A stretch of 64,000 nt of DNA from Halorientalis salina. GTDB taxonomy: Archaea > Halobacteriota > Halobacteria > Halobacteriales > Haloarculaceae. Position numbers and translations under genes: made by a program. The stretch is from the NCBI RefSeq assembly GCF_005049285.1, contig NZ_SOSC01000005.1:1-64000 (forward strand), given 5' to 3'. Position 1 is the stretch's first letter. Every line of letters starts with the position of its first letter. The notes beneath the pieces are model-generated. The model saw only the letters and a program-made list of their open reading frames with translations. It was not told the origin of the DNA and ran no database searches. Below are positions 1 through 64,000 of this stretch, in pieces.

Positions 1-80
1 CGTTGTGTCGGCTTCTTTCTGTCTACGCTGTCGAGAGCGTCTTGCAATTCCTCGACGGAGATCTCGTCGAGATGATTCAC
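1..80 (-). CDS. IS630-type transposase, N-terminal fragment cut by the window edge
   Basis: Reading leftward from a GTG at 80-78, the frame stays open to the window edge and gives MNHLDEISVEELQDALD, then SVDRKKPTQ. I recognise this as the usual start of haloarchaeal IS630-family transposases, whose N-terminal part is a helix-turn-helix that binds the element ends. Only 26 codons are visible, so it cannot be said whether the gene is intact. The element's right end should lie between 80 and about 150, but I could not define its terminal repeat. The identification rests on remembered family sequence, not on a search. Confidence 0.7.
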   Translation of the reverse strand, partial: MNHLDEISVEELQDALDSVDRKKPTQ

Positions 81-189
81 TATCTCTTACAACATTTTCC
101 GGGCAGAAAGTTCTAACGGTTACTATAGTCACGACGGACCGCGGGTCCGGTCGCCAGCCCCATCATTATCATTCGTGAGTATTCGGCCC

Positions 190-206
190 CGTGTTTTATA
201 TTGTAA
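190..206 (+). promoter_or_regulatory. TATA-box region upstream of the transducer gene
   Basis: GTGTTTTATATTG lies in an AT-rich patch within the 214 bases between the transposase start and the transducer gene. It is about 95 bases before the start codon, which would leave a long leader. A GGAGG sequence at 281-285 sits nine bases before ATG 295, so translation is probably Shine-Dalgarno guided here rather than leaderless. The rest of 81-294 shows no gene. Confidence 0.4.
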
Positions 207-294
207 ATCAGGGACCTAAGAGGTACTTACACTGGACAACCAGAGGTGTTCCCTATTACCAGACAAACCGGCGACGACATGGAGGGCTGGACAG

Positions 295-2670
295 ATGCGT
301 GAGCGGGTGCGGCGGCTGGTCCCGGACGCGATCCGGGGGAGTTACCTCGCGAAGTTCGCCGCCGTCGTGGTCGTAATCGCGGCGATAACCGTCGCTGTCG
401 GGCTCTACTCCCAGCAGGGGATCGCGGGACAACTGACCGAGAACGTCCACTCGGAGATGGAGACGACGACCGAGCTGGAAGCCAACGGGCTGGCGACCTG
501 GCTGGAGAGCAACCAGCGCTCGACGCGGATGCTCTCCGCCCACGCCGTGTTCCGACAGGGCGACCGCGAGGAGATAGACAGCAGGATGGAAACCGAACTG
601 AGTCAGTTGCCCGAGGAGACCCAGGCCATCCACTACGTGGATCTCGACTCGCGGCGCATCGTCGAGAGCACGACCGACGACGCGGAGGGGGAGAACCTCA
701 CGGAGTGGGACATCGAGTGGATGGTGAGTTCGCTCGACATGTCCGCGTACTCGACGGTCGCCGTCTCGGACGTGTTCCGCAACGGCGAGGGGGAGCAACT
801 CGCGTTCGTGAGCCGTATTCAGGGCACCTCGCGCGGGGTGATGATCGTCGTCGACCCGAGCGTGCGCGCTACCCAGTTCCGCAACAGTATCAACAACAGC
901 ACTACCCAGGTCGTCAACGAGGAGGGGCAGATCTCCTTCGCCGCCGACCAGTCGTCGCTGCTGACCGAGTACGAACACGGCGCTGATTCGGCGGCCGTCC
1001 AGGCCGGTCTGCGCGGCGAGATCGGGGTCGCCGAGTCGAACGAGAGCGACGAACTCGTCGCCTACGCGCCGGTCACGGGCACCGACTGGGTCGTCATCAA
1101 GCAGACACCCACATCCAATGCGTATGCGCTCCGGTCGGCGATCAGCAACGACTTCATGCTCCTGTTCGGCGTCGCGATACTGGGCTTCGTCCTCATCGGG
1201 GCGACCATCGGCCGCAACACCGTCCGGAGCCTGAACGTGTTGCGGAGCAACGCCGAGTCCATCGCCGACGGTGACCTCGACGTCGAGGTTCCCGAAACCG
1301 ACCGGATCGACGAGGTCGGGCAGGCGCTGACCGCCTTCGACGAGACGGTGACCTACCTCGGGACCGTCGCGGGACAGGCGGACGCCCTCGCGAATCGCGA
1401 TTTCGAGGCCGATGTGCTGTCAGAGGACGTTCCCGGTGATCTCGGTCGGTCGCTCCGGACGATGCGGGACGACCTCCAGACGTTCGTCAGCGAACTGGAG
1501 GCCGCACAGGCCGAGGCCGCCGAGTCACGGGAACGCGCCGAGGAGCTGGCGGACTCGCTCGAACAGCGGGCGGCACGCTTCAGCGAGCTCATGGCCGAGG
1601 CGGCGGACGGCGACCTCACCAGCCGCCTCGACGCCGACACCGACAGCGAGGCGATGGCCGACATCGCGACGGCGTTCAACGAGATGCTCGGGGAACTGGA
1701 GACGACGATGGTCGAGATCCAGGGCTTCGCCGAGACGGTCGCGACCTCGAGCGAGCAGGTCGCCAGCAGCGCCGACCAGATCGAGACCGCGAGCGTCGAC
1801 GTCAGCGACGCCGTCCAGGACATCGCCGCGGACGCGTCCGAACAGAACGAGACGATCCAGCAGGCCATCGAGGAACTCACCGACATGTCCGCGACCATCG
1901 AGGAGGTCGCCTCCTCGGCCGACGAGGTCGCCACGGTCGCAGACGAGGCCGCGTCACTCGGCCAGACCGGGCGTCAGCAGGCCGAGGGAGCAGTCGAGGA
2001 GATGGACGCCATCGAAGGCACGGTCGACGACGTGATCGCCGCCGTCGAAAACCTCGACGAGCAGATGGCGGCGATCGGCGACATCGTCGACCTGATCGAC
2101 GACATCGCCGAGCAGACGAACATCCTGGCGCTCAACGCCTCCATCGAGGCGGCGCGGGCCGGCGAGGCCGGCGAAGGGTTCGCCGTCGTCGCCGGCGAGG
2201 TCAAGCAGTTGGCCGAGGAGACCGGTGAGGCGACCCGGGAGATCGACGAACGGATCAGCGAGACCCAGGCGACCACGACCGAAGCGGTCGAAGACGTCCG
2301 CGCCATGGGCGACCGCGTGGCCGACGGGATCGACGCGGTCGACCGGACCGTCGAGACGCTCGAACGCATCGCCGACACCGTCGCCGACGCCAACGCCGGC
2401 GTCCAGTCCATCAGCGAGGCGACCGACGAACAGGCCGCCACCACCGAGGAAGTGGTCGCACAGGTCGAAGAAGTCGGCACGATCAGCGAACGGACCTCGA
2501 CCCGCGTCGAGTCGGTGGCCGCCTCCGCCGAGGAGCAGACGAACTCCATCTCGGAGGTGACCGAGGCCATCGAACGGCTCTCGGCACGTTCACAGGAGCT
2601 CGAAGCGCGGCTGACCGACTTCGAAGTCGAGGCCCACTCCGAAAAACAGCTCGCGGCAGACGACGACTAA
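295..2670 (+). CDS. Methyl-accepting chemotaxis transducer (Htr-type)
   Basis: A 791-residue receptor that should pass an extracellular signal to CheA/CheW and the archaellum. It has a membrane helix near residues 19-37, an extracellular sensor region of about 240 residues that looks Cache-like, a second helix near 285-305 followed by HAMP, and a long cytoplasmic coiled coil. The signalling tip contains [19 protein letters not shown] and [16 protein letters not shown], diagnostic of methyl-accepting proteins. Repeated Glu/Gln-rich heptads on either side are likely methylation regions. The ligand cannot be read from sequence. It ends five bases before the convergent glpC stop. Confidence 0.95.
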
Positions 2671-2675
2671 CGGAT

Positions 2676-4004
2676 TCACGCCGCGACGAGCGCGTCTTCC
2701 AGCAGTTCTAGCGGGTGACGAATCTCATAGCCTGACCCGTGTTCCATCTGCATCGCGCAGGTCGGACACTCGGTCATCCCAGTCTCGCCCTCGGCCTCGT
2801 CCATGTGTTCGAACATCTCCTCGCCGATCGCCATGGATTTGTCGTACTTCTCGGCCTTCCAGCCGTAGGTCCCCGAGATGCCCGAACAGGACTCGCCCAC
2901 GTCCTCGATCCCGACACCGTCCAGGTCCCGGAACAGTTCGACGGCCTGGCGGTCGAGGCCCTGGTTGCGGGCGTGACAGGGCGCGTGGTAGGCCAGGTCC
3001 GGGCCGTCCACGCTGGCCGCCGAGATCGCGTCGTTCAGGTCCTCGTGAATCCGGAGGTACTCGACGGCCTCGTAGGTGCTGGCCGAGACCTCCGCAGTGC
3101 CTTCGAAGGAAAACAGTTCGGGATACTCCTGGCGGAGCGACATCGAGCAGGAGGTACAGGAACAGACCACGTCGTACCCCTCCTCGACGAGCTCGGAGAA
3201 CTCCTTGATGTTCAGCTTCGCATCGCGCCGAGCGTCGTCGAGCATCCCGTTAGCGTACATCGGCGTGCCCGAACAGCCCTGGTCCGGGACGGCGATCTGG
3301 TAGCCGAAGTGCTCGAAGACCCGCACCATCGCCTTGGCGACCTCGGGCGTGTTGTAGTTCGCGTAACAGCCGTGGAAGTACGCGACCCGCTTGTCCTCGC
3401 TCCGTACCTGCGGGCCGCCGCGTTCGGCCCACCACTGCCGGAAGGTCTGCTGGGCGAACTCGGGGAACTCCCGCTCGGCGGTGACGCCGAACACCTTCTC
3501 GCCGACCTGCCGGACCAGCGAGTTACCCATCACCGCGTTCGCCAGGCGCGGGACCTTGCTCGCGAACCAGGCGCTGATGCGGTAGTTGGCGAGGACGCGA
3601 TTGCGCCAGTACTCGACCGACAGCTTGTCCATCTGCTGGTCGACGTACTCCCCGCGGGCCTCGTTGTGCATCTGGCTCAGGGGCACGTCCGAGGGGCAGG
3701 CGTTGTCACAGCGCATGCAGTTCGAGCAGTCCATGATCGAGTCGTCGACGTCGTGGTCGTCTTTCTGTTTGAGCCGCCACTGCTCTGGGCCCTGGAACTT
3801 CGGCCCGGGGAAGTCGTCGTCGACCTCCGCGACCGGGCAGTTCGTGTCACAGGTCGAGCACTTGTAACAGTCGTCTGCGCCCTCCCGGAGGTCCAGCTCG
3901 TTGTCCGGGAACACCTGGACCGGTTCGAACTCGTCGCCGTCGGGTATCTCGTCGTCGGGGACGGACGGTACGTCGTCGTCGGGGGGAGATTCAGCGTCGC
4001 TCAT
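2676..4004 (-). CDS. glpC: Anaerobic-type glycerol-3-phosphate dehydrogenase subunit C
   Basis: The iron-sulfur, membrane-facing subunit that passes electrons from GlpA to the quinone pool. Two ferredoxin-type [4Fe-4S] motifs are visible: Cys 46, 49, 52, 56 and Cys 93, 96, 99, 103. Two CCG-type cysteine domains follow (HGCYANYN, CSCTSCSMS; then HAPCHARNQG, CSGISGTYGWK), as in GlpC and heterodisulfide reductase subunit B. The start overlaps the glpB stop by four bases (ATGA), indicating translational coupling. It is last in the leftward glpABC operon. The first 40 residues are an acidic tail typical of halophiles. Confidence 0.95.
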   Translation of the reverse strand: MSDAESPPDDDVPSVPDDEIPDGDEFEPVQVFPDNELDLREGADDCYKCSTCDTNCPVAEVDDDFPGPKFQGPEQWRLKQKDDHDVDDSIMDCSNCMRCDNACPSDVPLSQMHNEARGEYVDQQMDKLSVEYWRNRVLANYRISAWFASKVPRLANAVMGNSLVRQVGEKVFGVTAEREFPEFAQQTFRQWWAERGGPQVRSEDKRVAYFHGCYANYNTPEVAKAMVRVFEHFGYQIAVPDQGCSGTPMYANGMLDDARRDAKLNIKEFSELVEEGYDVVCSCTSCSMSLRQEYPELFSFEGTAEVSASTYEAVEYLRIHEDLNDAISAASVDGPDLAYHAPCHARNQGLDRQAVELFRDLDGVGIEDVGESCSGISGTYGWKAEKYDKSMAIGEEMFEHMDEAEGETGMTECPTCAMQMEHGSGYEIRHPLELLEDALVAA

Positions 4005-5275
4005 GTTGCACCTTCTCCTGCGAGTCTACCGGCGTGGAATCCCGTCGCCAGCGAGACGCCGCTGCCTGATTTCTCCGCTGCGAAGTCGTAGTTACCCAGC
4101 ACCGAACCGGCGGCCCGGAGGTTCGAGAACTCCGGGGTCCCGCCGGCGTCCATCGGTCGCAACTCGCGGTCCGGATCGACGCCGAAGCGGGCGAACCGGT
4201 GGTCGCCGAAGGCCTCGTCCTCGAACCAGTCGTATCGATCCGACGGCTGTGCGACGTGGCAGTCGAACACCGGTTCTTCGACGCCCTCGCGGTCGGAGTC
4301 GATCCCCTTCCCGACCAGCCCGCCGGTCGCGAGGACGTACTCCTCGGCCGCGTAGGGCACGTCGTTACCCGTGCGGTCGACGACGACCGACTCGACGCGG
4401 TCGCCGTCGGCCTCGAAGCCGACGACGGGGTTGCCCGTCTCGATGCTGACGCCGGCTTCGTCGAGGGCCTCGTAGAGCCGGTCTTCCAGGCGAATCCCCG
4501 GAAGGCTCGGGGGTCCCATCGGGACCTCGAACACGTCCGCGCCGATGTGCTCGGCCAGGTCAGTCCGTACCTCGCGGGGATGGTCGTCGCCCAGCACCGC
4601 CGGGAACCCGACCCGTGCTTCGCCGTCGAGGCGTCCGTTCACGAGTTCCGCCAGCGCGCGGCGGACGCCACGGGTCCCGCCCCCGATCGGTTTGTCCTGA
4701 TCCAGCAGGTGGGCGAAGCGGGTCACCTTCGGGTCCGCGCTGAGTTCGACCGGGAACTCGACGGTCACGCCGCGCGCGTCGAAGGGGGCACCGGCCGCAG
4801 CGAGGTGTTTCGCGGCCAGCGGCGCGTCGAACCCGACCAGGCGCTCGAAACCCACGAGCAAGGCGTCGCGGCCGTCGCTGGCCAGGCCCGCCGCGGTGCT
4901 GTCCGGATATCGCGCCGTCGGCTTGACCGCCCCGCCGTGGGTCGGGACCAGCGCGTTCCGGTCGGTGTGGTTGCCCTCGTAGGTATCTCCCGCGATGTCG
5001 TCGAACAGGTCGAGTCCTGCCTCGATGGCCGCGGGTCCGACGCGCTCGTAAGGATGGCCCTCGGGCAGGTCCTCGACGGCGTCGAACGGGTCGACGATGG
5101 GGCCCTCACCGTCGGGCGTGTACCCCAGTACGTCGATCAGGCCACTGGCGTGGCGCAGTGTCGGCTGTTTGTAGGAAACCAGTCGCACGTGTGCGCCAGA
5201 CTCCGCGGCCGAGATGGCCGCCGTGATGCCGGCGAGACCGCCGCCGACCACGAGCACGTCCTGTTCAATCGCCAT
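4001..5275 (-). CDS. glpB: Anaerobic-type glycerol-3-phosphate dehydrogenase subunit B
   Basis: A 424-residue FAD-binding subunit that works with GlpA and GlpC in oxidising glycerol 3-phosphate to dihydroxyacetone phosphate. The N-terminus has the dinucleotide-binding stretch [20 protein letters not shown], and the C-terminal part has [16 protein letters not shown], resembling the second FAD contact of this family. Its start lies 11 bases inside glpA, and its stop overlaps the glpC start, so the three subunits are made from one message. Confidence 0.93.
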
Positions 5276-6995
5276 GGGCCCCTCCGTCGGCGGCCGTCGT
5301 TCGCGTGTCCGTGCCGGTCGCGGCGTCGCCGCCGTCGTCGAACGCCGAGAAGTCGATGGCCTCCTCGCGGTCGACGGGGTCTGAATCTCGGTTCATCGTC
5401 GTCGCGTGGAGCGCGTACGTGAGCATCGCCTGGGAGAGCTGTTCGCCCCACAGCGCGTGGCGCTGGCCCTTCCAGCGCTCCTGGTAGAGTTCGTCCAGTG
5501 CCGCGTACGACTGTGCCGCGTCGTACTCGGGATGGAGTTCCTGGGCCATCGCGTGGGTACAGAACCCGCCCTGACAGTTGCCCATCGAGGCGCGGGTCCG
5601 GATGCGGACGGCGTTCAGGTCCGTGCCAGCCTGGCCGATGGCGTCCTGCAGTTCCGCACGGGTGACACCCTCACAGCCACAGACGACGGGATTGGGGTCG
5701 GTAATCGAGAGGACCTCCTCCGCGCGGCTTCCCAGCCGTTGCGTGCTGCGCTTGGCGATGGGCGAGGTCAGGCCGTAGTCGTCCATCGCGTCCTCCAGCA
5801 CCCGGTAGTTCTTACTGCCGGGCAGGGCCACGTCCGCGGTCCGGCAGGTGGCCGAGACGCCGAGTTTGGCACAGACGTGGTCGCTGATGTCCTCGGCCAT
5901 CATCCGGTAGGTCGTGAACTTCCCGCCGACGATGGAGGTCATTCCCGGCAGGCCGTCCCGTTCGGCGTGGTCGAGCAGGAAGAAATCCCGCGTGATGTCC
6001 TCCGAGTCGGTCGTCCCCGAGCCCGGCGGTTCGTACAGCGGGCGCACGCCCCAGTACGAGCGAATCGTTCGAGCGGACTGGAGTTTCGGGACGAGTTTCG
6101 ACAGTTCGTCGATCATCAGGTCGACCTCCCACTGCTCCTCGGGGTAGTCCTCGGGGTCGTCGACCTCCGCGTCGGTCGTTCCCAGAATCGCGGTCGTCTC
6201 GTGGGGGACGATGATGTCGGCGTTGCCCTTGGGTTTACAGCGGTTGATGACGGTGTCGACCTGCCGGACGTTCATGACGGTCATCACGCCCTTCGAGGGG
6301 CGGACCTCGATGTCGACGCCCGCCATCTCGCCGATCTGCCCCGCCCACGCGCCCGTGGCGTTGACGACGTAGTCGGCTTCGATCTCCTCGATCGTCCCGG
6401 CCGCGCCGTGACTACGGGTTCCTTTCCCGCTCTGATGGCGAACCTCGACGCCGACGACCTCGCCGGCCTCGACGAGCAGGTCCGTCACCTCGGCGTGGGT
6501 CTCGATGCGCGCGCCGTGGTTCTCCGCGCTGACCGCGTTGGCCACACAGAGCCGGAAGGGGTCGATTGCCCCGTCGGGGACCGTGATGGCCTTGTCGATG
6601 TCCTTGGCGAGGTACGGTTCGCGCTGGCGGGCCTCCCGCCCGGAGAGGACCTCCGTCGGAATGTCACACTCGTCACAGCCCCGGAGCTTCCGCTCGAAGT
6701 ACTCCTCGGTGTCCTCCGGCCGCTTGACGAACAGGCCGCCGGTCTCCTCGACGCAGTGGCTCGCGATCTCTTCGAGCACGCGCGTCTCCTGTATGCACTC
6801 TCTGGCACTGGCCTGATCGGAGACGGCGTAGCGGCCGCCGCTGTGGAGCAGGCCGTGCATCCGCCCGGTCGTGCCGTGTGTCAGGTTCCCTTTCTCGACG
6901 AGGGTCACGTCCAGACCGCGCATCGCCAGGTCCCTGGCGATCCCACAGCCCGTCGAGCCACCGCCGATGACGAGAACGCTCGGTGTGTCAGCCAT
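5265..6995 (-). CDS. glpA: Anaerobic-type glycerol-3-phosphate dehydrogenase subunit A
   Basis: The catalytic flavoprotein (576 residues). [20 protein letters not shown] at 8-27 is the FAD Rossmann motif; [17 protein letters not shown] and GGKFTTYR are typical of the GlpA/GlpD family. Near the C-terminus a BFD-like [2Fe-2S] domain is marked by Cys 439, 441, 474 and 479. The last 30 residues are a low-complexity acidic tail. It is first in glpABC and divergent from glpK, so glycerol phosphorylation and oxidation can be co-regulated from the 6996-7356 spacer. Confidence 0.96.
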
Positions 6996-7356
6996 CGCAC
7001 TGTCCCCACATTGGACTGCTCGTACATATTTTTACCGCAGGAATGAAACCTCCAGTAAATTAGATGCACACAGTATCATATAAGAATACGTACTCGACAG
7101 GGCTGTCGTCGAGTTGGGACCGACGCCACTCAGGAGATCATCGACGAGGCAGGACCGACCGAAGCAGTGCGACAAAAATACCCTTTTGGCACGCGAAAAG
7201 CGGCGATACCCGCCAGCTTCCGGGAGCGATCGGCGGACGTGGAGCCGCCAGAGTTCGTTACGGCATAACACTTATCATGATTGGGCTAGAGATTTATCGC
7301 TAAGACGGCTTTGGCAGTAAAGAAAGCTGTCGAGACACCAGAGTGGAGAACCCAAA
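6996..7356. promoter_or_regulatory. Divergent glpA-glpK control region, no gene
   Basis: A 361-base spacer between the divergent glycerol operons. It contains the glpA TATA region at the left, a TTTATC box near 7291-7299 about 60 bases before the glpK ATG, the short palindrome ATCATGAT near 7273-7280, and an imperfect repeat CTTTT...AAAAG near 7183-7200. The short open frames inside show no haloarchaeal codon pattern or recognisable homology. In Haloferax the glp genes are glycerol-induced; the regulator and operator are not evident here. Confidence 0.55.
7024..7038 (-). promoter_or_regulatory. TATA box for glpABC
   Basis: On the minus strand the spacer reads GGTAAAAATATGTAC, centred about 35 bases before the glpA ATG. 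This fits an archaeal promoter with a short leader. It is the only strong A/T block at the right distance. Confidence 0.5.
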
Positions 7357-8895
7357 ATGTCATCAAATACGTACGTCGGCGCGATCGACCAGGGGACGAC
7401 GGGAACCCGGTTCATGGTCTTCGACCACAGCGGTCAGGTCGTCGCCAACGCCTACGAGAAGCACGAACAGATCTATCCGGAACCCGGCTGGGTCGAGCAC
7501 GACCCGATGGAGATCTGGGAAAACACCAAGACGGTCGTGACGACCGGCCTGGAGGAGGCGGGACTCGACGCGAGTCAGCTGGAGGCGCTGGGCATCACCA
7601 ACCAGCGCGAGACGACGCTCGTCTGGGACGCCGAGACCGGGAAACCGGTCCACAACGCCCTGGTCTGGCAGGACCGCCGAACGACCGACCGCGTCGAGGA
7701 GGTTCAGGAGGCGGGGAAAGTCGAGTGGATCCGGGAGAAGACCGGCCTCGAGTGTGACGCGTACTTCTCGGCGACCAAGACCGAGTGGATTCTCGACAAC
7801 GCCGACCCGGTGAAGATGGACCGGTCGCGCTCGGAAGACGTCCGCGACCGCGCCGAGAACGGCGAACTCATGATGGGCACCATCGACGCGTGGCTCATCT
7901 ACAACCTCACCGGTAACCACATCACGGACGTCTCGAACGCGTCGCGGACGATGCTGTACAACATCCACGACATGGAGTGGGACGAGGAGCTCTTAGACGA
8001 GTTCAACGTCCCCGAACCAATGGTTCCGGAGGTACGCCCGTCCTCGGACGAGGACTACTACGGACACACCGACGCCGACGGCTTCCTGGAGGAGTCGATT
8101 CCCGTCGCGGGCGCACTCGGCGACCAGCAGGCAGCGTTGTTCGGCCAGACCTGTTTCGACGAGGGCGACGCGAAGAACACCTACGGGACGGGGTCGTTCT
8201 ACCTGATGAACACCGGGAACGAGGCCGTCGAGTCCGACCACGGCCTGCTGACGACGATCGGCTTCCAGCGGTCGGGCGAACCCGTCCAGTACGCCCTTGA
8301 GGGGGCGATCTTCATCACCGGCGCGGCCATCGAGTGGCTCGAAGACGTCGACCTCATCGACGACCCCGCCGAGACGGCCGAACTGGCGCGGTCGGTCGAC
8401 TCGACCGACGGCGTCTACCTGGTACCGGCCTTCACCGGCCTGGGTGCGCCCCACTGGGACGGACGCGCTCGCGGGACCATCGTCGGGATGACCCGCGGGA
8501 CCGAGCGCGAGCACATCGTCCGGGCGACGCTCGAATCCATCGCCTACCAGACCCGCGACGTGGCCGAGGCCATGGAGGCAGACTCCGGCGTCGAGACGAC
8601 GAGCCTCCGCGTCGACGGCGGGGCAGTCAAGAACAACTTCCTCTGTCAGCTACAGGCCGACATCATCGGAACGGAGATCGTCCGGCCCGAGGTCGACGAG
8701 ACGACCGCTCTGGGGTCAGCATACGCGGCCGGCCTCGCCGTCGGCTACTGGGACACGCTGGACGAACTCCGGAAAAACTGGCAGGTCGACCGCGAGTTCG
8801 ACGTGAAAAACGGCGGCGAGTACGACGACAACTACGAGCGCTGGGAGGACGCGGTCGAACGCTCCAAGGACTGGGCCCAGGACGGAGGGAGCTAG
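7357..8895 (+). CDS. glpK: Glycerol kinase
   Basis: ATP-dependent phosphorylation of glycerol to glycerol 3-phosphate, the substrate of the divergent GlpABC. The 512-residue length matches the FGGY family. It starts with YVGAIDQGTTGTRFMVFD (phosphate-1 motif), contains ITNQRETTLVWD and FLEESIPVAGALGDQQAALF, and ends with RVDGGAVKNNFLCQLQADI, all characteristic of glycerol kinases. The next gene starts three bases after its stop, so the two are co-transcribed. Confidence 0.97.
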   Translation: MSSNTYVGAIDQGTTGTRFMVFDHSGQVVANAYEKHEQIYPEPGWVEHDPMEIWENTKTVVTTGLEEAGLDASQLEALGITNQRETTLVWDAETGKPVHNALVWQDRRTTDRVEEVQEAGKVEWIREKTGLECDAYFSATKTEWILDNADPVKMDRSRSEDVRDRAENGELMMGTIDAWLIYNLTGNHITDVSNASRTMLYNIHDMEWDEELLDEFNVPEPMVPEVRPSSDEDYYGHTDADGFLEESIPVAGALGDQQAALFGQTCFDEGDAKNTYGTGSFYLMNTGNEAVESDHGLLTTIGFQRSGEPVQYALEGAIFITGAAIEWLEDVDLIDDPAETAELARSVDSTDGVYLVPAFTGLGAPHWDGRARGTIVGMTRGTEREHIVRATLESIAYQTRDVAEAMEADSGVETTSLRVDGGAVKNNFLCQLQADIIGTEIVRPEVDETTALGSAYAAGLAVGYWDTLDELRKNWQVDREFDVKNGGEYDDNYERWEDAVERSKDWAQDGGS

Positions 8896-8898
8896 CCG

Positions 8899-9975
8899 AT
8901 GTTCCAGGCGGTGCTCCAGCTACCCGTCATCGGAATGGAAGTCGAGCCGTTCCTCCTTTTGCTCATCACCGCCCTCGCCGGCGGGGCGTTCGGTGCAGCG
9001 CTCGGCGCACTGCCGGCGTTCGTCTTCACGGGCTTCGTCGTCTTCCTCGGTGAGGGGATCGCCATCCTCCAGCGGGAGATCGGCAGCAGTCTCGACGTCC
9101 CCGGCGCTGGGAACATCGCAACCGGCGTGACCGGGACGATCGGGTTCGGTGCAGTCACCGGCCCCCACATCGCCTTCGCCGGCGGTGTCGCCGCGACCGC
9201 CTACGCGGGGCGGAAGTACCCCGAGATGGAACCCGACGACTGGGACTACCACTTCGGGAAGAACATTCTCTACGCGTTCGGGACCAAACCCGACATCCTG
9301 GCGGTGGGTGCGATCTTCGGCGCGGTCGGGATGCTCTTCACCCGGATCATGGGCGGCATCGGGTTCCCGACGGACAACATCGCGCTGTCGGTCGTGGCGA
9401 CGGCCTTCCTCGCCCGGCTGGCTTTCGGCTACCCGCTCGTCGGCAAGGTCGGCGGGTCGAACATCCTCGACATGTCCCCGTTCGAGCGCGAGGAGAAGCG
9501 CACGGCAGCCGACGGCGGCACGGAGACCGACCGCCTGGCGACCGAGCCGTGGCTCCCCCACCAGTACAAGTGGGCCGGCGTCACGGCGATCGGTCTCGTC
9601 GGCGGGATCCTCGGCGGCTTCATCTGGATCGAAACCGGGAGCATCTTCCTGGGCTACGCGATTTCGGCGATGAGCCTCCTCTTTCTCAACCTCGGGGTCG
9701 AGAAGATCCCGGTCACCCACCACATCACGCTGCTGGGTGCGGTCGGTGCCGTCATCGCGATGCCGATGATCGGGAGCGAAGTAGTCGCGCTGCTGGTCGC
9801 CGGCGTCTTCGGTGCCGTCAGCGGCCTCTTCGGCGAATTGACTCAGCGGCTCTTCTACTCACATTCCGGGACGCACGTCGATCCGCCGGCGATGGCGATC
9901 GCGCTGTTCATGCTGATCCTCGGCGTCCTCTATCTGGCCGGTGCCATCCCGAACGCGGGGTATCTCGGACTCTAA
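8899..9975 (+). CDS. Multispanning membrane protein of the glycerol locus
   Basis: A 358-residue hydrophobic protein with roughly eight predicted membrane segments and many glycines, starting three bases after glpK. Haloferax volcanii has a comparable membrane protein immediately after glpK (called glpX there) that was proposed, not proven, to help glycerol uptake. It is not similar to aquaporin-type GlpF: I see no NPA motifs. A transport role is inferred from position. A charged loop lies near residues 190-215. Confidence 0.75.
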   Translation: MFQAVLQLPVIGMEVEPFLLLLITALAGGAFGAALGALPAFVFTGFVVFLGEGIAILQREIGSSLDVPGAGNIATGVTGTIGFGAVTGPHIAFAGGVAATAYAGRKYPEMEPDDWDYHFGKNILYAFGTKPDILAVGAIFGAVGMLFTRIMGGIGFPTDNIALSVVATAFLARLAFGYPLVGKVGGSNILDMSPFEREEKRTAADGGTETDRLATEPWLPHQYKWAGVTAIGLVGGILGGFIWIETGSIFLGYAISAMSLLFLNLGVEKIPVTHHITLLGAVGAVIAMPMIGSEVVALLVAGVFGAVSGLFGELTQRLFYSHSGTHVDPPAMAIALFMLILGVLYLAGAIPNAGYLGL

Positions 9976-10077
9976 CCGGCAACGACCCACATCTCACAGT
10001 AACCGGTTCAAAACACTCACTGTCCTCTATTTCTAACCACACGTCAGACTGGTAGAGGACTACGTCACGCCACACAG

Positions 10078-11256
10078 ATGGACCTGAAATCCCGAATCCG
10101 TCGACGCCGGCGAACAGGCACGACTGCCACGCTCGTCCTCGATTACGAGGCGATCAGTCCCATCGCCCACGTGTCCGAACCGACCGGCCGTGGTCCCGTG
10201 CTCGAACGGCTCCTCGATTACCTCGATCCGGTGTTCGACGGCGATTTGCCGCCGAACGCCTACGTCTGGGGACCCATCGGTGCCGGCAAATCGGCAGTCG
10301 TCACGGCGCTGTGGGCCAACCTCGCGGGGCAGCTCTCGGAGTCACAGTCGGTGATCCACACGACGACGCGGTCGCAGACGACCAACGCGCCACAGTTCGT
10401 CTACGTCGACAGCCGCGAAGCGAGCAGCACCTTCGCACAGTACCGCGCGATTCTGGACGCCATCTCCGACGAGTCCGTCCCGGAGAAGGGCATCGGGACG
10501 GACACGCTGGAGACCCGACTGACAAACTCGCTCCGGGCCGGCGGCGCCAGCGTCCTCGTCGCCGTCGACCACGTCGGCGAGCCCGAAACCCCCGACCTCG
10601 CGACCGTCGCCGACCGGCTCGATTCCCTCGGCGCGTCGCTCACGTGGGTCGCGGTCGGACGGACGAATCCCGAGACCCTCGCTGTCGATCTGCCGCCGGA
10701 ACGCATCGAACTGCCCGCGTATCGACGCCACGATCTGGTCGACATCCTCACGAGTCGGGCCTCGGAGGGGCTGGCCGAACGCGCCCTCCAGCACGAACAG
10801 ACCCGCGATATCGCCGACTGGGCCGAGGGCAACGCCCACGACGCCTTCGCGGCGCTGTTCGGGGCTGCCGACCGCGCCGCGCGGAAGGGCCGCTCGCGCA
10901 TCCACAGCGAGGACATCACCGCGGGCATGATGGACGTGCCGCGACCCTGCAGTTCGCTCGGTCGCGTCATGGCACTGCCGCAGAATCGACAGCTGGTGTT
11001 GCGAACGTTCGTCGACCTCGACGAACACGCCCGCGAGTCCGTCGAGCGGACGACCGAGGCCATCGCCGACGCCGCTTCGGTCGATCTCACCCCCGGCACC
11101 GTCAAGCGATTCCTCTACGAACTCGCTGAGACCGGCATCATCGAACGCGTCCAGCGGGAAACCGGCGACGACTCCCACGGCCGTCCCCCGAGCCGCGTCG
11201 AACCGCGGTTCCCGATCACCGTGTTCCGACGCCTCTACGACATCCGGACTGAGTGA
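10078..11256 (+). CDS. Orc1/Cdc6-family AAA+ protein with degenerate Walker B
   Basis: A 392-residue relative of archaeal origin-binding proteins. The Walker A motif GPIGAGKS is at residues 65-72. The place of Walker B reads VLVAVDHVG near 159-167, where active family members have an acidic DE pair; here the second acidic residue is His. A sensor-like region and C-terminal winged helix (about 290-390, with SVDLTPGTVKRFLYEL) follow. Haloarchaea encode many such paralogues and most are not tied to an active origin. I found no origin-recognition-box-like repeats next to it, so a replication role is not supported here. Confidence 0.85.
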   Translation: MDLKSRIRRRRRTGTTATLVLDYEAISPIAHVSEPTGRGPVLERLLDYLDPVFDGDLPPNAYVWGPIGAGKSAVVTALWANLAGQLSESQSVIHTTTRSQTTNAPQFVYVDSREASSTFAQYRAILDAISDESVPEKGIGTDTLETRLTNSLRAGGASVLVAVDHVGEPETPDLATVADRLDSLGASLTWVAVGRTNPETLAVDLPPERIELPAYRRHDLVDILTSRASEGLAERALQHEQTRDIADWAEGNAHDAFAALFGAADRAARKGRSRIHSEDITAGMMDVPRPCSSLGRVMALPQNRQLVLRTFVDLDEHARESVERTTEAIADAASVDLTPGTVKRFLYELAETGIIERVQRETGDDSHGRPPSRVEPRFPITVFRRLYDIRTE

Positions 11257-11321
11257 GCGGTCTCACCGCTTGATTCGCGTCCGGTCCCCGGTACCACCTG
11301 CGCCGCCACTGTCGCGGTCCC

Positions 11322-12290
11322 TCACCTGCGGATTCGGGACCGATCACCAGTGCCGGCGGTCCTCGCACTCGCCAATGCCCCCATCACGCCCACGTCGTCC
11401 CCCAGATTCGTCAGTTGCAGGTCCGGCACGTTCGACATGACCACGTCGTCCAACCGGTCCCGAACCGGGTCGATCACCTGCTCGGAGTTGTGCAACGCGA
11501 CAGCCCCGCCGACGTAGACGGCCAGTGGCGCGTACGCGTGGACGACGTTCGCGATCCCGATCGTGTTCCACTCGGTGATCCGTTCGAGCACGTGATCGGC
11601 CAGCGGGTCGTCGCCCGCAGCGGCGAAGAGATCCGACGCAGCGAACTTCGGGTCGGCGACGGACAGGTCCGTCTCGATGTCCGTGGTCTCGTGGAGGTAC
11701 TCGGCGTAGTAGGGGATGTTGCTCCCCGAGCAGTACGCCTCCCAGTGGCCGTCCTTGCCACAGCCACAGGTGAGTCGCCCCTCGGGATCGACCGTCAGGT
11801 GGCCGACCTCGCCGGCGTTGCCGTCCCACCCCGTGAGGACGTGGCCGTCGACGCAGACGCCGGCCCCGATGCCCGTGGAGATGGTCAGGTACACCATGTC
11901 GTCCGGGTTGCGGTCGCTGTGGAACCGCTCGCCGATGACCGCAGCGACCGTGTCGTTGTGGAGGTAGACCCGATCGCTGTCGATCAAGTTCTCGATCGGC
12001 CCCGTCAGCGGGATGCGGTCGATGGTCTCGGGGAGGTTCGCGGGCTGTTGCACCTCGCCGGCAGCCAGGTCGAGCGGGCCGATAGCGCCGATACCGACCG
12101 CGCGGATCGCCGTCGGGTCCGCTCCCGCGGTCGCGCAGGCCGTCCGGAGCGAATCGAGGACCGCTTCGGTCACCGTGATGCCGCTGGGACCCTGTGGCGT
12201 GTCGCGTCGGTCCTGCCCGAGGACCGTCCCGTCCTCGTCGGCGACCACGGCGCGGAGGTTCGTCGCCCCGAGGTCGACTCCCGCGTACAT
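11322..12290 (-). CDS. ROK-family sugar kinase (probable glucokinase)
   Basis: A 322-residue ROK kinase. The ATP-binding start is MYAGVDLGATNLRAVVADED; the sugar-binding zone is GNAGEVGHLTVDPEG followed by the zinc motif CGCGKDGHWEAYC. I start it at ATG 12290 rather than the TTG four codons upstream because the family begins at this point. It lies beside pyruvate kinase, aldehyde dehydrogenase and KDG kinase genes, which suggests a role in hexose use. The exact sugar cannot be fixed from sequence; the main haloarchaeal glucose route oxidises glucose before phosphorylation. Confidence 0.88.
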   Translation of the reverse strand: MYAGVDLGATNLRAVVADEDGTVLGQDRRDTPQGPSGITVTEAVLDSLRTACATAGADPTAIRAVGIGAIGPLDLAAGEVQQPANLPETIDRIPLTGPIENLIDSDRVYLHNDTVAAVIGERFHSDRNPDDMVYLTISTGIGAGVCVDGHVLTGWDGNAGEVGHLTVDPEGRLTCGCGKDGHWEAYCSGSNIPYYAEYLHETTDIETDLSVADPKFAASDLFAAAGDDPLADHVLERITEWNTIGIANVVHAYAPLAVYVGGAVALHNSEQVIDPVRDRLDDVVMSNVPDLQLTNLGDDVGVMGALASARTAGTGDRSRIRR

Positions 12291-12444
12291 GTGCGGGGGC
12301 AAATGGCCCTGTCGTACTTAAGCGCGTTCGATGACCGAGACGGTGTGAGTAACGGCTAGGCAGTCGAGACGTAACTGAGGGAGTCTCGGGAACTGTCGAA
12401 GAACACGCGCTCGCGACGAGCGACTACCAGCCGCCCGCCTGGCT

Positions 12445-14202
12445 CTAGACCGTGTCTTCCTCGCGGTGACCGACGGTATCCTCGTAGACGACGCCACGTT
12501 CCGCGTCGAGCGTGACGACGGTCCCGTCGGCGACGCCCTCGGGCAGGTCGGCGTCGGCGATCGCCGGCACGTCGATCTCGCGGGCGACGATCGCGGCGTA
12601 GCCGGTAACGCCCCCGTGGCCGTCGATGATACCCCCGAGTTTCGAGAGGTCGCCGTCGAACTCCCCGTCGAACCCATCGGGCACGGCGAGAATCGCGCCG
12701 TCGGGCACCGACGAGAGATCGCCGTCGCCGACGTGGGCGAGCGGTCCGGAGACGAGGCCGTCCACGACCGACCGGCCGGAGGCGACCGTTTCGGCGGCGA
12801 CGTGGACCTTGAGCATGTTCGCCGTGTCCAGGCCTTCGAGTTCGGTCATCATCCCGGAGAGAACGACGACGGTTTCGCCGGCCTCGGCCGCGCCCGCGTC
12901 GATCGCCGACTGGACTGCCGTCTGAATGACGGCGTCGGCACCGCCCTCCGTGTAGGGGGTGTACTTGGGCTGGATGCCCCACGAGAGCGCGAGCTGACGG
13001 CGGACGCGCTCGCTGGGCGTCGCGGCGACGACCGGCATGTCCGGCCGGTACTTCGCGGCTTTGAGCGCGGTGTAGCCCGATTCGGAGGCGGCGACGATGG
13101 CGCTGGCGTCCACGTCGCGTGCGAGGTAGCGCGCCGACCGCGCCAGCGCGTCGGTTCGGGTCGTCCCGGCGGCCGGCACGCGCTGTTCGCGGGACTCGGC
13201 GTACTCCTCGCTTCCCTCCACGTCGCGGACGATGCGGTCCATCGTCTCGACGACCCTGATCGGGTGGTCGCCGATGGCCGTCTCACCCGAGAGCATGACC
13301 GCGTCCGTCCCGTCGAGGACGGCGTTGGCCACGTCCGAGGCCTCGGCGCGAGTGGGCCGGCGCGCGTGGACCATCGAGTCGAGCATCTCGGTGGCGGTGA
13401 TGACCGGCACGCCCGCCGCGTGGCACTTCCGGATGATGCGTTTCTGGATGAGCGGCACCTCCTCCATGGGACACTCCACGCCGAGGTCGCCGCGGGCGAC
13501 CATGACCCCGTAGGCCTCGTCGACGATGGAATCCAGGTTCTCGACGGCCCCCGCACGCTCGATCTTGGCGATGATCGGGATGTCCCCGCCGAGGTCGTCG
13601 ATGTGTTTGCCGATCTCGTAGACGTCCTGTCCGTCGCGGACGAAACTCGCCGCGACGAAGTCGGCCTCCTTCTCGACGGCGACCGCCAGTTCCTCGCGGT
13701 CCTGTTCGGTGATGGTCGGCAGGTCCAGGTCGACGCCGGGGACGTTGACCCCCTTTCGCCCGCCGAGTTCGCCGCCGTCCTCGACGCGGGCGATCACGGC
13801 GTCGCCCTCGACCGCCTGGACCGTCGTCTCGATGCGCCCGTCGTCCAGCAGGACGCGGTCGCCCGACTCGACGGCCGTGATGGACATCGAGAGCCCGATC
13901 TCCTCGGGCGTGGCCTCCTCGCCGGAGACGAACCTGACGGTCGACCCCGCCTCGACGTAGATGGGGTCGTCGATCGGTGCGGTACGGACCTCCGGCCCGG
14001 CGATGTCGTGGACGACCGGGACGGGGGCCGAGAGTTCGCCGCTGACCTCGCGGACGCGGTCGATGAGGGCTGCGCGTTCCTCCGGGGTGCCGTGGCTGGC
14101 GTTCATCCGGACGACGTCCATGCCCGCCTCGATCAGTCCCCGCAACTGTTCACGTGAGTCCGATGCCGGACCGATAGTACAGACGATTTTCGCGTTTCGC
14201 AT
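12445..14202 (-). CDS. pyk: Pyruvate kinase with C-terminal PEP-utiliser-like domain
   Basis: Makes pyruvate and ATP from phosphoenolpyruvate and ADP, the last step of lower glycolysis. MRNAKIVCTIGPASDS, VRMNASHGTPEE and IIAKIERAGAVENLD are classic pyruvate kinase motifs, and ITATEMLDSMVHARRPTRAE is the substrate region. At 585 residues it is about 110 longer than a minimal enzyme. The extra C-terminal part (about 475-585) resembles the phosphohistidine domain of PEP-utilising enzymes, but the usual TSHAA is TGYAA, so the phosphorylatable His is missing. Start supported by the Shine-Dalgarno at 14210-14214. Confidence 0.96.
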   Translation of the reverse strand: MRNAKIVCTIGPASDSREQLRGLIEAGMDVVRMNASHGTPEERAALIDRVREVSGELSAPVPVVHDIAGPEVRTAPIDDPIYVEAGSTVRFVSGEEATPEEIGLSMSITAVESGDRVLLDDGRIETTVQAVEGDAVIARVEDGGELGGRKGVNVPGVDLDLPTITEQDREELAVAVEKEADFVAASFVRDGQDVYEIGKHIDDLGGDIPIIAKIERAGAVENLDSIVDEAYGVMVARGDLGVECPMEEVPLIQKRIIRKCHAAGVPVITATEMLDSMVHARRPTRAEASDVANAVLDGTDAVMLSGETAIGDHPIRVVETMDRIVRDVEGSEEYAESREQRVPAAGTTRTDALARSARYLARDVDASAIVAASESGYTALKAAKYRPDMPVVAATPSERVRRQLALSWGIQPKYTPYTEGGADAVIQTAVQSAIDAGAAEAGETVVVLSGMMTELEGLDTANMLKVHVAAETVASGRSVVDGLVSGPLAHVGDGDLSSVPDGAILAVPDGFDGEFDGDLSKLGGIIDGHGGVTGYAAIVAREIDVPAIADADLPEGVADGTVVTLDAERGVVYEDTVGHREEDTV

Positions 14203-14209
14203 TGATGTT

Positions 14210-14214
14210 CCTCC
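14210..14214 (-). promoter_or_regulatory. Ribosome-binding site of pyk
   Basis: GGAGG on the minus strand with a seven-base spacer to the pyk ATG at 14202. It fixes the start codon and shows that pyk has a leader, unlike many leaderless genes in the window. Confidence 0.65.
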
Positions 14215-14218
14215 GGTG

Positions 14219-14242
14219 CTGGTCCGGCTGTTTCAGGACCAG
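14219..14242 (-). promoter_or_regulatory. Hairpin in the pyk leader
   Basis: CTGGTCC at 14219-14225 is exactly complementary to GGACCAG at 14236-14242, giving a seven-base-pair stem with a ten-base loop in the pyk leader, four bases upstream of the ribosome-binding site. It could modulate translation or be a protein site; a chance hairpin in G+C-rich DNA cannot be excluded. Confidence 0.35.
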
Positions 14243-14314
14243 TCGCGTTCGATAGCCCTTGTCGCTGAAGGGAGATAGTGTTGTCCGCGTCGTCTCGAAA
14301 AATTGTCTTTCGTC

Positions 14315-15742
14315 CTACAGGACGATGCTCTTCGTGGTGACGAACTCCTCGATGCTGTACCCCAGGCCCTCGCGCCCGATGCCGGAGTCCTTGACGCCGC
14401 CGAAGGGGATGTCGCCCAGACCGTGGGACGGCGCGCCGTTGATGCGGACCGCGCCGGCCTCGATGCGCTCGGCCAGGTCCATCGCGCGGTCGTAGTCCTT
14501 GGTGAACACCGACGCGTCCAGCCCCATGTCGCCGGCGTTGGCGATGTCCAGGGCCTCGGCTTCGTCCTCGAATTTCGTCACGACGGCGACGGGACCGAAC
14601 TGCTCCTCGTGGATGAGGCGGGCGTCGTGGGGGACGTTCGCGAGCAGCGTCGGCTCGAAGAACTGCCCGTCTCGGTCGCCACCTCGAACCAGATCGGCCC
14701 CTTTGTCGACGGCGTCCTCGACGAGTTCCTCGACGTAGTCGGCCTGGTCCTCGCTGATGAGCGGGCCGAGCGTGGTCTTCTCGTCGAAGAGGTCGCCGGC
14801 CTCCCAGTTGTCCATCTCCGTGTCGAGCATGTCGACCATCTCGTCGTGGACCCCCTCGTGAGCGAGGACGCGGGAAACCGCCGAACAGCGCTGCCCGGCG
14901 TACTTGAACGACCCCTTGGCACACTGACCGACCGCGTCGGTGAGGTCGGCGTCCTCGAAGACGATGGCCGGCGCGTTGCCGCCCAGTTCCATGTGGAGGT
15001 TGACCATGCCGCTCTCGCGGGCGACGTGTTTGCCCGCCGCCGAGGAGCCGGTCATCGCGATGGCGTCGATGCGGTCGTCGCCGGAGAGCACGTCACCGAT
15101 GGCGCTGGCGCGACCCGCGACGTAATTGAAGCCGCCGTCGGGCAGGTCCGCCTCCTCGATGCAGTCGGCGAGGACGGCCGCGCTGACGGGCGTCTTCGTC
15201 GCGGGCTTGAGGACCACGCTGTTGCCGCCGGCGATGGCGGGCGCGACCTGGAGTGCGGTCGTCGCGAGGGGGTAGTTGTACGGTGTGAGACACAGAACCG
15301 TTCCCACCGGCTGGGGCTTGACGATGGCTTTCCAGCCCTCGTGGCCCGCGGTCGTGCCTTCGAGGAACTCGCCCTGGAGGTCGTGAACCTCCTCGACGGC
15401 GCGGCGGAAGCGCTCGACGGCCGAGTCGACCTCACCGCGTGCGGACGAAATCGGCTTGCCGGCCTCGCGGACGATGATGTCCGCGAGTTCCTCCTTGCGG
15501 GATTCGATCTCGTCGGCGATGGTCTCCAGCCACTCGGCGCGCTGGACGAGCGTCGTCTCGCGCATCGCCCGCTGTGCCCGATAGGCGGCGTCGATCGCCT
15601 CGCGTGCCTCGTCGGGCCCGGCCGCACCGACCGTCGCGAACGTCCCGCCGTCCGCGAGGTCCGTGACTTCGAGCACCTCGTCGTCGGTCTCGAATTTCCC
15701 CTCTACGAAGATGTCGTCCGGATACTGTCGTGACGTGGCCAT
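14315..15742 (-). CDS. NAD(P)-dependent aldehyde dehydrogenase, probable non-phosphorylating GAPDH
   Basis: A 475-residue aldehyde dehydrogenase. Catalytic Cys286 is in KYAGQRCSAVSRVL and the general base Glu252 in HMELGGNAP; GTVLCLTPYNYPLA and TGSSAAGKHV line the active site and cofactor pocket. The GQRC(S/T)A context is typical of GAPN-type enzymes, which oxidise glyceraldehyde 3-phosphate directly to 3-phosphoglycerate. Its place between pyk and kdgK supports that role, but lactaldehyde or another aldehyde remains possible. A purine-rich GGAGGAGGG lies about 16 bases before the start. Confidence 0.85.
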   Translation of the reverse strand: MATSRQYPDDIFVEGKFETDDEVLEVTDLADGGTFATVGAAGPDEAREAIDAAYRAQRAMRETTLVQRAEWLETIADEIESRKEELADIIVREAGKPISSARGEVDSAVERFRRAVEEVHDLQGEFLEGTTAGHEGWKAIVKPQPVGTVLCLTPYNYPLATTALQVAPAIAGGNSVVLKPATKTPVSAAVLADCIEEADLPDGGFNYVAGRASAIGDVLSGDDRIDAIAMTGSSAAGKHVARESGMVNLHMELGGNAPAIVFEDADLTDAVGQCAKGSFKYAGQRCSAVSRVLAHEGVHDEMVDMLDTEMDNWEAGDLFDEKTTLGPLISEDQADYVEELVEDAVDKGADLVRGGDRDGQFFEPTLLANVPHDARLIHEEQFGPVAVVTKFEDEAEALDIANAGDMGLDASVFTKDYDRAMDLAERIEAGAVRINGAPSHGLGDIPFGGVKDSGIGREGLGYSIEEFVTTKSIVL

Positions 15743-15989
15743 ACTACCACGTACGCCCTCCTCCCGTAAAGAGTTTACTCAAAATCGAATTAATATCTAT
15801 CAGCCATGTGTGACAACCCAGACCATAATTCACTCGTGGGCAAATAGGCGTTATATCGGCTGAAGGAGTCGTTTACCCGCAGAGATTCGGTAGCACAATC
15901 AGAGGATTACCGAGAACAGTCGGTCATTACGAATGTACGCTCTGGCGAGAGGACAGCAGTTCGACGGTACCGTCAGTAAAACTGGTGTC

Positions 15990-16943
15990 CTAGCGGGAAA
16001 GTTCGGTTTCCTCGCCGTCGATGACCCGGTCGACGGCGGTCGGCGTGACCACGGCGATGTCGCCCGGGACGGTGCGTTTCAGGGCCGCCGTCGCGGTCCC
16101 GTACTCCAGCGCGTCGGGGACGGTACCGTCCCGTAATCGCTCGGCAAGGAATCCGCCCACGAAGGCATCACCGGTCCCGACCGGGTGCGCGTCGCCGGCC
16201 GCGAACGCCGGCTGCTCGACGACCGCACCGTCGAAGACGGCGAGTACCCCCTCGCTGCCGCGAGTGACGATCGTCGTCTCGAAGCCGTACTCCCCGGCCA
16301 GACCGCGAGCCACCGACTCGGCCGATCCGGATCGGTCCAGGACCGTCTCGGCGTCGCGCTCGGCGACGACGAGCACGTCGACGAGCGGGAGGAGGTCGGT
16401 CAGCGTCTCACGGGCATCGGCCGGCGACCAGAGCTTCGACCGGTAGTTCAGGTCGAACGCCGTCGTCGTCCCCGCCTCGCGGGCGAGCGAAAGCAGGTCC
16501 TTCGTCGTCGTCGCCAGCGTCTCTGAGAGCGCCGGCGTGATACCAGTCGTGTGGAACGCAGTGGCGCGCTCGATGCGGTCGGTCGGGAGTTCCGCGGCCG
16601 TAGCCGTCCGGACGGCGGCGTGGTCCCGGTCGTAGACGACGGTCGAACCGCGCGGCTGGTCCCCGGTTTCGAGGTAGTACGTTCCCTGTCGGCCCTCGTC
16701 GGCCCAGACGACCGCGGCGTCGACGCCGTGGCGTCGGAGCGACCCCGTCACCCGTCGGCCGGGCGGCGAGTCCGGGAGTTTCGACAGCCAGGTGGCGTCC
16801 AGGCCGAGGCGCGCCGCGGCGGCGGCGACGTTGCTCTCGGCCCCGGCGGCGTGGACCCGGAACCGGTCGGCGGTCTCGATGGGCGTGTCTCCGGGCGGGG
16901 AGAGTCGGAGCATCGTCTCCCCGAAGGTCACGAGGTCGGGCAT
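15990..16943 (-). CDS. kdgK: 2-Keto-3-deoxygluconate kinase (PfkB family)
   Basis: Phosphorylates 2-keto-3-deoxygluconate to KDPG in the semi-phosphorylative Entner-Doudoroff route of haloarchaea. A 317-residue PfkB kinase: [18 protein letters not shown] at the start, [14 protein letters not shown] in the substrate lid, and the catalytic [17 protein letters not shown] near residue 255. The opening and length match KDG kinases better than other PfkB members. The 247-base gap to the ALDH gene (15743-15989) shows no gene, so kdgK may have its own terminator and need not share the message. Confidence 0.85.
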
Positions 16944-17057
16944 ACGATGACGCTGGTCGTGGACGTAGTTAAATGACGAGGCAGCCGCGGGCGAAACGCG
17001 CCGACGGGCGAGCGGGAAAACGGGGACCGGTCGCGGCCGCTCGGCCGTCTGGAGGGG

Positions 17058-17228
17058 CTACCGCCGCTCCGTGACGACGACGGCCTCGTTGGACTGGAGC
17101 CACGCCCGGTGGTTCTGCCGGTCGTAGATGATGACGCCGTCACCGGCTTCCAGTTCCACGAATCGGTCGTCCTGCCTTGGGCCTCCGGCGGGTTGCTCGG
17201 TCGTATCGTCCGTTGGTTCTACTGACAT
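17058..17228 (-). CDS. Small haloarchaeal protein (DUF7331-like)
   Basis: A 56-residue acidic protein starting at ATG 17228 (MSVEPTDDTTEQPAGG). The conserved half reads VELEAGDGVIIYDRQNHRAW, which I recall from a widespread haloarchaeal family of unknown function (DUF7331). It has no membrane segment and no cysteines. A promoter-like TTTATCA and a 17-bp palindrome lie upstream. Confidence 0.65.
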   Translation of the reverse strand: MSVEPTDDTTEQPAGGPRQDDRFVELEAGDGVIIYDRQNHRAWLQSNEAVVVTERR

Positions 17229-17271
17229 TGGGGGCAGTTGTCCTGCGACAGGAACACCTACTCGCCGTGCC

Positions 17272-17282
17272 ATGATAAACGT
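17272..17282 (-). promoter_or_regulatory. TATA box of the DUF7331-like gene
   Basis: AACGTTTATCA on the minus strand, about 45 bases before the start codon. It lies directly beside the palindrome at 17295-17311, which therefore sits where an archaeal activator, or a repressor of transcription-factor B binding, would act. Confidence 0.4.
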
Positions 17283-17294
17283 TACCAAACTCCA

Positions 17295-17311
17295 CAGTAA
17301 CGCCGTTACTG
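17295..17311. promoter_or_regulatory. 17-bp perfect palindrome, candidate operator
   Basis: CAGTAACG-C-CGTTACTG: two perfect eight-base arms around one base. It lies between the 80-residue gene and the DUF7331-like gene, about 12 bases upstream of the latter's TATA box. Another GTTAC half-site occurs at 17281-17285. Confidence 0.55.
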
Positions 17312-17332
17312 GGACGTGACTCCGGGTCGCGG

Positions 17333-17575
17333 TCAGTCGTCGGACCGGCCGTATCCCTGGTTTTCGATACACTGTCGCATTTCGGCCTCGTCGTAGTGTT
17401 TGTGGAGGCGCGTGGGCGTATCACAGTAGAACGTCTCCCCGTCCCAGCGCAGCGTGACCTCCGTCTCCGTTCCGAGCGTTTCCGTCCGGACCACAATGCG
17501 GCGACCGTCCTTGAGCGCCGCCAGGAACTCGTCGGCGTGTAGTTCTCCCGCGGCGACGTGTAGTGGTTCGGGCAT
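17333..17575 (-). CDS. Small haloarchaeal protein of unknown function
   Basis: An 80-residue protein, MPEPLHVAAGELHADEFL at the start. A predicted beta-rich middle (RIVVRTETLGTETEVTLRWD, then ETFYCDTPTRLHKH) and an amphipathic C-terminal helix are visible. I do not recognise a function. It is divergent from the flavin oxidoreductase, with the long inverted repeat 17598-17665 between them, so the two may share a regulator. Confidence 0.6.
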   Translation of the reverse strand: MPEPLHVAAGELHADEFLAALKDGRRIVVRTETLGTETEVTLRWDGETFYCDTPTRLHKHYDEAEMRQCIENQGYGRSDD

Positions 17576-17597
17576 CAGCCCTAGCTACGTCGAGGCC

Positions 17598-17665
17598 CCC
17601 AATCAGTGTTGGTTCCCGGGACGCCTGTGTACTCGTCGCTCCAGACCGGGACAACACTGATTGGG
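17598..17665. promoter_or_regulatory. 14-bp inverted repeat with 40-base spacer in a divergent promoter
   Basis: CCCAATCAGTGTTG at 17598-17611 is repeated exactly, inverted, at 17652-17665. Past the arms both sides continue inward with a related CCGGGA stretch. The repeat fills the space between the small gene starting at 17575 and the oxidoreductase starting at 17686. It looks like two operator copies for divergent control. Confidence 0.6.
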
Positions 17666-17685
17666 CCACTCATGGTGTGAACGAT

Positions 17686-19083
17686 ATGCACGTTCTCGTC
17701 ATCGGTGCCTACGGCAGCGCCGGCGTCGCCGCAGCCAACGACCTGGTCGACGTCCCCGAACTCGACCGACTCACGCTCGTCGACGACGGGGACCCGGGCG
17801 GGGGACTCTGCATCCTCGACGGGTGTATGCCGTCGAAAGAGGTGCTCTCGGCCGGGGCCCATCGGTTCCAGGCCCGCGCGGACCATCGGCTAACCGGCAC
17901 GCCCGAGGTGGACATAGACGAGGTCGTGGCGACCAAGGACGAACACATCCACAACTTCGCCGAACACCGCCGGAGCGCGGTCGAGATGCTCGCCGAGCGC
18001 GATCACGTCGAGTTCGTCCACGACACCGCCCGCTTCGTCGACGACCGCACCGTCGCCGTCGGGGACCGCGAGTACGAACCCGACTACGTGGTCGTCGCGA
18101 CCGGGTCGGTGGTCAACGCCCCGAACCTCCTCGGGATCGACGAGGTCGACGTGATGACCAGCGCGGACGTGCTGGACGCGACCGACTTCCCGGACTCGGG
18201 GATCGTCATGGGATTCGGTTACGTCGGGCTGGAACTCGTCCCCTACCTCGCCGAGGCCGGCGAGATGGACGTCACCGTCGTCGAACACGACGCCCGCCCG
18301 CTGGACGAGGCCGACCCGGCCTTCGGCGACGAACTGCTCGACATCTATCGCGAGGAGTTCGACATCGAGATCCTCACGGAGACCGACGAGGAACGCGTCG
18401 AGCGGACCGACGACGGCGGTCTCCGGCTCTACACCGACCGGGACGACGACCGGGCAACCGTCGAGGCCGACCAGCTGTTTTCCTTCACCGGCCGTCGCCC
18501 GAACCTCGACGGGTTGGGCCTCGACGAAACCGCACTCGACCCCGGACCGGGGTGGGTCACGGACACGATGCAGGCCCGCGACGACGAGTGGGTCTTCGTC
18601 GTGGGCGACGTCAACGGCAAGGAACCGATCCTCCACGTCGCCAAAGAGCAGGGGTTCACCGCGGCAGCGAACATCCGCCGACACGCGGGGAGCGAGCCGC
18701 TGGTCCCGTACGAGAACGTTCCCCACCACGTCGTCTTTTCGGCACTGGGGGTGTACCCCTACGCCCGCGTGGGGCACACCGAGGCGACGGCCGAGGCCGC
18801 CGGGGTGGACTACGTCGCCGTCTCGCGGGATGCCAGCAACGACGGGGTGTTCAAGACCAAAGACGCCGCCGAGGGACGAGCGTCGCTCGTCGTCGACGCC
18901 ACCGACGGGACGGTACTGGGCTACCAGGGCCTGCACTACCACGCCGACGTGATGGCCAAGACGATGCAGGTCGTCGTCGAAACGGGGATGGACGTTCGAG
19001 CAGTCCCCGATCGGGCGTACCATCCGACGACCCCCGAGATACTGGACAGCCTCTTCCGGCAAGCCAGCGATCAACTGGCGTAA
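17686..19083 (+). CDS. Pyridine nucleotide-disulfide oxidoreductase (dihydrolipoamide dehydrogenase-like)
   Basis: A 465-residue FAD/NAD(P) oxidoreductase. The redox disulfide is Cys42-Cys47 in GGGLCILDGCMPSKEV. The second nucleotide site is MGFGYVGLELVPYLAEAG and the FAD contact is FVVGDVNGK. I start at ATG 17686 because MHVLVIGAYGSAG opens the family fold. Oddities: the first Rossmann loop is GAYGSAG rather than GxGxxG, and the C-terminal active-site motif is AYHPTTPE with Tyr where HxHPT is usual, so it may not use lipoamide. No 2-oxoacid dehydrogenase genes are nearby. Confidence 0.85.
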   Translation: MHVLVIGAYGSAGVAAANDLVDVPELDRLTLVDDGDPGGGLCILDGCMPSKEVLSAGAHRFQARADHRLTGTPEVDIDEVVATKDEHIHNFAEHRRSAVEMLAERDHVEFVHDTARFVDDRTVAVGDREYEPDYVVVATGSVVNAPNLLGIDEVDVMTSADVLDATDFPDSGIVMGFGYVGLELVPYLAEAGEMDVTVVEHDARPLDEADPAFGDELLDIYREEFDIEILTETDEERVERTDDGGLRLYTDRDDDRATVEADQLFSFTGRRPNLDGLGLDETALDPGPGWVTDTMQARDDEWVFVVGDVNGKEPILHVAKEQGFTAAANIRRHAGSEPLVPYENVPHHVVFSALGVYPYARVGHTEATAEAAGVDYVAVSRDASNDGVFKTKDAAEGRASLVVDATDGTVLGYQGLHYHADVMAKTMQVVVETGMDVRAVPDRAYHPTTPEILDSLFRQASDQLA

Positions 19084-19138
19084 CGAGCGTCGGCTCGAAC
19101 ACGGCCGAGACGGCCCGAACTGTGTTCAGTATGCTTGC

Positions 19139-19148
19139 CGTTTTTTAC
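19139..19148 (+). terminator. T-tract terminator after the oxidoreductase gene
   Basis: A run of six T (19141-19146) in CGTTTTTTAC, 58 bases after the stop at 19083. Archaeal RNA polymerase commonly ends at such runs. The following 19150-19310 carries the next promoter (CTTTATGC near 19264-19272). Confidence 0.45.
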
Positions 19149-19310
19149 TACGACTGAAACCCCAGGCAGGTAGAAAGGTAACAGTGCTCACGGCCATATT
19201 TTGTTACGTTCGAATAGTTTCCGAAAGTAGAGAGCCGTCCTTCGATTCCTACGAACGCACAAAATCTTTATGCGCGATCATCAAGTCTGTTCGGGACACC
19301 TGGGGTCGCT

Positions 19311-19829
19311 ATGAACGCAGACACCACACCGGAAGCGGTGACCGTCGATCTCCACGTGCGCTCGCTGGTGCCGCGTGCGGGACACACACAACAGAACGCC
19401 GCCATCGAGCGGCTGGACGACCTCGAATCGGCGGGGCTGCTCGGGGCGTTCAACGTCCACGTCTGGGGGCATCAGGTCAGCCTCTCGACGGCGGCCGCCC
19501 AAACCGACGCGGGTCAGTTCGTCCTCGACCGCGTCGAGCGGTTCCGCGAGTGGGCCGACGAGACCGGCCGCTCGATCGATTCGTTTTTCGAGACGCGCCG
19601 GGTCGAATCGGAGCTCAGAAACGAGGAGTACGCCGCGCTCGTCCTCCCGTCGCTCACGCTGGCCGAGTATCACGACGACGAACTTGCCTTCGTGGCCCCC
19701 TGTTCCGACGGGGACGCCGTCTGTACGGTCGAGGACCGAGTCGACGCGCTGGCGGCGCGCAGTTCGGTCGACACCGTCCGGGCCGACGACCAAACCGAGC
19801 CGGCTGTGGTCGCGGAAGAAGAAGAGTAA
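19311..19829 (+). CDS. Haloarchaeal protein of unknown function
   Basis: A 172-residue acidic protein. The N-terminal half reads VTVDLHVRSLVPRAGH and AAIERLDDLESAGLLGAFNV, suggesting a ferredoxin-like or winged-helix fold; it ends with five acidic residues. A CTTTATGC box about 40 bases upstream and no downstream partner suggest a single-gene unit. It converges on the HxlR regulator six bases away. I do not recognise a characterised function. Confidence 0.65.
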   Translation: MNADTTPEAVTVDLHVRSLVPRAGHTQQNAAIERLDDLESAGLLGAFNVHVWGHQVSLSTAAAQTDAGQFVLDRVERFREWADETGRSIDSFFETRRVESELRNEEYAALVLPSLTLAEYHDDELAFVAPCSDGDAVCTVEDRVDALAARSSVDTVRADDQTEPAVVAEEEE

Positions 19830-19835
19830 GGCTCG

Positions 19836-20213
19836 CTAGCGGTCGCTCTCGTCGGCAGGAACGAGGTGGTCCCGGCCCCACGTTCGCATCGCGTCGATCA
19901 CGGGTGCGAGTTCCCGTCCCCGTTCGGTCAACCCGTACTCGACCCGAAACGGTTTCTCGCTGATGACCGTCCGCGTGACGATTCCCCGCTCCTCCAAGTC
20001 TTCGAGGCTGTCCGAGAGGACCTTGCTCGAGATCCCGTCGACGGCCTCCTTCAGCGCGTTGAACCCCAGCGGTCCGTCGGTCAACAACCGGTCGACGATG
20101 ACCGGATGCCACTTCTTCCCGATGAGCGACGCCGTCGCCGTCACCGCACACCAGTCCTCGCCAGCACACCAGATCTCCACGGGTCCGTCCGCGTCGCCGT
20201 CTTCCCGACTCAT
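19836..20213 (-). CDS. HxlR-family winged-helix regulator
   Basis: A 125-residue DNA-binding regulator. WCAVTATASLIGKKWHPVIV followed by LLTDGPLGFNALKEAV and GISSKVLSDSLEDLEERGIV is the typical HxlR winged helix. Two cysteines (CAGEDWC) at the N-terminus could sense redox or bind a metal, as in several HxlR members. The start at ATG 20213 is chosen because the family begins just before the Cys motif. The nearby divergent gene is the zinc-finger microprotein at 20360; the target is unknown. Confidence 0.88.
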   Translation of the reverse strand: MSREDGDADGPVEIWCAGEDWCAVTATASLIGKKWHPVIVDRLLTDGPLGFNALKEAVDGISSKVLSDSLEDLEERGIVTRTVISEKPFRVEYGLTERGRELAPVIDAMRTWGRDHLVPADESDR

Positions 20214-20359
20214 ACCCCGGCGTTCGGTCGCCAGTAGTAAATAGTTACCTTCCCGAACTGAGTTACGAGTGGTTACCCACAAGACCCACGTTCGCCCCCT
20301 GTGTACGCGGAGTGCATATCGCCGGTAGATTCACGGGTAACGTCGTAGTATAGAAAGAC

Positions 20360-20461
20360 ATGGAAGAGAACGACCAATACCACTGTGAGGCCTGTGGGCG
20401 GGCGTTCGAGACGCGATCAGAACTCGAAGGACACGTCCACGACATCGGCCTCGTCGACTGA
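20360..20461 (+). CDS. 33-residue C2H2-like zinc-finger protein
   Basis: A very short gene, ATG 20360 to TGA 20461. The product has YHCEACGRAFETRSELEGHVH: Cys9, Cys12, then His25 and His27, a compact CxxC...HxH zinc-finger pattern. The sequence around it, ending DIGLVD, resembles small haloarchaeal zinc-finger proteins. G+C-rich third codon positions support real coding. Function unknown; DNA, RNA or protein binding are all possible. Confidence 0.65.
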   Translation: MEENDQYHCEACGRAFETRSELEGHVHDIGLVD

Positions 20462-20507
20462 TCGACGCCTACGGAACGAAGCACGTTCAGTCTGACTGGT
20501 AACTGTC

Positions 20508-20520
20508 GTATGAATTTATG
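20508..20520 (+). promoter_or_regulatory. TATA box for the UspA-type gene at 20544
   Basis: GTATGAATTTATG lies 25-35 bases before ATG 20544, the arrangement expected for a leaderless transcript. Confidence 0.5.
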
Positions 20521-20543
20521 AACGGGCCGTCCTATTCCCGGGT

Positions 20544-20942
20544 ATGTACGAGGTACTCCTGCCAGTCGACGAGAACGGCGAGCGAGCGGTCGCACAGGCA
20601 CAGGCGGTCACGGACCTGCCGGGTGACGGCTCGGACGTTCGCGTGACCCTCTTCCACTCGTTCACCGACAACCCGAGCGGCGCGTCGGTCACCCAACTGC
20701 AGTCGGCCCGGCGTGCACGGGACGTGCTCGACGACGCGGGCATCGAGTTCAAGATGGACGAGGGGAGCGGAGATCCCACGCGCGCGATCCTCGAAGCCGC
20801 CGAAGATATGGACGCCGACCTCGTCTGTCTCGGCGGTCGCAAGCGGTCACCGGCCGGGAAGGTCCTGTTCGGCAGCGTCATCCAGAGCGTGCTGCTGGAC
20901 ACGAACCGCTCCGTCCTGGTCGCACACGCCGACGACGACTGA
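20544..20942 (+). CDS. Universal stress protein (UspA family)
   Basis: A 132-residue single-domain Usp. It opens MYEVLLPVDENGERAVAQA, has ADLVCLGGRKRSPAGKVLFG as the ATP-loop region (a GxxRxS-like variant of the usual G2xG9G(S/T)) and ends RSVLVAHADD. Such proteins bind nucleotide and act in stress survival by largely unknown means. It has its own leaderless promoter. Confidence 0.88.
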   Translation: MYEVLLPVDENGERAVAQAQAVTDLPGDGSDVRVTLFHSFTDNPSGASVTQLQSARRARDVLDDAGIEFKMDEGSGDPTRAILEAAEDMDADLVCLGGRKRSPAGKVLFGSVIQSVLLDTNRSVLVAHADDD

Positions 20943-21172
20943 ACCGGCGACTCAAGCCTTCAGAGACTTAAAACACCATCTATTTCCGGGATAAATTTCA
21001 CACCGAAAGTCGTGGATATAAATACTGCCGGTGGGTGGGTGGTTCATCGCTTCCGGTCTCTCACCGGCGGGGGACGCGCCCACGTCCCCCAAACCAGCCG
21101 TCCCGCAAGCACCACGTGCCAGCAGTACCGCGGTGCCGTTCCTCAGGCGGCCCCCGCGGTGCGTTTCCGAAC
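20943..21172 (+). ncRNA. Candidate structured RNA after an orphan TATA box
   Basis: A 230-base gene-free stretch. A strong TATA box (ATATAAATA, 21016-21024) faces right with no credible coding gene behind it. Next come several hairpins: CCGGT/ACCGG at 21053-21067, GGGGGACG/CGTCCCCC (eight pairs) at 21069-21090, and ACCGCGG/CCGCGGT at 21127-21160. It ends at the 86-bp palindrome beginning at 21173. Expected transcription start is about 21045. I cannot match it to a known RNA family; it is not recognisably SRP RNA or RNase P RNA. The short open frames across it look random. Confidence 0.4.
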
Positions 21173-21258
21173 TCATACGGACTGCTGTAGATCATTTTCG
21201 CATCGATCGCCCAATTGCGGGCGATCGTAGCGGTAAACAGCTACAGCAAACCGTATCA
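21173..21258. repeat. 86-bp palindromic element, copy 1
   Basis: Begins TCATACGG and ends CCGTATCA. Outer arms (TACGGACTGCTGTA against TACAGCAAACCGTA) pair with two mismatches; an inner stem GATCGCCC/GGGCGATC pairs perfectly. It shares exact length and layout with the copies at 31115-31200 and 51233-51318. The last three bases are the stop codon (minus strand TGA) of the MMPL gene. Confidence 0.85.
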
Positions 21259-23730
21259 GTCCTCGGTGAGCGACTCGTGTGGCGTCGACGTACTCGACTC
21301 CCCGCCAGCCATCGGATCGCCCGTCGTCGAGCGGTTGGCGACCCGGTCCCACAGCACCAGCGTCGAGGGGAGGACGAACAGCGAGGCCAGATAGGCGTAG
21401 ACCACACTCAGAGCCGTCAGGATGCCGAAGACGCCGATCGCGGGGTTCAGGGCGAGCCAGAGGACGCCCACGCCGAACACCGTCGTGAGCATGCTCCCGG
21501 TCAGCGCGCCGCCGGTCCCGATGATCGTCCGGCGGAGCGCGGGCATGAGCGGGCGCTCGTCGAACTCGTCGGCGAAGCGGTGGACGACGTGGACGGAGTA
21601 GTCGATCCCCAGGCCGATGGTGATGGCCAGAATCGTCCCGTTGAAGGCGTTGAACTTCACGCCGAGGTACCGCATCGACGCGACGACGAAGGCGACGCTC
21701 ATCGCGATGGGGACGACGTTCGCGATACCGAGCGACGGCCGACCTTCGAGCACCCAGTAGATGAAGACCAGGAAGACGGAGGCACCGACGAGTGCCAGCG
21801 CCAGGCTCTGGACGACGCCCTCGAACAGCATCTCCGTCGCGTCCTGGAAGATGACGGCGAAACCCGTCGCCGAGGCCTCGAAGCGGTGGTCGCTCGCGAC
21901 CGCCCGGGCGTCGGCGGTCGTCTCCCTGTCGTCGGCGCTGTCGTCGACGGTGTAGACGACGCGTGCGCTCCGGCGGTCCTCGCTGATAAAGGATAGCGCC
22001 TGCTCCCGCGCCGGGGAATCCAGCAGGGCGTCGTAGATCTCGCCCAAGTTGTCGTCAGGAATCCCGTCGTCGTTGCGGTCGTTGCGAGCGACCAGCCGTC
22101 TGAACTCGGGGTCGGCCTCGGCCCGGGACTGGATGACGGTCACGATGCTCTGGGCGTCGGCGCGTCGGTCGTCACCCCGGAACGTCGGCGGTGGGTCCGC
22201 TCCCGCGCGATGGAGCGACTCCAGGGCGTTGTCCCGGGTCATCGGCCCCTCGACGTACAGGAGTACCTGGCCGTCCTGGTCGAACTTCTCCTCGCGGAAG
22301 TTGTAGTTCTCGACGTACTGGTAGGACGCGGGCGGGCGGAACGGTTCGGGGAGTGACTGCAAGGCCTCGGGCGTCTCCTCGGCCGGCATGAAGTCCTCCG
22401 GGGAGAACCCGGTCCCGATGCCCGTCGCGTAGTAGCCGACGCCGCCGGTGACCACGAGCATGACGAGCAGGAAGGCGAGCGGGGCGCGCCTGGCGACGAC
22501 GACGCCGCCGCTCAACGCGCGACCGAGCGCCGAGTCCTCGTCGCCGAGCGGCCGCTGGCTCATGGTCGGAATGGGGTATTTCCGGCGCAAGCGATCGATG
22601 TACACCTTCCCCGCCGGGAGGAAGATCCCGAACAGCAGGAAGGTGAAGACGATGCCGATGGCCGCGACCAGTCCGAAGTCCTTGGTCGGGGGGAAGGCGC
22701 TGACCAGGTTCGAGAGGAAGCCGATGACCGTCGTTCCGGTGACGATGAAGAAGGCCACCAGTAACTGGTCGGTCGTGATCCGCATCGACGTCTCGATGTC
22801 CTGTCCGCGGGCGCGTTCCTCGCGGTAGCGGTTGACCGCGTGGATGCCGAAGTCGATCCCGACGGCGATGAGCAGCGGCGGGACGGCCACGAGCAGCGGG
22901 TTGAAGGCGATGCCCGCGAGTCCGAGGAAGCCAAACGTCCACAGCAGGGCGATGACGATGGTGACGATGCCCAGCAGCAGGTCCACCAGGTCCCGATAGG
23001 CGACGATCAGGAACCCGACGATGAGGACCAGCGCGGCCGGCATGACCAGCACCAGCGAGTCCGAGATGGTGTCCGGCTGGCTCCCGAGCACGCGGACGTC
23101 CTGGCTGACGGTGCCGACGACCCGGCGAACCCGGTCGTCCCGGTCCGGGATGTCGCCCGTGCCGTGGGAGATCGTCGCCTGTGCGGCCGAGGCCGACGCC
23201 GCCTGCTCGTTGAAGTCGTCACTCAACTGGTTGGTAAAACCGGGGTTGCGCTCGGCCGCCCGTCTGACGGCGGCGTCGATTTCGGACGGCGTCGCCGACT
23301 CGACGGCGTCGATCTCCTCACCGAGGGTGCTCGCGTTCGGGTCCAGGGTGCGGGCGACGACGCCGGCGGGACTCGACGTGGACTCGACCCGCATGTCCTG
23401 CTGGTTTTCGACGCGCTGTTGGGCGTGCAGCAACCGCAACATCGCGGGTTTCGAGAGGACGTTCTGGCTGTCCTGGAGCAGCGTGGTGCTGGCGGAACTT
23501 CCCCCGGAACTGAAACTCGAACCGAAGTCACGCTGGATGTCCTCCAGGGCCTCGAACGATTCGAGGTCGTCGATGAACTGGTCCTGTCCGGACTCGGTCT
23601 CGACGTTCCCGAGCCCGCCGACGAACAGGACCGTCAGCCCCAGAAAGAGGAGGACGATCTTCCCGGGGCTGTTGACGATGCGGTCGTCGACCCAATCGAT
23701 GACTCGCTGATACTCGACCATGGGGACCAA
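21256..23730 (-). CDS. MMPL/RND-superfamily exporter
   Basis: An 824-residue membrane protein with the 2 x 6 helix layout of RND/MMPL transporters: one N-terminal helix, a large extracellular loop (about 45-240), five helices, then the same pattern repeated. GLGIDYSVHVVHRFADEFDE and VGIDFGIHAVNRYREE are the paired charged motifs on helix 4 of each half. Family members move hydrophobic compounds using an ion gradient; the substrate is unknown. It stands alone. Its final stop codon lies in the 86-bp palindrome. Confidence 0.9.
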   Translation of the reverse strand: MVPMVEYQRVIDWVDDRIVNSPGKIVLLFLGLTVLFVGGLGNVETESGQDQFIDDLESFEALEDIQRDFGSSFSSGGSSASTTLLQDSQNVLSKPAMLRLLHAQQRVENQQDMRVESTSSPAGVVARTLDPNASTLGEEIDAVESATPSEIDAAVRRAAERNPGFTNQLSDDFNEQAASASAAQATISHGTGDIPDRDDRVRRVVGTVSQDVRVLGSQPDTISDSLVLVMPAALVLIVGFLIVAYRDLVDLLLGIVTIVIALLWTFGFLGLAGIAFNPLLVAVPPLLIAVGIDFGIHAVNRYREERARGQDIETSMRITTDQLLVAFFIVTGTTVIGFLSNLVSAFPPTKDFGLVAAIGIVFTFLLFGIFLPAGKVYIDRLRRKYPIPTMSQRPLGDEDSALGRALSGGVVVARRAPLAFLLVMLVVTGGVGYYATGIGTGFSPEDFMPAEETPEALQSLPEPFRPPASYQYVENYNFREEKFDQDGQVLLYVEGPMTRDNALESLHRAGADPPPTFRGDDRRADAQSIVTVIQSRAEADPEFRRLVARNDRNDDGIPDDNLGEIYDALLDSPAREQALSFISEDRRSARVVYTVDDSADDRETTADARAVASDHRFEASATGFAVIFQDATEMLFEGVVQSLALALVGASVFLVFIYWVLEGRPSLGIANVVPIAMSVAFVVASMRYLGVKFNAFNGTILAITIGLGIDYSVHVVHRFADEFDERPLMPALRRTIIGTGGALTGSMLTTVFGVGVLWLALNPAIGVFGILTALSVVYAYLASLFVLPSTLVLWDRVANRSTTGDPMAGGESSTSTPHESLTED

Positions 23731-23841
23731 ACCAGCGCTCGGGCGGCGACTGGTATGCTCCCCACGTCGTGACCGAAGCCGCTAATCGGTTTGCAAACGC
23801 TAATAAACTGAAAAACTATTTATCAGTGACAGGTGTCGGAT

Positions 23842-24420
23842 TCACTGGTCGCCGTCGGCGGACCGGTCGACGTTCCGGTAGGTTTCGACGAGCGCGTCGA
23901 AATCGTCGATCTCCTCGCGGAGTCGTTCGGTCATCGCCTCGGCCTCGCGAACGGTTCGCTTGAACTCCTCGCTGTCCCCGAGTTCGGCGTCGGTCAGTTC
24001 GGCTTCCAGCACTTCGAGTTTCGAGAGGAGCGAAAAGTACTCCTCGATGCGTTCGGCGTCGGCGACGGGATCGACGTGTCGGTCCAGCGTCGTGTGGAGG
24101 ATCTCCTCGTCGACCGGTTTCGAGAGGTAGTCGTCGAAGTCCAAGTCGAGGATGTTCAGGTCCGGATCGACGGCGGTCACCATGACGACGACGCAGTCAA
24201 GGCCGCGATCGCGGATCTCCGCGAGCACCTCGTCGCCGGACGTGTCGGGCATCCGGCGGTCGAGCAGGACCGCGTCGACGCCCTCGTCGACTTTCGCCAG
24301 CGCCTCCCGTCCGCTGTACGCGACGGACGTGTCGTAGTGCCGTTCGAGTTTGGTCGCGTACACGTCGGCCATGTCCCGCTCGTCGTCGACCACCAGAACG
24401 TGCGGACGAGAACTACCCAC
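23842..24420 (-). CDS. HalX-type response regulator, copy 1
   Basis: A 192-residue receiver protein. PHVLVVDDERDMADVYA holds the acidic pair, VDAVLLDRRMPDTSGDEVL the phospho-acceptor Asp, and DYLSKPV the conserved Lys. The C-terminal helical part is the haloarchaeal HalX domain. I choose the GTG at 24420 because the element GAGTTATACTTTGTG lies 26-40 bases upstream, as it does for the paralogue at 25045, implying leaderless transcripts. No kinase is adjacent. HalX has no known DNA-binding fold. Confidence 0.85.
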   Translation of the reverse strand: MGSSRPHVLVVDDERDMADVYATKLERHYDTSVAYSGREALAKVDEGVDAVLLDRRMPDTSGDEVLAEIRDRGLDCVVVMVTAVDPDLNILDLDFDDYLSKPVDEEILHTTLDRHVDPVADAERIEEYFSLLSKLEVLEAELTDAELGDSEEFKRTVREAEAMTERLREEIDDFDALVETYRNVDRSADGDQ

Positions 24421-24445
24421 GATAGTATCCACTCGGTGGTTCCGG

Positions 24446-24460
24446 GAGTTATACTTTGTG
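24446..24460 (-). promoter_or_regulatory. Promoter of HalX regulator copy 1
   Basis: Written on the plus strand, GAGTTATACTTTGTG. The same 15 bases occur at 25068-25082 before the second HalX gene. The minus-strand core AAGTATAAC is the TATA box. Confidence 0.6.
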
Positions 24461-24469
24461 TGCGGACCC

Positions 24470-25045
24470 TCAGCGGCCGGGATGGCGTCCGATCTCACGG
24501 AACGCCATCTCGAAGTCGTCGAAGTCGGCGAGCGACTCGTCCATCTCCGCTTCCAGCCGTTCGGCCCGCTCCCGGAGGGCGGCGATGTCCTCGTTCGTCT
24601 CGAGTTCCTGGGGCGTCTTCTCGGCCTCCAGGAGCGCGAGTTTCGAGGTCACCTCGTAATACTGGTTGAGTCGGTCGTCGTACCCGCGGGCCCTGAGTTG
24701 CTGACGGACCGCCTCGAGCAGGTCGTCGCTCTCGACGGGCTTACAGAGGTAGTCGTCGAACGGCATCTCGATGATGTCGAAGTCGGGATCGACGGCCGTG
24801 ATCATGATGACCCGGCAGTCGAGCTCGCGGTCCCGGATCTCCCCGAGTACGTCGTCACCGGACTTGTCGGGCATCCGCCGGTCCAGCAGGACCACGTCGA
24901 CATCGGCGTCGACCTTCTCGAGGGCTTCCTCACCTCCGTAGGCGACACGAACGGTGTACTCGCGCTCGAGTTTGAGCGCGTACACGTCAGCGACCTCCTT
25001 CTCGTCGTCGACGACCAGGAGGGTCGCCTCCGAATCGTTGGCCAT
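24470..25045 (-). CDS. HalX-type response regulator, copy 2
   Basis: A 191-residue paralogue of the preceding gene with the same order: ATLLVVDDEKEVADVYALKL, phospho-acceptor in VDVVLLDRRMPDKSGDDVL, Lys in DYLCKPV, then a HalX helical tail. Start at ATG 25045 follows from the shared TATA position. Tandem arrangement, matched promoters and strong similarity point to a local duplication. The two tails differ more than the receivers, so partner kinases or outputs may have diverged. Confidence 0.87.
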   Translation of the reverse strand: MANDSEATLLVVDDEKEVADVYALKLEREYTVRVAYGGEEALEKVDADVDVVLLDRRMPDKSGDDVLGEIRDRELDCRVIMITAVDPDFDIIEMPFDDYLCKPVESDDLLEAVRQQLRARGYDDRLNQYYEVTSKLALLEAEKTPQELETNEDIAALRERAERLEAEMDESLADFDDFEMAFREIGRHPGR

Positions 25046-25067
25046 GCTCCCCTCTATTTGTGGGGAC

Positions 25068-25082
25068 GAGTTATACTTTGTG
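25068..25082 (-). promoter_or_regulatory. Promoter of HalX regulator copy 2
   Basis: Identical in 15 bases to 24446-24460. TATA core AAGTATAAC lies about 28 bases before ATG 25045. Confidence 0.6.
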
Positions 25083-25212
25083 CGCGAGATGTCGCTGTGA
25101 CGCGACCCAGCGGGCGTCACGCCCCGCCGCCGGACCGTCCCGAAACCGCATGATTATCCCGCCAGCAGGCACTCGACTCGGACATGGTGCCCACGTCAGG
25201 AGGGAGCCACTG

Positions 25213-25410
25213 ATGGCTCTGTCCGAGCGAGTGAAGTTTGCGCTGGTATTGAGCGCCGGTATCGTGCTCCCGGGCCTGGCCGATTACGCCCTCGCCCAGG
25301 CGGGCTACGACCTGCTGGGAAGTTTCGTGTGGGCGACGGGCTACTTCGGGACGATGATCCTCATCTGGTACGTCTGGCTCCGCCCACTCGACATCACCGG
25401 GCCGTCGTGA
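25213..25410 (+). CDS. Small two-helix membrane protein
   Basis: A 65-residue protein with two hydrophobic segments, VKFALVLSAGIVLPGLADYA and GYFGTMILIWYVWLRP. Start ATG 25213 is preceded by AGGAGG about eight bases away, a good Shine-Dalgarno; an ATG at 25150 in the same frame lacks that support. It resembles uncharacterised haloarchaeal small membrane proteins. No function can be assigned. Confidence 0.6.
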   Translation: MALSERVKFALVLSAGIVLPGLADYALAQAGYDLLGSFVWATGYFGTMILIWYVWLRPLDITGPS

Positions 25411-25489
25411 CCCGATCATCGACAACCGGGTACCCTCTCGACGCGTAACGGAAGTTTTTAGGCTGCTACAGAGCGACGTTCGGACAGGA

Positions 25490-25750
25490 ATGAACGCGTT
25501 ACCGCTCCAGGTGATCGACAACTTTCTGCTCCAGTACAACGTCGGGCAGGCGATCCTCCTGATTTTCATCCTTGGGTTCCTGGCAGCGCTGCCGCTGAAA
25601 TCACGACGAGTCCACGCCATCCAGTTCATCAGTTTCGGGCTCATCTACATGCTGACACCGAACAGCATGCTGGAAAACGCCCACTGGAAGTTCCTCGGCA
25701 TCGCACTGCTGATGATCGGACCGATGGTGTATCTGACCGCGCGGAAGTAA
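25490..25750 (+). CDS. Small conserved haloarchaeal membrane protein
   Basis: An 86-residue protein with three hydrophobic segments (AILLIFILGFLAALPL, FISFGLIYMLTP, FLGIALLMIGPMVYL). A TTTTTAGGC box lies about 35 bases upstream. It converges on the NAD kinase gene with no gap between the stops. Function unknown; I believe it belongs to a haloarchaeal domain family without a role. Confidence 0.7.
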   Translation: MNALPLQVIDNFLLQYNVGQAILLIFILGFLAALPLKSRRVHAIQFISFGLIYMLTPNSMLENAHWKFLGIALLMIGPMVYLTARK

Positions 25751-26593
25751 TCAGTCCAGTTTCCCGAGGCCGGCAAAGAAGTCCAGTGGCGGGCCGGCGA
25801 TGTGGACCGGTTCGTCCGCCCGCCGGAGTGTAATCGTCGCCGGTGGCTCGACGGTCTCGTCCTCCCGTCCGTCACTCACGACGACCGCTTCGTCCGCGTT
25901 CGAGAGAGTGATCTCGACGGTGCTTTCCTGGTCGATCACCAGCGGTGGCATCGGCTCCTCGCCCGCCATCTCGGTAATCACGAACCCATCGACCCCCGGG
26001 TGGATCAGCGGCCCACCCTCGCTCAAGTTGTAGGCCGTGCTGCCGGTCGGCGTCGCGACGAGTACGCCGTCGGCGTGGCCGGCCGCGTACAGGTCCCCGT
26101 CGACCGTCACTTCCAGATCGAGTCCCTGTCCGTGGCCACGCTGGGGGCCCAACACGGCGATCTCGTTGATGGCCGGCGGCACGGACAGGTCGGCACCGCT
26201 GGCCCCCAGGCGACTCATCGACCGCGTCTTTGCGGTGCCCGCTGTGCGCATCGCCTCGACTTCGTCGCTGACAGCAGCGACCGCCTCCGCCGGTGGGACG
26301 GCGTTCAGGAAGCCGACCTCGCCGAGGTTGACGCCCATCACAGGCGTCGTCCTGGCCCCACGGGCGGCAAAGAGGAAGGTCCCGTCGCCGCCGATTGAGA
26401 CCACCAGATCACAGGTCGCCATCTCGTCGATAGCGACGCCGGTGACCGTCTGGTCGGACTCGGCAGCGAGGTGCGCTGCCGTCACTTCGTCGACCACCAC
26501 CGCGACGTCGTCGGTCCGGAGGCGGTCGGCGACGTCACTCGCCAGCGACGCAGCACGGGGGTTGTCCCGCTGGGCGACGATCCCGACTTTCAT
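25751..26593 (-). CDS. nadK: NAD kinase
   Basis: Phosphorylates NAD+ to NADP+ using ATP or polyphosphate. The 280-residue protein has the family signature VSIGGDGTFLFAARG with the GGDGT motif and the NAD-binding GVLVATPTGSTAYNLSEGGP. NEIAVLGPQRGHGQGL matches the region after the diacylglycerol-kinase-like fold. A TTTATAC box about 30 bases before the start indicates a leaderless message. Confidence 0.94.
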   Translation of the reverse strand: MKVGIVAQRDNPRAASLASDVADRLRTDDVAVVVDEVTAAHLAAESDQTVTGVAIDEMATCDLVVSIGGDGTFLFAARGARTTPVMGVNLGEVGFLNAVPPAEAVAAVSDEVEAMRTAGTAKTRSMSRLGASGADLSVPPAINEIAVLGPQRGHGQGLDLEVTVDGDLYAAGHADGVLVATPTGSTAYNLSEGGPLIHPGVDGFVITEMAGEEPMPPLVIDQESTVEITLSNADEAVVVSDGREDETVEPPATITLRRADEPVHIAGPPLDFFAGLGKLD

Positions 26594-26709
26594 TTCGTCG
26601 GGCTTTGCCCCCCGAATGTATAAACCCCGCCATATCCCCGACGACGGCGTCCCTACCGCTGTTCCCGCCGGTTCTACCGGCCGGTTCGAGTGCCGAACAC
26701 GGACAAGGT

Positions 26710-26719
26710 TAATTTATCC
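26710..26719 (+). promoter_or_regulatory. TATA box for the KaiC-like gene
   Basis: GGTTAATTTATC, centred about 25 bases before the ATG at 26738. The predicted transcript would start at or near that ATG. Confidence 0.45.
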
Positions 26720-26737
26720 CCACTCCAACGGCTATCC

Positions 26738-26773
26738 ATGGCCATCCGGCCGGGAGCGAGTGGTGCCCGATGA
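26738..26773 (+). CDS. 11-codon upstream reading frame overlapping the KaiC-like gene
   Basis: ATG 26738 opens an 11-residue frame (MAIRPGASGAR) whose TGA overlaps the ATG of the next gene (ATGA). It begins about where the TATA box predicts transcription to start. This layout could couple translation of the ATPase to ribosomes loaded on the leaderless end. Too short for homology evidence. Confidence 0.3.
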   Translation: MAIRPGASGAR

Positions 26774-28035
26774 GCGAGGACGACTCTGACGACGACTGGT
26801 TCGAGAGCGCCGTCGGCGACGACGGTGAGGGCGAGGAATCGGTCGACGAGTCGGAGTCTCCCGAGAGCGGTAGCGCAGGCCCCAGCGAGGCCGACGAGGG
26901 CAGTGACAGCCCCTTCGGAAGCGACCAGGCCGACGACGCGGGCACAGACGGAGACAGTCCCTTCGGTGACAACGCAGGCACTGACGAGGAGAGCCCTTTC
27001 GGTGACAACGCGGGTGCAGACGAGGACAGTCCCTTCGGCGACGACGGGGAAAGCGACGCGGACAACCCCTTCGGCGGTGGGGAAACCGCCGACAGCGAGA
27101 GTCCGTTCGGCGGGAGCGATGACACCGACGGGGACGACCCGTTCGGTGGGAGCGGTGGCGGCGGCGGTGACAGCCCCTTCGGCGGCGACGACCAGGGCGG
27201 AGACAGTCCGTTCGGCGGGAGCGGCGGCGGTGACGGCGACGACGGCGAACTGTTCGACGACGACTTCGCCTCGGCGTTCGGGGGCGGCGGTGACGACGGT
27301 GGCGGTGACTTCGACGACGAGGACTTCGAGTCCGACATCCCGCGCATCAAGCTCGGCATCGAGGGCTTAGACGACATGATCCAGGGCGGCATCCCCGAAC
27401 GACACCTCATCACCACCATCGGGTCGGCCGGGACCGGGAAGACGACGTTCGGCCTGCAGTTCCTCCACCACGGCCTCCAGAAAGACGACCCCGAGAAGGC
27501 CGTGTTCATCACGCTCGAACAGAGCCACGAGGCCATCATGGCCACCGCGGCCGAACGCGACTGGGGGTTCGAAAAACACGAACGCGAAGACAACCTCGCC
27601 ATCATCGACCTGGACCCAGTCGAGATGGCCAACAGCCTCGACAACATCCGGGCGGAACTGCCCGCCCTCATCGAGGACTTCGGGGCCGACCGACTGGTGC
27701 TGGACTCGGTCTCCCTGCTGGAGATGATGTACAACGACCAGGCCAAGCGCCGGACCCAGGTGTACGATTTCACCCGGTCGCTGAAGAAATCCGGCGTCAC
27801 GACGATGCTCACCTCCGAAGCCAGCGAGGAACACGACTACTCCTCCCGTCACGGCATCATCGAGTACCTCACCGACGCGGTCATCCACCTCCGCTACGTC
27901 CGCGAGGAGACCCGCGAGACCCGCACCGCCGTCTCCATCCAGAAGATCCGCAACGCCAACCACTCCCGGGAGACCAAACCCTACGAGATCACCGGCGAAG
28001 GGATCTCCGTGTACCAGCAGGCGAATATTTTCTGA
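26770..28035 (+). CDS. KaiC-like RecA-superfamily ATPase with SPFG-repeat N-terminus
   Basis: A 421-residue protein. Residues 1-190 are acidic and disordered, with about nine repeats of (D/E)(S/N/D)PFG spaced by acidic and glycine-rich linkers. From about 190 a single KaiC-type RecA domain follows: KLGIEGLDDMIQGGIPERHL, Walker A GSAGTGKTT at 218-226, and DRLVLDSVSLLEMM as Walker B. Haloarchaea have many KaiC relatives that act in signalling rather than a clock. The repeat tail suggests multivalent binding to partners. A run of five T at 28041-28045 follows the stop. Confidence 0.85.
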   Translation: MSEDDSDDDWFESAVGDDGEGEESVDESESPESGSAGPSEADEGSDSPFGSDQADDAGTDGDSPFGDNAGTDEESPFGDNAGADEDSPFGDDGESDADNPFGGGETADSESPFGGSDDTDGDDPFGGSGGGGGDSPFGGDDQGGDSPFGGSGGGDGDDGELFDDDFASAFGGGGDDGGGDFDDEDFESDIPRIKLGIEGLDDMIQGGIPERHLITTIGSAGTGKTTFGLQFLHHGLQKDDPEKAVFITLEQSHEAIMATAAERDWGFEKHEREDNLAIIDLDPVEMANSLDNIRAELPALIEDFGADRLVLDSVSLLEMMYNDQAKRRTQVYDFTRSLKKSGVTTMLTSEASEEHDYSSRHGIIEYLTDAVIHLRYVREETRETRTAVSIQKIRNANHSRETKPYEITGEGISVYQQANIF

Positions 28036-28037
28036 CC

Positions 28038-28047
28038 ACCTTTTTCT
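28038..28047 (+). terminator. T-tract terminator after the KaiC-like gene
   Basis: TTTTT six bases after the stop at 28035. The remaining 28048-28230 is G+C-rich spacer with no gene that I can support. Confidence 0.4.
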
Positions 28048-28230
28048 GCGTCGGGTGGCCTCGCGCTGCTCGGCCACCGCTCCTTGAAAAACGTGGGCGA
28101 AAAAAGGCCGCGAGTCGCGCCTGCGGCGCGCTCGCGGTGAACGACTCTCGCTACGCTCACGGGCCACTCCGTTCCCCTTCCGCGATCCGAGGGCACCTTG
28201 CAGTCACCCTCGCGGCGTTCGCGTGCGGTA

Positions 28231-28668
28231 CTACTCCTCCATCAACACCCGAATCGAATCCGTATCGGCTACGACGATCAGGTTAGATCCCATCCCGAGG
28301 TCGTAGTCCTCGACGTCGAACGGCCGGCGGTGCGTTCGGCCCGCGTCGGTCTCGATCGCGAGCTCGTAGTCCCCGGTTTCGGTTATCTCCGGGTCGACGT
28401 AGCTGCTCGCGTCGGCGTCGAGCGTGACGGATTTCTCGACGTGAGTCTCACCGTCCCTGTTGACTGTCAGGTGAACGGTCCGAGTCCCGGACGTGTTGTT
28501 GGTGACACGAATCAGAATGTCCTCGGCGACGTCGGTCGTCCGGTCGCTGGCGGACGGCGGCGCTGTCGTCGTCGTGTCGGGCGTCTCCGCTGTCTCGTCA
28601 CCATCGGGTCGGTTCGTACAGCCGGCAAACAGCAGGACACCGGCGGTCAGGAGGGCGCGTCGGTTCAC
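28231..28668 (-). CDS. Predicted lipoprotein of unknown function
   Basis: A 145-residue protein starting at GTG 28668; the overlapping ATG at 28670 is followed at once by a stop. MNRRALLTAGVLLFAGC is a signal peptide with a lipobox and two arginines, as in Tat-exported haloarchaeal lipoproteins, so the mature protein would be lipid-anchored at Cys17. A Thr/Asp-rich linker is followed by a beta-rich domain (RVTNNTSGTRTVHLTVNRDG) with an immunoglobulin-like pattern. No specific function visible. Confidence 0.7.
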   Translation of the reverse strand: MNRRALLTAGVLLFAGCTNRPDGDETAETPDTTTTAPPSASDRTTDVAEDILIRVTNNTSGTRTVHLTVNRDGETHVEKSVTLDADASSYVDPEITETGDYELAIETDAGRTHRRPFDVEDYDLGMGSNLIVVADTDSIRVLMEE

Positions 28669-28709
28669 ATTGGCCGATACCCACGGTGCGTGATAAGTCT
28701 TCTAGACTG

Positions 28710-29138
28710 TCATCGCGCGACCGTCACCGGCACCGACGACCCCCGGACGACGGTCTCGGCGACGCTCCCCAGGAGAATGCGCGTGACGCCCGACCGACCG
28801 TGGCTCCCCATGACGATCTGGTCGATGTCGTGTTCCTCGGCGTACTCGACGATGACACGGGAGGGCTTGCCCACGACGGTGTCCTCACTGACGGCGACGC
28901 CGCGTTCGGTGGCCCGGTCGCGTGCCTTCTCGAAGAGGCGCTCGGCTTCGTCCTCGGCCCGCTCGTACCACTCCTCGGAGAAACTCGGGATCGACGCCTG
29001 CGCGCTGTACCCCGCGTCGGCAGGATTGATGACGTGGAGTACGACGAACTCGCCGTCGGGGAACTCGTCGATGGCGAACTCGAACGCCTCCCAGGATTGA
29101 ACCGACCCGTCGAGGGGGACCAGGATTCGCTTTCCCAT
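28710..29138 (-). CDS. Universal stress protein (UspA family)
   Basis: A 142-residue Usp starting at ATG 29138 (MGKRILVPLDGSVQSWEAFE). The ATP loop IVMGSHGRSGVTRILLGSVA carries the canonical G2xG9G(S/T) pattern, unlike the Usp at 20544, so this one should bind ATP. It stands alone between the lipoprotein and the HerA-like gene. Confidence 0.92.
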   Translation of the reverse strand: MGKRILVPLDGSVQSWEAFEFAIDEFPDGEFVVLHVINPADAGYSAQASIPSFSEEWYERAEDEAERLFEKARDRATERGVAVSEDTVVGKPSRVIVEYAEEHDIDQIVMGSHGRSGVTRILLGSVAETVVRGSSVPVTVAR

Positions 29139-29187
29139 GGTAGTACACAACACGCCACATGATTAAAACGTTCCTGCCGACGGGCCG

Positions 29188-31044
29188 TCAGTCCCGACCG
29201 TGTTTGGTGACACAGACCGGGAGGCCGATGAGTTCGACGGGTTCAGAGTTGTCCGGGGAGTAGACGACCATCTGGCCTTTCTCCATGTAGGGGACTTTCG
29301 CTTCGAGGTTCGCGGGGATGTTCACCGCGGAGATGGCGTCCTCGTCGCCGAGGTTGAGGACGACGGTGGTGTTGATCTGCTTGAAGACGGGTTCGGCGAT
29401 GTCCTGGGGGTCCTGGGTGATAAGGAACAGGCCGAGTCGCTCTTTGCGGCCCTGTTTTGCGGCTTCGGTGAACTTCCCGATGACTTTGCGGGCCTGGACG
29501 CTGTCGGCGTCGGTCAGGAAGTTGTGTGCCTCGTCCATGCCCACGACCAGCGGCGTCTCCTTGATCCGGTCGAAGCGCGGGTCGTTCGAGAGTTTCTCGT
29601 CGACGAGCAGGCTCGAAAGCGCGAGCACGATGGTTTCAGTGGTGCGACTCTCCGTGATGTGATACGTCGGGACCACGGTGAGTCCGCCGGGTCGGACGAA
29701 CTCGTGGACCAGGTCGGTGATGGGGCGGGCGTCCTGGTCGAACACGTCGCCGAACCCGCGAGCACGCCGTCGAACCGCGTCGAAGGTGGCTTCGTGGACG
29801 CGGCCGTTCTCGTCGAGTTCCTCCTTGAGTGCCGGGTCGTCCAGAAAGGAGATGAACTGCTCGTAGGTCCCGTTCGACCCGTAGTTGTCGAAGAACCTGG
29901 AGAGGAGGTATCGCAGGGCGGCGTACTGGTTGTCGTTCAGGCCACCGCCGGAGACGAGCCAGGGGTTGCCCCGGACCATCGAGAAGGGAATGGTGAACTC
30001 CACCTGTTCGGCCCGGTGGTGGTCGGCCGAGTACGAGGACCCCCCGACTTTCGGGACGAACGCGACGGTGTCGTCGTGGCCGCCGTAGGCGACGCCCTCC
30101 CGCTCCATGCGACGGCGGTCCTCGTCGGTCATCTCGGGGTTGTCGTCGTGCATCTGGGCGTACTCGTCCTGGGGGTCGAACTGCACGACTGCCGTCTGGA
30201 CCTCGCGGTCGCTCCCCGAATCGACCGGGTAGCTGCGCGCCTCGTCGAGATACTGCCGGAGGATGTTCTTCGAGCCGTGGGTCTTCCCCGACCCAGTCCC
30301 GCCGGCGACGAGCGTGTGGCGGAACACGAGCGGGTCGCCCGCGTCGTAGTCGTCCTTGATGCGGTAGTCGATGGTCGGTGGCTCGGCAGCGGTCTGGACC
30401 CGCTCGCCGCCGACGGCCAGATGGCCGAGGAAGACGCCGTCCTCGGGAATCTTCAGGCCGGTCTTGATCTCGCTTTTGTCCGTCGCGGCGCGGACGACCG
30501 TCTCGGGTTTGGGCACCCGGTCGGTCATCCGGCGTTTGAGCTCACCATCCTGTTCGAAGAGGACCGCCACCGGCTCCAGCGAGGCCATGAACTTGAAGTC
30601 CTGCTCGTCGATGCCACGGGACCGCATCGCACGGCGGGCGTGGATCTCGGTCGCGTCGTCGGTGTGGAACTCCTGGGCGTACTCCAGTGCGGTGATGCGA
30701 CAGAACAGTCGCTCGTCGTCGGGATAGGGGATCAGGAGGTACTTGCCGATGCGAACCTGCGAGCGGTTCTGGACCGTGATGTACGCGCGCAGGGCGGTGT
30801 CGTCGGGATCCTCGCTGATCGTCAGCCCCTCCGAAGCCGAGAGGACGCCGATCCCGCGGTCGCTGCCGGCCGGCGACACGTCGACCGTCTCGAACTCCGC
30901 GGTCTCCGCTTCGGAGGTAGTCCCGTCGTCGCCAGCCGCCGCGGTCTCGGCCGATTCGCCGTCGGCCGCCGTAGCGTCGGTCCCGTCACCCCCCTCCTCG
31001 TCCGCGTCACCGTCGAACTCCGTAAAGTCTCCCAGATCAGACAT
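29188..31044 (-). CDS. HerA/DUF87-type ATPase
   Basis: A 618-residue FtsK/HerA-superfamily ATPase. After an acidic N-terminal tail and a HAS-barrel-like region, Walker A is GGTGSGKTHGSKN near residue 250 and Walker B VVGMDEAHNFL near 505; the arginine region LFLITQDPQDIAEPVFKQIN follows. HerA translocates DNA and works with the NurA nuclease in end resection, but no nurA gene is present here, and haloarchaea carry several HerA paralogues. Start ATG 31044 is chosen over the TTG upstream because it begins MSDLGDFTEFDGDAD. Confidence 0.88.
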   Translation of the reverse strand: MSDLGDFTEFDGDADEEGGDGTDATAADGESAETAAAGDDGTTSEAETAEFETVDVSPAGSDRGIGVLSASEGLTISEDPDDTALRAYITVQNRSQVRIGKYLLIPYPDDERLFCRITALEYAQEFHTDDATEIHARRAMRSRGIDEQDFKFMASLEPVAVLFEQDGELKRRMTDRVPKPETVVRAATDKSEIKTGLKIPEDGVFLGHLAVGGERVQTAAEPPTIDYRIKDDYDAGDPLVFRHTLVAGGTGSGKTHGSKNILRQYLDEARSYPVDSGSDREVQTAVVQFDPQDEYAQMHDDNPEMTDEDRRRMEREGVAYGGHDDTVAFVPKVGGSSYSADHHRAEQVEFTIPFSMVRGNPWLVSGGGLNDNQYAALRYLLSRFFDNYGSNGTYEQFISFLDDPALKEELDENGRVHEATFDAVRRRARGFGDVFDQDARPITDLVHEFVRPGGLTVVPTYHITESRTTETIVLALSSLLVDEKLSNDPRFDRIKETPLVVGMDEAHNFLTDADSVQARKVIGKFTEAAKQGRKERLGLFLITQDPQDIAEPVFKQINTTVVLNLGDEDAISAVNIPANLEAKVPYMEKGQMVVYSPDNSEPVELIGLPVCVTKHGRD

Positions 31045-31114
31045 ACGGATCACATCGAACCCCTGGGTCAAACGCGTTTCCCTGCTGCCGTGATTGGGTC
31101 AGGCGACGGACCCC

Positions 31115-31200
31115 TCATACGGACTGTTGTAACTGGTTACCGGTTCGACCACCCGCCGTCGGGTGGTCGATACCGAACTGACTTACAACAGTCCGTATCA
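31115..31200. repeat. 86-bp palindromic element, copy 2
   Basis: TCATACGG...CCGTATCA. This copy has the best outer arms: ATACGGACTGTTGTAA pairs perfectly with TTACAACAGTCCGTAT. The inner stem is GACCACCC/GGGTGGTC. It lies between two divergent genes (starts 31044 and 31243), so it cannot be a terminator for either. The right end is 42 bases before ATG 31243. Confidence 0.85.
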
Positions 31201-31242
31201 GTCGACGCGAGACTTTTCCGCACTCACCGCGTAGGAACGTTC

Positions 31243-31584
31243 ATGTTACTCATTAGCGGTACCGCCGGCGGGACGGATCTGACCGGCACGCTGTACGAGC
31301 GCGGCGAGCGCTCACCGTCGTTCAAGGGCGCACCCGACGACGACGCCCCTTACATCTGGGTCTGCGACGCCTTCTACGAGGTCGAAAGCGGCGGCCAGAC
31401 GACCGAGATCGGCGGCCGCGAACTCAACGTCGCCTTCGAATCGCCCATGCCCCACGGCTTCGAGACCCGGGAGACGGCCATCGACGCCGCCGAGGAACAC
31501 ATCCGGACCCAGTTCGCCCGCGTCGGTCTCGACCCCGGCGAGGTCGAGATCACCGTCGCCCAGGCGGAACCCGAAGCGCAGTGA
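31243..31584 (+). CDS. Conserved haloarchaeal protein (DUF7113-like)
   Basis: A 113-residue acidic protein, MLLISGTAGGTDLTGTLYER. The middle (GAPDDDAPYIWVCDAFYEVE) and the phrase RELNVAFESPMPHGFETR are strongly patterned and I recall them from a universal haloarchaeal family without known function. Ends in an amphipathic helix. The 86-bp palindrome occupies its upstream region. Confidence 0.7.
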   Translation: MLLISGTAGGTDLTGTLYERGERSPSFKGAPDDDAPYIWVCDAFYEVESGGQTTEIGGRELNVAFESPMPHGFETRETAIDAAEEHIRTQFARVGLDPGEVEITVAQAEPEAQ

Positions 31585-31644
31585 GTCGTCTTGCCGCTCG
31601 ACGGAATAGATAGGTTCTTAATCACGACAGACCACGCGCATGGT

Positions 31645-31968
31645 ATGGCGACTCGTGCCCCGAGTGAGACAGACACGAACACTATCGATCTCTCTCCGGC
31701 CGTCCCCTCCGATCTCTCCGCGCTGACACGCATGAGTTCGGATCTGGGCCGACGGCTCGTGGAGGGCGAGGAGACGACCAGTCGCGGCGAATGGTCACAC
31801 ACCGAGACGGCGCGAGAACTCTCGATTCACCACGCGACGGACAACACCGTCATCCTCCGGATGCGGACGCCAGTCGGGCGGGAGCGCTTCTACGGTGCGA
31901 TGCAGTCGAACCTCGACGCCGCAATATCGAGCCTGGACGTCGACCCGGACTGGGAGCGCCAGTCCTGA
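31645..31968 (+). CDS. Small haloarchaeal protein of unknown function
   Basis: A 107-residue protein starting MATRAPSETDTNTIDLSPA. The second half (WSHTETARELSIHHATDN, then VILRMRTPVGRERFYGAM) resembles a compact alpha/beta domain related to KEOPS subunit Pcc1 in length and pattern, but the match is not firm. It is convergent with the hydrolase gene at 31976, with only seven bases between the stops. Confidence 0.6.
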   Translation: MATRAPSETDTNTIDLSPAVPSDLSALTRMSSDLGRRLVEGEETTSRGEWSHTETARELSIHHATDNTVILRMRTPVGRERFYGAMQSNLDAAISSLDVDPDWERQS

Positions 31969-31975
31969 TCGGCGG

Positions 31976-32569
31976 CTACGTCGTTTCGGCGACAAAGTCG
32001 CCCACGCGCTCGGCTATCTTCTCGGCCTGTCCAACGAAGAAGTGATCTGCGGGGAACGGTTCCACCGCGTAGCCGAGGCCGCGCGCCCGCTCGACGACCG
32101 GTTCCCACTCCACGGTGTCGTCGCGCTCCCCGTAGCAGACCTGGACGGGGCAGTCGATGCCGGCGAGCGCACCGACGGTATCGAGCCCCTCGCCGACGGT
32201 CGACGGGGGCGCGAGCACGGAGAGTGCAACCGGTTGCGGGTCGGCCTCGGCCGCGACGCACAGCGCGATGGCAGCCCCGAAACTGTACCCGAACAGCCCC
32301 ACGGGGCTGTAGTTGTCCCGGGCGTACGCCAGGGCGTTGCGGGCGTCCGTTCGTTCGCCCGTCCCCTCGTCCCAGGGACCGTAATCGAATCGGAGGCAGG
32401 CGATATCGCGACTCGCGAGCGCGTCGCCAACGGCGCGGAGGCGCTGGTCCGTCCGGGACCCGCCCATCTGAGGGTGTGGCGGACAGGCGACGACGGCGCG
32501 GTCGGCGTCGGGCGAATCGATGGTGACACGCACGTCGCGTGTTCCATCGATGCGGATCTCCTCGCTCAT
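31976..32569 (-). CDS. Alpha/beta hydrolase (dienelactone hydrolase-like)
   Basis: A 197-residue alpha/beta hydrolase. The nucleophile elbow GYSFGAAIAL holds the Ser, VCYGERDDTVEW the probable Asp, and FPADHFFVGQAEKIAE the His. CPPHPQMGGSR forms the oxyanion strand. This short type occurs in bacteria and archaea as an esterase of unknown substrate. Starts ATG 32569. Confidence 0.85.
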   Translation of the reverse strand: MSEEIRIDGTRDVRVTIDSPDADRAVVACPPHPQMGGSRTDQRLRAVGDALASRDIACLRFDYGPWDEGTGERTDARNALAYARDNYSPVGLFGYSFGAAIALCVAAEADPQPVALSVLAPPSTVGEGLDTVGALAGIDCPVQVCYGERDDTVEWEPVVERARGLGYAVEPFPADHFFVGQAEKIAERVGDFVAETT

Positions 32570-32677
32570 ACCTGTCGCTCGTTCCGGTGTACCAAGAAGC
32601 CCGCGCTCCCTTTTGACACACCCCCACGAGAGCGTGGTTTCAGAACGAATATTCTTCTCGACGGTCTACAATCAGAC

Positions 32678-33406
32678 ATGGAGTGTCGGAACTGCGGTGC
32701 GTCGGTTTCCGAACACGACCAGTACTGCATGGCGTGCGGAGCCGAACTGGCGGGTGGCTCGGAACAGGGCGCCCGGGAGCGCGCCACGCGACAGGGCGAC
32801 ACGAGTCCGCGCGAGGTGGCGAACGGCGGGGCCGAAAATGCCGCGGCGAACAGCGGGACCGGAACCGCCGCGACGGCAGGCGGCGAGGCACGTCCCGGGA
32901 CGACCGACAGGCTCCGGGGCCTGAGAGACTCCATCGTCGCTGGCTGGGGCCCGTCCCGGAAAGCCACGTTCCTCGGGGCGGCACTGACGACGGTGGCGCT
33001 CGTGTTGCCGTACGCGAAGTCGGCGACCGGGAGTGATACCGTGCTCGGGTTCGAGATCTGGCCGGCAGGCAGTCCAGTCCCGTACGCGGTCTTACCCCTG
33101 TTCGCGCTCCTCGCCGCGTACCGAACGTGGGGTCGCGGCTGGGGCTGGCTCTCGATGCTTGGCTCGCTCGGGACCGGACTCATCCTCTACGTGTTCGGTG
33201 TCATGGCGGTCGTGGCGGGCGACGACCCCCTCGACAATCTCCACCTAATCGGCGGTGGGACGGTCCCGTTCCCGGACCCGACGCTGGCCGTCGGCGCGTA
33301 CGTCACGGCAGTCGGGAGCGTCCTCGTCTTGCTGGGGGCATTCGGCGGCCTCGTCGGAGCGACCTCGACGCGCCTGCAACTCTGGTTCAACTGGCTCCTG
33401 GGGTAG
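32678..33406 (+). CDS. Zinc-ribbon membrane protein
   Basis: A 242-residue protein starting at ATG 32678. The N-terminus is a zinc ribbon, MECRNCGASVSEHDQYCMAC, with four Cys in a CxxC...CxxC arrangement. A low-complexity linker of about 60 residues leads to four membrane helices (ATFLGAALTTVALVLPYAK onwards). Such ribbon-membrane proteins are common in haloarchaea with no assigned role. The next gene rightward is pspA, 60 bases away. Confidence 0.75.
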   Translation: MECRNCGASVSEHDQYCMACGAELAGGSEQGARERATRQGDTSPREVANGGAENAAANSGTGTAATAGGEARPGTTDRLRGLRDSIVAGWGPSRKATFLGAALTTVALVLPYAKSATGSDTVLGFEIWPAGSPVPYAVLPLFALLAAYRTWGRGWGWLSMLGSLGTGLILYVFGVMAVVAGDDPLDNLHLIGGGTVPFPDPTLAVGAYVTAVGSVLVLLGAFGGLVGATSTRLQLWFNWLLG

Positions 33407-33465
33407 CCGCTCGTCCACCGCGGGCGTGTAAGTGTTTTAAGGTCGGCGGTACCCAACGGGGCGGT

Positions 33466-34341
33466 ATGGGTATCCTCTCGCGCGCGTCCTACGTCATCCG
33501 GTCGAAGGTCAACTCCGTCCTGAACCGGGCGGAGGACCCTGCCGAGACGCTGGACTACTCCTACGAGCAGTTGCGTGACGAACTCCAGGAAGTAAAACAG
33601 GGCATCGCCGATCTGACGACCCAGAAAAAGCGCCTGGAGATCCAGCAGCGCCGACTCGAAGAGAACGTCGACAAACACAACGAGCAGGCCCGCGAGGCGG
33701 TCCGCCAGGACCGCGAGGACCTCGCACGGCGAGCGCTGGAGAAGAAAAAACAGAAGATGGGCCAGATCGAGGACCTGGAGACACAGATCCAGCAGCTCCA
33801 GCGCCAGCAGGATCAGCTCGTCGAAAAGAAGGACACGCTCCAGAACCGCATCGAGCAGTTCCGCACGAAAAAGGAGACGATGAAAGCACGGTACAAGGCC
33901 GCCGAGGCCTCGAACCGCGTCTCCGACGCCATGACCGGCGCGGGCGACGAGATGGAGGACGTGGGGCGTGCCATCGAACGCGCGGAGGAACGCACCGAGG
34001 AGATGGAGGCACGTGCGGCCGCGATGGACGAACTCCAGGAGAGCGGCGTCTTCGAGGACCAGCTCTCGGACAAGGACCAACTCGACCGCGAACTCGAAGA
34101 GATCCGCACGGAGGGCGCAGTCGACGCCGAACTCGACACGCTCAAATCCGAGATGGGCGAGGAAGGGGCGACCGAGGAAGGCACAGACACCGGCACGACG
34201 GACGGTACGGAAGACGCGGAGGAAGCTGATGTGGAGACGAACGTCGAGCCGGCAGACGTCGAGACGGACGGCGAGACCGACGTCTCCGAGGACGAACTCG
34301 ACGCCGAGCTAGAGGAACTGAAAGAAGAAGAGAAGAACTGA
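33466..34341 (+). CDS. PspA/IM30-family membrane-stress protein
   Basis: A 291-residue mostly helical protein. MGILSRASYVIRSKVNSVLN is the amphipathic membrane-contact helix of PspA/IM30/Vipp1 proteins, and residues 20-200 form the long coiled coil that builds ESCRT-III-like polymers. The last 90 residues form a very acidic tail not seen in bacterial PspA. Starts ATG 33466 with a GTTTTAAGG box 30 bases before. It likely protects or remodels the membrane under stress. No pspBC-like partner is adjacent. Confidence 0.9.
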   Translation: MGILSRASYVIRSKVNSVLNRAEDPAETLDYSYEQLRDELQEVKQGIADLTTQKKRLEIQQRRLEENVDKHNEQAREAVRQDREDLARRALEKKKQKMGQIEDLETQIQQLQRQQDQLVEKKDTLQNRIEQFRTKKETMKARYKAAEASNRVSDAMTGAGDEMEDVGRAIERAEERTEEMEARAAAMDELQESGVFEDQLSDKDQLDRELEEIRTEGAVDAELDTLKSEMGEEGATEEGTDTGTTDGTEDAEEADVETNVEPADVETDGETDVSEDELDAELEELKEEEKN

Positions 34342-34357
34342 GGCGGGCGAGAAACGT

Positions 34358-36280
34358 CTAGTCCAGGAAGTCGGGTTCGGTCCGCTGCTGGCCGACCTCG
34401 TCTTCGAGATGGTCGCGGAACTCGTCGAGGCCGACGCCTTTCGTCTCGCGTTCCTGGCGGTCACGAACCGACAGCGTGCGGTCTTCCTCCTCGTCGTCGC
34501 CGAGGATGAGCATGTAGGGGACGTTGTCCTCGTGGGCCTGATGGATCTTCTTTTTGACCGTCCACGAGCGGTCCTCGATGGTGACCCGGTAGTCGCCCAG
34601 CCGGTTCTGAATCTCCTTGGCGTAGGGAATGTTGTCGTCGCTGATGGGCAGGATGCGGACCTGTTCGGGCGCGAGCCACGTCGGGAACCGCCCGTTGTAA
34701 TGTTCGGTCAGCACCATGAAGAAGCGCTCGTAACTGCCGTACAGCGCGCGGTGGATCATCACCGGCCGGTGGTCCTCGTTGTCCTCGCCGGTGTAGGTCA
34801 GGTCGAACCGCTCGGGCATGTTGAAGTCGAGTTGGACCGTCGGGCCGTCCCAGACGCGTCCGAGGGCGTCCTCGAAGCCGAAGTCGATCTTCGGGCCGTA
34901 GAAGGCACCGTCGCCCTCCTCGACGTCGTACTCGTAATCGCCGTCGTCGAGGACCGCGCGGAGCTGCGATTCGGCCTGTTGCCACAGCTCGTCGCTCCCG
35001 ACGGATTTCTCGGGCCGGGTCGCCAGCGCGATCTCGACCTCCAGGTCGAACGTCTCGATGACCTCGAAGATGAGTTCCATCACCGTCCGGATCTCCTGCT
35101 CGATCTGGTCCGGGCGGACGAACAGGTGGCCGTCGTCGATGGTAAAGGCCCAGACCCGCGAGAGCCCCGAGAGTTCACCCCGCTGTTCTTTGCGGTAGAC
35201 CTTCCCGTCCTCGAAGTACCGGACCGGGAGGTCCCGATAACTCCACTGCTGCTGGTCGAAGATGGTCGCGTGGCCCGGACAGTTCATCGGCTTCAGGCCG
35301 TATTCCTCGTCGTTGACGTCCAGCAGGAACATGTCGTCGACGTAGTTCTCGTAGTGGCCCGACTTCTTCCAGAGCTCCGTCCGGAACAGGTGCGGCGTCT
35401 CGACCTCGCGGTAGCCGTCGGCGGTATTGAGGTTCTCGGCGAACTCGGACAGCTCGTTGAGGATCGTCTTCCCGTTGGGGTGATAGAGGGGCAGCCCCGG
35501 ACCCGTCGTCTCGTCGATGGAAAAGAGGTCCATCTCCTGGCCGATCTTGCGGTGGTCCCGCTCCTCGGCTTTCCGGCGCTGTTCGAGGTACTCCTCCAGG
35601 CCTTCCTCGGTCGGGAACGCCGTCCCGTACACCCGGGTCAGCGTGTCGTTGTCCTCCTCGCCGCGCCAGTACGCCGCCGAGATCTCCAGCAGTTCGAAGC
35701 CGCCGATCTCCCCCGTCGACTCCACGTGGGGACCCTGGCAGAGGTCGTAGAAGTCGTCCTGCCGGTAGAAGGAGACGGGGTCCTCGCCGGCCGCCTCGGT
35801 TTCCAAGATGTCCTGTTTGTACTCGTTGTCCGCGTAGCGCTCTTTGGCCTCCTCGCGGGAAACGAGCTCCCGCTCGATGTCGTAGTCGGCCTCGATGATG
35901 CGCTCGGCTTCGTCTTGGATCGTCTCCAGGTCGTCCTCGTCGATGTCGACGCCGGTGATGTCGTAATAAAAGCCGTCGTCGGTCCAGGGGCCGATGGTGA
36001 GTTTCGCGTCGGGGAACTCCCGCGTGAGCGCCTGGGCGAAGACGTGGGCCGCCGAGTGGCGCAACACGTCCAGATACTCCTCTGCCGACTCGGTGACGAT
36101 CTCGATCTCGACGTCGTCGGTGAGCGGCGTGTGCTTGTCGACGAGTTCGCCGTCGACGACGCCGGCTTTCGTGTCGCTCCCCAATCCCGGTCCGATTTCG
36201 TAGGCGACGTCCTCGACGGTCGACCCCGACTCCATGGAGAGGGTCGAGCCGTCGGGCAGCGTGACCGTGACCTCGCTCAT
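34358..36280 (-). CDS. thrS: Threonyl-tRNA synthetase
   Basis: A 640-residue class II synthetase. The N-terminal TGS domain (1-65) is followed by the bacterial-type N2 editing domain, marked by HSAAH and CQGPH; the catalytic domain includes [10 protein letters not shown] (motif 2 region) and the C-terminal anticodon domain [16 protein letters not shown]. Bacterial-type ThrRS with N2 editing is usual in haloarchaea. It stands alone, convergent with pspA. Confidence 0.96.
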
Positions 36281-36350
36281 ACCCGTGGCAAGCCGACCGC
36301 GTGGGATAAGTGTATTGAGAGTCCGCCGAGCCGACGGGGACCGGTCACGG

Positions 36351-37049
36351 CTACGCCCGGGCCTCGACGAAGTTGCCGACCTTCCGGGCGAGCGTCCGAT
36401 AGGCCTGCGTCGCGACCCGGTCGAGATAGTTGACGACGACGGGTTCGTCGTTCGCCGCCTCCCGGTCCTCCGGGACCGCGGCCAGGACCGTCACGTCGAG
36501 TTCGTCTGCGATCTCCGGCACCCTCGTGTCCGGCTGGGCCTGGAGCACGACGGCTCCGAGCAGCCCCGTCTCGACCGTCTCGGCCAGGTCGGCCATCTTC
36601 CGGGTGTCCGCCATGGCGACCGCGTCGGGTGTCGTCACCAGGATCGCGGAGTCGGCCGCTCGCATCGGAACGACCGTCTCCTGACAGAGGCCCGAACCGG
36701 TGTCGACGATGACGGCGTCGAACGCCGACCGGAGCTCCTCGACGAGCGGTCGGAGATTGTCCGGACTGGCGTCGACGAACGCCTCCAGCCGGTCCGACCC
36801 CGGCAGGACCGTCACCCCTGCCGGCCCCTCGACGAGTGCCTCGGAAAGCGGCGCGCGACCGGCCAGCACGTCGTGGATGGTCGGCGCGTGGTCGATACCG
36901 ACCATTCCCCCGAGGTTCGTCATCCCCAGATCAGCGTCGACGATGGCGACGTCGTGGCCCGCCTGTTCGAGTGCGATACCGGTGTTGACGGTCGCCGTCG
37001 TCTTCCCGACGCCGCCTTTCCCCCCGGCGATTGCGTATACTTCCCCCAT
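36351..37049 (-). CDS. MinD/ParA-family ATPase, copy 2
   Basis: A 232-residue deviant-Walker ATPase: [20 protein letters not shown], then [13 protein letters not shown] and [12 protein letters not shown]. Start ATG 37049 is chosen because the family begins just before the P-loop. The C-terminal residues VGNFVEAR may form a membrane-targeting helix. It has its own TATA-like CTTATACG upstream, so it need not be co-transcribed with the paralogue to its right. Haloarchaeal MinD-like proteins help position chemotaxis arrays and motility complexes rather than FtsZ. Confidence 0.9.
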
Positions 37050-37172
37050 ACCGTACCGTCGAATATAGACAGCATCGGCAAAATAACTTCGTATAAGCGT
37101 TTTGGCCATTTGCTCGCCTGAAAGTGGCGAGCCGCTCACTGTGGCCTTCCGCCGCGTCCCCGAACCCCGTCC

Positions 37173-37892
37173 TCAGGATTCGGCGGGTCGCGCTTCGCGC
37201 GACTCGACGTAGTCGGTGAGTTTCATCGCCAACCGGCGGTACGCCTGGGCCGCGTAGCTCTCCTCGGCTTCGAGCACGAGCGGTTCCTCGGTCGTTGCGG
37301 CCTTGTCCTGTGGAACGACCGACAGCACGTCCTCGCCGAGTTCCTCGGCGACGGCCGAGACCGCCGTGTCCTCGTCGGCCTTGGTGATGACGGCCCCGAC
37401 GACCTCCGTGTCGACGCGGTCGGCGATATCGACCATCTTGCGGGCGTCGACGATCGACACCTCGTCGGGCGTCGTGACGAGTAACATTCCGTCGGAGACG
37501 TCGGCCGGGATCATCGTCTCCCGGGAGACGCCCGCGCCGGTGTCGACGACGACGGCGTCGTAGGACTCGGCCAGCGAGTGCAACACCGGCCGGAGGTTCG
37601 ACGGGTCGCCGTGTGCGAACGCTTCGAGGCTCTCGTGGCCGGCCAGGACCGACAGCCCGCCCGGCCCTTCCGCGATCGCCTGGCCGACCTCGGCTTCGCC
37701 CGCCAGCACGTGATGAAGCCGCGGCTGGTGGTCGATGTCGAGTATCTTCCCGAGGTTCGTCATCCCCAGGTCCGCGTCGACGACGATCGTGTCGTGGCCC
37801 GCTTCCTGCAGCGCGACGCCCGTGTTTATCGTCGTCGTGGTCTTGCCCACGCCGCCTTTCCCCCCCGCTACGGTGAATATGTCCCCCACCAT
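37173..37892 (-). CDS. MinD/ParA-family ATPase, copy 1
   Basis: A 239-residue paralogue, [20 protein letters not shown] with the deviant Walker [28 protein letters not shown] and a C-terminal amphipathic segment AMKLTDYVESR. It lies 123 bases upstream of the second copy in the same orientation. The two are close in length and order of motifs, so tandem duplication is likely. No MinC or MinE gene is nearby. Confidence 0.9.
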   Translation of the reverse strand: MVGDIFTVAGGKGGVGKTTTTINTGVALQEAGHDTIVVDADLGMTNLGKILDIDHQPRLHHVLAGEAEVGQAIAEGPGGLSVLAGHESLEAFAHGDPSNLRPVLHSLAESYDAVVVDTGAGVSRETMIPADVSDGMLLVTTPDEVSIVDARKMVDIADRVDTEVVGAVITKADEDTAVSAVAEELGEDVLSVVPQDKAATTEEPLVLEAEESYAAQAYRRLAMKLTDYVESREARPAES

Positions 37893-38007
37893 CGGTTAGT
37901 ACAACGTTATCCCGCACCGACAAAAAAATACCGCGACAGTTCTTCGGAGATTTAAAAGGCCGCTGACAATCGACAGGCTAAACCGGCCGCTCGCGTAGCC
38001 CTTTCCA

Positions 38008-39528
38008 ATGACCGACCGTGTGGAACTGGTGACGCGTTCGCTGTCGGCCGAGACCCGGCCCGAGTTCGACGCCCGCATCGAGGAGCAGGCGGCCTTCCTG
38101 CGCGATGAGCTGACGCGCGGGACGCTCGACACCGAGGGGTTCGCCGTGGGGCTCGAACTGGAGGTCTACGCCGTCGACGACGGCGGGAGCCTGGTTCGGA
38201 TCCCCCAGGACGTCTTCGCGACCTGCAACAAGGAACTCGGGTTGCACAACGCGGAGCTGAACACCGATCCGGACCCTTTCACCACCGACGGCATCGAAGC
38301 CCAGGCCGACGCGCTGCGGACCCAGTGGGCGCGCGCACGTGATGCCGCTCGCGGGGCGGGCTGTGAACTCGTCCTCGACGCGATGTGGACCGTTCCGCCC
38401 GCGGAGGGGAGCCACCGGTACCTCGCAGACACCGAGGAACGGGACGGGGTGACCGTCCCGACGAACATGCGACCGGTGTCGCGGTACTGGGGGATCGACC
38501 GCGATTGCGTCCAGCGGGCCGGCGGCGAGGTCGCGTTCGACGTGCCCGGCGCGACGACCAGTTTCCCCACCATCCTGTTCGAGTCGCTGGCGACCTCCAT
38601 CCAGCCCCACGTCCAGATACCCAGCGCAGAGGCGTTCCCGCGGTACTACAACACGGCCATCCGGACGCTCGGCCCAGTGCTGGCGCTGGCGACGAACTCC
38701 CCCTTTCTCCCCGGCGACCTCTACGACGAGGACGTCGATCCCGAACGACTGCTGGCCGACACCCACCACGAACTCCGCATCGACGCCTTCGAGCAGTCGG
38801 TCAACCAGACCGACCCGCCGAAAGTCAGGGTGCCCGATGACATCGAGACGGTCACGGACATCGTCGACCACCTCGTCGCCGACCCCGTCATCTCGCCGTT
38901 CCTCTCGGAGTGGCTCGACGAGGGCGACAACGAGGAGTTCGCCGACCGGTTCTGGGAACTCGACCACAAGCGAGGGACCTACTGGCGGTGGCTCCGCCCG
39001 GTCATCGGCGGCGACCCCGTCGACGGCGTCAGCGACGAGCGCTCGCTGCGCATCGAGTACCGCCCCATCCCGACCCAGCCGTCGATCCGGGACATCGTCG
39101 GCTTCCAGTGTCTCGTCGGCGGCCTGATCCACGGCCTCGTCGTCGATGACCACCCGCTCGCCGACCTCGACTGGGAGGCCGCGGAGGCCTGTTTCTACTC
39201 GGCCGTCGAGTGCGGCCTGGACGCCGACTTCGCGTGGGTCACCGCCGAGGGCGACCGGACCGACGATCCCGACCGCGTCTTCGCGGAGGTGTTCGAGTAC
39301 GCCCGGCGCGGGCTCGCCGACCTCGGCGTGGCCGAGTCGACGGTCGACACCTACCTCGGCCCGCTCGAAACGCGCTGGGAGACCGGGACGACGCCGAGCC
39401 GGTGGAAGATCGAGCGAGTGCGCGAGGGACTCGACGACGGCGCGTCGCTGTCCGAGGCGCTCGCGCGCATGCAGCGTGACTACGTTCGGTTGTCGACCGA
39501 ACACGACACGTTCGCCGAGTGGGTGTAG
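38008..39528 (+). CDS. Glutamate-cysteine-ligase-like ATP-grasp-related enzyme
   Basis: A 506-residue protein of the GCS2 family. FAVGLELEVYAVD near residue 45 is the Glu/Mg-binding beta strand; later LRIEYRPIPTQPSI supplies a second metal or substrate site. Haloarchaea use gamma-glutamylcysteine as their main thiol, but the proven enzyme (GshA) is shorter, so this longer form may join another amine or amino acid to glutamate. Starts ATG 38008. No neighbour points to a pathway. Confidence 0.75.
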   Translation: MTDRVELVTRSLSAETRPEFDARIEEQAAFLRDELTRGTLDTEGFAVGLELEVYAVDDGGSLVRIPQDVFATCNKELGLHNAELNTDPDPFTTDGIEAQADALRTQWARARDAARGAGCELVLDAMWTVPPAEGSHRYLADTEERDGVTVPTNMRPVSRYWGIDRDCVQRAGGEVAFDVPGATTSFPTILFESLATSIQPHVQIPSAEAFPRYYNTAIRTLGPVLALATNSPFLPGDLYDEDVDPERLLADTHHELRIDAFEQSVNQTDPPKVRVPDDIETVTDIVDHLVADPVISPFLSEWLDEGDNEEFADRFWELDHKRGTYWRWLRPVIGGDPVDGVSDERSLRIEYRPIPTQPSIRDIVGFQCLVGGLIHGLVVDDHPLADLDWEAAEACFYSAVECGLDADFAWVTAEGDRTDDPDRVFAEVFEYARRGLADLGVAESTVDTYLGPLETRWETGTTPSRWKIERVREGLDDGASLSEALARMQRDYVRLSTEHDTFAEWV

Positions 39529-39621
39529 TTCCGGTCGGCTCCGTGCCGGTTCGGTGGCAACTACCCACGGCCGTCGACACCCTTGAGCGGGTCGCTCTCC
39601 TTGCTTCCCAGTGGATCCCCA

Positions 39622-39843
39622 ATGAGTAACAGCCAGCACGGAGACACGGTCTATCAGGTATACCTGCTCGAAGACGACCCGAGCGCGGGCGTCGAGTCGC
39701 CGGTGACCGGCCGGCGGCTGGACTTCTTCGATTCGGGCGTGTGGGTCGAATGCGAGGACAGCCGGGACTTCTTCCCGTACGAACGGGTCAGCGTCGTCCG
39801 AGAGCGCGCCGCGGAGGAAGTCGAAGCGGAGACCGGGGAGTAG
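39622..39843 (+). CDS. Small acidic protein of unknown function
   Basis: A 73-residue protein from ATG 39622: MSNSQHGDTVYQVYLLED. GVWVECEDSRDFFPYERV suggests a small beta barrel followed by a short helix. Convergent with the membrane hydrolase gene four bases away. No family recognised. Confidence 0.55.
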   Translation: MSNSQHGDTVYQVYLLEDDPSAGVESPVTGRRLDFFDSGVWVECEDSRDFFPYERVSVVRERAAEEVEAETGE

Positions 39844-39847
39844 GCCC

Positions 39848-40342
39848 CTATTGTTTTCGACGCCGCGTGACGCCGAACACGAGGAGCGCCACCGTCCCCG
39901 TCACCATCGAGGGCCAGTAGTCGCTGGACAGGTACAGATCGAGATCGAAGATCGGCGCTCGCCAGTGGGTCAGCGGGTAGAGCAGGTCGTAGGTGTAGGG
40001 CACCGGCCGGAGCAGGAACGCGTCGAGCAGGAGGTGCGACAGGAGGCCGCCGACCAGCAAAAGGAACACGCCGCGCCGCTCCGAGGCCTCGACGAGGAGG
40101 CTCAAGACCAGGGCGGTCAACAGCGCGCCGCCGAGCCGGTGGAGCGGTTCCCAGGAGAAGGGCACGCCCAGCAGCGGTTCGACCCGATAGGCCGGCACGA
40201 AGAGTTTGATCTTCACCAGGTCGGGAATCAGGGCGCCGGCCATCCCGGTCACGATGCGGGGTCGCGTGAGCCAGTCGATCCGCCACGCGCTCACCTGCAG
40301 GACGACGTAGACGGCGAGGACGTGCGTGAGGAAATCGGGCAT
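39848..40342 (-). CDS. Membrane-bound metal-dependent hydrolase (YdjM-like)
   Basis: A 164-residue membrane protein. MPDFLTHVLAVYVVLQV opens with the DxxTH element of YdjM/DUF457 proteins, GALIPDLVKIKL holds the second acidic site and GGLLSHLLLDAFLL the SHxxxD signature. These are presumed phosphatidylglycerol- or lipid-linked hydrolases without a known substrate. The start overlaps the stop of the upstream gene by one base (translational coupling). Confidence 0.83.
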   Translation of the reverse strand: MPDFLTHVLAVYVVLQVSAWRIDWLTRPRIVTGMAGALIPDLVKIKLFVPAYRVEPLLGVPFSWEPLHRLGGALLTALVLSLLVEASERRGVFLLLVGGLLSHLLLDAFLLRPVPYTYDLLYPLTHWRAPIFDLDLYLSSDYWPSMVTGTVALLVFGVTRRRKQ

Positions 40343-40809
40343 CAGTCCTCACCCCGCTTCCGGAACACGAGCCGGTCGGTGTCGAGCCGCCAGTCCCGGA
40401 GACAGAGCGCGACGACGAACAGCAACGCCGCGAAGCTGATCCCGTACATGTAGGTCCTGTTGGTCGACGGCGAGAGCACGCTCCCCTGAACCGAGACGGA
40501 GTGGTTCGCCTGTAACGTGCCGGTGATGTCCACGGCGGTTCCCCGCTGAACGTCCCGGTCGAAGTTTCGGAGAGTGAGTTCGAGTCGCTCGTCGGTCCCG
40601 TCGAGGACGACGACCGTCGGGTCCGTGGAGACGACGGTCGCGTCGAACGTCACGGTCTGACCGACGTACGTCTCGTAGTCCGTGGCGTAGTCCTCGGCGG
40701 TCGGCTGTCGGTCTTCGTACGCGCCGTAGTCGAGCAACAGGCCGGCCTGGAGAGCCACGAGAAGAACGACCACCACCGCACGCCGGGACAGGTCGTCGCC
40801 GATGTGCAT
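40342..40809 (-). CDS. Membrane protein with an exposed OB-fold-like domain
   Basis: A 155-residue protein with one helix near 11-29, then an extracellular beta domain (YVGQTVTFDATVVSTDP, LELTLRNFDRDVQRGTAVDI, TGTLQANHSVSVQG) resembling an OB fold, then a second helix near 120-140. It is coupled to the YdjM-like gene. Function unknown; it may stabilise or cooperate with that hydrolase. Confidence 0.65.
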   Translation of the reverse strand: MHIGDDLSRRAVVVVLLVALQAGLLLDYGAYEDRQPTAEDYATDYETYVGQTVTFDATVVSTDPTVVVLDGTDERLELTLRNFDRDVQRGTAVDITGTLQANHSVSVQGSVLSPSTNRTYMYGISFAALLFVVALCLRDWRLDTDRLVFRKRGED

Positions 40810-40880
40810 CCTCTGTCCGGTAGCTCCAGCACCGACACACAAATCTCTTCTACCTCGCGTCGCCGATGCCGGGGTGGCGC

Positions 40881-41930
40881 TCACCGCTCCCGCACACCGG
40901 TTCCCGGCCGGTCCCAGTCGGACAGGTCGATGCGTCCGCCGGGCATTGGGATTCCTTCGAAGGGGTCCTCTGCCAGCAGGAGCGCGCCGTCGAGGTCGGC
41001 GTACTCGACCAGCGGGCCGAGGTGTGCGGCGGCCGCGATGGAGGCGTTGCTCTCGGTCATACAGCCCACCATCACGTCGAGGTCGCAGGCGTGGGCGGCG
41101 TGGATCGCCCGGAGCGCCGCCCGGAGCCCGCCGCACTTGGCGAGTTTGACGACGGCGACGTCGGCGCGGTCGGCCACTGCCGGCACGTCCCGGGCCGTGA
41201 CGCAGCTCTCGTCGACCGCGACGGGGAGCGGGCTCGCATCGTGGACCCGTTTCAGCCCCTCGGGGTCGCCGGCGGGGACGGGTTGTTCGACGAACTCAAC
41301 GTCGTGCTCGGCCAGGAACTCGGTCATCGCGACGGCTCGGTCGGGGTCCCAGGCCCCGTTTGCGTCGACCCGGAGTCGCGCGTCGGGCGCGGCCTCACGG
41401 ACGGCCGCGACGATGTCCCTGTCGCGGTCGGTCCCGAGTTTGACTTTCAGCACCGAGTAGCCGGCGTCGACCGCCGCGGCGGCCCGGTCGGCCATCGCGT
41501 CGGTGTCGGCCAGCCCGATAGTGTAGGAGGAGGAGACGGTCCGGTCGGGGTCCAGCCCCCAGTAGCGGTACAGCGGGAGATCCAACCCCTTGCAAACGAG
41601 GTCGTGGCACGCGACGCTGACGGCGCTCCGGGCCGCCGGGTCCGCGCCTCGGCCGCCGACCGCCTCGGCCATCCGTCGCTCGATGCGCTGGAGCCGGTGG
41701 GGATCACCGACGTCCCTGACGAGGTCGAGCAGATCGGGCATCACGGCCGCGACGGACTCGTGGTCCTCGCCGTAGTACTCGCTGGGCGCGCCGCCGCCGA
41801 TGCCCACGCGGCCGTCCTCGTCAGTAAGACGAACCACGACGTTGCCCGAGCGTTCGGTCGTTCCCCGGGAGATGCCGAATGGCACGTCCAGCGGGAGGTC
41901 GTGCCAGGCGAACTCGGCCGAGAGGGTCAT
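40881..41930 (-). CDS. Enolase-superfamily epimerase, probable N-acyl-D-glutamate racemase (DgcA-like)
   Basis: A 349-residue enolase-superfamily enzyme of the dipeptide-epimerase group. Acid/base lysines are Lys162/164 (LKVKLG) and Lys262/265 (KLAKCGG); metal ligands are Asp189 (RVDANG), Glu215 (VEQPVP) and Asp240 (VDESC). Such proteins were first called L-Ala-D/L-Glu epimerases. Paired with a DUF1611 gene, the set matches the DgcN-DgcA route described for marine bacteria and halophilic archaea, where N-acetyl-D-glutamate is turned into the L form. It overlaps the DUF1611 gene by four bases. Confidence 0.85.
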   Translation of the reverse strand: MTLSAEFAWHDLPLDVPFGISRGTTERSGNVVVRLTDEDGRVGIGGGAPSEYYGEDHESVAAVMPDLLDLVRDVGDPHRLQRIERRMAEAVGGRGADPAARSAVSVACHDLVCKGLDLPLYRYWGLDPDRTVSSSYTIGLADTDAMADRAAAAVDAGYSVLKVKLGTDRDRDIVAAVREAAPDARLRVDANGAWDPDRAVAMTEFLAEHDVEFVEQPVPAGDPEGLKRVHDASPLPVAVDESCVTARDVPAVADRADVAVVKLAKCGGLRAALRAIHAAHACDLDVMVGCMTESNASIAAAAHLGPLVEYADLDGALLLAEDPFEGIPMPGGRIDLSDWDRPGTGVRER

Positions 41931-42946
41931 AGCACCGCGTCGAGGATTTCCGCGGGCCCGAACCGGACGGGGTCGGTCGCCGGGACGCCGAGCGTGGTCG
42001 CGTACTCGATGACGGCCTCGTTCGCGGCCTGTGAGTCGAGGTGGGCGGTGTTCAGCGAGCCGGCCACCACGTCGGCTCCCGACACCGGCGCGGCGAGGTC
42101 CTCGTAGAGCGAGGCGACCTGCGGGAGTTGCGGAATCGGGAACGACTCGTAGCCGTGGATCGCCTCGCGGCCCGCCTCGTGACAGCAGACCAGTCGGTCG
42201 GGCATCGCGCCGTGGAGGATTCCGCAGGTCACCGCCGAGTAGGCGGGATGGGTGATCGACCCCTGGCCTTCGACGACGAGCAGGTCGTGATCGTCGCCCC
42301 GCTCGCAGACCATCCGCTCGACCGCGCCCGCGGTGAAGTCGCTCACCGTCCGGTCGACGGGAATCCCCCAGTCCTCGACGATGATACCGGTCTGACCCGT
42401 CGGGATCAGGGCCGCGTCGACGCCCCGGTCGCGGGCGGCTTCGACCAGTTCGACGCTCGTGGTCATCTTCCCCGTCGAGCAGTCGGTCCCCACCGTCAGC
42501 ACCACGTCGGCGTCCACGTCGCCGGCCAGGCCCTCGGCGACGGTGAGGTCGTCGGGCGGGTCTCGCACGTCCCAGATGTCGCAGTCGTGCTCGGCGGCGA
42601 GGTCACGGAACTCCGGGTCCTCGTTGAGGAAGTAGTGGAGTCCGGAGACCACGTCACAGCCGCGTTCGAGTGCGCCCCGGACGTCGGGCCGCCAGGACTC
42701 GTCGAACTCGCCGCCGATGGGGGCGATACCGACGACGAGCGCGTCCAGCGGCCCCTCGACGTCGTCGATGCTCGCGACGACGGGGGCATCCTGGACGGCC
42801 GCGTCAGAGATGTGGTCGGCCACGCGAGTGCCCGCGTGCTCGCGATCGAGGACTGCGCGCACGTCGTAGTCGGCGTACCGGAGGACCCCGACGGCGGTCT
42901 TCGCTCGGTCGGGAAACCCCTCGTGGGCGAGGACGGCGACGTTCAT
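41927..42946 (-). CDS. DUF1611 protein, probable D-glutamate N-acetyltransferase (DgcN-like)
   Basis: A 339-residue protein with a P-loop-like GTDCSTGKMTTSVELV and the family phrase GIPVDRTVSDFTAGAVE; VEGQGSITHPAYSAVTCGIL is conserved in DUF1611. Start ATG 42946 rather than the in-frame upstream codon, because MNVAVLAHEGFPDRAK opens the first Rossmann strand. It is first in the leftward pair and likely acetylates D-glutamate before the epimerase acts. Substrate assignment is by context. A short divergent spacer separates it from the SecD-like gene. Confidence 0.82.
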   Translation of the reverse strand: MNVAVLAHEGFPDRAKTAVGVLRYADYDVRAVLDREHAGTRVADHISDAAVQDAPVVASIDDVEGPLDALVVGIAPIGGEFDESWRPDVRGALERGCDVVSGLHYFLNEDPEFRDLAAEHDCDIWDVRDPPDDLTVAEGLAGDVDADVVLTVGTDCSTGKMTTSVELVEAARDRGVDAALIPTGQTGIIVEDWGIPVDRTVSDFTAGAVERMVCERGDDHDLLVVEGQGSITHPAYSAVTCGILHGAMPDRLVCCHEAGREAIHGYESFPIPQLPQVASLYEDLAAPVSGADVVAGSLNTAHLDSQAANEAVIEYATTLGVPATDPVRFGPAEILDAVL

Positions 42947-43024
42947 ACCTGGACCCTGGGCACCCCCGGTCATAAACGCCGGCACCGCCCGGGTTTTTGT
43001 GATAGCCCAGCATCAGGTTCGATC

Positions 43025-44149
43025 ATGCGCCGCCTTGCCCTCCTGCTGTTCGGCGTCGTGCTGGCCGCGGGACTCATGGTCGGTCCGGCAACGGGAGCAG
43101 CGACGACGGATGGGAACGAAACCGCTCTGACTGCCGAAATCCAGGGAACGACGGCCACGAACGTGTCGGTTCCGGCCGAAGACGTCGGCGCGGTCCGCTC
43201 GACCGTCGCGACCGAACTCGGCGTCGACGAGCAATCGGTCCGAGTGGCACCCCCTGGGGACACGGTCGAAGTCCGGGAGCGGAACGTCTCGACGGCGGCC
43301 CTGCGGGACGCCCTCGACGCCGCGGGCCTCGACGGTTCGGCGGCCACGATCAGCGAGAGCGTGACGGCCCGGACGCAGGCCGAGACGGTCAGGGTCGTCG
43401 CCACGCGCCTCGACCAGGCGGGGATCGACGCGACGGTCCGGAACGCGACGACCGACGACGGGACGCGCGGCGTCGCGATTCGGTCGACGGACGCCGACCG
43501 TGACGACGTCGTCGGCAACCTCACCTTCGAGGGACGGATCGAGTTCGTCGCCCACTTCCCGGCGGGCAACGGGAGCTACCGGGACGTGACGCTGCTGACG
43601 AACGACGATTTCGCTAACGTCGGATCGGCACGGCCGGGGGCAGCTGGTCGGCCCAATCCCTACGTCCCGGTCACGCTGACCGACGAGGCGGCGGCGAACT
43701 ACTCGGCGGCGATGCGGGAGTTCGGCTTCACCAGTTCCGAGGGCATCGGGAACTGCCCGACCGACGACGCTCGGGCGGACCCGGCGAACGCCTCGGGCTA
43801 CTGTCTGTACACGGCCTCCGACGGCGAGGTCATCTACGCGGCACAGATGAGCGCCGGACTCGCCCGGCAGTTCGAGAACGGCGAGTTCGCGGCCGACCCG
43901 CAGTTCGTCATCACGGCACAGAACATGTCCGAGGCGCGCGACCTCGCGCTCTCGCTCCGCGCCGGCGCGCTCCCGGCACCGCTGGAGCTCGAGTCGACGA
44001 TGGTGAACGAAACAGACGAGAGTGACACGGACAGGGAGACGGACACGGAGACGACCACGAACGGCGACGGGCCCGGCTTCACCGCGGTCGTCGCGCTCGC
44101 GGCGGTGCTGGCGTTCGCAGTGGCCGGGCGGAGAGCCGACTCGCGTTGA
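43025..44149 (+). CDS. SecD ectodomain-like surface protein with PGF-CTERM anchor
   Basis: A 374-residue secreted protein from ATG 43025. It begins with a signal peptide (RRLALLLFGVVLAAGLMV), then sequence closely resembling the extracellular P1 part of haloarchaeal SecD: TARTQAETVRVVATRLDQAG, LLTNDDFANVGS, MSAGLARQFENGEFA and ALSLRAGALPAPLEL. True SecD then continues into five membrane helices that pair with SecF; here these are absent. Instead there is a Thr/Asp/Glu linker and a PGF-CTERM (PGF at 350-352, hydrophobic helix, basic end), which archaeosortase ArtA would cut and lipid-anchor. It cannot translocate by itself; a periplasmic-type folding or export aid is inferred. Confidence 0.85.
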   Translation: MRRLALLLFGVVLAAGLMVGPATGAATTDGNETALTAEIQGTTATNVSVPAEDVGAVRSTVATELGVDEQSVRVAPPGDTVEVRERNVSTAALRDALDAAGLDGSAATISESVTARTQAETVRVVATRLDQAGIDATVRNATTDDGTRGVAIRSTDADRDDVVGNLTFEGRIEFVAHFPAGNGSYRDVTLLTNDDFANVGSARPGAAGRPNPYVPVTLTDEAAANYSAAMREFGFTSSEGIGNCPTDDARADPANASGYCLYTASDGEVIYAAQMSAGLARQFENGEFAADPQFVITAQNMSEARDLALSLRAGALPAPLELESTMVNETDESDTDRETDTETTTNGDGPGFTAVVALAAVLAFAVAGRRADSR

Positions 44150-44152
44150 CGG

Positions 44153-45043
44153 TCACAGGCCGTGGAGTGTAACCGTCCAGAAGTCGCGGAAGGCGTCGTC
44201 GAGCGCGTCCTCGGGGTCGCCGGTGGCGTCTACGGTCGCCGTGGCGTCTGCGACCTCCTCGAACTCGGCCAGCACGGTGCGTTCGCCGACGACGTAGAGC
44301 CGGTCGGTGTCTCGTTCCTCGATGGCTTCCAGACAGCGGTCGACGTGGGTCTCGATCTGTTCGTCGCGGATGCGCTCGAACCGGGACTGGGAGAACCCGC
44401 CCTTTGAGTGTTGGCTCTTGAGTTCGGAGTCGAACCCGTAGAAGGCGGTTCGATCGCGGCCGTCGTACTCGCCCATGGCGAACAGGTCCGACCGGACCAG
44501 CGCGAGCGTGAACTCGCCGGTCGGCTCGATCCGGGACCGGTCGAACGTGAAGGCGTCGTCCCACTCGGCGAACGGTTCGGGTGGAGCCGGAACCGACAGC
44601 GCCGCGCTCACGAGTCCGGCGTCGTCGGTGCAGACGAGACAGGGGGCGGCCCGCGAGACCAGCGCCGCTCGCTCGCCCAGCGCGTCCCGCACCGATTCCG
44701 GAACCGTGGATTCGACGTACGCCGTCAGCGCGCCTTCTCGTTCCGTTTCGACGGTGGCGAGTCGGTCCAGGACCTCGGTAAGTCGGTCGTCGCGGAGCCG
44801 TTCAGTGCGGCGGTACTCCAGCGTCGTCCCCTCGTCGTCGCGGAGTCGCTCGACAGTTCCTTCGAGGGAAGCAATACGGTCCTCAAGGTGGTTGACCCGT
44901 TCTTCGGCCTCCTGTCGGGCACTCACGGCGTCAGTCCGTCGCTCCTCCTCGGCATCGAGCCGTCGCTGCAACTGTTCCCGTTCGTCTTCGAGGTCGTCGA
45001 TCCGCGCTTTCAGCTCGGCGCGCCCGAGCAGCTGGTCCAGCAT
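44153..45043 (-). CDS. Vms1/ANKZF1-type peptidyl-tRNA hydrolase
   Basis: A 296-residue protein. Residues 1-105 form a coiled coil and the rest is a VLRF1 (eRF1-like) domain. The release loop is SKGGFSQSRFERIRDEQ, with the GxxQ catalytic element ending at Gln219. Yeast Vms1 uses this loop to cleave peptidyl-tRNA on stalled 60S subunits, so this protein probably rescues stalled large subunits. It lacks the VCP-binding and zinc-finger parts of eukaryotic Vms1, as expected for archaea. Confidence 0.85.
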   Translation of the reverse strand: MLDQLLGRAELKARIDDLEDEREQLQRRLDAEEERRTDAVSARQEAEERVNHLEDRIASLEGTVERLRDDEGTTLEYRRTERLRDDRLTEVLDRLATVETEREGALTAYVESTVPESVRDALGERAALVSRAAPCLVCTDDAGLVSAALSVPAPPEPFAEWDDAFTFDRSRIEPTGEFTLALVRSDLFAMGEYDGRDRTAFYGFDSELKSQHSKGGFSQSRFERIRDEQIETHVDRCLEAIEERDTDRLYVVGERTVLAEFEEVADATATVDATGDPEDALDDAFRDFWTVTLHGL

Positions 45044-45068
45044 TACCGGAGAGGGTAGCGGGGCGGGC

Positions 45069-45476
45069 TTAAATTGCGGGGCCGCCGAACCGGAAATCGA
45101 ACCCGGTCTCGTCGCTTGCTTCGTCGTCGGCCACCGCGAACTCCCCGGTCAGCTCCAGCAACTGCCTGGCCCTGTCGGCTTTCGCCAGCAACACTTCGCG
45201 CAACGTCGGCGGGTTCCGAACCCGGCTGTCCTCGAGGACGCCCGCCGGAACCGCGAGCGTGTCGCGGGGCACGGTCTCGTCGCCCGTCACCGGGAAGTGG
45301 CTCGTGTCGAGTTTCATCACGAGCGGATTGTCGAGACGCTCGACTCCCTGACCATCCGTATACAGTTGCTCGTTGACCCGCTCGTGCTGTTCGCGACACA
45401 TGGCTGCCGTCTCCCGCTCGCCCGGTTCGACGTACAACCGGCCGAGGTAGTACCCGCTCGAAAATCGCTCGAACAT
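45069..45476 (-). CDS. DUF5802-family haloarchaeal protein
   Basis: A 135-residue protein that opens MFERFSSGYYLGRLYVEPGE and contains RLDNPLVMKLDTSHFPV, patterns I recall as DUF5802, nearly universal in haloarchaea and without a known function. The C-terminal 25 residues are acidic. It lies 25 bases upstream of the Vms1-like gene, in the same orientation, so the two may share a message. Confidence 0.75.
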   Translation of the reverse strand: MFERFSSGYYLGRLYVEPGERETAAMCREQHERVNEQLYTDGQGVERLDNPLVMKLDTSHFPVTGDETVPRDTLAVPAGVLEDSRVRNPPTLREVLLAKADRARQLLELTGEFAVADDEASDETGFDFRFGGPAI

Positions 45477-45604
45477 GCTATACGGTAACTTCTAACAAGG
45501 CATTGGACAAAAACCTTGGCCGGTGGAGTTATGCCGTCGTGCATTCAGTCCGTTTACTGATCGAAAAAGCGACGGGGCGAGCAGCAGGCGACACAGATTT
45601 GAGG

Positions 45605-46270
45605 ATGGGCGGGCAGGATGGGATAATGTGGCGACGTGAGGGGCGGGTCATCCCCGCGCGGTGGGCGCAGTACTACCTCGGGAACACGCCGAGTCTCGTC
45701 TGGCTCCTGGTCGCAAACGTGGTCGCAGTGCTGGTCGGAATCAGGTATTACGTCGAAACAATGCCCGATTACTCGACGTTCGCCTGGCCGCTATACGTCG
45801 ATTCGCCGGTCGCGGTGTTCCTGATGGCGCTGTCGCTCGCGACGCTGCTTCCCTTCCTCGGTCGACCCCTGGAGGACGTGCCGCGGACCCGCGTCCTGGC
45901 GTACCTGCACACGCTCGCGTTCGTCTGGCTCGTCAAGATGGGACTGTGGACGTTCGTCGCGCTCAACCTCGGGTTCACGTCGTACTTCCCGGCAGTCTGG
46001 GCGTACTTCGGGATCGTCCTCACGCACCTCGGATTCGTCGCGGAGGCGTATCTCATCCCCCATTATACGGCGACTACTCGGGGTGCGCTGGCGTTCGCCC
46101 TGGCCTGTTCGCTCGTGAACGACGCCGTCGACTACGGGTTCGACCTGCATCCGCCGCTCCGGTACGAACCGACGGGTGCACTGGTGATCTCGACGGTTGC
46201 GCTCTCGGTCCTCGCGGTCGCGCTCGCAGCCGTGTCGATGGACAGATTACCGACCCAAACGGGAGATTAA
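45605..46270 (+). CDS. DUF1405-family membrane protein
   Basis: About 221 residues with six predicted helices. WAQYYLGNTPSLVWLLVAN, FLMALSLATLLPFL and AYFGIVLTHLGFVAEAYLI are typical of DUF1405, a rhomboid-like membrane family without known activity. Starts at 45605 and 45626 are both possible; the family begins near either. It is divergent from the DUF5802 gene. A run of six T at 46333-46338 may end it. Confidence 0.78.
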   Translation: MGGQDGIMWRREGRVIPARWAQYYLGNTPSLVWLLVANVVAVLVGIRYYVETMPDYSTFAWPLYVDSPVAVFLMALSLATLLPFLGRPLEDVPRTRVLAYLHTLAFVWLVKMGLWTFVALNLGFTSYFPAVWAYFGIVLTHLGFVAEAYLIPHYTATTRGALAFALACSLVNDAVDYGFDLHPPLRYEPTGALVISTVALSVLAVALAAVSMDRLPTQTGD

Positions 46271-46329
46271 ACGCTATTGGACGGTCTCGGAGCGTCTCAA
46301 TGGGTGGTTGAACGGTGCGAACGGATGTT

Positions 46330-46340
46330 CGCTTTTTTGT
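46330..46340 (+). terminator. T-tract terminator after the DUF1405 gene
   Basis: Six T at 46333-46338, 63 bases after the stop and 29 bases before the next start. Confidence 0.4.
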
Positions 46341-46366
46341 GTGTTTCAGGATAAGGGTCTGGTACG

Positions 46367-47404
46367 ATGAGTGTCCGTCAGACCGCGTTGGTTGTTCTGC
46401 TGGTGGCTATCGGAGTCGCTGCGGTGGTGGCCCCAGCAGCGGGTGCGACGGACGGGCCAGTCGCCGTCGATTCGGTCGCAGCCAACGAGACGAACGAATC
46501 GAGCGGCGAAAACGCCAGTCTGGGGACACAGATCTCCTCGTTCATGCAGGCCAGTTCGGCCGAGACTAACGGTTCGGTCGACGCGGGCATGTGGGAAGCC
46601 GAATTCAACGCGTCGAACGGGACGGAGAAGGCCGCAGTCGTCGAGAACAGAATCAGAACGCTCGACCGTCGGGTCGACAGGCTCGAAGACCGGCTCGCGG
46701 ACCTGGAGGCCAGACACGAGAACGGCAGCCTCCCGGAGGTGGCCTACATGGCACAGGCGAGCCAGTTGACCGCGGAGATCGAGTCGCTCGAACGGTCGAT
46801 CAACGAAACCGACAGCGCGGCGAAAAGCGTCGGTGTGAACGACACGCGTCTCGATAAATTGCGGACCGATGCCAGGAACATGAGCGGTCGCGCGGTGGCG
46901 AACGACGCCCGCGGTCTCTCGGTCGTTTCGCCGCCGGGCCTCGCGCGCGGCGGGCCGCCCGGAGATGCAGGAACACCTGGTAACGGTGGACCAGCGGAGA
47001 ACGCGGGGAACGCCAGAGCTCAGAGACCGGCTGACGACGCCGGTGGTCCCGGAGGGAACGGCCCGCCGGGAGCAGGCGGTAACGGGACAGCAGACGCGGA
47101 CAGGAACGAGACCGGGGCCGAGAACCCATCCGAACGGAACGGGGGAGAACAGCGCGGCCCGACCCGAGACGACACTTCTGAGTCGGGCAGTTCACAAGCA
47201 TCAGACGACCAGACACCGGAGAGCGACGAGAGCGACACGATCGACGGGAGCGACACGGTCGATGGAAGCGACGGCGGCGAGGACGGGGACGCGTCCGGGA
47301 GCGATTCGGGAAACGCGAACCGTAACGATGGTGGGGACTCGACGGGCAACGGTGACACCGGCGGGAACGGTCCGGACCGCGGCGGCCCGCCGTCGGGGCG
47401 ATAA
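46367..47404 (+). CDS. Secreted coiled-coil protein with long disordered tail
   Basis: A 345-residue protein with a signal peptide (ALVVLLVAIGVAAVVAPAAG), about 130 residues rich in N-glycosylation sequons (NET, NGS, NGT), a coiled coil near 85-150 (VENRIRTLDRRVDRLEDRLA), and about 170 residues of Gly/Asp/Asn/Ser repeats. There is no C-terminal helix or PGF motif, so it should be released or held by another surface protein. It precedes the ArsR-type regulator by 54 bases. Haloarchaea often pair a secreted protein of this kind with that regulator. Confidence 0.7.
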   Translation: MSVRQTALVVLLVAIGVAAVVAPAAGATDGPVAVDSVAANETNESSGENASLGTQISSFMQASSAETNGSVDAGMWEAEFNASNGTEKAAVVENRIRTLDRRVDRLEDRLADLEARHENGSLPEVAYMAQASQLTAEIESLERSINETDSAAKSVGVNDTRLDKLRTDARNMSGRAVANDARGLSVVSPPGLARGGPPGDAGTPGNGGPAENAGNARAQRPADDAGGPGGNGPPGAGGNGTADADRNETGAENPSERNGGEQRGPTRDDTSESGSSQASDDQTPESDESDTIDGSDTVDGSDGGEDGDASGSDSGNANRNDGGDSTGNGDTGGNGPDRGGPPSGR

Positions 47405-47458
47405 GTGGTCGACGGCTTGCAGTTAACCTTATCAGTACCCTTCGCTAACGTTCGGTAA

Positions 47459-48112
47459 ATGGACTCCGCCGAGCTGCTCGATCTCCTGGGCAACGAGAAC
47501 CGCAGACGCATCCTGCGGTTGCTCGCCCGGAAGCCCTGTTACGTCACGGAGATCAGCGAGTATCTCGGTGTGAGCCCCAAGGCGGTCATCGACCACCTCC
47601 GAAAGCTAGAGGAGGCGGGGCTCATCGAGAGCCGAGTGGACGACCAGCGCCGCAAGTACTATTTCATCTCCCAGAACCTCCGCCTGGAAGTCAGCGTCTC
47701 GCCGTACGGGTTCGGGACGAAAAGCGCCTACCCGGCCAGTCGGAGCCTCGACGTGGCGGCGACCTGCCACCACCTCAAGATCGATTTCAGCGCACAGGAG
47801 GCCAGCGAGGCCGCCGACATCGCCGAGGAACTGAACGACCTCAAACAGCTGGAAAACGAGCTCTCGATGGCCCAGCGATGGGTCCAGGGAAAGCTCGCGG
47901 ACGTGATGGAGCAACTCAGCGAGGAACTCGGGACAGACGACACGCGACTGTACGCCGACCTGCTGCGTTCGCTCGCGGAGCAGCCGATGACGACGGGGGA
48001 ACTGAACGAAGACGTCGAAGCCCCGCGACCGGTCGTCGAAGAAGCCCTCTCGGAACTGGCCGAGCGGGGCATCGTCGGCAGGACGGGCGACGAATGGCGA
48101 CTCCGCGACTAG
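47459..48112 (+). CDS. ArsR-family winged-helix regulator
   Basis: A 217-residue regulator. DLLGNENRRRILRLLARKPC and EISEYLGVSPKAVIDHLRKLEEAG form the ArsR winged helix; a helical middle (EELNDLKQLENELSMAQRW) probably dimerises, and a second small helix-turn-helix (EQPMTTGELNEDVEAPRPVV) closes it. The common ArsR metal ligands are not evident. Starts right after a TTCGGTAAATG box and converges on the next gene by four bases. Confidence 0.85.
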   Translation: MDSAELLDLLGNENRRRILRLLARKPCYVTEISEYLGVSPKAVIDHLRKLEEAGLIESRVDDQRRKYYFISQNLRLEVSVSPYGFGTKSAYPASRSLDVAATCHHLKIDFSAQEASEAADIAEELNDLKQLENELSMAQRWVQGKLADVMEQLSEELGTDDTRLYADLLRSLAEQPMTTGELNEDVEAPRPVVEEALSELAERGIVGRTGDEWRLRD

Positions 48113-48648
48113 AGGTCCCGCGTGAGGCCGTCCCGGAGGTCACGGCCCAAGTAGTGACCGACGACGCCGGCCAGACTCCCGGCCCCGACGCCGAGCGCGA
48201 TCAGTGGGACCCCCACTCCGAGGGCGGTCAGCACCAGGTGGTCCAGCAGTGTTCCGAGGCCGGCACCGATGGCACCGGCGAGGACGAACTCCAGATATCG
48301 GGGCCTGGCGTCGGCGAGCCCGACGCCGAACCCGACCGTCGCGATACCGAGGAAGCCGGCGAGTCCGCCAAGCGGAACGACGGTGCCGGCGAGGACCATC
48401 GCGACCAGCGTCAGCGCGAGGACGAACAGGAACACCCGAACCGAGAACAGGCCGCTGAACGGGGAGGCGAACCGGTCCCGGAGTCGGCTCGTGACAGTCG
48501 CCTCCGCTGCGGCATCGGCCGACTGTTCGGGACCCGGGCCCGGGTCGACGGCCGGGCCCGGACCGTCGTCGAATCCCAGGTCCGCCTCGTCGAGGACGTC
48601 CCCCGGGTCGTGGTCGGGCCGTGTATGCTGGTCGGTGCGTTCAGCCAT
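48109..48648 (-). CDS. Membrane protein with acidic N-terminus
   Basis: A 179-residue protein starting ATG 48648 (MAERTDQHTRPDHDPG). An acidic, proline-rich tail of about 70 residues precedes four helices with many glycines (GGLAGFLGIATVGFGVGLAD, VGAGSLAGVVGHYLG). It is divergent from gatD and overlaps the ArsR gene stop. No family function recognised. Confidence 0.65.
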   Translation of the reverse strand: MAERTDQHTRPDHDPGDVLDEADLGFDDGPGPAVDPGPGPEQSADAAAEATVTSRLRDRFASPFSGLFSVRVFLFVLALTLVAMVLAGTVVPLGGLAGFLGIATVGFGVGLADARPRYLEFVLAGAIGAGLGTLLDHLVLTALGVGVPLIALGVGAGSLAGVVGHYLGRDLRDGLTRDL

Positions 48649-48742
48649 CGTAACTGAAAGTTCCGCCTCCGCGGACGTGAGTCTTTTCCCGCGCGGTGGG
48701 CGAAAAGATGGTTTCAAGTCCGGGCGCGCGGTACGCGACCGT

Positions 48743-49990
48743 ATGAACCCAGGGGACCGGGTCCGCGTCGACCGCGCGGACCAGACGTACGAAGGCGTTC
48801 TGTTGCCGTCGTCGACGGCCGAGAACCTCGTCGTAAAGCTAGAGAGCGGGTACAACGTCGGGATCGATCGCGAGGCAGCGGCCGTCGAGGTGGTCGAATC
48901 CGACGTCTACGCCGTCGAGGACGCACAGGACACCGGCGGCGAGTCTGAAGTCGAGTTCGACGAAAACCTGCCGACGATCTCGCTCATCTCGACCGGCGGC
49001 ACCATCGCCTCGACGGTCGACTACCGCACCGGCGCGGTGACCGCGCAGTTCGACGCCGAGGACGTGCTGCGGGCCGTCCCGGACCTGGCCGGCCGCGCGA
49101 ACTATCGGGGCCGAGTCGTCGCGAACATCCTCTCGGAGAACATGACCCCCGAGGTGTGGCAGGACCTCGCCGACGCGGTGCGAGAGGAGATCGAAGCCGG
49201 CGCGGACGGCGTCGTCGTCATGCACGGGACCGACACGATGCAGTTCACCGCCTCGGCGCTGGCCTTCATGCTCGACACCCCCGTTCCCATCGTGTTCACG
49301 GGGAGCCAGCGCTCGGCCGACCGACCCTCCTCGGACAACGTGATGAACGCAGTCTGTGCCGTCGAGGCCGCCAAAGCCGACTGCGCGGAGGTGCTGGTCT
49401 GCATGCACGCCGGCGAGTCCGACGACGTCTGTGCGCTCCATCGGGGCACGCGCGTCCGGAAGAACCACACCTCCCGCCGCGACGCCTTCGAGACCGTCGG
49501 CTCCGAACCGCTCGGGAACGTGGACTACGAGCGTGAAGAAGTAACCTTCCGCCGGGATCACGTCGAGCGCGGCGAGCAGGACCTCGACCTCGCCCCCGAT
49601 CTGGAAACCGACGTGGAACTCGTGAAGTTCACGCCGGGGACGAGTCCGGCGATGCTCGAAGCCGCCGCCGAAGACGCCGAGGGCGTCGTCATCGAGGGCA
49701 CGGGACTGGGCCACGTCAACACCGACTGGATCGAGAGCATCGACGCGTTGACCGACGCGGGCACGGCCGTCGTGATGACGAGCCAGTGTCTCGACGGACG
49801 GGTCTGTGACCGCGTCTACGACACCGGGCGGGACCTGCTGGACGCCGGCGTCGTCGAGGGCGAGGACATGCTCCCCGGGACGGCGAAAGTCAAGCTGATG
49901 TGGGCGCTCGCCAACACCGAGGCCGTCGCCGACGCGATGCAGGAACCGCTCGCCGGTGAGATCACCGACCGCTCCGTGCCCTGGACCTGA
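48743..49990 (+). CDS. gatD: Glutamyl-tRNA(Gln) amidotransferase subunit D
   Basis: The archaeal GatDE-type subunit that frees ammonia from glutamine for converting Glu-tRNA(Gln) to Gln-tRNA(Gln). The 415-residue protein has an N-terminal barrel (GDRVRVDRADQTYEGVLLP) and an L-asparaginase-like domain with ISTGGTIASTVD and VVMHGTDTMQFTASA, which hold the catalytic Thr residues. Starts ATG 48743. The partner gatE is not in the window, as is common in haloarchaea. The GNAT gene follows after five bases. Confidence 0.95.
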   Translation: MNPGDRVRVDRADQTYEGVLLPSSTAENLVVKLESGYNVGIDREAAAVEVVESDVYAVEDAQDTGGESEVEFDENLPTISLISTGGTIASTVDYRTGAVTAQFDAEDVLRAVPDLAGRANYRGRVVANILSENMTPEVWQDLADAVREEIEAGADGVVVMHGTDTMQFTASALAFMLDTPVPIVFTGSQRSADRPSSDNVMNAVCAVEAAKADCAEVLVCMHAGESDDVCALHRGTRVRKNHTSRRDAFETVGSEPLGNVDYEREEVTFRRDHVERGEQDLDLAPDLETDVELVKFTPGTSPAMLEAAAEDAEGVVIEGTGLGHVNTDWIESIDALTDAGTAVVMTSQCLDGRVCDRVYDTGRDLLDAGVVEGEDMLPGTAKVKLMWALANTEAVADAMQEPLAGEITDRSVPWT

Positions 49991-49995
49991 CGCCG

Positions 49996-50913
49996 ATGGC
50001 GGTGACCGTCCGACAGGCCGAAGCCGACGACTACGACGAGGTCCTCGCGTTCACCCGGGACACGTGGGCTGACCGCGACGTCGGCGACTACGTCCCCGAC
50101 GTGTTTCACGAGTGGGTCGAGACCGACGGCCCCGAACAGCGGACGTTCGTCGCGACGGTCGAGGGCGACGTGGCCGGCCTCTGTCAGGGCGTCTTTCTCA
50201 GCGACTACGAGGTCTGGGCCCAGGGGATGCGCGTCAACCCCGATTCCCGTGGCGAGGGCGTCGGCACCGAACTCACGACGGCGGTGTTCGACTGGGCGCG
50301 CGAGCAGGGCGCGACGGTCTGTCGCAACCTCGTGTTCTCCTGGAACGACGCCGGCCTCGGCCAGTCACGGGCGGTCGGCTTCGAACCGGTCACGCAGTTC
50401 CGTTTCGCCCACCCCGAACCAGACGCCGACGCGGACGCACCGGCCGAAGCCTCGGGCGAGTTGACCGTGACCGAAGACCCAGCGGCAGCCTGGAGTTTCT
50501 GGCAGCGCTCGGCGGCCATGCGCTCGCTGGGCGGGCTCGCGCTGGATTCGACGGAAGCGTGGGCCGTCTCGGAGCTCTCGCGCGACCGACTGCTTGCACT
50601 GGCCGACGACGAGCGGGTGTTCGCGGTCCAGGGCGACGACCGGACGCGCGCTGCAGCCGTGCGCGTGCGCGAGTACGAGAGCTCCGACGGCGAAACGCGG
50701 TACGCCGAGTACGGCTTCGCGGCCTGGGACGATATCGAGGCCGCGAACGTGGTATTCAGGGCTATCGAGCGCGACGCGGCGGCCCTGGATGCCGACGAGA
50801 CGCGCGTCGTCGTCCCGGAGACGGCCCGGCACGTCAGCGACGCGGCCTACGCGCGGGCCGGGATCGGCGAGTCGCCCGAGTTCGTCTTCGAGAAAGACCT
50901 AACGGGGATTTAA
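49996..50913 (+). CDS. GNAT-family N-acetyltransferase
   Basis: A 305-residue protein with a GNAT domain in residues 1-140: VRQAEADDYDEVLAFTRDTW at the start and acetyl-CoA loop RVNPDSRGEGVGTELTTAVF. The C-terminal 150 residues look like a second, degenerate GNAT lobe without a clear CoA loop. Five bases after gatD, so likely co-transcribed. Substrate unknown. Its TAA overlaps the SAMP1-like stop on the other strand. Confidence 0.85.
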   Translation: MAVTVRQAEADDYDEVLAFTRDTWADRDVGDYVPDVFHEWVETDGPEQRTFVATVEGDVAGLCQGVFLSDYEVWAQGMRVNPDSRGEGVGTELTTAVFDWAREQGATVCRNLVFSWNDAGLGQSRAVGFEPVTQFRFAHPEPDADADAPAEASGELTVTEDPAAAWSFWQRSAAMRSLGGLALDSTEAWAVSELSRDRLLALADDERVFAVQGDDRTRAAAVRVREYESSDGETRYAEYGFAAWDDIEAANVVFRAIERDAAALDADETRVVVPETARHVSDAAYARAGIGESPEFVFEKDLTGI

Positions 50914-51188
50914 CCGCCGCTGACGGGCGGGAACAGCGCCAGTTCGTCGCCCGCGTCGAGTTCCGTCTCGTAGCCCGCTTTCTCGACGAAGGGGTTATCG
51001 CCGTTGTGCAGGACGCGGATGTGGTCGGCGATGTCGCCCTCGTCGTCGAGCACCTCCTCCCGGAGTTCCGGATGGGCGTCCAGAAGCGCGTCCAGCGCGT
51101 CGCCGAACGTCGCGCCGGCGTCGACGTCCACCTCGATCTCCCTGGTCCCGGTCGTCTCCGCGAGATTGGCGAAGAGCTTCCACTGCAT
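50910..51188 (-). CDS. samp1: SAMP1-like ubiquitin-fold modifier / MoaD family
   Basis: A 92-residue beta-grasp protein: MQWKLFANLAETTGTREIEV at the start, FGDALDALLDAHPELREEVL in the helix, and ELALFPPVSGG at the end with the diGly tail. Length, opening and closing residues match Haloferax SAMP1, which is attached to proteins after activation by an E1-like enzyme and also serves molybdopterin synthesis. I use ATG 51188 because MQWKLF is the family start; an in-frame ATG at 51237 lies at the edge of an 86-bp palindrome. Confidence 0.88.
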   Translation of the reverse strand: MQWKLFANLAETTGTREIEVDVDAGATFGDALDALLDAHPELREEVLDDEGDIADHIRVLHNGDNPFVEKAGYETELDAGDELALFPPVSGG

Positions 51189-51232
51189 ACCCAGAGGGGC
51201 GGCCGCAGCGACAAAGAGGATTCCGGGTCGAG

Positions 51233-51318
51233 TCATACGGTTTGCTGTAAGTCGTTGCCGCATCGACCGCCCGACAGCGGGCGGTCGTCGCGGTACACAG
51301 TTACAGCATTCCGTATCA
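51233..51318. repeat. 86-bp palindromic element, copy 3
   Basis: TCATACGG...CCGTATCA. Outer arms TACGGTTTGCTGTAA against TTACAGCATTCCGTA pair with two mismatches; the inner stem GACCGCCC/GGGCGGTC is perfect. The last three bases give the minus-strand TGA stop of the TrkA-C protein gene, as at copy 1. The left end touches the region just upstream of the SAMP1-like gene. Confidence 0.85.
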
Positions 51319-52539
51319 GTCCTCGATCGCGGTTTCGGGTTTCCCGTCCGCGGGCGGCCCGGTCTCGGGCGCGTCGGCCGCAGTATTGATTTTCCGGAGT
51401 TGCTCCGGGCGAGCGACGGCGTAGAGCGAGTCACCGGGCCGGATGGTCCGGAATCGGTCCGGGATGGGCTCGACGGTGCCGTCGGCGGTTCTGATAGCGA
51501 TCACGGTGACCGACAGCGAGCCGAGCGGCTGGCCGGCGAGCGGGCTCGCCTCGGGGACGGTGACGACGCTCATCGTCTCGGAGCCGGCCCGGAGCAGCGA
51601 CGCGAACTCGCGGTCGGCTCGCGGCTCGAAGGGGAGCGTCACGAGTCGGTACACGGTGTCAGGATCGAGTAGCGGCGCGTCGCCGGCGTCGACCGCGAGC
51701 GTCACCACGTCGCCGGCGATACCGCGGATCTCCCCGGTCGTCACGTGGTCGGCCGGACCGGTGGTCCACACTTCGACGATATCGCCCGCGCCGGCCGTGA
51801 AGGCGGGGTCTGCCCTGATGGCGACGGCAGCCGTCTCGGGTGGGAGCGTCGTGCCGATGCCGGCCGCCCGGGTACCGAGCGCGAGGTACTCGACGCTACC
51901 GTCGTCGGCCAGGTCGACGTCGACGTGACCGACGTTGTACTCGGCTTTGAGGCGGGTCCGCAGTCGGGTTTCGAGTTCGGCGACGGTCAGGCGCTTCGGG
52001 AAGAGGAACGTGTGACCGGCGAGCTGGTCCTTGGTTTCCTCGGGGACGGGGTCGTAGCCGACGATGTCGTCGATCTCCTCGGGCATCTCGACGGCGAGGA
52101 CGCGGCCGACGGCTTCGACGACGCGGCTGATCTCGCCGTCGACGTTCCGTGCGCCCGTGGCGACGAAGGCGTCCTTGCCGAGGCGGTCCCCGACGGAAAC
52201 TGCACCGTACGCCGCGACGCCGGCGACGAGAAACGCAGTGATGTTGAACAGGACGGTCGTCGTCGACAGCGGATCCGGACCGGTTCCGGTAATGACGTGT
52301 CCCAGCGCCCGCCGGGTGTTGAGATACGCCGCGATGCCGCTCAGACCGATGAGAACCGGGAGCCCAGTCTGTACTCGCTCGTGGGCGTACCACCGGAACA
52401 CGAGCGCGACGGTCCCCGAAAGTGCGCCGGCCAGTATCGCCATCCCCAACAGCCGACTGATGGCGAGCGCCGGGTCGTCGAACACCGAAACCGTCTGGAC
52501 GACTGGACCGGTCGCCCCGTCGATCACTGCCGGGTTCAC
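51316..52539 (-). CDS. Membrane protein with TrkA-C/RCK-C-like tail, unit 1 gene B
   Basis: A 407-residue protein. Three membrane helices lie in residues 28-115, then a conserved central domain (AGHTFLFPKRLTVAELETRL, followed by GHVDVDLADDGS) and a C-terminal TrkA-C-like domain (SVVTVPEASPLAGQPLGSLS, then IRPGDSLYAVARPEQLRKI). No channel filter or nucleotide-binding TrkA-N domain is present. Its start overlaps the gene A stop by four bases. Regulation of potassium flux is inferred from the tail and the neighbouring channel. Confidence 0.75.
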   Translation of the reverse strand: MNPAVIDGATGPVVQTVSVFDDPALAISRLLGMAILAGALSGTVALVFRWYAHERVQTGLPVLIGLSGIAAYLNTRRALGHVITGTGPDPLSTTTVLFNITAFLVAGVAAYGAVSVGDRLGKDAFVATGARNVDGEISRVVEAVGRVLAVEMPEEIDDIVGYDPVPEETKDQLAGHTFLFPKRLTVAELETRLRTRLKAEYNVGHVDVDLADDGSVEYLALGTRAAGIGTTLPPETAAVAIRADPAFTAGAGDIVEVWTTGPADHVTTGEIRGIAGDVVTLAVDAGDAPLLDPDTVYRLVTLPFEPRADREFASLLRAGSETMSVVTVPEASPLAGQPLGSLSVTVIAIRTADGTVEPIPDRFRTIRPGDSLYAVARPEQLRKINTAADAPETGPPADGKPETAIED

Positions 52540-53786
52540 TCTGCGACCGCCTCCGCAAAGTCGTCGAGGGCCCGGCGGCTACCGACAGCGAACACGTCGT
52601 CGCCGTGGGCGAGTTCGAGCGTTCCGTCTGGAACGAGCTCCCAGCGTGACTGCTGCCTGACGGCGAGGACGGCGACACCGTACGCTGCCCGGACGTTGGC
52701 CGCTCCCAGCGTGGTCCCGTCGATCGAACTGTCCGAGGTGATCGTGAACCGCTGGAACAGCTTGCCGGTTCGCCGGAGCAGCGAGACGAGCTCGTACTCC
52801 AGTCTCGTTCCCTGTGCCGTGACGACGACGCGGGCCCGGTCGGCGTCGACCACCGCGTCCACGTTCTGTTGCGCGACGGTGATGGTGAGCCGGCCCTCGC
52901 CACCGGTTGTCGTCGGCGCTCTCACGGGTGTCCGGGCGTCTTCGTCCGCCCCCTCGTCGGTGAGGTCGCGGTCAGACTGCGGGTCCGCGGTCGCTGGGTC
53001 TACCGCGTCGGGCTCGCTCCCGTCCGACACCGCGCTGACGACGGTCCCGACCACCGCTCCGTCGTCGGTGCCGAGTCGAACCTCGTCGCCGCGGGCGACT
53101 CCCGTGGGGACGAGGGCCTCTACGGAGAGGGCACGGTTCCCCGTGGAGACGTGCTGGGAGAGGCCGGAGAGCGGCGGGGCAGCGGTGACCGAGGCGTGGC
53201 CGCGCTCGTCGATACTGACGGCCACGTCACCGAGACGCAACTCGGTGCGGAGCCGCTCGGCGAACCGCGTTTCGAGGTCCGAGATCTGGAGGTCCGCCGG
53301 GAACGTGTACTCGACCGCGCGAATCTCCGCGCGGAGGTCGGACGATAGCGGCGGATATCCCTCCATGTCCGCGACGTCGCCGGTGACGGTGATGCGGACC
53401 TCGTCGCGGCCGCCGACGAGGTCGACGACGTCCCGAGAGAGCGTCCGGTCGCGGAGGCCCGACAGCGAGAGTCGTTTGGGGACGGTCGCCCCCATGTGGT
53501 CGCCCCTCGCGTGTGAGTAGAGTGAAAGCGCCGAGACGACCAGAATCCCGGTGATGAGCGTCGGCGCGTTCGCCGACTGGGTCACTGCCGGGTTCGCGAG
53601 TGCGAGCAGGCCGCCACTGACGCCGGCGAGCGCGACCGCGAGCACCAGCACGCCCAGCGGCGGGACGGTCACCCCGGTAAAGTACTTGAACCCGAATCCC
53701 AGCGCCCAGGAGGCGAGTGCGGGGATGATCCCGGTGAGGATTCCGAGATAGATGCCGAAGAGTATCTCGACTGGAACCGACGCCAT
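52536..53786 (-). CDS. Membrane protein with TrkA-C/RCK-C-like tail, unit 1 gene A
   Basis: A 416-residue protein with the same plan as gene B: three helices (residues 8-90), a soluble domain with VEYTFPADLQISDLETRFAE and GDVAVSIDERGH, a Thr/Asp/Glu linker near 255-290, and a TrkA-C-like end (SIDGTTLGAANVRAAYGVAV, LELAHGDDVFAVGSRRALDD). Similarity of the central domains says A and B share an ancestor, so they may form a hetero-oligomer. It is translated ahead of gene B. Confidence 0.75.
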   Translation of the reverse strand: MASVPVEILFGIYLGILTGIIPALASWALGFGFKYFTGVTVPPLGVLVLAVALAGVSGGLLALANPAVTQSANAPTLITGILVVSALSLYSHARGDHMGATVPKRLSLSGLRDRTLSRDVVDLVGGRDEVRITVTGDVADMEGYPPLSSDLRAEIRAVEYTFPADLQISDLETRFAERLRTELRLGDVAVSIDERGHASVTAAPPLSGLSQHVSTGNRALSVEALVPTGVARGDEVRLGTDDGAVVGTVVSAVSDGSEPDAVDPATADPQSDRDLTDEGADEDARTPVRAPTTTGGEGRLTITVAQQNVDAVVDADRARVVVTAQGTRLEYELVSLLRRTGKLFQRFTITSDSSIDGTTLGAANVRAAYGVAVLAVRQQSRWELVPDGTLELAHGDDVFAVGSRRALDDFAEAVAE

Positions 53787-53832
53787 ACACCGATCGACGG
53801 TGTCTGGTTACAAACCAGTATCTGCAACACCG

Positions 53833-53845
53833 TTCCAGCTTGGAA
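53833..53845. promoter_or_regulatory. Short palindrome upstream of unit 1
   Basis: TTCCA-GCT-TGGAA, 47 bases upstream of the gene A start in a 151-base spacer. It may bind a regulator; the second unit lacks it, where TTTGTTTATCA about 30 bases upstream marks the promoter. Confidence 0.3.
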
Positions 53846-53937
53846 ACCACTGACGTGATCCGAGTGCCGGAGTGTCTTCGGCCCGAATGGTCCGGCGGAA
53901 TGCCGGTCACAGCGGGTTCGCGACGTGCGAGGAGGGA

Positions 53938-55170
53938 TCAGTCGACCGACCGATCGTCGTCACCGTCGGTCGACACCCCGGACGTTCCGTCCTCGGGTGT
54001 CCCGACAGCAGGGACGGCTGCGGCGTCGAGCTTTCGGAGGTCCTCCGGTTTGGCGATGGCGTAGAGGTCGTCACCGGCCCGAACGGTGCGGTCCCGCGGT
54101 GGAATGGGCTCGATTCCGTCGCCGGTTCGGATCGCGACGACGGTGACACCGAGGGACTGGACGGGTTGGCCGACCAGCGAACTCCCCTCGCGGACGGTGA
54201 CGACGCTCATCGTCTCGGCGGCGGCCCGGAGCAGCGAGGCGAACTCGCGGTCGGCACGCGGTTCGACCGGCAGGGTCACAAGCCGGTACTCGGTGTCGGA
54301 GGAAAGCAGCGGCGCGTCGGCGGCGTCGACCGCGAGCGTCACCACGTCGCCGCTGACCCCGCGGAGTTCGGCGGTGGTCACGCGCTCGGTCGGGTCTGTC
54401 GTCCAGACCTGAACGATGTCACCGGCGCTGGCGGCGAAGGCGGGGTCGGCCCGGACGGCGACGGCGGCCGTCTCTGGCGGGAGCGTCGGGCCGATACCGG
54501 CCGCCCGGGCACCGAGCGCGAGGTACTCGACGCTGCCGTCGTCGGCCAGTTCGACGTCGACGTGGCCGACGCCGTAGTCGGATTTGAGACGGGTCCGCAG
54601 CCGGGTTTCGAGTTCGGCGACGGTCAGGCGCTTCGGGAAGAGGAACGTGTGACCGGCGAGCTGGTCCTTGATCTCCTCGGGGACGGGGTCGTAGCCGACG
54701 ATGTCGTCGATCTCTTCGGGCATGTCGACGGCGAGGACGCGGCCGACGGCTTCGACGACGCGGCTGATCTCGCCGTCGACGTTCCGCGCACCAGCGGCGA
54801 CGAACAGGTCGTTGCCGAGGCGGTCCCCGACGCGGATCGCACCGAGGGCTGTGGCCCCGGCGACGAGGAACGCGGTGACGTTGAACAGCGCGGCGGTCGT
54901 CGACAGCGGGTCCGGCCCGGTGCCCGAGATGACCTGGCCGAGCGCGGTCCTGGTGTTGAGATACGCCGCGACGCCGCTCAACCCGAACAGGACCGGCAGC
55001 CCCGTCTGGACGCGCTCGCGGGTGTACCAGCGGAAGCCGAGCGCGACGGATCCGGAGAGGAGCCCGGCGAGGATCGCCATCCCAACGAGTTGGCTGACGG
55101 CGAGCGTCGGATCGTCGAACACCGAGGCGACCTGAAGTGGAGATACGGGGGACGCGGCGATGGGGATCAC
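53938..55170 (-). CDS. Membrane protein with TrkA-C/RCK-C-like tail, unit 2 gene B
   Basis: A 410-residue paralogue of the protein at 51316. The central block RVLAVDMPEEIDDIVGYDPV through AGHTFLFPKRLTVAELETRL is nearly identical, while the N-terminal helices and the tail after residue 390 differ more. The DNA of that block (54603-54790) is also nearly identical to 51966-52153, including third codon positions, which suggests gene conversion. Translationally coupled to gene A of unit 2. Confidence 0.75.
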   Translation of the reverse strand: MIPIAASPVSPLQVASVFDDPTLAVSQLVGMAILAGLLSGSVALGFRWYTRERVQTGLPVLFGLSGVAAYLNTRTALGQVISGTGPDPLSTTAALFNVTAFLVAGATALGAIRVGDRLGNDLFVAAGARNVDGEISRVVEAVGRVLAVDMPEEIDDIVGYDPVPEEIKDQLAGHTFLFPKRLTVAELETRLRTRLKSDYGVGHVDVELADDGSVEYLALGARAAGIGPTLPPETAAVAVRADPAFAASAGDIVQVWTTDPTERVTTAELRGVSGDVVTLAVDAADAPLLSSDTEYRLVTLPVEPRADREFASLLRAAAETMSVVTVREGSSLVGQPVQSLGVTVVAIRTGDGIEPIPPRDRTVRAGDDLYAIAKPEDLRKLDAAAVPAVGTPEDGTSGVSTDGDDDRSVD

Positions 55171-56411
55171 GCGACCACCCCGGCAAACGCTTCGAGCGCG
55201 TCCCTCGATCCGACCGCGAACAGTTCGTCACCGGCCGCGAGTTCCAGGGCGTCGGGCGGTGCGAGCTCCCAGCCGGTCGACCGTCTGACCGCAAGCACCG
55301 CGACGCCGTGTGTTTCCCGGACGGTCGCGCTCCCGAGCGAACGGCCGGCGAGATCGCTGCCAGTCCCGACGGTGAATCGACGGAACCGGTTGCCGGTGCG
55401 GCGCAACAGCGAGATGAGTTCGTACTCCAGTCTCGTTCCCCGGGCTTCGACGACGACGCTGGCGCGGTCGGCACCGAGCAGCGGCGTCGCGTCAGCCCGC
55501 GTGACGGCAGCGGTGAGCTGTCCCTCGCCGCCGGTCGTCGTCGGTGCTCTGACGGGTTTCGACGGTGCCTCCTCGTCGGTCGCTGGCACCACGTCCGCGT
55601 CGGGCGTTGGCGCCTCAGCGGCGAAGCGTTTGTCCGCCTCGTCGTCACCCGATCTCGCGCTGACGACGGTGCCCGAGACGGCCGTTTCGTCGGTGAGGAG
55701 TCGGACCTCGTCGCCCCGCGCCAGTCCCGTGGGCACGAGCGCGTCGACGGAGACGGCCCGTTTCCCGGCGGGAACGCGTTTCGACAGCCCGGAGAACGGG
55801 GGTGCGGCCGCCACGGACGCTCGCCCCCGCTCGTCGACAGTGACGGCCACGTCGCCGAGGTCGAACTCCGTCCGGAGCCGTTCGGCGAAGCGCTCTTCGA
55901 GCGCGGCGATCTGGAGGTCCGCCGGGAACGTGTACTCGACGGCGTGGATCTCGGCCCGGAGGTCGTCGGACAGCGGCGGGTACCCCTCCATGTCGGCGAC
56001 GTCGCCGGTGACCGTGAGCCGGACCTCGTCGCGACCGCCGATGAGTTCGATCACGTCCCGCGAGAGGGTTCGCTCCCGCAGTTTCGAGAAGGAGAGGCGC
56101 TTGGGAAAGTTCGCGCCCAGCTGGTCGCCCTTCGCGTGTGCGTACAGCGAAAGCCCGGTGACGACGAGGATGCCGGTCACGACCGTCGGCGCGTTCGCAG
56201 ACTCGGTGATCGCCGGGTCCGCGAGCGCGAGCAGCCCGCCGCTGACGCCCGCCAGCGCGACCGCGAGCACGACGACACCGAACCCCGGAATGCTGACACC
56301 GGTGAAGTACTTGAAGATGAAGCCGAGCGCCCACGCGACCATCGCCGGGATGATCCCGGTCAGAAACCCGAGATAGAGCCCGAGAAGAACCTCGACGGGA
56401 AGCGCTGCCAT
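55167..56411 (-). CDS. Membrane protein with TrkA-C/RCK-C-like tail, unit 2 gene A
   Basis: A 414-residue paralogue of the protein at 52536, with three N-terminal helices, VEYTFPADLQIAALEERFAE, GDVAVTVDERGRASVAAAPP and a TrkA-C-like end (DLAGRSLGSATVRETHGVAV, LELAAGDELFAVGSRDALEA). Its promoter has TTTGTTTATCA about 30 bases before the start. It is divergent from the potassium channel gene, so both units and the channel can be expressed together. Confidence 0.75.
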   Translation of the reverse strand: MAALPVEVLLGLYLGFLTGIIPAMVAWALGFIFKYFTGVSIPGFGVVVLAVALAGVSGGLLALADPAITESANAPTVVTGILVVTGLSLYAHAKGDQLGANFPKRLSFSKLRERTLSRDVIELIGGRDEVRLTVTGDVADMEGYPPLSDDLRAEIHAVEYTFPADLQIAALEERFAERLRTEFDLGDVAVTVDERGRASVAAAPPFSGLSKRVPAGKRAVSVDALVPTGLARGDEVRLLTDETAVSGTVVSARSGDDEADKRFAAEAPTPDADVVPATDEEAPSKPVRAPTTTGGEGQLTAAVTRADATPLLGADRASVVVEARGTRLEYELISLLRRTGNRFRRFTVGTGSDLAGRSLGSATVRETHGVAVLAVRRSTGWELAPPDALELAAGDELFAVGSRDALEAFAGVVA

Positions 56412-56485
56412 GCCCCGGGCATCGAACCCCGATGATAAACAAATACCGTTCGCGGTGGCGTCCGTCGGTGTAGGCGGACGTCTCC

Positions 56486-56498
56486 GGCGGGTTTATCA
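56486..56498 (+). promoter_or_regulatory. TATA box for the potassium channel gene
   Basis: GGGTTTATCAGA, about 30 bases before ATG 56522. A GGAGG lies four bases before the ATG, so both signals fit the chosen start. Confidence 0.5.
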
Positions 56499-56521
56499 GA
56501 TGCCGAGTCCGAACGGAGGAC

Positions 56522-57673
56522 ATGGCACCCCGGGGAACGCTGCTCAGGACGCGCGCCGCCGTCGCGTTGACGACGCTCGTCGCCCTGCTCTCGTTCGGGA
56601 CGGGTATCCTGAACATCGGTGCGACCCGGGTCGAGGGCCCGATAGCAGCACACGTCCCCGAGGTCGTCGCGCAGACGGCCGGCTTCACCGGCGCACTCAC
56701 CGGCTTTTTGATGCTGGGTAGCGTGCTCGGCCTCCGTCGGGGGCTCCGTCTGGCCTGGTTTTCCACCGTGTTCCTCCTGCCCGTCACGGCCGTTCAGGGG
56801 CTGGCACAGTCGAGTCTGACGTCGTACCCGCTCGTGGTGTTGTCGCTGCTTTCCCTGCCGACGGTGCTGATCAACTACCGGCGGTTCGACCGGACGATCT
56901 CGCTCTCGACGACGCAACTCGCCGCCGGGGCGGCGCTGACGGGTACGCTGGTCTACGGGACGGTCGGGACCTACACGCTCCGCGAGGAGTTCACCGGCGT
57001 CAACACCCTGACCGACGCCATCTACTACACGATCGTCACCGCCAGCACGGTCGGCTACGGCGACGTCATCCCGTCGCTCTCACAGCGGGCCCGGCTGTTC
57101 TCGATCTCGATCGTCGTCCTCGGGACGGCGAGTTTCGCGCTGGCGCTGGGCTCGCTGCTCGGGCCCGCCATCGAGGCGCGGCTCTCACAGGCACTCGGAA
57201 CCATGACCGACAGGCAACTCGAACTGCTCGAGGACCACGTCATCGTCCTCGGCTACGGCGACCTGACAGAACCGATACTCGAAGAACTCGATGGCAAGGC
57301 CCAGTTCGTCGTCGTGACGACGGACACCGACGCGGCCGTGAACCTCCGGAACCGCGACATCCACGTGTTGACCGACGACCCGAGCGACGAGGAACCGCTC
57401 CACCAGGTCGGCATCGAGGACGCCGCCGCGGTCGTCGCCGCGACGACCAACGACGCGAACGACGCGCTCGCCATTCTCACCGCGAAGTCGCTCAACCCGG
57501 ACGTTCGGATCGTCGCGGCCGCGACCGACCGGGAAAACATCGAGAAGCTCCGCCGTGCCGGCGCACATTCGGTCATCAGCCCGGCCGCGATCGGCGGCCA
57601 CCTCCTCGTGGAGTCGGCGCTGGGCGACGAGGGGGTCGAGACGCTCGCCGAGCAACTCGTCGAAGACCACTGA
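56522..57673 (+). CDS. Potassium channel with TrkA-N (RCK-N) domain
   Basis: A 383-residue channel. About four helices precede the pore; the selectivity filter TVGYGD is at residues 176-181, in a pore loop between two helices. From residue 239 a Rossmann-type RCK domain follows (DHVIVLGYGDLTEPILEEL, then VVVTTDTDAAVNL). The protein ends about 145 residues later, where many family members carry a TrkA-C lobe; none is visible. The adjacent units encode membrane proteins with such lobes, so they may complete or control this channel. Confidence 0.9.
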   Translation: MAPRGTLLRTRAAVALTTLVALLSFGTGILNIGATRVEGPIAAHVPEVVAQTAGFTGALTGFLMLGSVLGLRRGLRLAWFSTVFLLPVTAVQGLAQSSLTSYPLVVLSLLSLPTVLINYRRFDRTISLSTTQLAAGAALTGTLVYGTVGTYTLREEFTGVNTLTDAIYYTIVTASTVGYGDVIPSLSQRARLFSISIVVLGTASFALALGSLLGPAIEARLSQALGTMTDRQLELLEDHVIVLGYGDLTEPILEELDGKAQFVVVTTDTDAAVNLRNRDIHVLTDDPSDEEPLHQVGIEDAAAVVAATTNDANDALAILTAKSLNPDVRIVAAATDRENIEKLRRAGAHSVISPAAIGGHLLVESALGDEGVETLAEQLVEDH

Positions 57674-57691
57674 GCGCGTCGAGGGCGATCG

Positions 57692-59248
57692 TTACTGGCG
57701 GAACTTGCGGTCGACGATCGCCACGTCACAGTCGAGGTCCTGAATCCGCTCGAACGTCGGCGGGGAGACGAGTCGCGACGCAGCGCTCCGGTCCATGCTC
57801 GCGCCCATGAACACGAGGTCGTGTTCGGCGGCGTGGTCGTCGAGGAACTCGTCGATCGCGCTCCGTGAGACCAGCGTCTCCAGCGGGCCGTCGAACGGTT
57901 CGACCAGATCTGAAAGCATCGACTGGGCACGCCGGAGGCTTCGCCCCTGCTCGACGCAGTTACAGACGCTGATCTGCCCGGTCCGACCGGTCAGCCGGAT
58001 CGCGAAGTCGATCATCGCGTGGGCCACGTCGCCAGCGCGACGAACCGGAACCATCACCCGTCGCCACTCCGTCCGGTCGTTCCGCGAGCGGTGGACGAGC
58101 ACGTCGATGTCACCGCGGAACAGCGACCGCACGAACGGGGAGAGGCCGCCGTAGCGTTCCTCGTACGGCGTCGCGATGAGGTCGCAGTTGGCCTCCGTTG
58201 CTGCCCGGTGGACCAGCGATGCGGTCGCGCCGGTGTCGACCGCGACGACGACCTCACAGGGGACACCGACCCGCGTCTCGATGTCGGCCGCCCGCGATTC
58301 GAGTCGGTTCACCGCGGTCTCGACGGTTTCGTCCGGCGTCTCCGAGACCGCTCCGCCCTCCGGGGAAACCGATCCCGTCGCGACCCCGGGAGCACTGTCG
58401 GTCGTGTTCGGGGCGAGGGTCGCCGCGTCCCGGTCGAGTCGGTCGCGTTTGGCGGCCGCGACCGCCTCGTCGTCGACGATGTCGAGCAGGACGACCTTGC
58501 CGGCGTCGTGGGCCGACGCGAGTTTGGCTGCCAGCATCGCGGTCCGGTCGGCGGACTCGGTCCGCATCGGCACCAGGACGTGGTCGTCGCCCTTCGTCGA
58601 CTCGTAGAGGAACTGGGCGCGCTGTTCGTAGAACTCGCGGTGCCAGACGACGAACGCGGCGGCGACGAGCGTCGAGGAGCAGAAGACGCTGACGACGTAG
58701 GCGAGCTGTGGCGTCAGCGAAACCGTGACGCCCGACAGCAACACGATCGGAATCGCGGAGACGTTCCCCACGTCGATGATGTGGACGAGGAGGGCACTGG
58801 AGTACGCGGAGGCTTCCTCGACGTCCGCGAGCCAGGTCACCAGTCCGGTCAGCAGGACGCTGAACGCGGCCGCGGCCGGTGAGACGGTGAGTCCCGTCGC
58901 CCCCGTGCCCGTGGTGGCCCAGAGTTCGTAGGCGATCCATCCACAGAGCGCCCCGGCGGTGAGTCCACCGATGAACCGACCGGGCGACGCGTACTCGCTT
59001 TCGGGCTCGGCGAAGAGCGTGTACGTCCCCGAGGCGAGCGGCGGGAAGAGGAGATACGGCAGGATGCCGACGGCGTTGGAGAGCCAGGTCACGAGCGCGA
59101 TGAGCAGGGGGACGAAAACCAGGATCGAGAGGTGGACGACGTTGCGCGTGTTCTCCAGCCATCGCTTGAGCTGGTAGCTCTCGCGGCGCTCGAACCGCCG
59201 GAGCCGCGCCATTGCGGACAGATACCGTTCGCGCAACCGGTCGCGCAT
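57692..59248 (-). CDS. HPP-family membrane protein with two universal-stress domains
   Basis: A 518-residue protein. Residues 35-190 form an HPP-type membrane domain (PYLLFPPLASGTYTLFAEPE, with FIGGLTAGALCGWIAYEL), seen in nitrite or anion transporters and domain fusions. Two Usp-like soluble modules follow: one near 225-375 (DHVLVPMRTESADRTAMLAA) and one near 405-515 (RRVMVPVRRAGDVAHAMIDF). The Usp parts should sense nucleotide and gate or monitor the membrane part. It is convergent with the channel gene by 18 bases. Confidence 0.85.
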   Translation of the reverse strand: MRDRLRERYLSAMARLRRFERRESYQLKRWLENTRNVVHLSILVFVPLLIALVTWLSNAVGILPYLLFPPLASGTYTLFAEPESEYASPGRFIGGLTAGALCGWIAYELWATTGTGATGLTVSPAAAAFSVLLTGLVTWLADVEEASAYSSALLVHIIDVGNVSAIPIVLLSGVTVSLTPQLAYVVSVFCSSTLVAAAFVVWHREFYEQRAQFLYESTKGDDHVLVPMRTESADRTAMLAAKLASAHDAGKVVLLDIVDDEAVAAAKRDRLDRDAATLAPNTTDSAPGVATGSVSPEGGAVSETPDETVETAVNRLESRAADIETRVGVPCEVVVAVDTGATASLVHRAATEANCDLIATPYEERYGGLSPFVRSLFRGDIDVLVHRSRNDRTEWRRVMVPVRRAGDVAHAMIDFAIRLTGRTGQISVCNCVEQGRSLRRAQSMLSDLVEPFDGPLETLVSRSAIDEFLDDHAAEHDLVFMGASMDRSAASRLVSPPTFERIQDLDCDVAIVDRKFRQ

Positions 59249-59286
59249 GGACGGGTTTGCCCACGGGCGTACAAAAAGACGTGCCC

Positions 59287-61548
59287 CTACGTCGAGAACT
59301 CGAAGCGGGCACCGGCGGCGTCGCTTTCGGTCGCGGCGACCGTCCAGCCGTGGGCCTCGGCGATCTCTTCGACGATCGCCAACCCGTAGCCGGTCCCATC
59401 GGTCGACCCGGAGTAGCCCGACTCGAAGACCTGCTCGCGTTTCTCCGGCGGGATACCCGGGCCGTCGTCGGCGACGAAGAAGCCGTCGTCGGTTGGGCCG
59501 ACGGTCACGCTCACGTCCGGCCCACCGTCTTCGACCGGCGTCGCAGGCTCCGAACCGTGCTCGTCGCCGGCATCGGCCTTCGTTCGGGTCGGGGAATCGC
59601 TACTCGTGGCGGCATGCTCCACACTATTTCGGAAGAGGTTCTCGAACAGCCGGGTGAGCCGGCGCGGGTCCGCCCGGATTTCGAGCGTCTCGGGGGTCCG
59701 GAGCGTCGCCCCGGCGGTCTCGACGTTCCGCCAGGCGTCCTCGGCGAGTACGCCCAGATCGACCGGTTCGGTCTCGGTGACGGTCTCGCCGTGTCTCGCC
59801 AGTGCCAGCACGTCGTCGATGATGGCGTCGATCCGGTCGTGTGCGCGGTCGATGTGGTCGAGATGGGACTGCGGGCTCCGCTCCGCGGACGCCGCCCGGT
59901 CGTCGTCGGGCAGCGTCTCACGGAGCAACTCGGCGCGACCCGTGGCTACTTCGAGCGGATTGCGCAGGTCGTGTGAGAGGACGTCGGCGAACGCGTCGAG
60001 GCGCTCGTTCTGTCGCTGTAGTTCCCGTTCGCGTTCTTTGCGGTCGGTGATGTCCCGGACGATCCCTGTCGTCCCTCGGTACTCGTCGTCGTACGGCAAC
60101 AGGGCGATCCGGTTCTCGAAGGTCCGCGTGCCCCCGTCTTCGGGGTAGACCTCGAACTCGAAGACCGCCTCCCCAGCGTCGGCTTCCTCCGAGAGGAGAC
60201 GCTGGAGGGCGTCGACGTGTTTCTCGATGGTCGTCTCATCCACGACGCCGTCGGTGACCAGTTCCGGAACGGCGGTGCCGATGAGGTCGGACTGTTCTTT
60301 GCCGATCATCGACGCACCGTTCTCATTGATCTCGATGATCGTTCCCGTGGCGTCGATCACGATCGCGCCGTCCGGGACCGTTTCGACGATGGTCCGGTAC
60401 ATCTCCAGATCCCGTTCGCGTTCCTTCCGGTCGGTGATGTCCCGAATGATGCCGACCGAACCTGCGTACTCGCCGTCCTCGTCGGTCAGCATGGCCACGT
60501 TGTCCTCGTAGATGCGGCGCTCTCCCCGGAGGTCGGTCTCGAACTCGAACCGACCCCGGTCTCGCCCCTCGGACTCGATCAGTTCCTGGATGAGGTCGGC
60601 CCCCTTCTCGAAGGCGTCCTCACCCATGTAGGTCGAGACGTGTGTCCCTTCGAGTTCCGATCTGGAGACACCCGCGTGTTCGGTGAACGCTTCGTTGACC
60701 ATGGTGATTCGGCCCTCGGTGTCGAGGACGTACATGGCGTCCCCGACAGTTTCGACGAGGGTTCGGTAGCGCTGTAGCTCCCGCTCGCGGTGTCTGCGTT
60801 CCGAGACGTCCCGACAGATGGCCATGACTGCCGGGTCCCCGTCGTAGGTGATCCGGGAGGAGGTCAGTTCGATCGGAACGCGGTCGCCCGAAGACGTCAG
60901 CGCCGTGAACTCGTACCGACCGGGCACCGATTCGCCGCCCTCCCGCCGGGCGTACCGGTCCGCGAGCGTCTCGCGGTCCTCGGGTGCGACGAACGACGGC
61001 ATGAACTCGCCCTCGACGTCCGCGACCGTCGTCCCGAGGATGTCCGCCGCCTTCTCGTTGGCGAACTCGAAGACGCCGTCCTGCACGATGAGGACGCCGT
61101 CGTTGGCCTCCTCGACCAGCGTCGAGTACTTCTGTTCGCTCTCCGCGAGCGCCGCCCGCGTACGCCGGCGGTCGACGGCGTTCCGGACGCGGTTGAGAAG
61201 CATCTCGTACTGTTCGGTCCCGCGCTGTTTCTGGAGGTAATCGGTGACCCCCGCCGAGATGGCTTCGCTGGCGATCTCCTCGCTGCCCTTCCCCGTAAAC
61301 AGGATGAAGGGCAGCGTCGGGTGAGACGCCCGAACCCGTTCGAGGAACTCCAACCCGTTGGTGCCGGGCATGTCGTAGTCACTGACGATGCAGTCGATCG
61401 ACTCCTCGCGGAGGGTTTCGAGCGCCGCCCCCGTGTCACCCGTCGTGAGGATGTCGATGTCGTCGGTCCGCCGTTCGACCCACGCCGACAGCAACTCGCG
61501 CAGGTCGCGCTCGTCGTCGACGTGGAGTACCCTGATCTGGTCCGGAAT
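59287..61548 (-). CDS. REC-PAS-PAS-PAS histidine kinase, apparent ATT start
   Basis: A hybrid sensor kinase of 753 residues if begun at ATT 61548-61546. That start gives MPDQIRVLHVDDERDL, the exact opening expected of a receiver with its acidic pair; no ATG, GTG or TTG lies upstream in this frame before the previous gene. The TTG at 61494 would remove the first strand and the DD. The phospho-acceptor is in CIVSDYDMPGTNGLEF. Three PAS domains follow, then HisKA (SHDLRNPLEVATGRAELL) and an HATPase domain (LFRNSVEHA, FVADDGPGIPPE, GTGYGLAIVEE). Signal unknown. Confidence 0.88.
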   Translation of the reverse strand: MPDQIRVLHVDDERDLRELLSAWVERRTDDIDILTTGDTGAALETLREESIDCIVSDYDMPGTNGLEFLERVRASHPTLPFILFTGKGSEEIASEAISAGVTDYLQKQRGTEQYEMLLNRVRNAVDRRRTRAALAESEQKYSTLVEEANDGVLIVQDGVFEFANEKAADILGTTVADVEGEFMPSFVAPEDRETLADRYARREGGESVPGRYEFTALTSSGDRVPIELTSSRITYDGDPAVMAICRDVSERRHRERELQRYRTLVETVGDAMYVLDTEGRITMVNEAFTEHAGVSRSELEGTHVSTYMGEDAFEKGADLIQELIESEGRDRGRFEFETDLRGERRIYEDNVAMLTDEDGEYAGSVGIIRDITDRKERERDLEMYRTIVETVPDGAIVIDATGTIIEINENGASMIGKEQSDLIGTAVPELVTDGVVDETTIEKHVDALQRLLSEEADAGEAVFEFEVYPEDGGTRTFENRIALLPYDDEYRGTTGIVRDITDRKERERELQRQNERLDAFADVLSHDLRNPLEVATGRAELLRETLPDDDRAASAERSPQSHLDHIDRAHDRIDAIIDDVLALARHGETVTETEPVDLGVLAEDAWRNVETAGATLRTPETLEIRADPRRLTRLFENLFRNSVEHAATSSDSPTRTKADAGDEHGSEPATPVEDGGPDVSVTVGPTDDGFFVADDGPGIPPEKREQVFESGYSGSTDGTGYGLAIVEEIAEAHGWTVAATESDAAGARFEFST

Positions 61549-61624
61549 CCTACCACCCCTGCGTACATCGCCCTTCCCGGGCGACGACCAAAGCGGTTGC
61601 GACCGTTTCCGGCCCGAGATCGGC

Positions 61625-62350
61625 TTACAACCCCGTCACCGTATCGAGCGCGATCCGGATCGCGCGCTCGACGTTATTTTTCGCCTTCGAGGGCAGTTCG
61701 TCGTCGTCGGTCTCGCCTTTCTGGGTCCCTTCGACCAGGTTTCCGTCGACCGTACAGATCGCACCGGCGCGCATTCCCTTCCGACGGGCCAGCGAGAACA
61801 CGGCCGCGGCCTCCATCTCGACGGCCAGCAGCCCCGCCTCTTCCCACGCCTCGACGTAGGCGTCGGTCTCGGCGTAGAAGGCGTCGTCAGTGGCGATGGG
61901 GCCGACGTGGACGTCCTCGTCGTTGGCCTCGGCCGCATCGACAAGCCCCGAGAGGACGCCGTAGTCCGGGACGGCGGGAACGGTTTCGCTCTCGTAGCGC
62001 TTCGAGGTCCCCTCGTCTTTGGCCGCACCCGTCGCGACGACCATGTCACCGATCTCGATGCCTTCCTGGAGCGCGCCGGTCGTGCCGACGCGGATCACCG
62101 TGTCGACGCCGACCGCCTGCAGTTCCTCGACGGCGATGGCCGCCGACGGACAGCCGATCCCGGTCGAACAGATCGTCAGCTCTCGCCCCTCGTAGGTGGC
62201 GTTGACGACTTTGTACTCGCGGTTCTCCGAGAGCACCGTCGAGTCGTCGCACATGGCCGCGATGCGGTCGACCCGACCCGGATCGCCGGGAATCAGTGCG
62301 ATGTCGGCCAGTTCGCCGTCACTCACGAGGAGATGCGGTTGCTTGGACAT
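61625..62350 (-). CDS. udp: Uridine phosphorylase / purine-type nucleoside phosphorylase
   Basis: Phosphorolysis of a nucleoside to base and ribose 1-phosphate. A 241-residue PNP/UDP family protein: ALIPGDPGRVDRIAAM at the phosphate site, VIRVGTTGALQEGIEIGDMV in the core and LLAVEMEAAAVFSLARRKGM at the ribose site. Uridine is the best guess. Start ATG 62350. The kinase gene begins 76 bases after its stop with no clear terminator, so read-through is possible. Confidence 0.92.
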   Translation of the reverse strand: MSKQPHLLVSDGELADIALIPGDPGRVDRIAAMCDDSTVLSENREYKVVNATYEGRELTICSTGIGCPSAAIAVEELQAVGVDTVIRVGTTGALQEGIEIGDMVVATGAAKDEGTSKRYESETVPAVPDYGVLSGLVDAAEANDEDVHVGPIATDDAFYAETDAYVEAWEEAGLLAVEMEAAAVFSLARRKGMRAGAICTVDGNLVEGTQKGETDDDELPSKAKNNVERAIRIALDTVTGL

Positions 62351-62391
62351 GGGACTCACTTGGCGGACCGACTACAAAATCACAGTGGAGT

Positions 62392-62895
62392 TCACCAGAC
62401 GGTCGTCGCGAGTAGCGGGACCGCGACCGCAAGCGTCACGCCGAAAGTCGCGGTCGAGGCGAGCCAGTGCCGGCGAACCGTCGGCATCCGATCGCGTGCG
62501 GCACCGCCGTACCTCGGGAGGACGACCGAGGAGAACAGGGCGTAGACGAACGCGCTGACCAGTCCAACCGAGACGAGGTGGGCCGAAAGCGAGAGACCAG
62601 CCGTGCGCGAGACGGGCGGCAGGATGGCGTCCAGCGCGATGGCACACCCCACGTACAGCAGCCCCGCGACCGGGCCGACGGCGTGATGCGTGACGACCGC
62701 GGTCCGTCTCGACACCGTCGACGGAAGCGATCCGGAGAGCAGCGACGCGGCGACGATAGCCGGCGTGTACCCCTCGGCGAGTCCGCGCATAGGGACGTTC
62801 ATCGCGAGCGCGCCGAGCAGGCCGGCGATGGCGGCGATTGCGATCCAGAGTCTGGCCGGCAAAGGCGTGACGTGGGTAGCGTGTGCGACGATCAT
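62392..62895 (-). CDS. Multispanning membrane protein of unknown function
   Basis: A 167-residue protein with four to five helices (LWIAIAAIAGLLGALAMNVP, GPVAGLLYVGCAIALDAILP, LVSVGLVSAFVYALFSSVVL, ATFGVTLAVAVPLLATTV). Translationally coupled (four-base overlap) to the winged-helix membrane protein upstream. No family function recognised. Confidence 0.65.
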   Translation of the reverse strand: MIVAHATHVTPLPARLWIAIAAIAGLLGALAMNVPMRGLAEGYTPAIVAASLLSGSLPSTVSRRTAVVTHHAVGPVAGLLYVGCAIALDAILPPVSRTAGLSLSAHLVSVGLVSAFVYALFSSVVLPRYGGAARDRMPTVRRHWLASTATFGVTLAVAVPLLATTVW

Positions 62896-63551
62896 CCTGT
62901 CTCGTCACTACTGGAGAACGGACCGGAGAGTTGCGACATCGAGAGGTCGGTCGACTCGACGTACTTCTTGATCCGATAGACGGCGTACGACGGGAAGCCG
63001 ATGAGGAAGAAGACGAACGCCGTCAGGAAGAGCCGGCCGACGGAGACCGGGAGTAGCTGCTGGCTCACCGACGTCTCCGTGATCAGGAGTCCGAGCAGGA
63101 AGATGCCCGCGAAGATCGAATGCCGGCCGAGACTCCCGATGAAGGCCCACTTGGGGCTCTCCCGTTCGAGTTGGTCCGCCGTTCCAGCTCCGGAGGCCGA
63201 TCGTCCCGCGGGTTCTGGCGGTGGTGAGGCGGGTGATGACCGACTCTCAACCGGGCCTACGTCGGGCGATTCGACTTCGGTCGGTTCGGTCTCTGGTTCG
63301 TCAGGTTCCGCAGGCACCGCTCGCCACCAGACGCGCCCCACGCCCACGTCCTTGGAATCGATCTCCCCGCGGTCGACCAGGTCCTCCAGCCGATTGAGCG
63401 TCGCTCGCTTTCCGATGGGCAACTCCTCGGCGACCTCCGCCGTCGTCAGGACCGGCTCGTCGGTCGCCTCGAAGACTCCGATGATGTTCTCGTCACGAGC
63501 CTTCTGGGCCGGTGCCCGAGGATACTCGTCTGAACCGGAGTCTGAGGACAT
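62892..63551 (-). CDS. Winged-helix protein with C-terminal membrane helices
   Basis: A 219-residue protein from ATG 63551. Residues about 20-85 form a winged helix (IIGVFEATDEPVLTTAEVAE, KRATLNRLEDLVDRGEIDSK, ending VWWRAVP). A disordered Pro/Glu/Ser linker leads to two helices near 150-205 (FAGIFLLGLLITETSVSQQL, FLTAFVFFLIGFPSYAVYRI). It looks like a DNA-binding regulator tethered to the membrane. Palindromes at 63632-63664 lie upstream and could be its operator. Confidence 0.75.
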   Translation of the reverse strand: MSSDSGSDEYPRAPAQKARDENIIGVFEATDEPVLTTAEVAEELPIGKRATLNRLEDLVDRGEIDSKDVGVGRVWWRAVPAEPDEPETEPTEVESPDVGPVESRSSPASPPPEPAGRSASGAGTADQLERESPKWAFIGSLGRHSIFAGIFLLGLLITETSVSQQLLPVSVGRLFLTAFVFFLIGFPSYAVYRIKKYVESTDLSMSQLSGPFSSSDETG

Positions 63552-63576
63552 ACGAATCCATATTTCGTGCATGCGC

Positions 63577-63588
63577 ATTAACCTTGGG
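63577..63588 (-). promoter_or_regulatory. TATA-like box of the winged-helix gene
   Basis: CAAGGTTAATGC on the minus strand, about 30 bases before ATG 63551. Weak but correctly placed. Confidence 0.35.
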
Positions 63589-63631
63589 ATTCCTACAATC
63601 GACCCAGAGCCGCTGAAAACCCAAATTTCTT

Positions 63632-63664
63632 CCTTACGAAGTAAGGTTCACGAGCAGTAACCTT
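63632..63664. promoter_or_regulatory. Overlapping palindromes, candidate operators
   Basis: CCTTAC-GAA-GTAAGG at 63632-63646 overlaps AAGGTT (63643-63648) paired with AACCTT (63659-63664). The right end runs into TTTATACT (63663-63670), a good TATA box facing right. The arrangement suits a repressor controlling a rightward promoter, and possibly the leftward winged-helix gene. Confidence 0.5.
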
Positions 63665-64000
63665 TATACTCTCCCCCGTATATTGGACGAATAGGGACGC
63701 GGGGACGTTGGATGGTTCCGTTCGGTGTCCGTCCACGTCGGCCGCGTCCGACACCCCCCTCCCCACAAACACCGAACCTCACTCTCGTACCCCCAACACC
63801 ACGGGCGGTCAACACTGACCCCCCACTTCGTACCCCCTTCTCTCACTCTCCACAGGTCGAAAGCGACGGTACAGCAGGTGCTCGGCCGAGATATCCGAAC
63901 TGAAACGGATCACTCACCAGTCTTGGCTGTTCATAAGTCGATCCCAGTGTACTGAATCGGGAGCAGTCGTGCCACTTCAGACCGTGTCCTCAACATCGAG
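63663..64000 (+). other. Rightward promoter and C-rich, G-poor spacer without a supported gene
   Basis: From the TATA box at 63663-63670 to the window edge no frame has haloarchaeal coding character. About 63750-63850 is strongly C-rich and poor in G, with repeated TCGTACCCCC (63785-63794, 63828-63837). Open frames of 60-76 codons exist but give Pro/His/Thr/Ser-rich, non-acidic peptides. It may be an untranslated leader of a gene beyond the window, an RNA, or spacer. Confidence 0.45.

Follow-up and report, generated by a model that had tools for sequence, protein, structure and literature searches.

According to published descriptions of the bacterial SecDF complex, substrates bind to the P1 head, which lies beside the tethered chaperone PpiD and is touched by it (PMC7793623, PMC11470409). 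In bacteria, this head is driven by proton flow through the membrane bundle. The P1 base and P4 of SecDF form a joint barrel (PMC8669966). The euryarchaea also possess SecDF. SecA is absent from archaea of this kind (PMC2910488). The substrates of archaeosortase A (ArtA) are lipid-anchored, according to the part of the published account drawn on here (PMC7157517). For the understanding of SecDF, it matters whether a SecD head can perform useful work without the proton-driven bundle, and a construct of this type has seemingly been made naturally several times.

The window considered here, that is, the whole stretch of DNA that was analyzed, covers 64,000 nucleotides of Halorientalis salina (contig NZ_SOSC01000005.1, positions 1 to 64,000). 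One of its genes encodes a stand-alone SecD P1 protein (P0001), and has the following features and neighbors:

41927..42985, − strand: DUF1611 protein, divergent neighbor and locus marker (Pfam PF07755/PF17396)
43025..44149, + strand: stand-alone SecD-P1 plus PGF-CTERM gene, an intact, stop-free open reading frame of 374 amino acids
43025..43099, + strand: predicted class I signal peptide, residues 1-25 (hydrophobic stretch 1-27, end ATGA-AT)
43121..43525, + strand: residues 33-167, the region of the P1 base subdomain, which has diverged to 29% identity with the SecD of the same genome
43526..43996, + strand: P1 head subdomain, residues 168-324, ending in RAGALPAPLELE (68% identity to the SecD of the same genome; Pfam PF22599 at residues 202-318)
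43754..43804, + strand: Cys244 and Cys260, the head pair, kept in 96% of the stand-alone proteins and 93-100% of the SecDs
43997..44071, + strand: acidic, Thr-rich linker, residues 325-349 (from the sequence and a low pLDDT)
44072..44146, + strand: PGF-CTERM (TIGR04126), with PGF at 44072-44080, a hydrophobic segment and an Arg-containing tail
44153..45043, − strand: acVLRF1/Vms1-like release factor, convergent neighbor (Pfam PF18859, 7.2e-32), a synteny marker for which no partner role is proposed

The start of the gene is backed by homologues that likewise open with MRR and a signal peptide, and the boundary between base and head was drawn from the alignment rather than from a solved structure. 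The relationship with SecD is far beyond chance, given the scores against the NCBIfam model of haloarchaeal SecD (NF006215, residues 33-335, E 5.5e-62, 210 bits) and the Pfam SecDF_P1_head (27.3 bits, cut-off 27), which upholds the original prediction of a SecD P1 paralogue. The equivalog cut-off of NF006215, at 666 bits, is not reached. The homology stops just past the motif RAGALPAP, which had been proposed as the junction from which SecD runs straight into the membrane bundle; this wording was slightly overstated, given that the motif of the genome's own SecD, KAGALPTEL, is followed by approximately 28 residues before the bundle begins. The Pfam scan recovered no SecD_SecF_C domain in the window protein, although it is present in the genome's own SecD, and the only hydrophobic stretches are residues 1-27 and 347-372, so the translocase helices have indeed been lost: TM1 and the RND-type bundle of TM2-6, with its conserved proton-path Asp, are missing. 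Judged by its sequence, then, the window protein is a paralogue of the SecD P1 ectodomain without the translocase bundle, and not a SecD. It contains ten NXS/T sequons and no cysteines other than Cys244 and Cys260, which may form a disulfide in the head.

Two AlphaFold models were produced from a four-row alignment of relatives, one of the full-length protein (pLDDT 66) and one of residues 30-325 (pLDDT 74). When both were compared with the PDB by Foldseek, ranks 1-9 were all SecDF chains, and the best match was 3aqo, the isolated P1 of Thermus (E 1.5e-7 for the full length and 4e-8 for residues 30-325, probability 1.00), with no protein other than SecDF at an E-value of 0.001 or better. The P1 fold was thus recovered in the predicted structure. 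The superposition on 3aqo is poor (TM-score of about 0.4, rmsd of about 10 Å), because the head and base are placed differently in the model, and these predictions are support for P1 homology rather than an accurate overall model. A profile search of the PDB sequences with the window protein also returned SecDF matches, which were weak.

The C-terminus of the protein is tripartite, with PGF at residues 350-352 followed by a hydrophobic segment and a basic tail. The TIGR04126 model scored 27.0 bits in the genome scan, though 22.2 bits in hmmscan, against a cut-off of 24.5 bits, so that membership in the PGF-CTERM class is borderline to good, in keeping with the anchor signal originally proposed. 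In this genome, of 3.66 Mb and 98% completeness, 17 proteins end in a PGF-CTERM, and archaeosortase A is encoded (TIGR04125, 321.6 bits). Its sole other SecD relative is an intact SecD of 518 amino acids with the SecD_SecF_C domain, encoded on another contig directly downstream of secF. As had been anticipated, the cell thus has a SecD besides the window gene, which is a partial paralogue.

The original prediction extended neither to a recurrent class nor to a syntenic locus or separate histories of head and base, although a search of other haloarchaea for SecD-P1 plus PGF-CTERM proteins had been suggested. The same locus accounts for several such proteins: the P1-PGF gene lies between the release-factor and DUF1611 genes in 10 genomes of four genera, including the window (besides it, five Halorientalis genomes, one g15, one g3 and two g43). 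The close relatives with this synteny are Halorientalis persicus, H. pallida, H. regularis and Halorientalis sp. LUM.68 (an unclassified MAG). One Halorientalis genome has a tandem pair of P1-PGF genes at the locus, and two further genomes show the release-factor side of the locus only. The 37 other flanks fetched, including two from Halorientalis and one from g15, have no P1 gene at the locus; in these empty sites the release-factor and DUF1611 genes are often adjacent, and others have DUF1611 at another site or further DNA in between. Synteny favors a single old insertion at the window locus.

An operon at the window locus was rejected, the neighbors being convergent or divergent, and unrelated in kind. 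The acVLRF1/Vms1-like gene has the motif SKGGFSQ, and is found in 132 of the 146 family genomes. Between 38008 and 42985, a gshA-like gene (+) lies near a pair of dipeptide-epimerase-like and DUF1611 genes (−), a trio kept in many relatives, and a secreted low-complexity protein rich in Gly, Asp and Asn (46367-47404, +) is encoded close to the locus in relatives as well. In addition to the P1-PGF gene, the g43 genomes have a pair of full-length secD genes (L122 and L123 in G097; C1:1117159 and C1:1262472 in G099). In the H. regularis ortholog (L096 ~5960-6010, = L033), the signal peptide is apparently frameshifted, reading MRRLTTALLVGAS* versus MRRLTTALLVGGVLV, which appears to be either a sequence error or an incipient pseudogene.

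Profile searches recovered at least 27 stand-alone P1 or P1-head proteins in at least 25 haloarchaeal genomes, the order-wide search being limited to the matches listed at E 1e-50 or better, so that counts outside the listed families are lower bounds. In the family of the window genome, for which the listing is complete, stand-alone proteins occur in 10 of 72 genomes, and in family f4 they occur in none of 70; the class is thus patchy, and therefore dispensable. The same domain carries either a PGF-CTERM or a lipobox, in several families, so that tethering itself has apparently been selected. Lipobox anchors are found on P1 proteins in G001 and G143, and on head-only proteins in G021, G247 and G287, whereas one f7 genus (three genomes) and one f12 genus (six genomes) have head-only proteins of 208-243 amino acids with PGF-CTERM-like ends, some of which miss the PGF-CTERM cut-off. 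In G001, which belongs to the same genus as the window, the lipobox P1 gene, secF and secD lie in a row on one strand, with gaps of approximately 43 and 16 bp. This is the only genomic tie to SecDF that was found, the remaining copies being surrounded by unrelated genes.

In G287 (L100:3946-4513), the lipobox start and the SecD P1 head are in different frames, next to mutL. Six loci (L105-L110) have head-only SecD-P1 plus PGF-CTERM genes in a conserved neighborhood with a GNAT acetyltransferase and methylmalonyl-CoA mutase. A mobile or viral origin received no support, a search of viral contigs by a few exact patterns having given no match. The open-access literature that was searched contains no description of a stand-alone, surface-anchored SecD P1 protein, subscription papers being outside the scope of that search.

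Between related stand-alone genes, the window gene itself being left out, the NG86 omega is 0.34-0.58, versus 0.25-0.39 for the P1 of SecD, and the YN00 values are lower than those of NG86. The stand-alone class is under purifying selection, which is looser than that on SecD; with an intact reading frame and a class omega below 1, no obvious decay is seen, as the original prediction implied. The core of the head is conserved in all the stand-alone forms, and the base is diverged or missing in many of them. At the position of residue 128, all 15 stand-alone proteins of the base alignment (13 P1-PGF, two lipobox) have Arg, and 84% of the SecDs have Lys. The commonest type of stand-alone protein in Halorientalis has a head only about 35-40% like that of SecD.

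The trees of the two subdomains are in conflict over the window protein. The base tree has a branch (90/92) with every stand-alone protein on the same side of it, whereas the head tree (27 proteins, 25 genomes) places P0001, the G001 lipoprotein and the genome's own SecD together (96/96), and a single clade of the stand-alone proteins from the locus, when forced on the head tree, is marginally rejected (p-AU 0.038). The idea that the entire P1 was duplicated recently from the genome's own secD was rejected, given that the pairing of P0001 with this SecD fails in the base tree (p-AU 4e-5), although the same pairing is not rejected when base and head are combined (p 0.083); long-branch attraction among the fast-evolving bases could contribute to the base-tree result. 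Nor does the head tree support a single origin for all the stand-alone forms, and other sites are occupied by several of the lipobox or head-only copies, which look like separate events. Identity at fourfold sites is 39/59 in the head versus 13/32 in the base (Fisher p 0.027, for pairs picked after the trees had been seen), which is no more than suggestive of homogenization of the head with the genome's own SecD by gene conversion. Differing constraints on head and base, with long branches drawing the bases together, are the alternative, and the separate histories of head and base are taken here as a lead.

The explanation preferred here, with a rough probability of 0.45, is that the window protein acts as a motor-less, tethered P1 head, which would hold chains leaving SecYE near SecDF. 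The protein would be secreted and tethered on the outer face of the membrane, through PGF-CTERM processing by archaeosortase A, and its head may bind unfolded chains on their exit from SecYE, either preventing them from sliding back or passing them to SecDF or to the steps of folding and anchoring, in a role likened to that of PpiD beside the SecD head in bacteria. As the bundle is missing, the protein would be unable to use proton flow itself, and thus could not pull, but could hold near the exit. Holding would not require the base, whose part in SecD is to link the head with the proton-driven bundle and with the P4 of SecF, and this would explain the divergence of the base here and its loss in many relatives.

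This explanation is consistent with the P1 homology and fold, with an anchor in place of the bundle, and with the presence of both secF-secD and ArtA in the genome. The G001 gene row, the varied anchors, and the retention of the head core where the base has diverged or been lost all point in the same direction, as do the purifying selection on the class, the grouping of the head with the genome's own SecD, and the substrate-binding role of the bacterial P1 head beside PpiD (PMC7793623, PMC11470409). The patchiness of the class and the lack of a link to secretion among the neighbors of the window gene argue against it, as do the less SecD-like heads of the other Halorientalis type, which fit drift to another role.

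Such drift is central to a second explanation, which appears less probable, in which the P1 or head fold has been reused outside export, for binding the S-layer, a glycan, a ligand or other cells. Stand-alone proteins evolve faster than SecD and have lost its SecD-specific base residues, the divergent heads belong to the commonest Halorientalis type, the locus has no Sec connection, and PGF-CTERM or lipobox placement at the surface is typical of many unrelated proteins. This reuse is harder to reconcile with the copy found directly before secF-secD, with the close resemblance of the window head to the genome's own SecD, or with a head core kept across all the forms. It is less probable again that a free P1 replaces that of SecD at the translocon exit, or binds the P4 of SecF, and so damps or tunes SecDF; the SecD-like head, the operon-like row in one genome and the joint barrel of P1 base and P4 (PMC8669966) would agree with this, but the base, which is the expected contact with P4, is the least conserved part and is often missing. 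A decaying relic, that is, a truncated secD copy that landed before an anchor sequence, would fit the patchy presence, the raised omega, the H. regularis signal peptide and the out-of-frame L100 copy, but is very improbable, given that the signal, domain, linker and anchor are intact in the window and most relatives, the locus is kept in four genera, omega is still below 1, and the Cys pair and core residues are conserved.

Extended to the haloarchaea as a whole, the tethered-head explanation becomes more tentative: an undescribed class of motor-less SecD heads may be tethered at the Sec exit, having arisen more than once and with more than one kind of anchor. Some lineages may keep the head in step with the SecD of the same genome, perhaps through gene conversion, as both would handle the same chains. 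If the stand-alone proteins do bind secretory chains, the role of the head could be tested apart from the motor, and an export factor would be added to archaeal secretion, whose outside steps are poorly known.

Among the nearest known systems is SecD itself, its P1 base and head (P1 of SecDF, PDB 3aqo/3aqp/5xan/5yhf) being shared by sequence and predicted fold, and the head core and Cys pair being common to both groups. SecD has TM1, the GG motif region and the TM2-6 bundle, and the stand-alone proteins have instead a cleavable signal peptide, a linker, and a PGF-CTERM or lipobox.

PpiD has a transmembrane helix as its anchor, and its domains are unrelated to those of the window protein. The likeness here is limited to the proposed role and place, that of a tethered, motor-less protein beside the SecD head (PMC7793623, PMC11470409). 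The window protein shares with the substrates of ArtA, an enzyme that the genome encodes, a C-terminal PGF, a hydrophobic stretch and a basic tail; the S-layer, motility and mating proteins named as substrates in the part of the source drawn on here include none with a SecD P1 domain. Components of SecDF have also been duplicated in bacteria, as in the two Streptomyces forms (PMC4139356) and the marine Na+-type (PMC6028853), but these paralogues are full SecDF homologues, whereas the stand-alone class of the haloarchaea keeps the ectodomain only.
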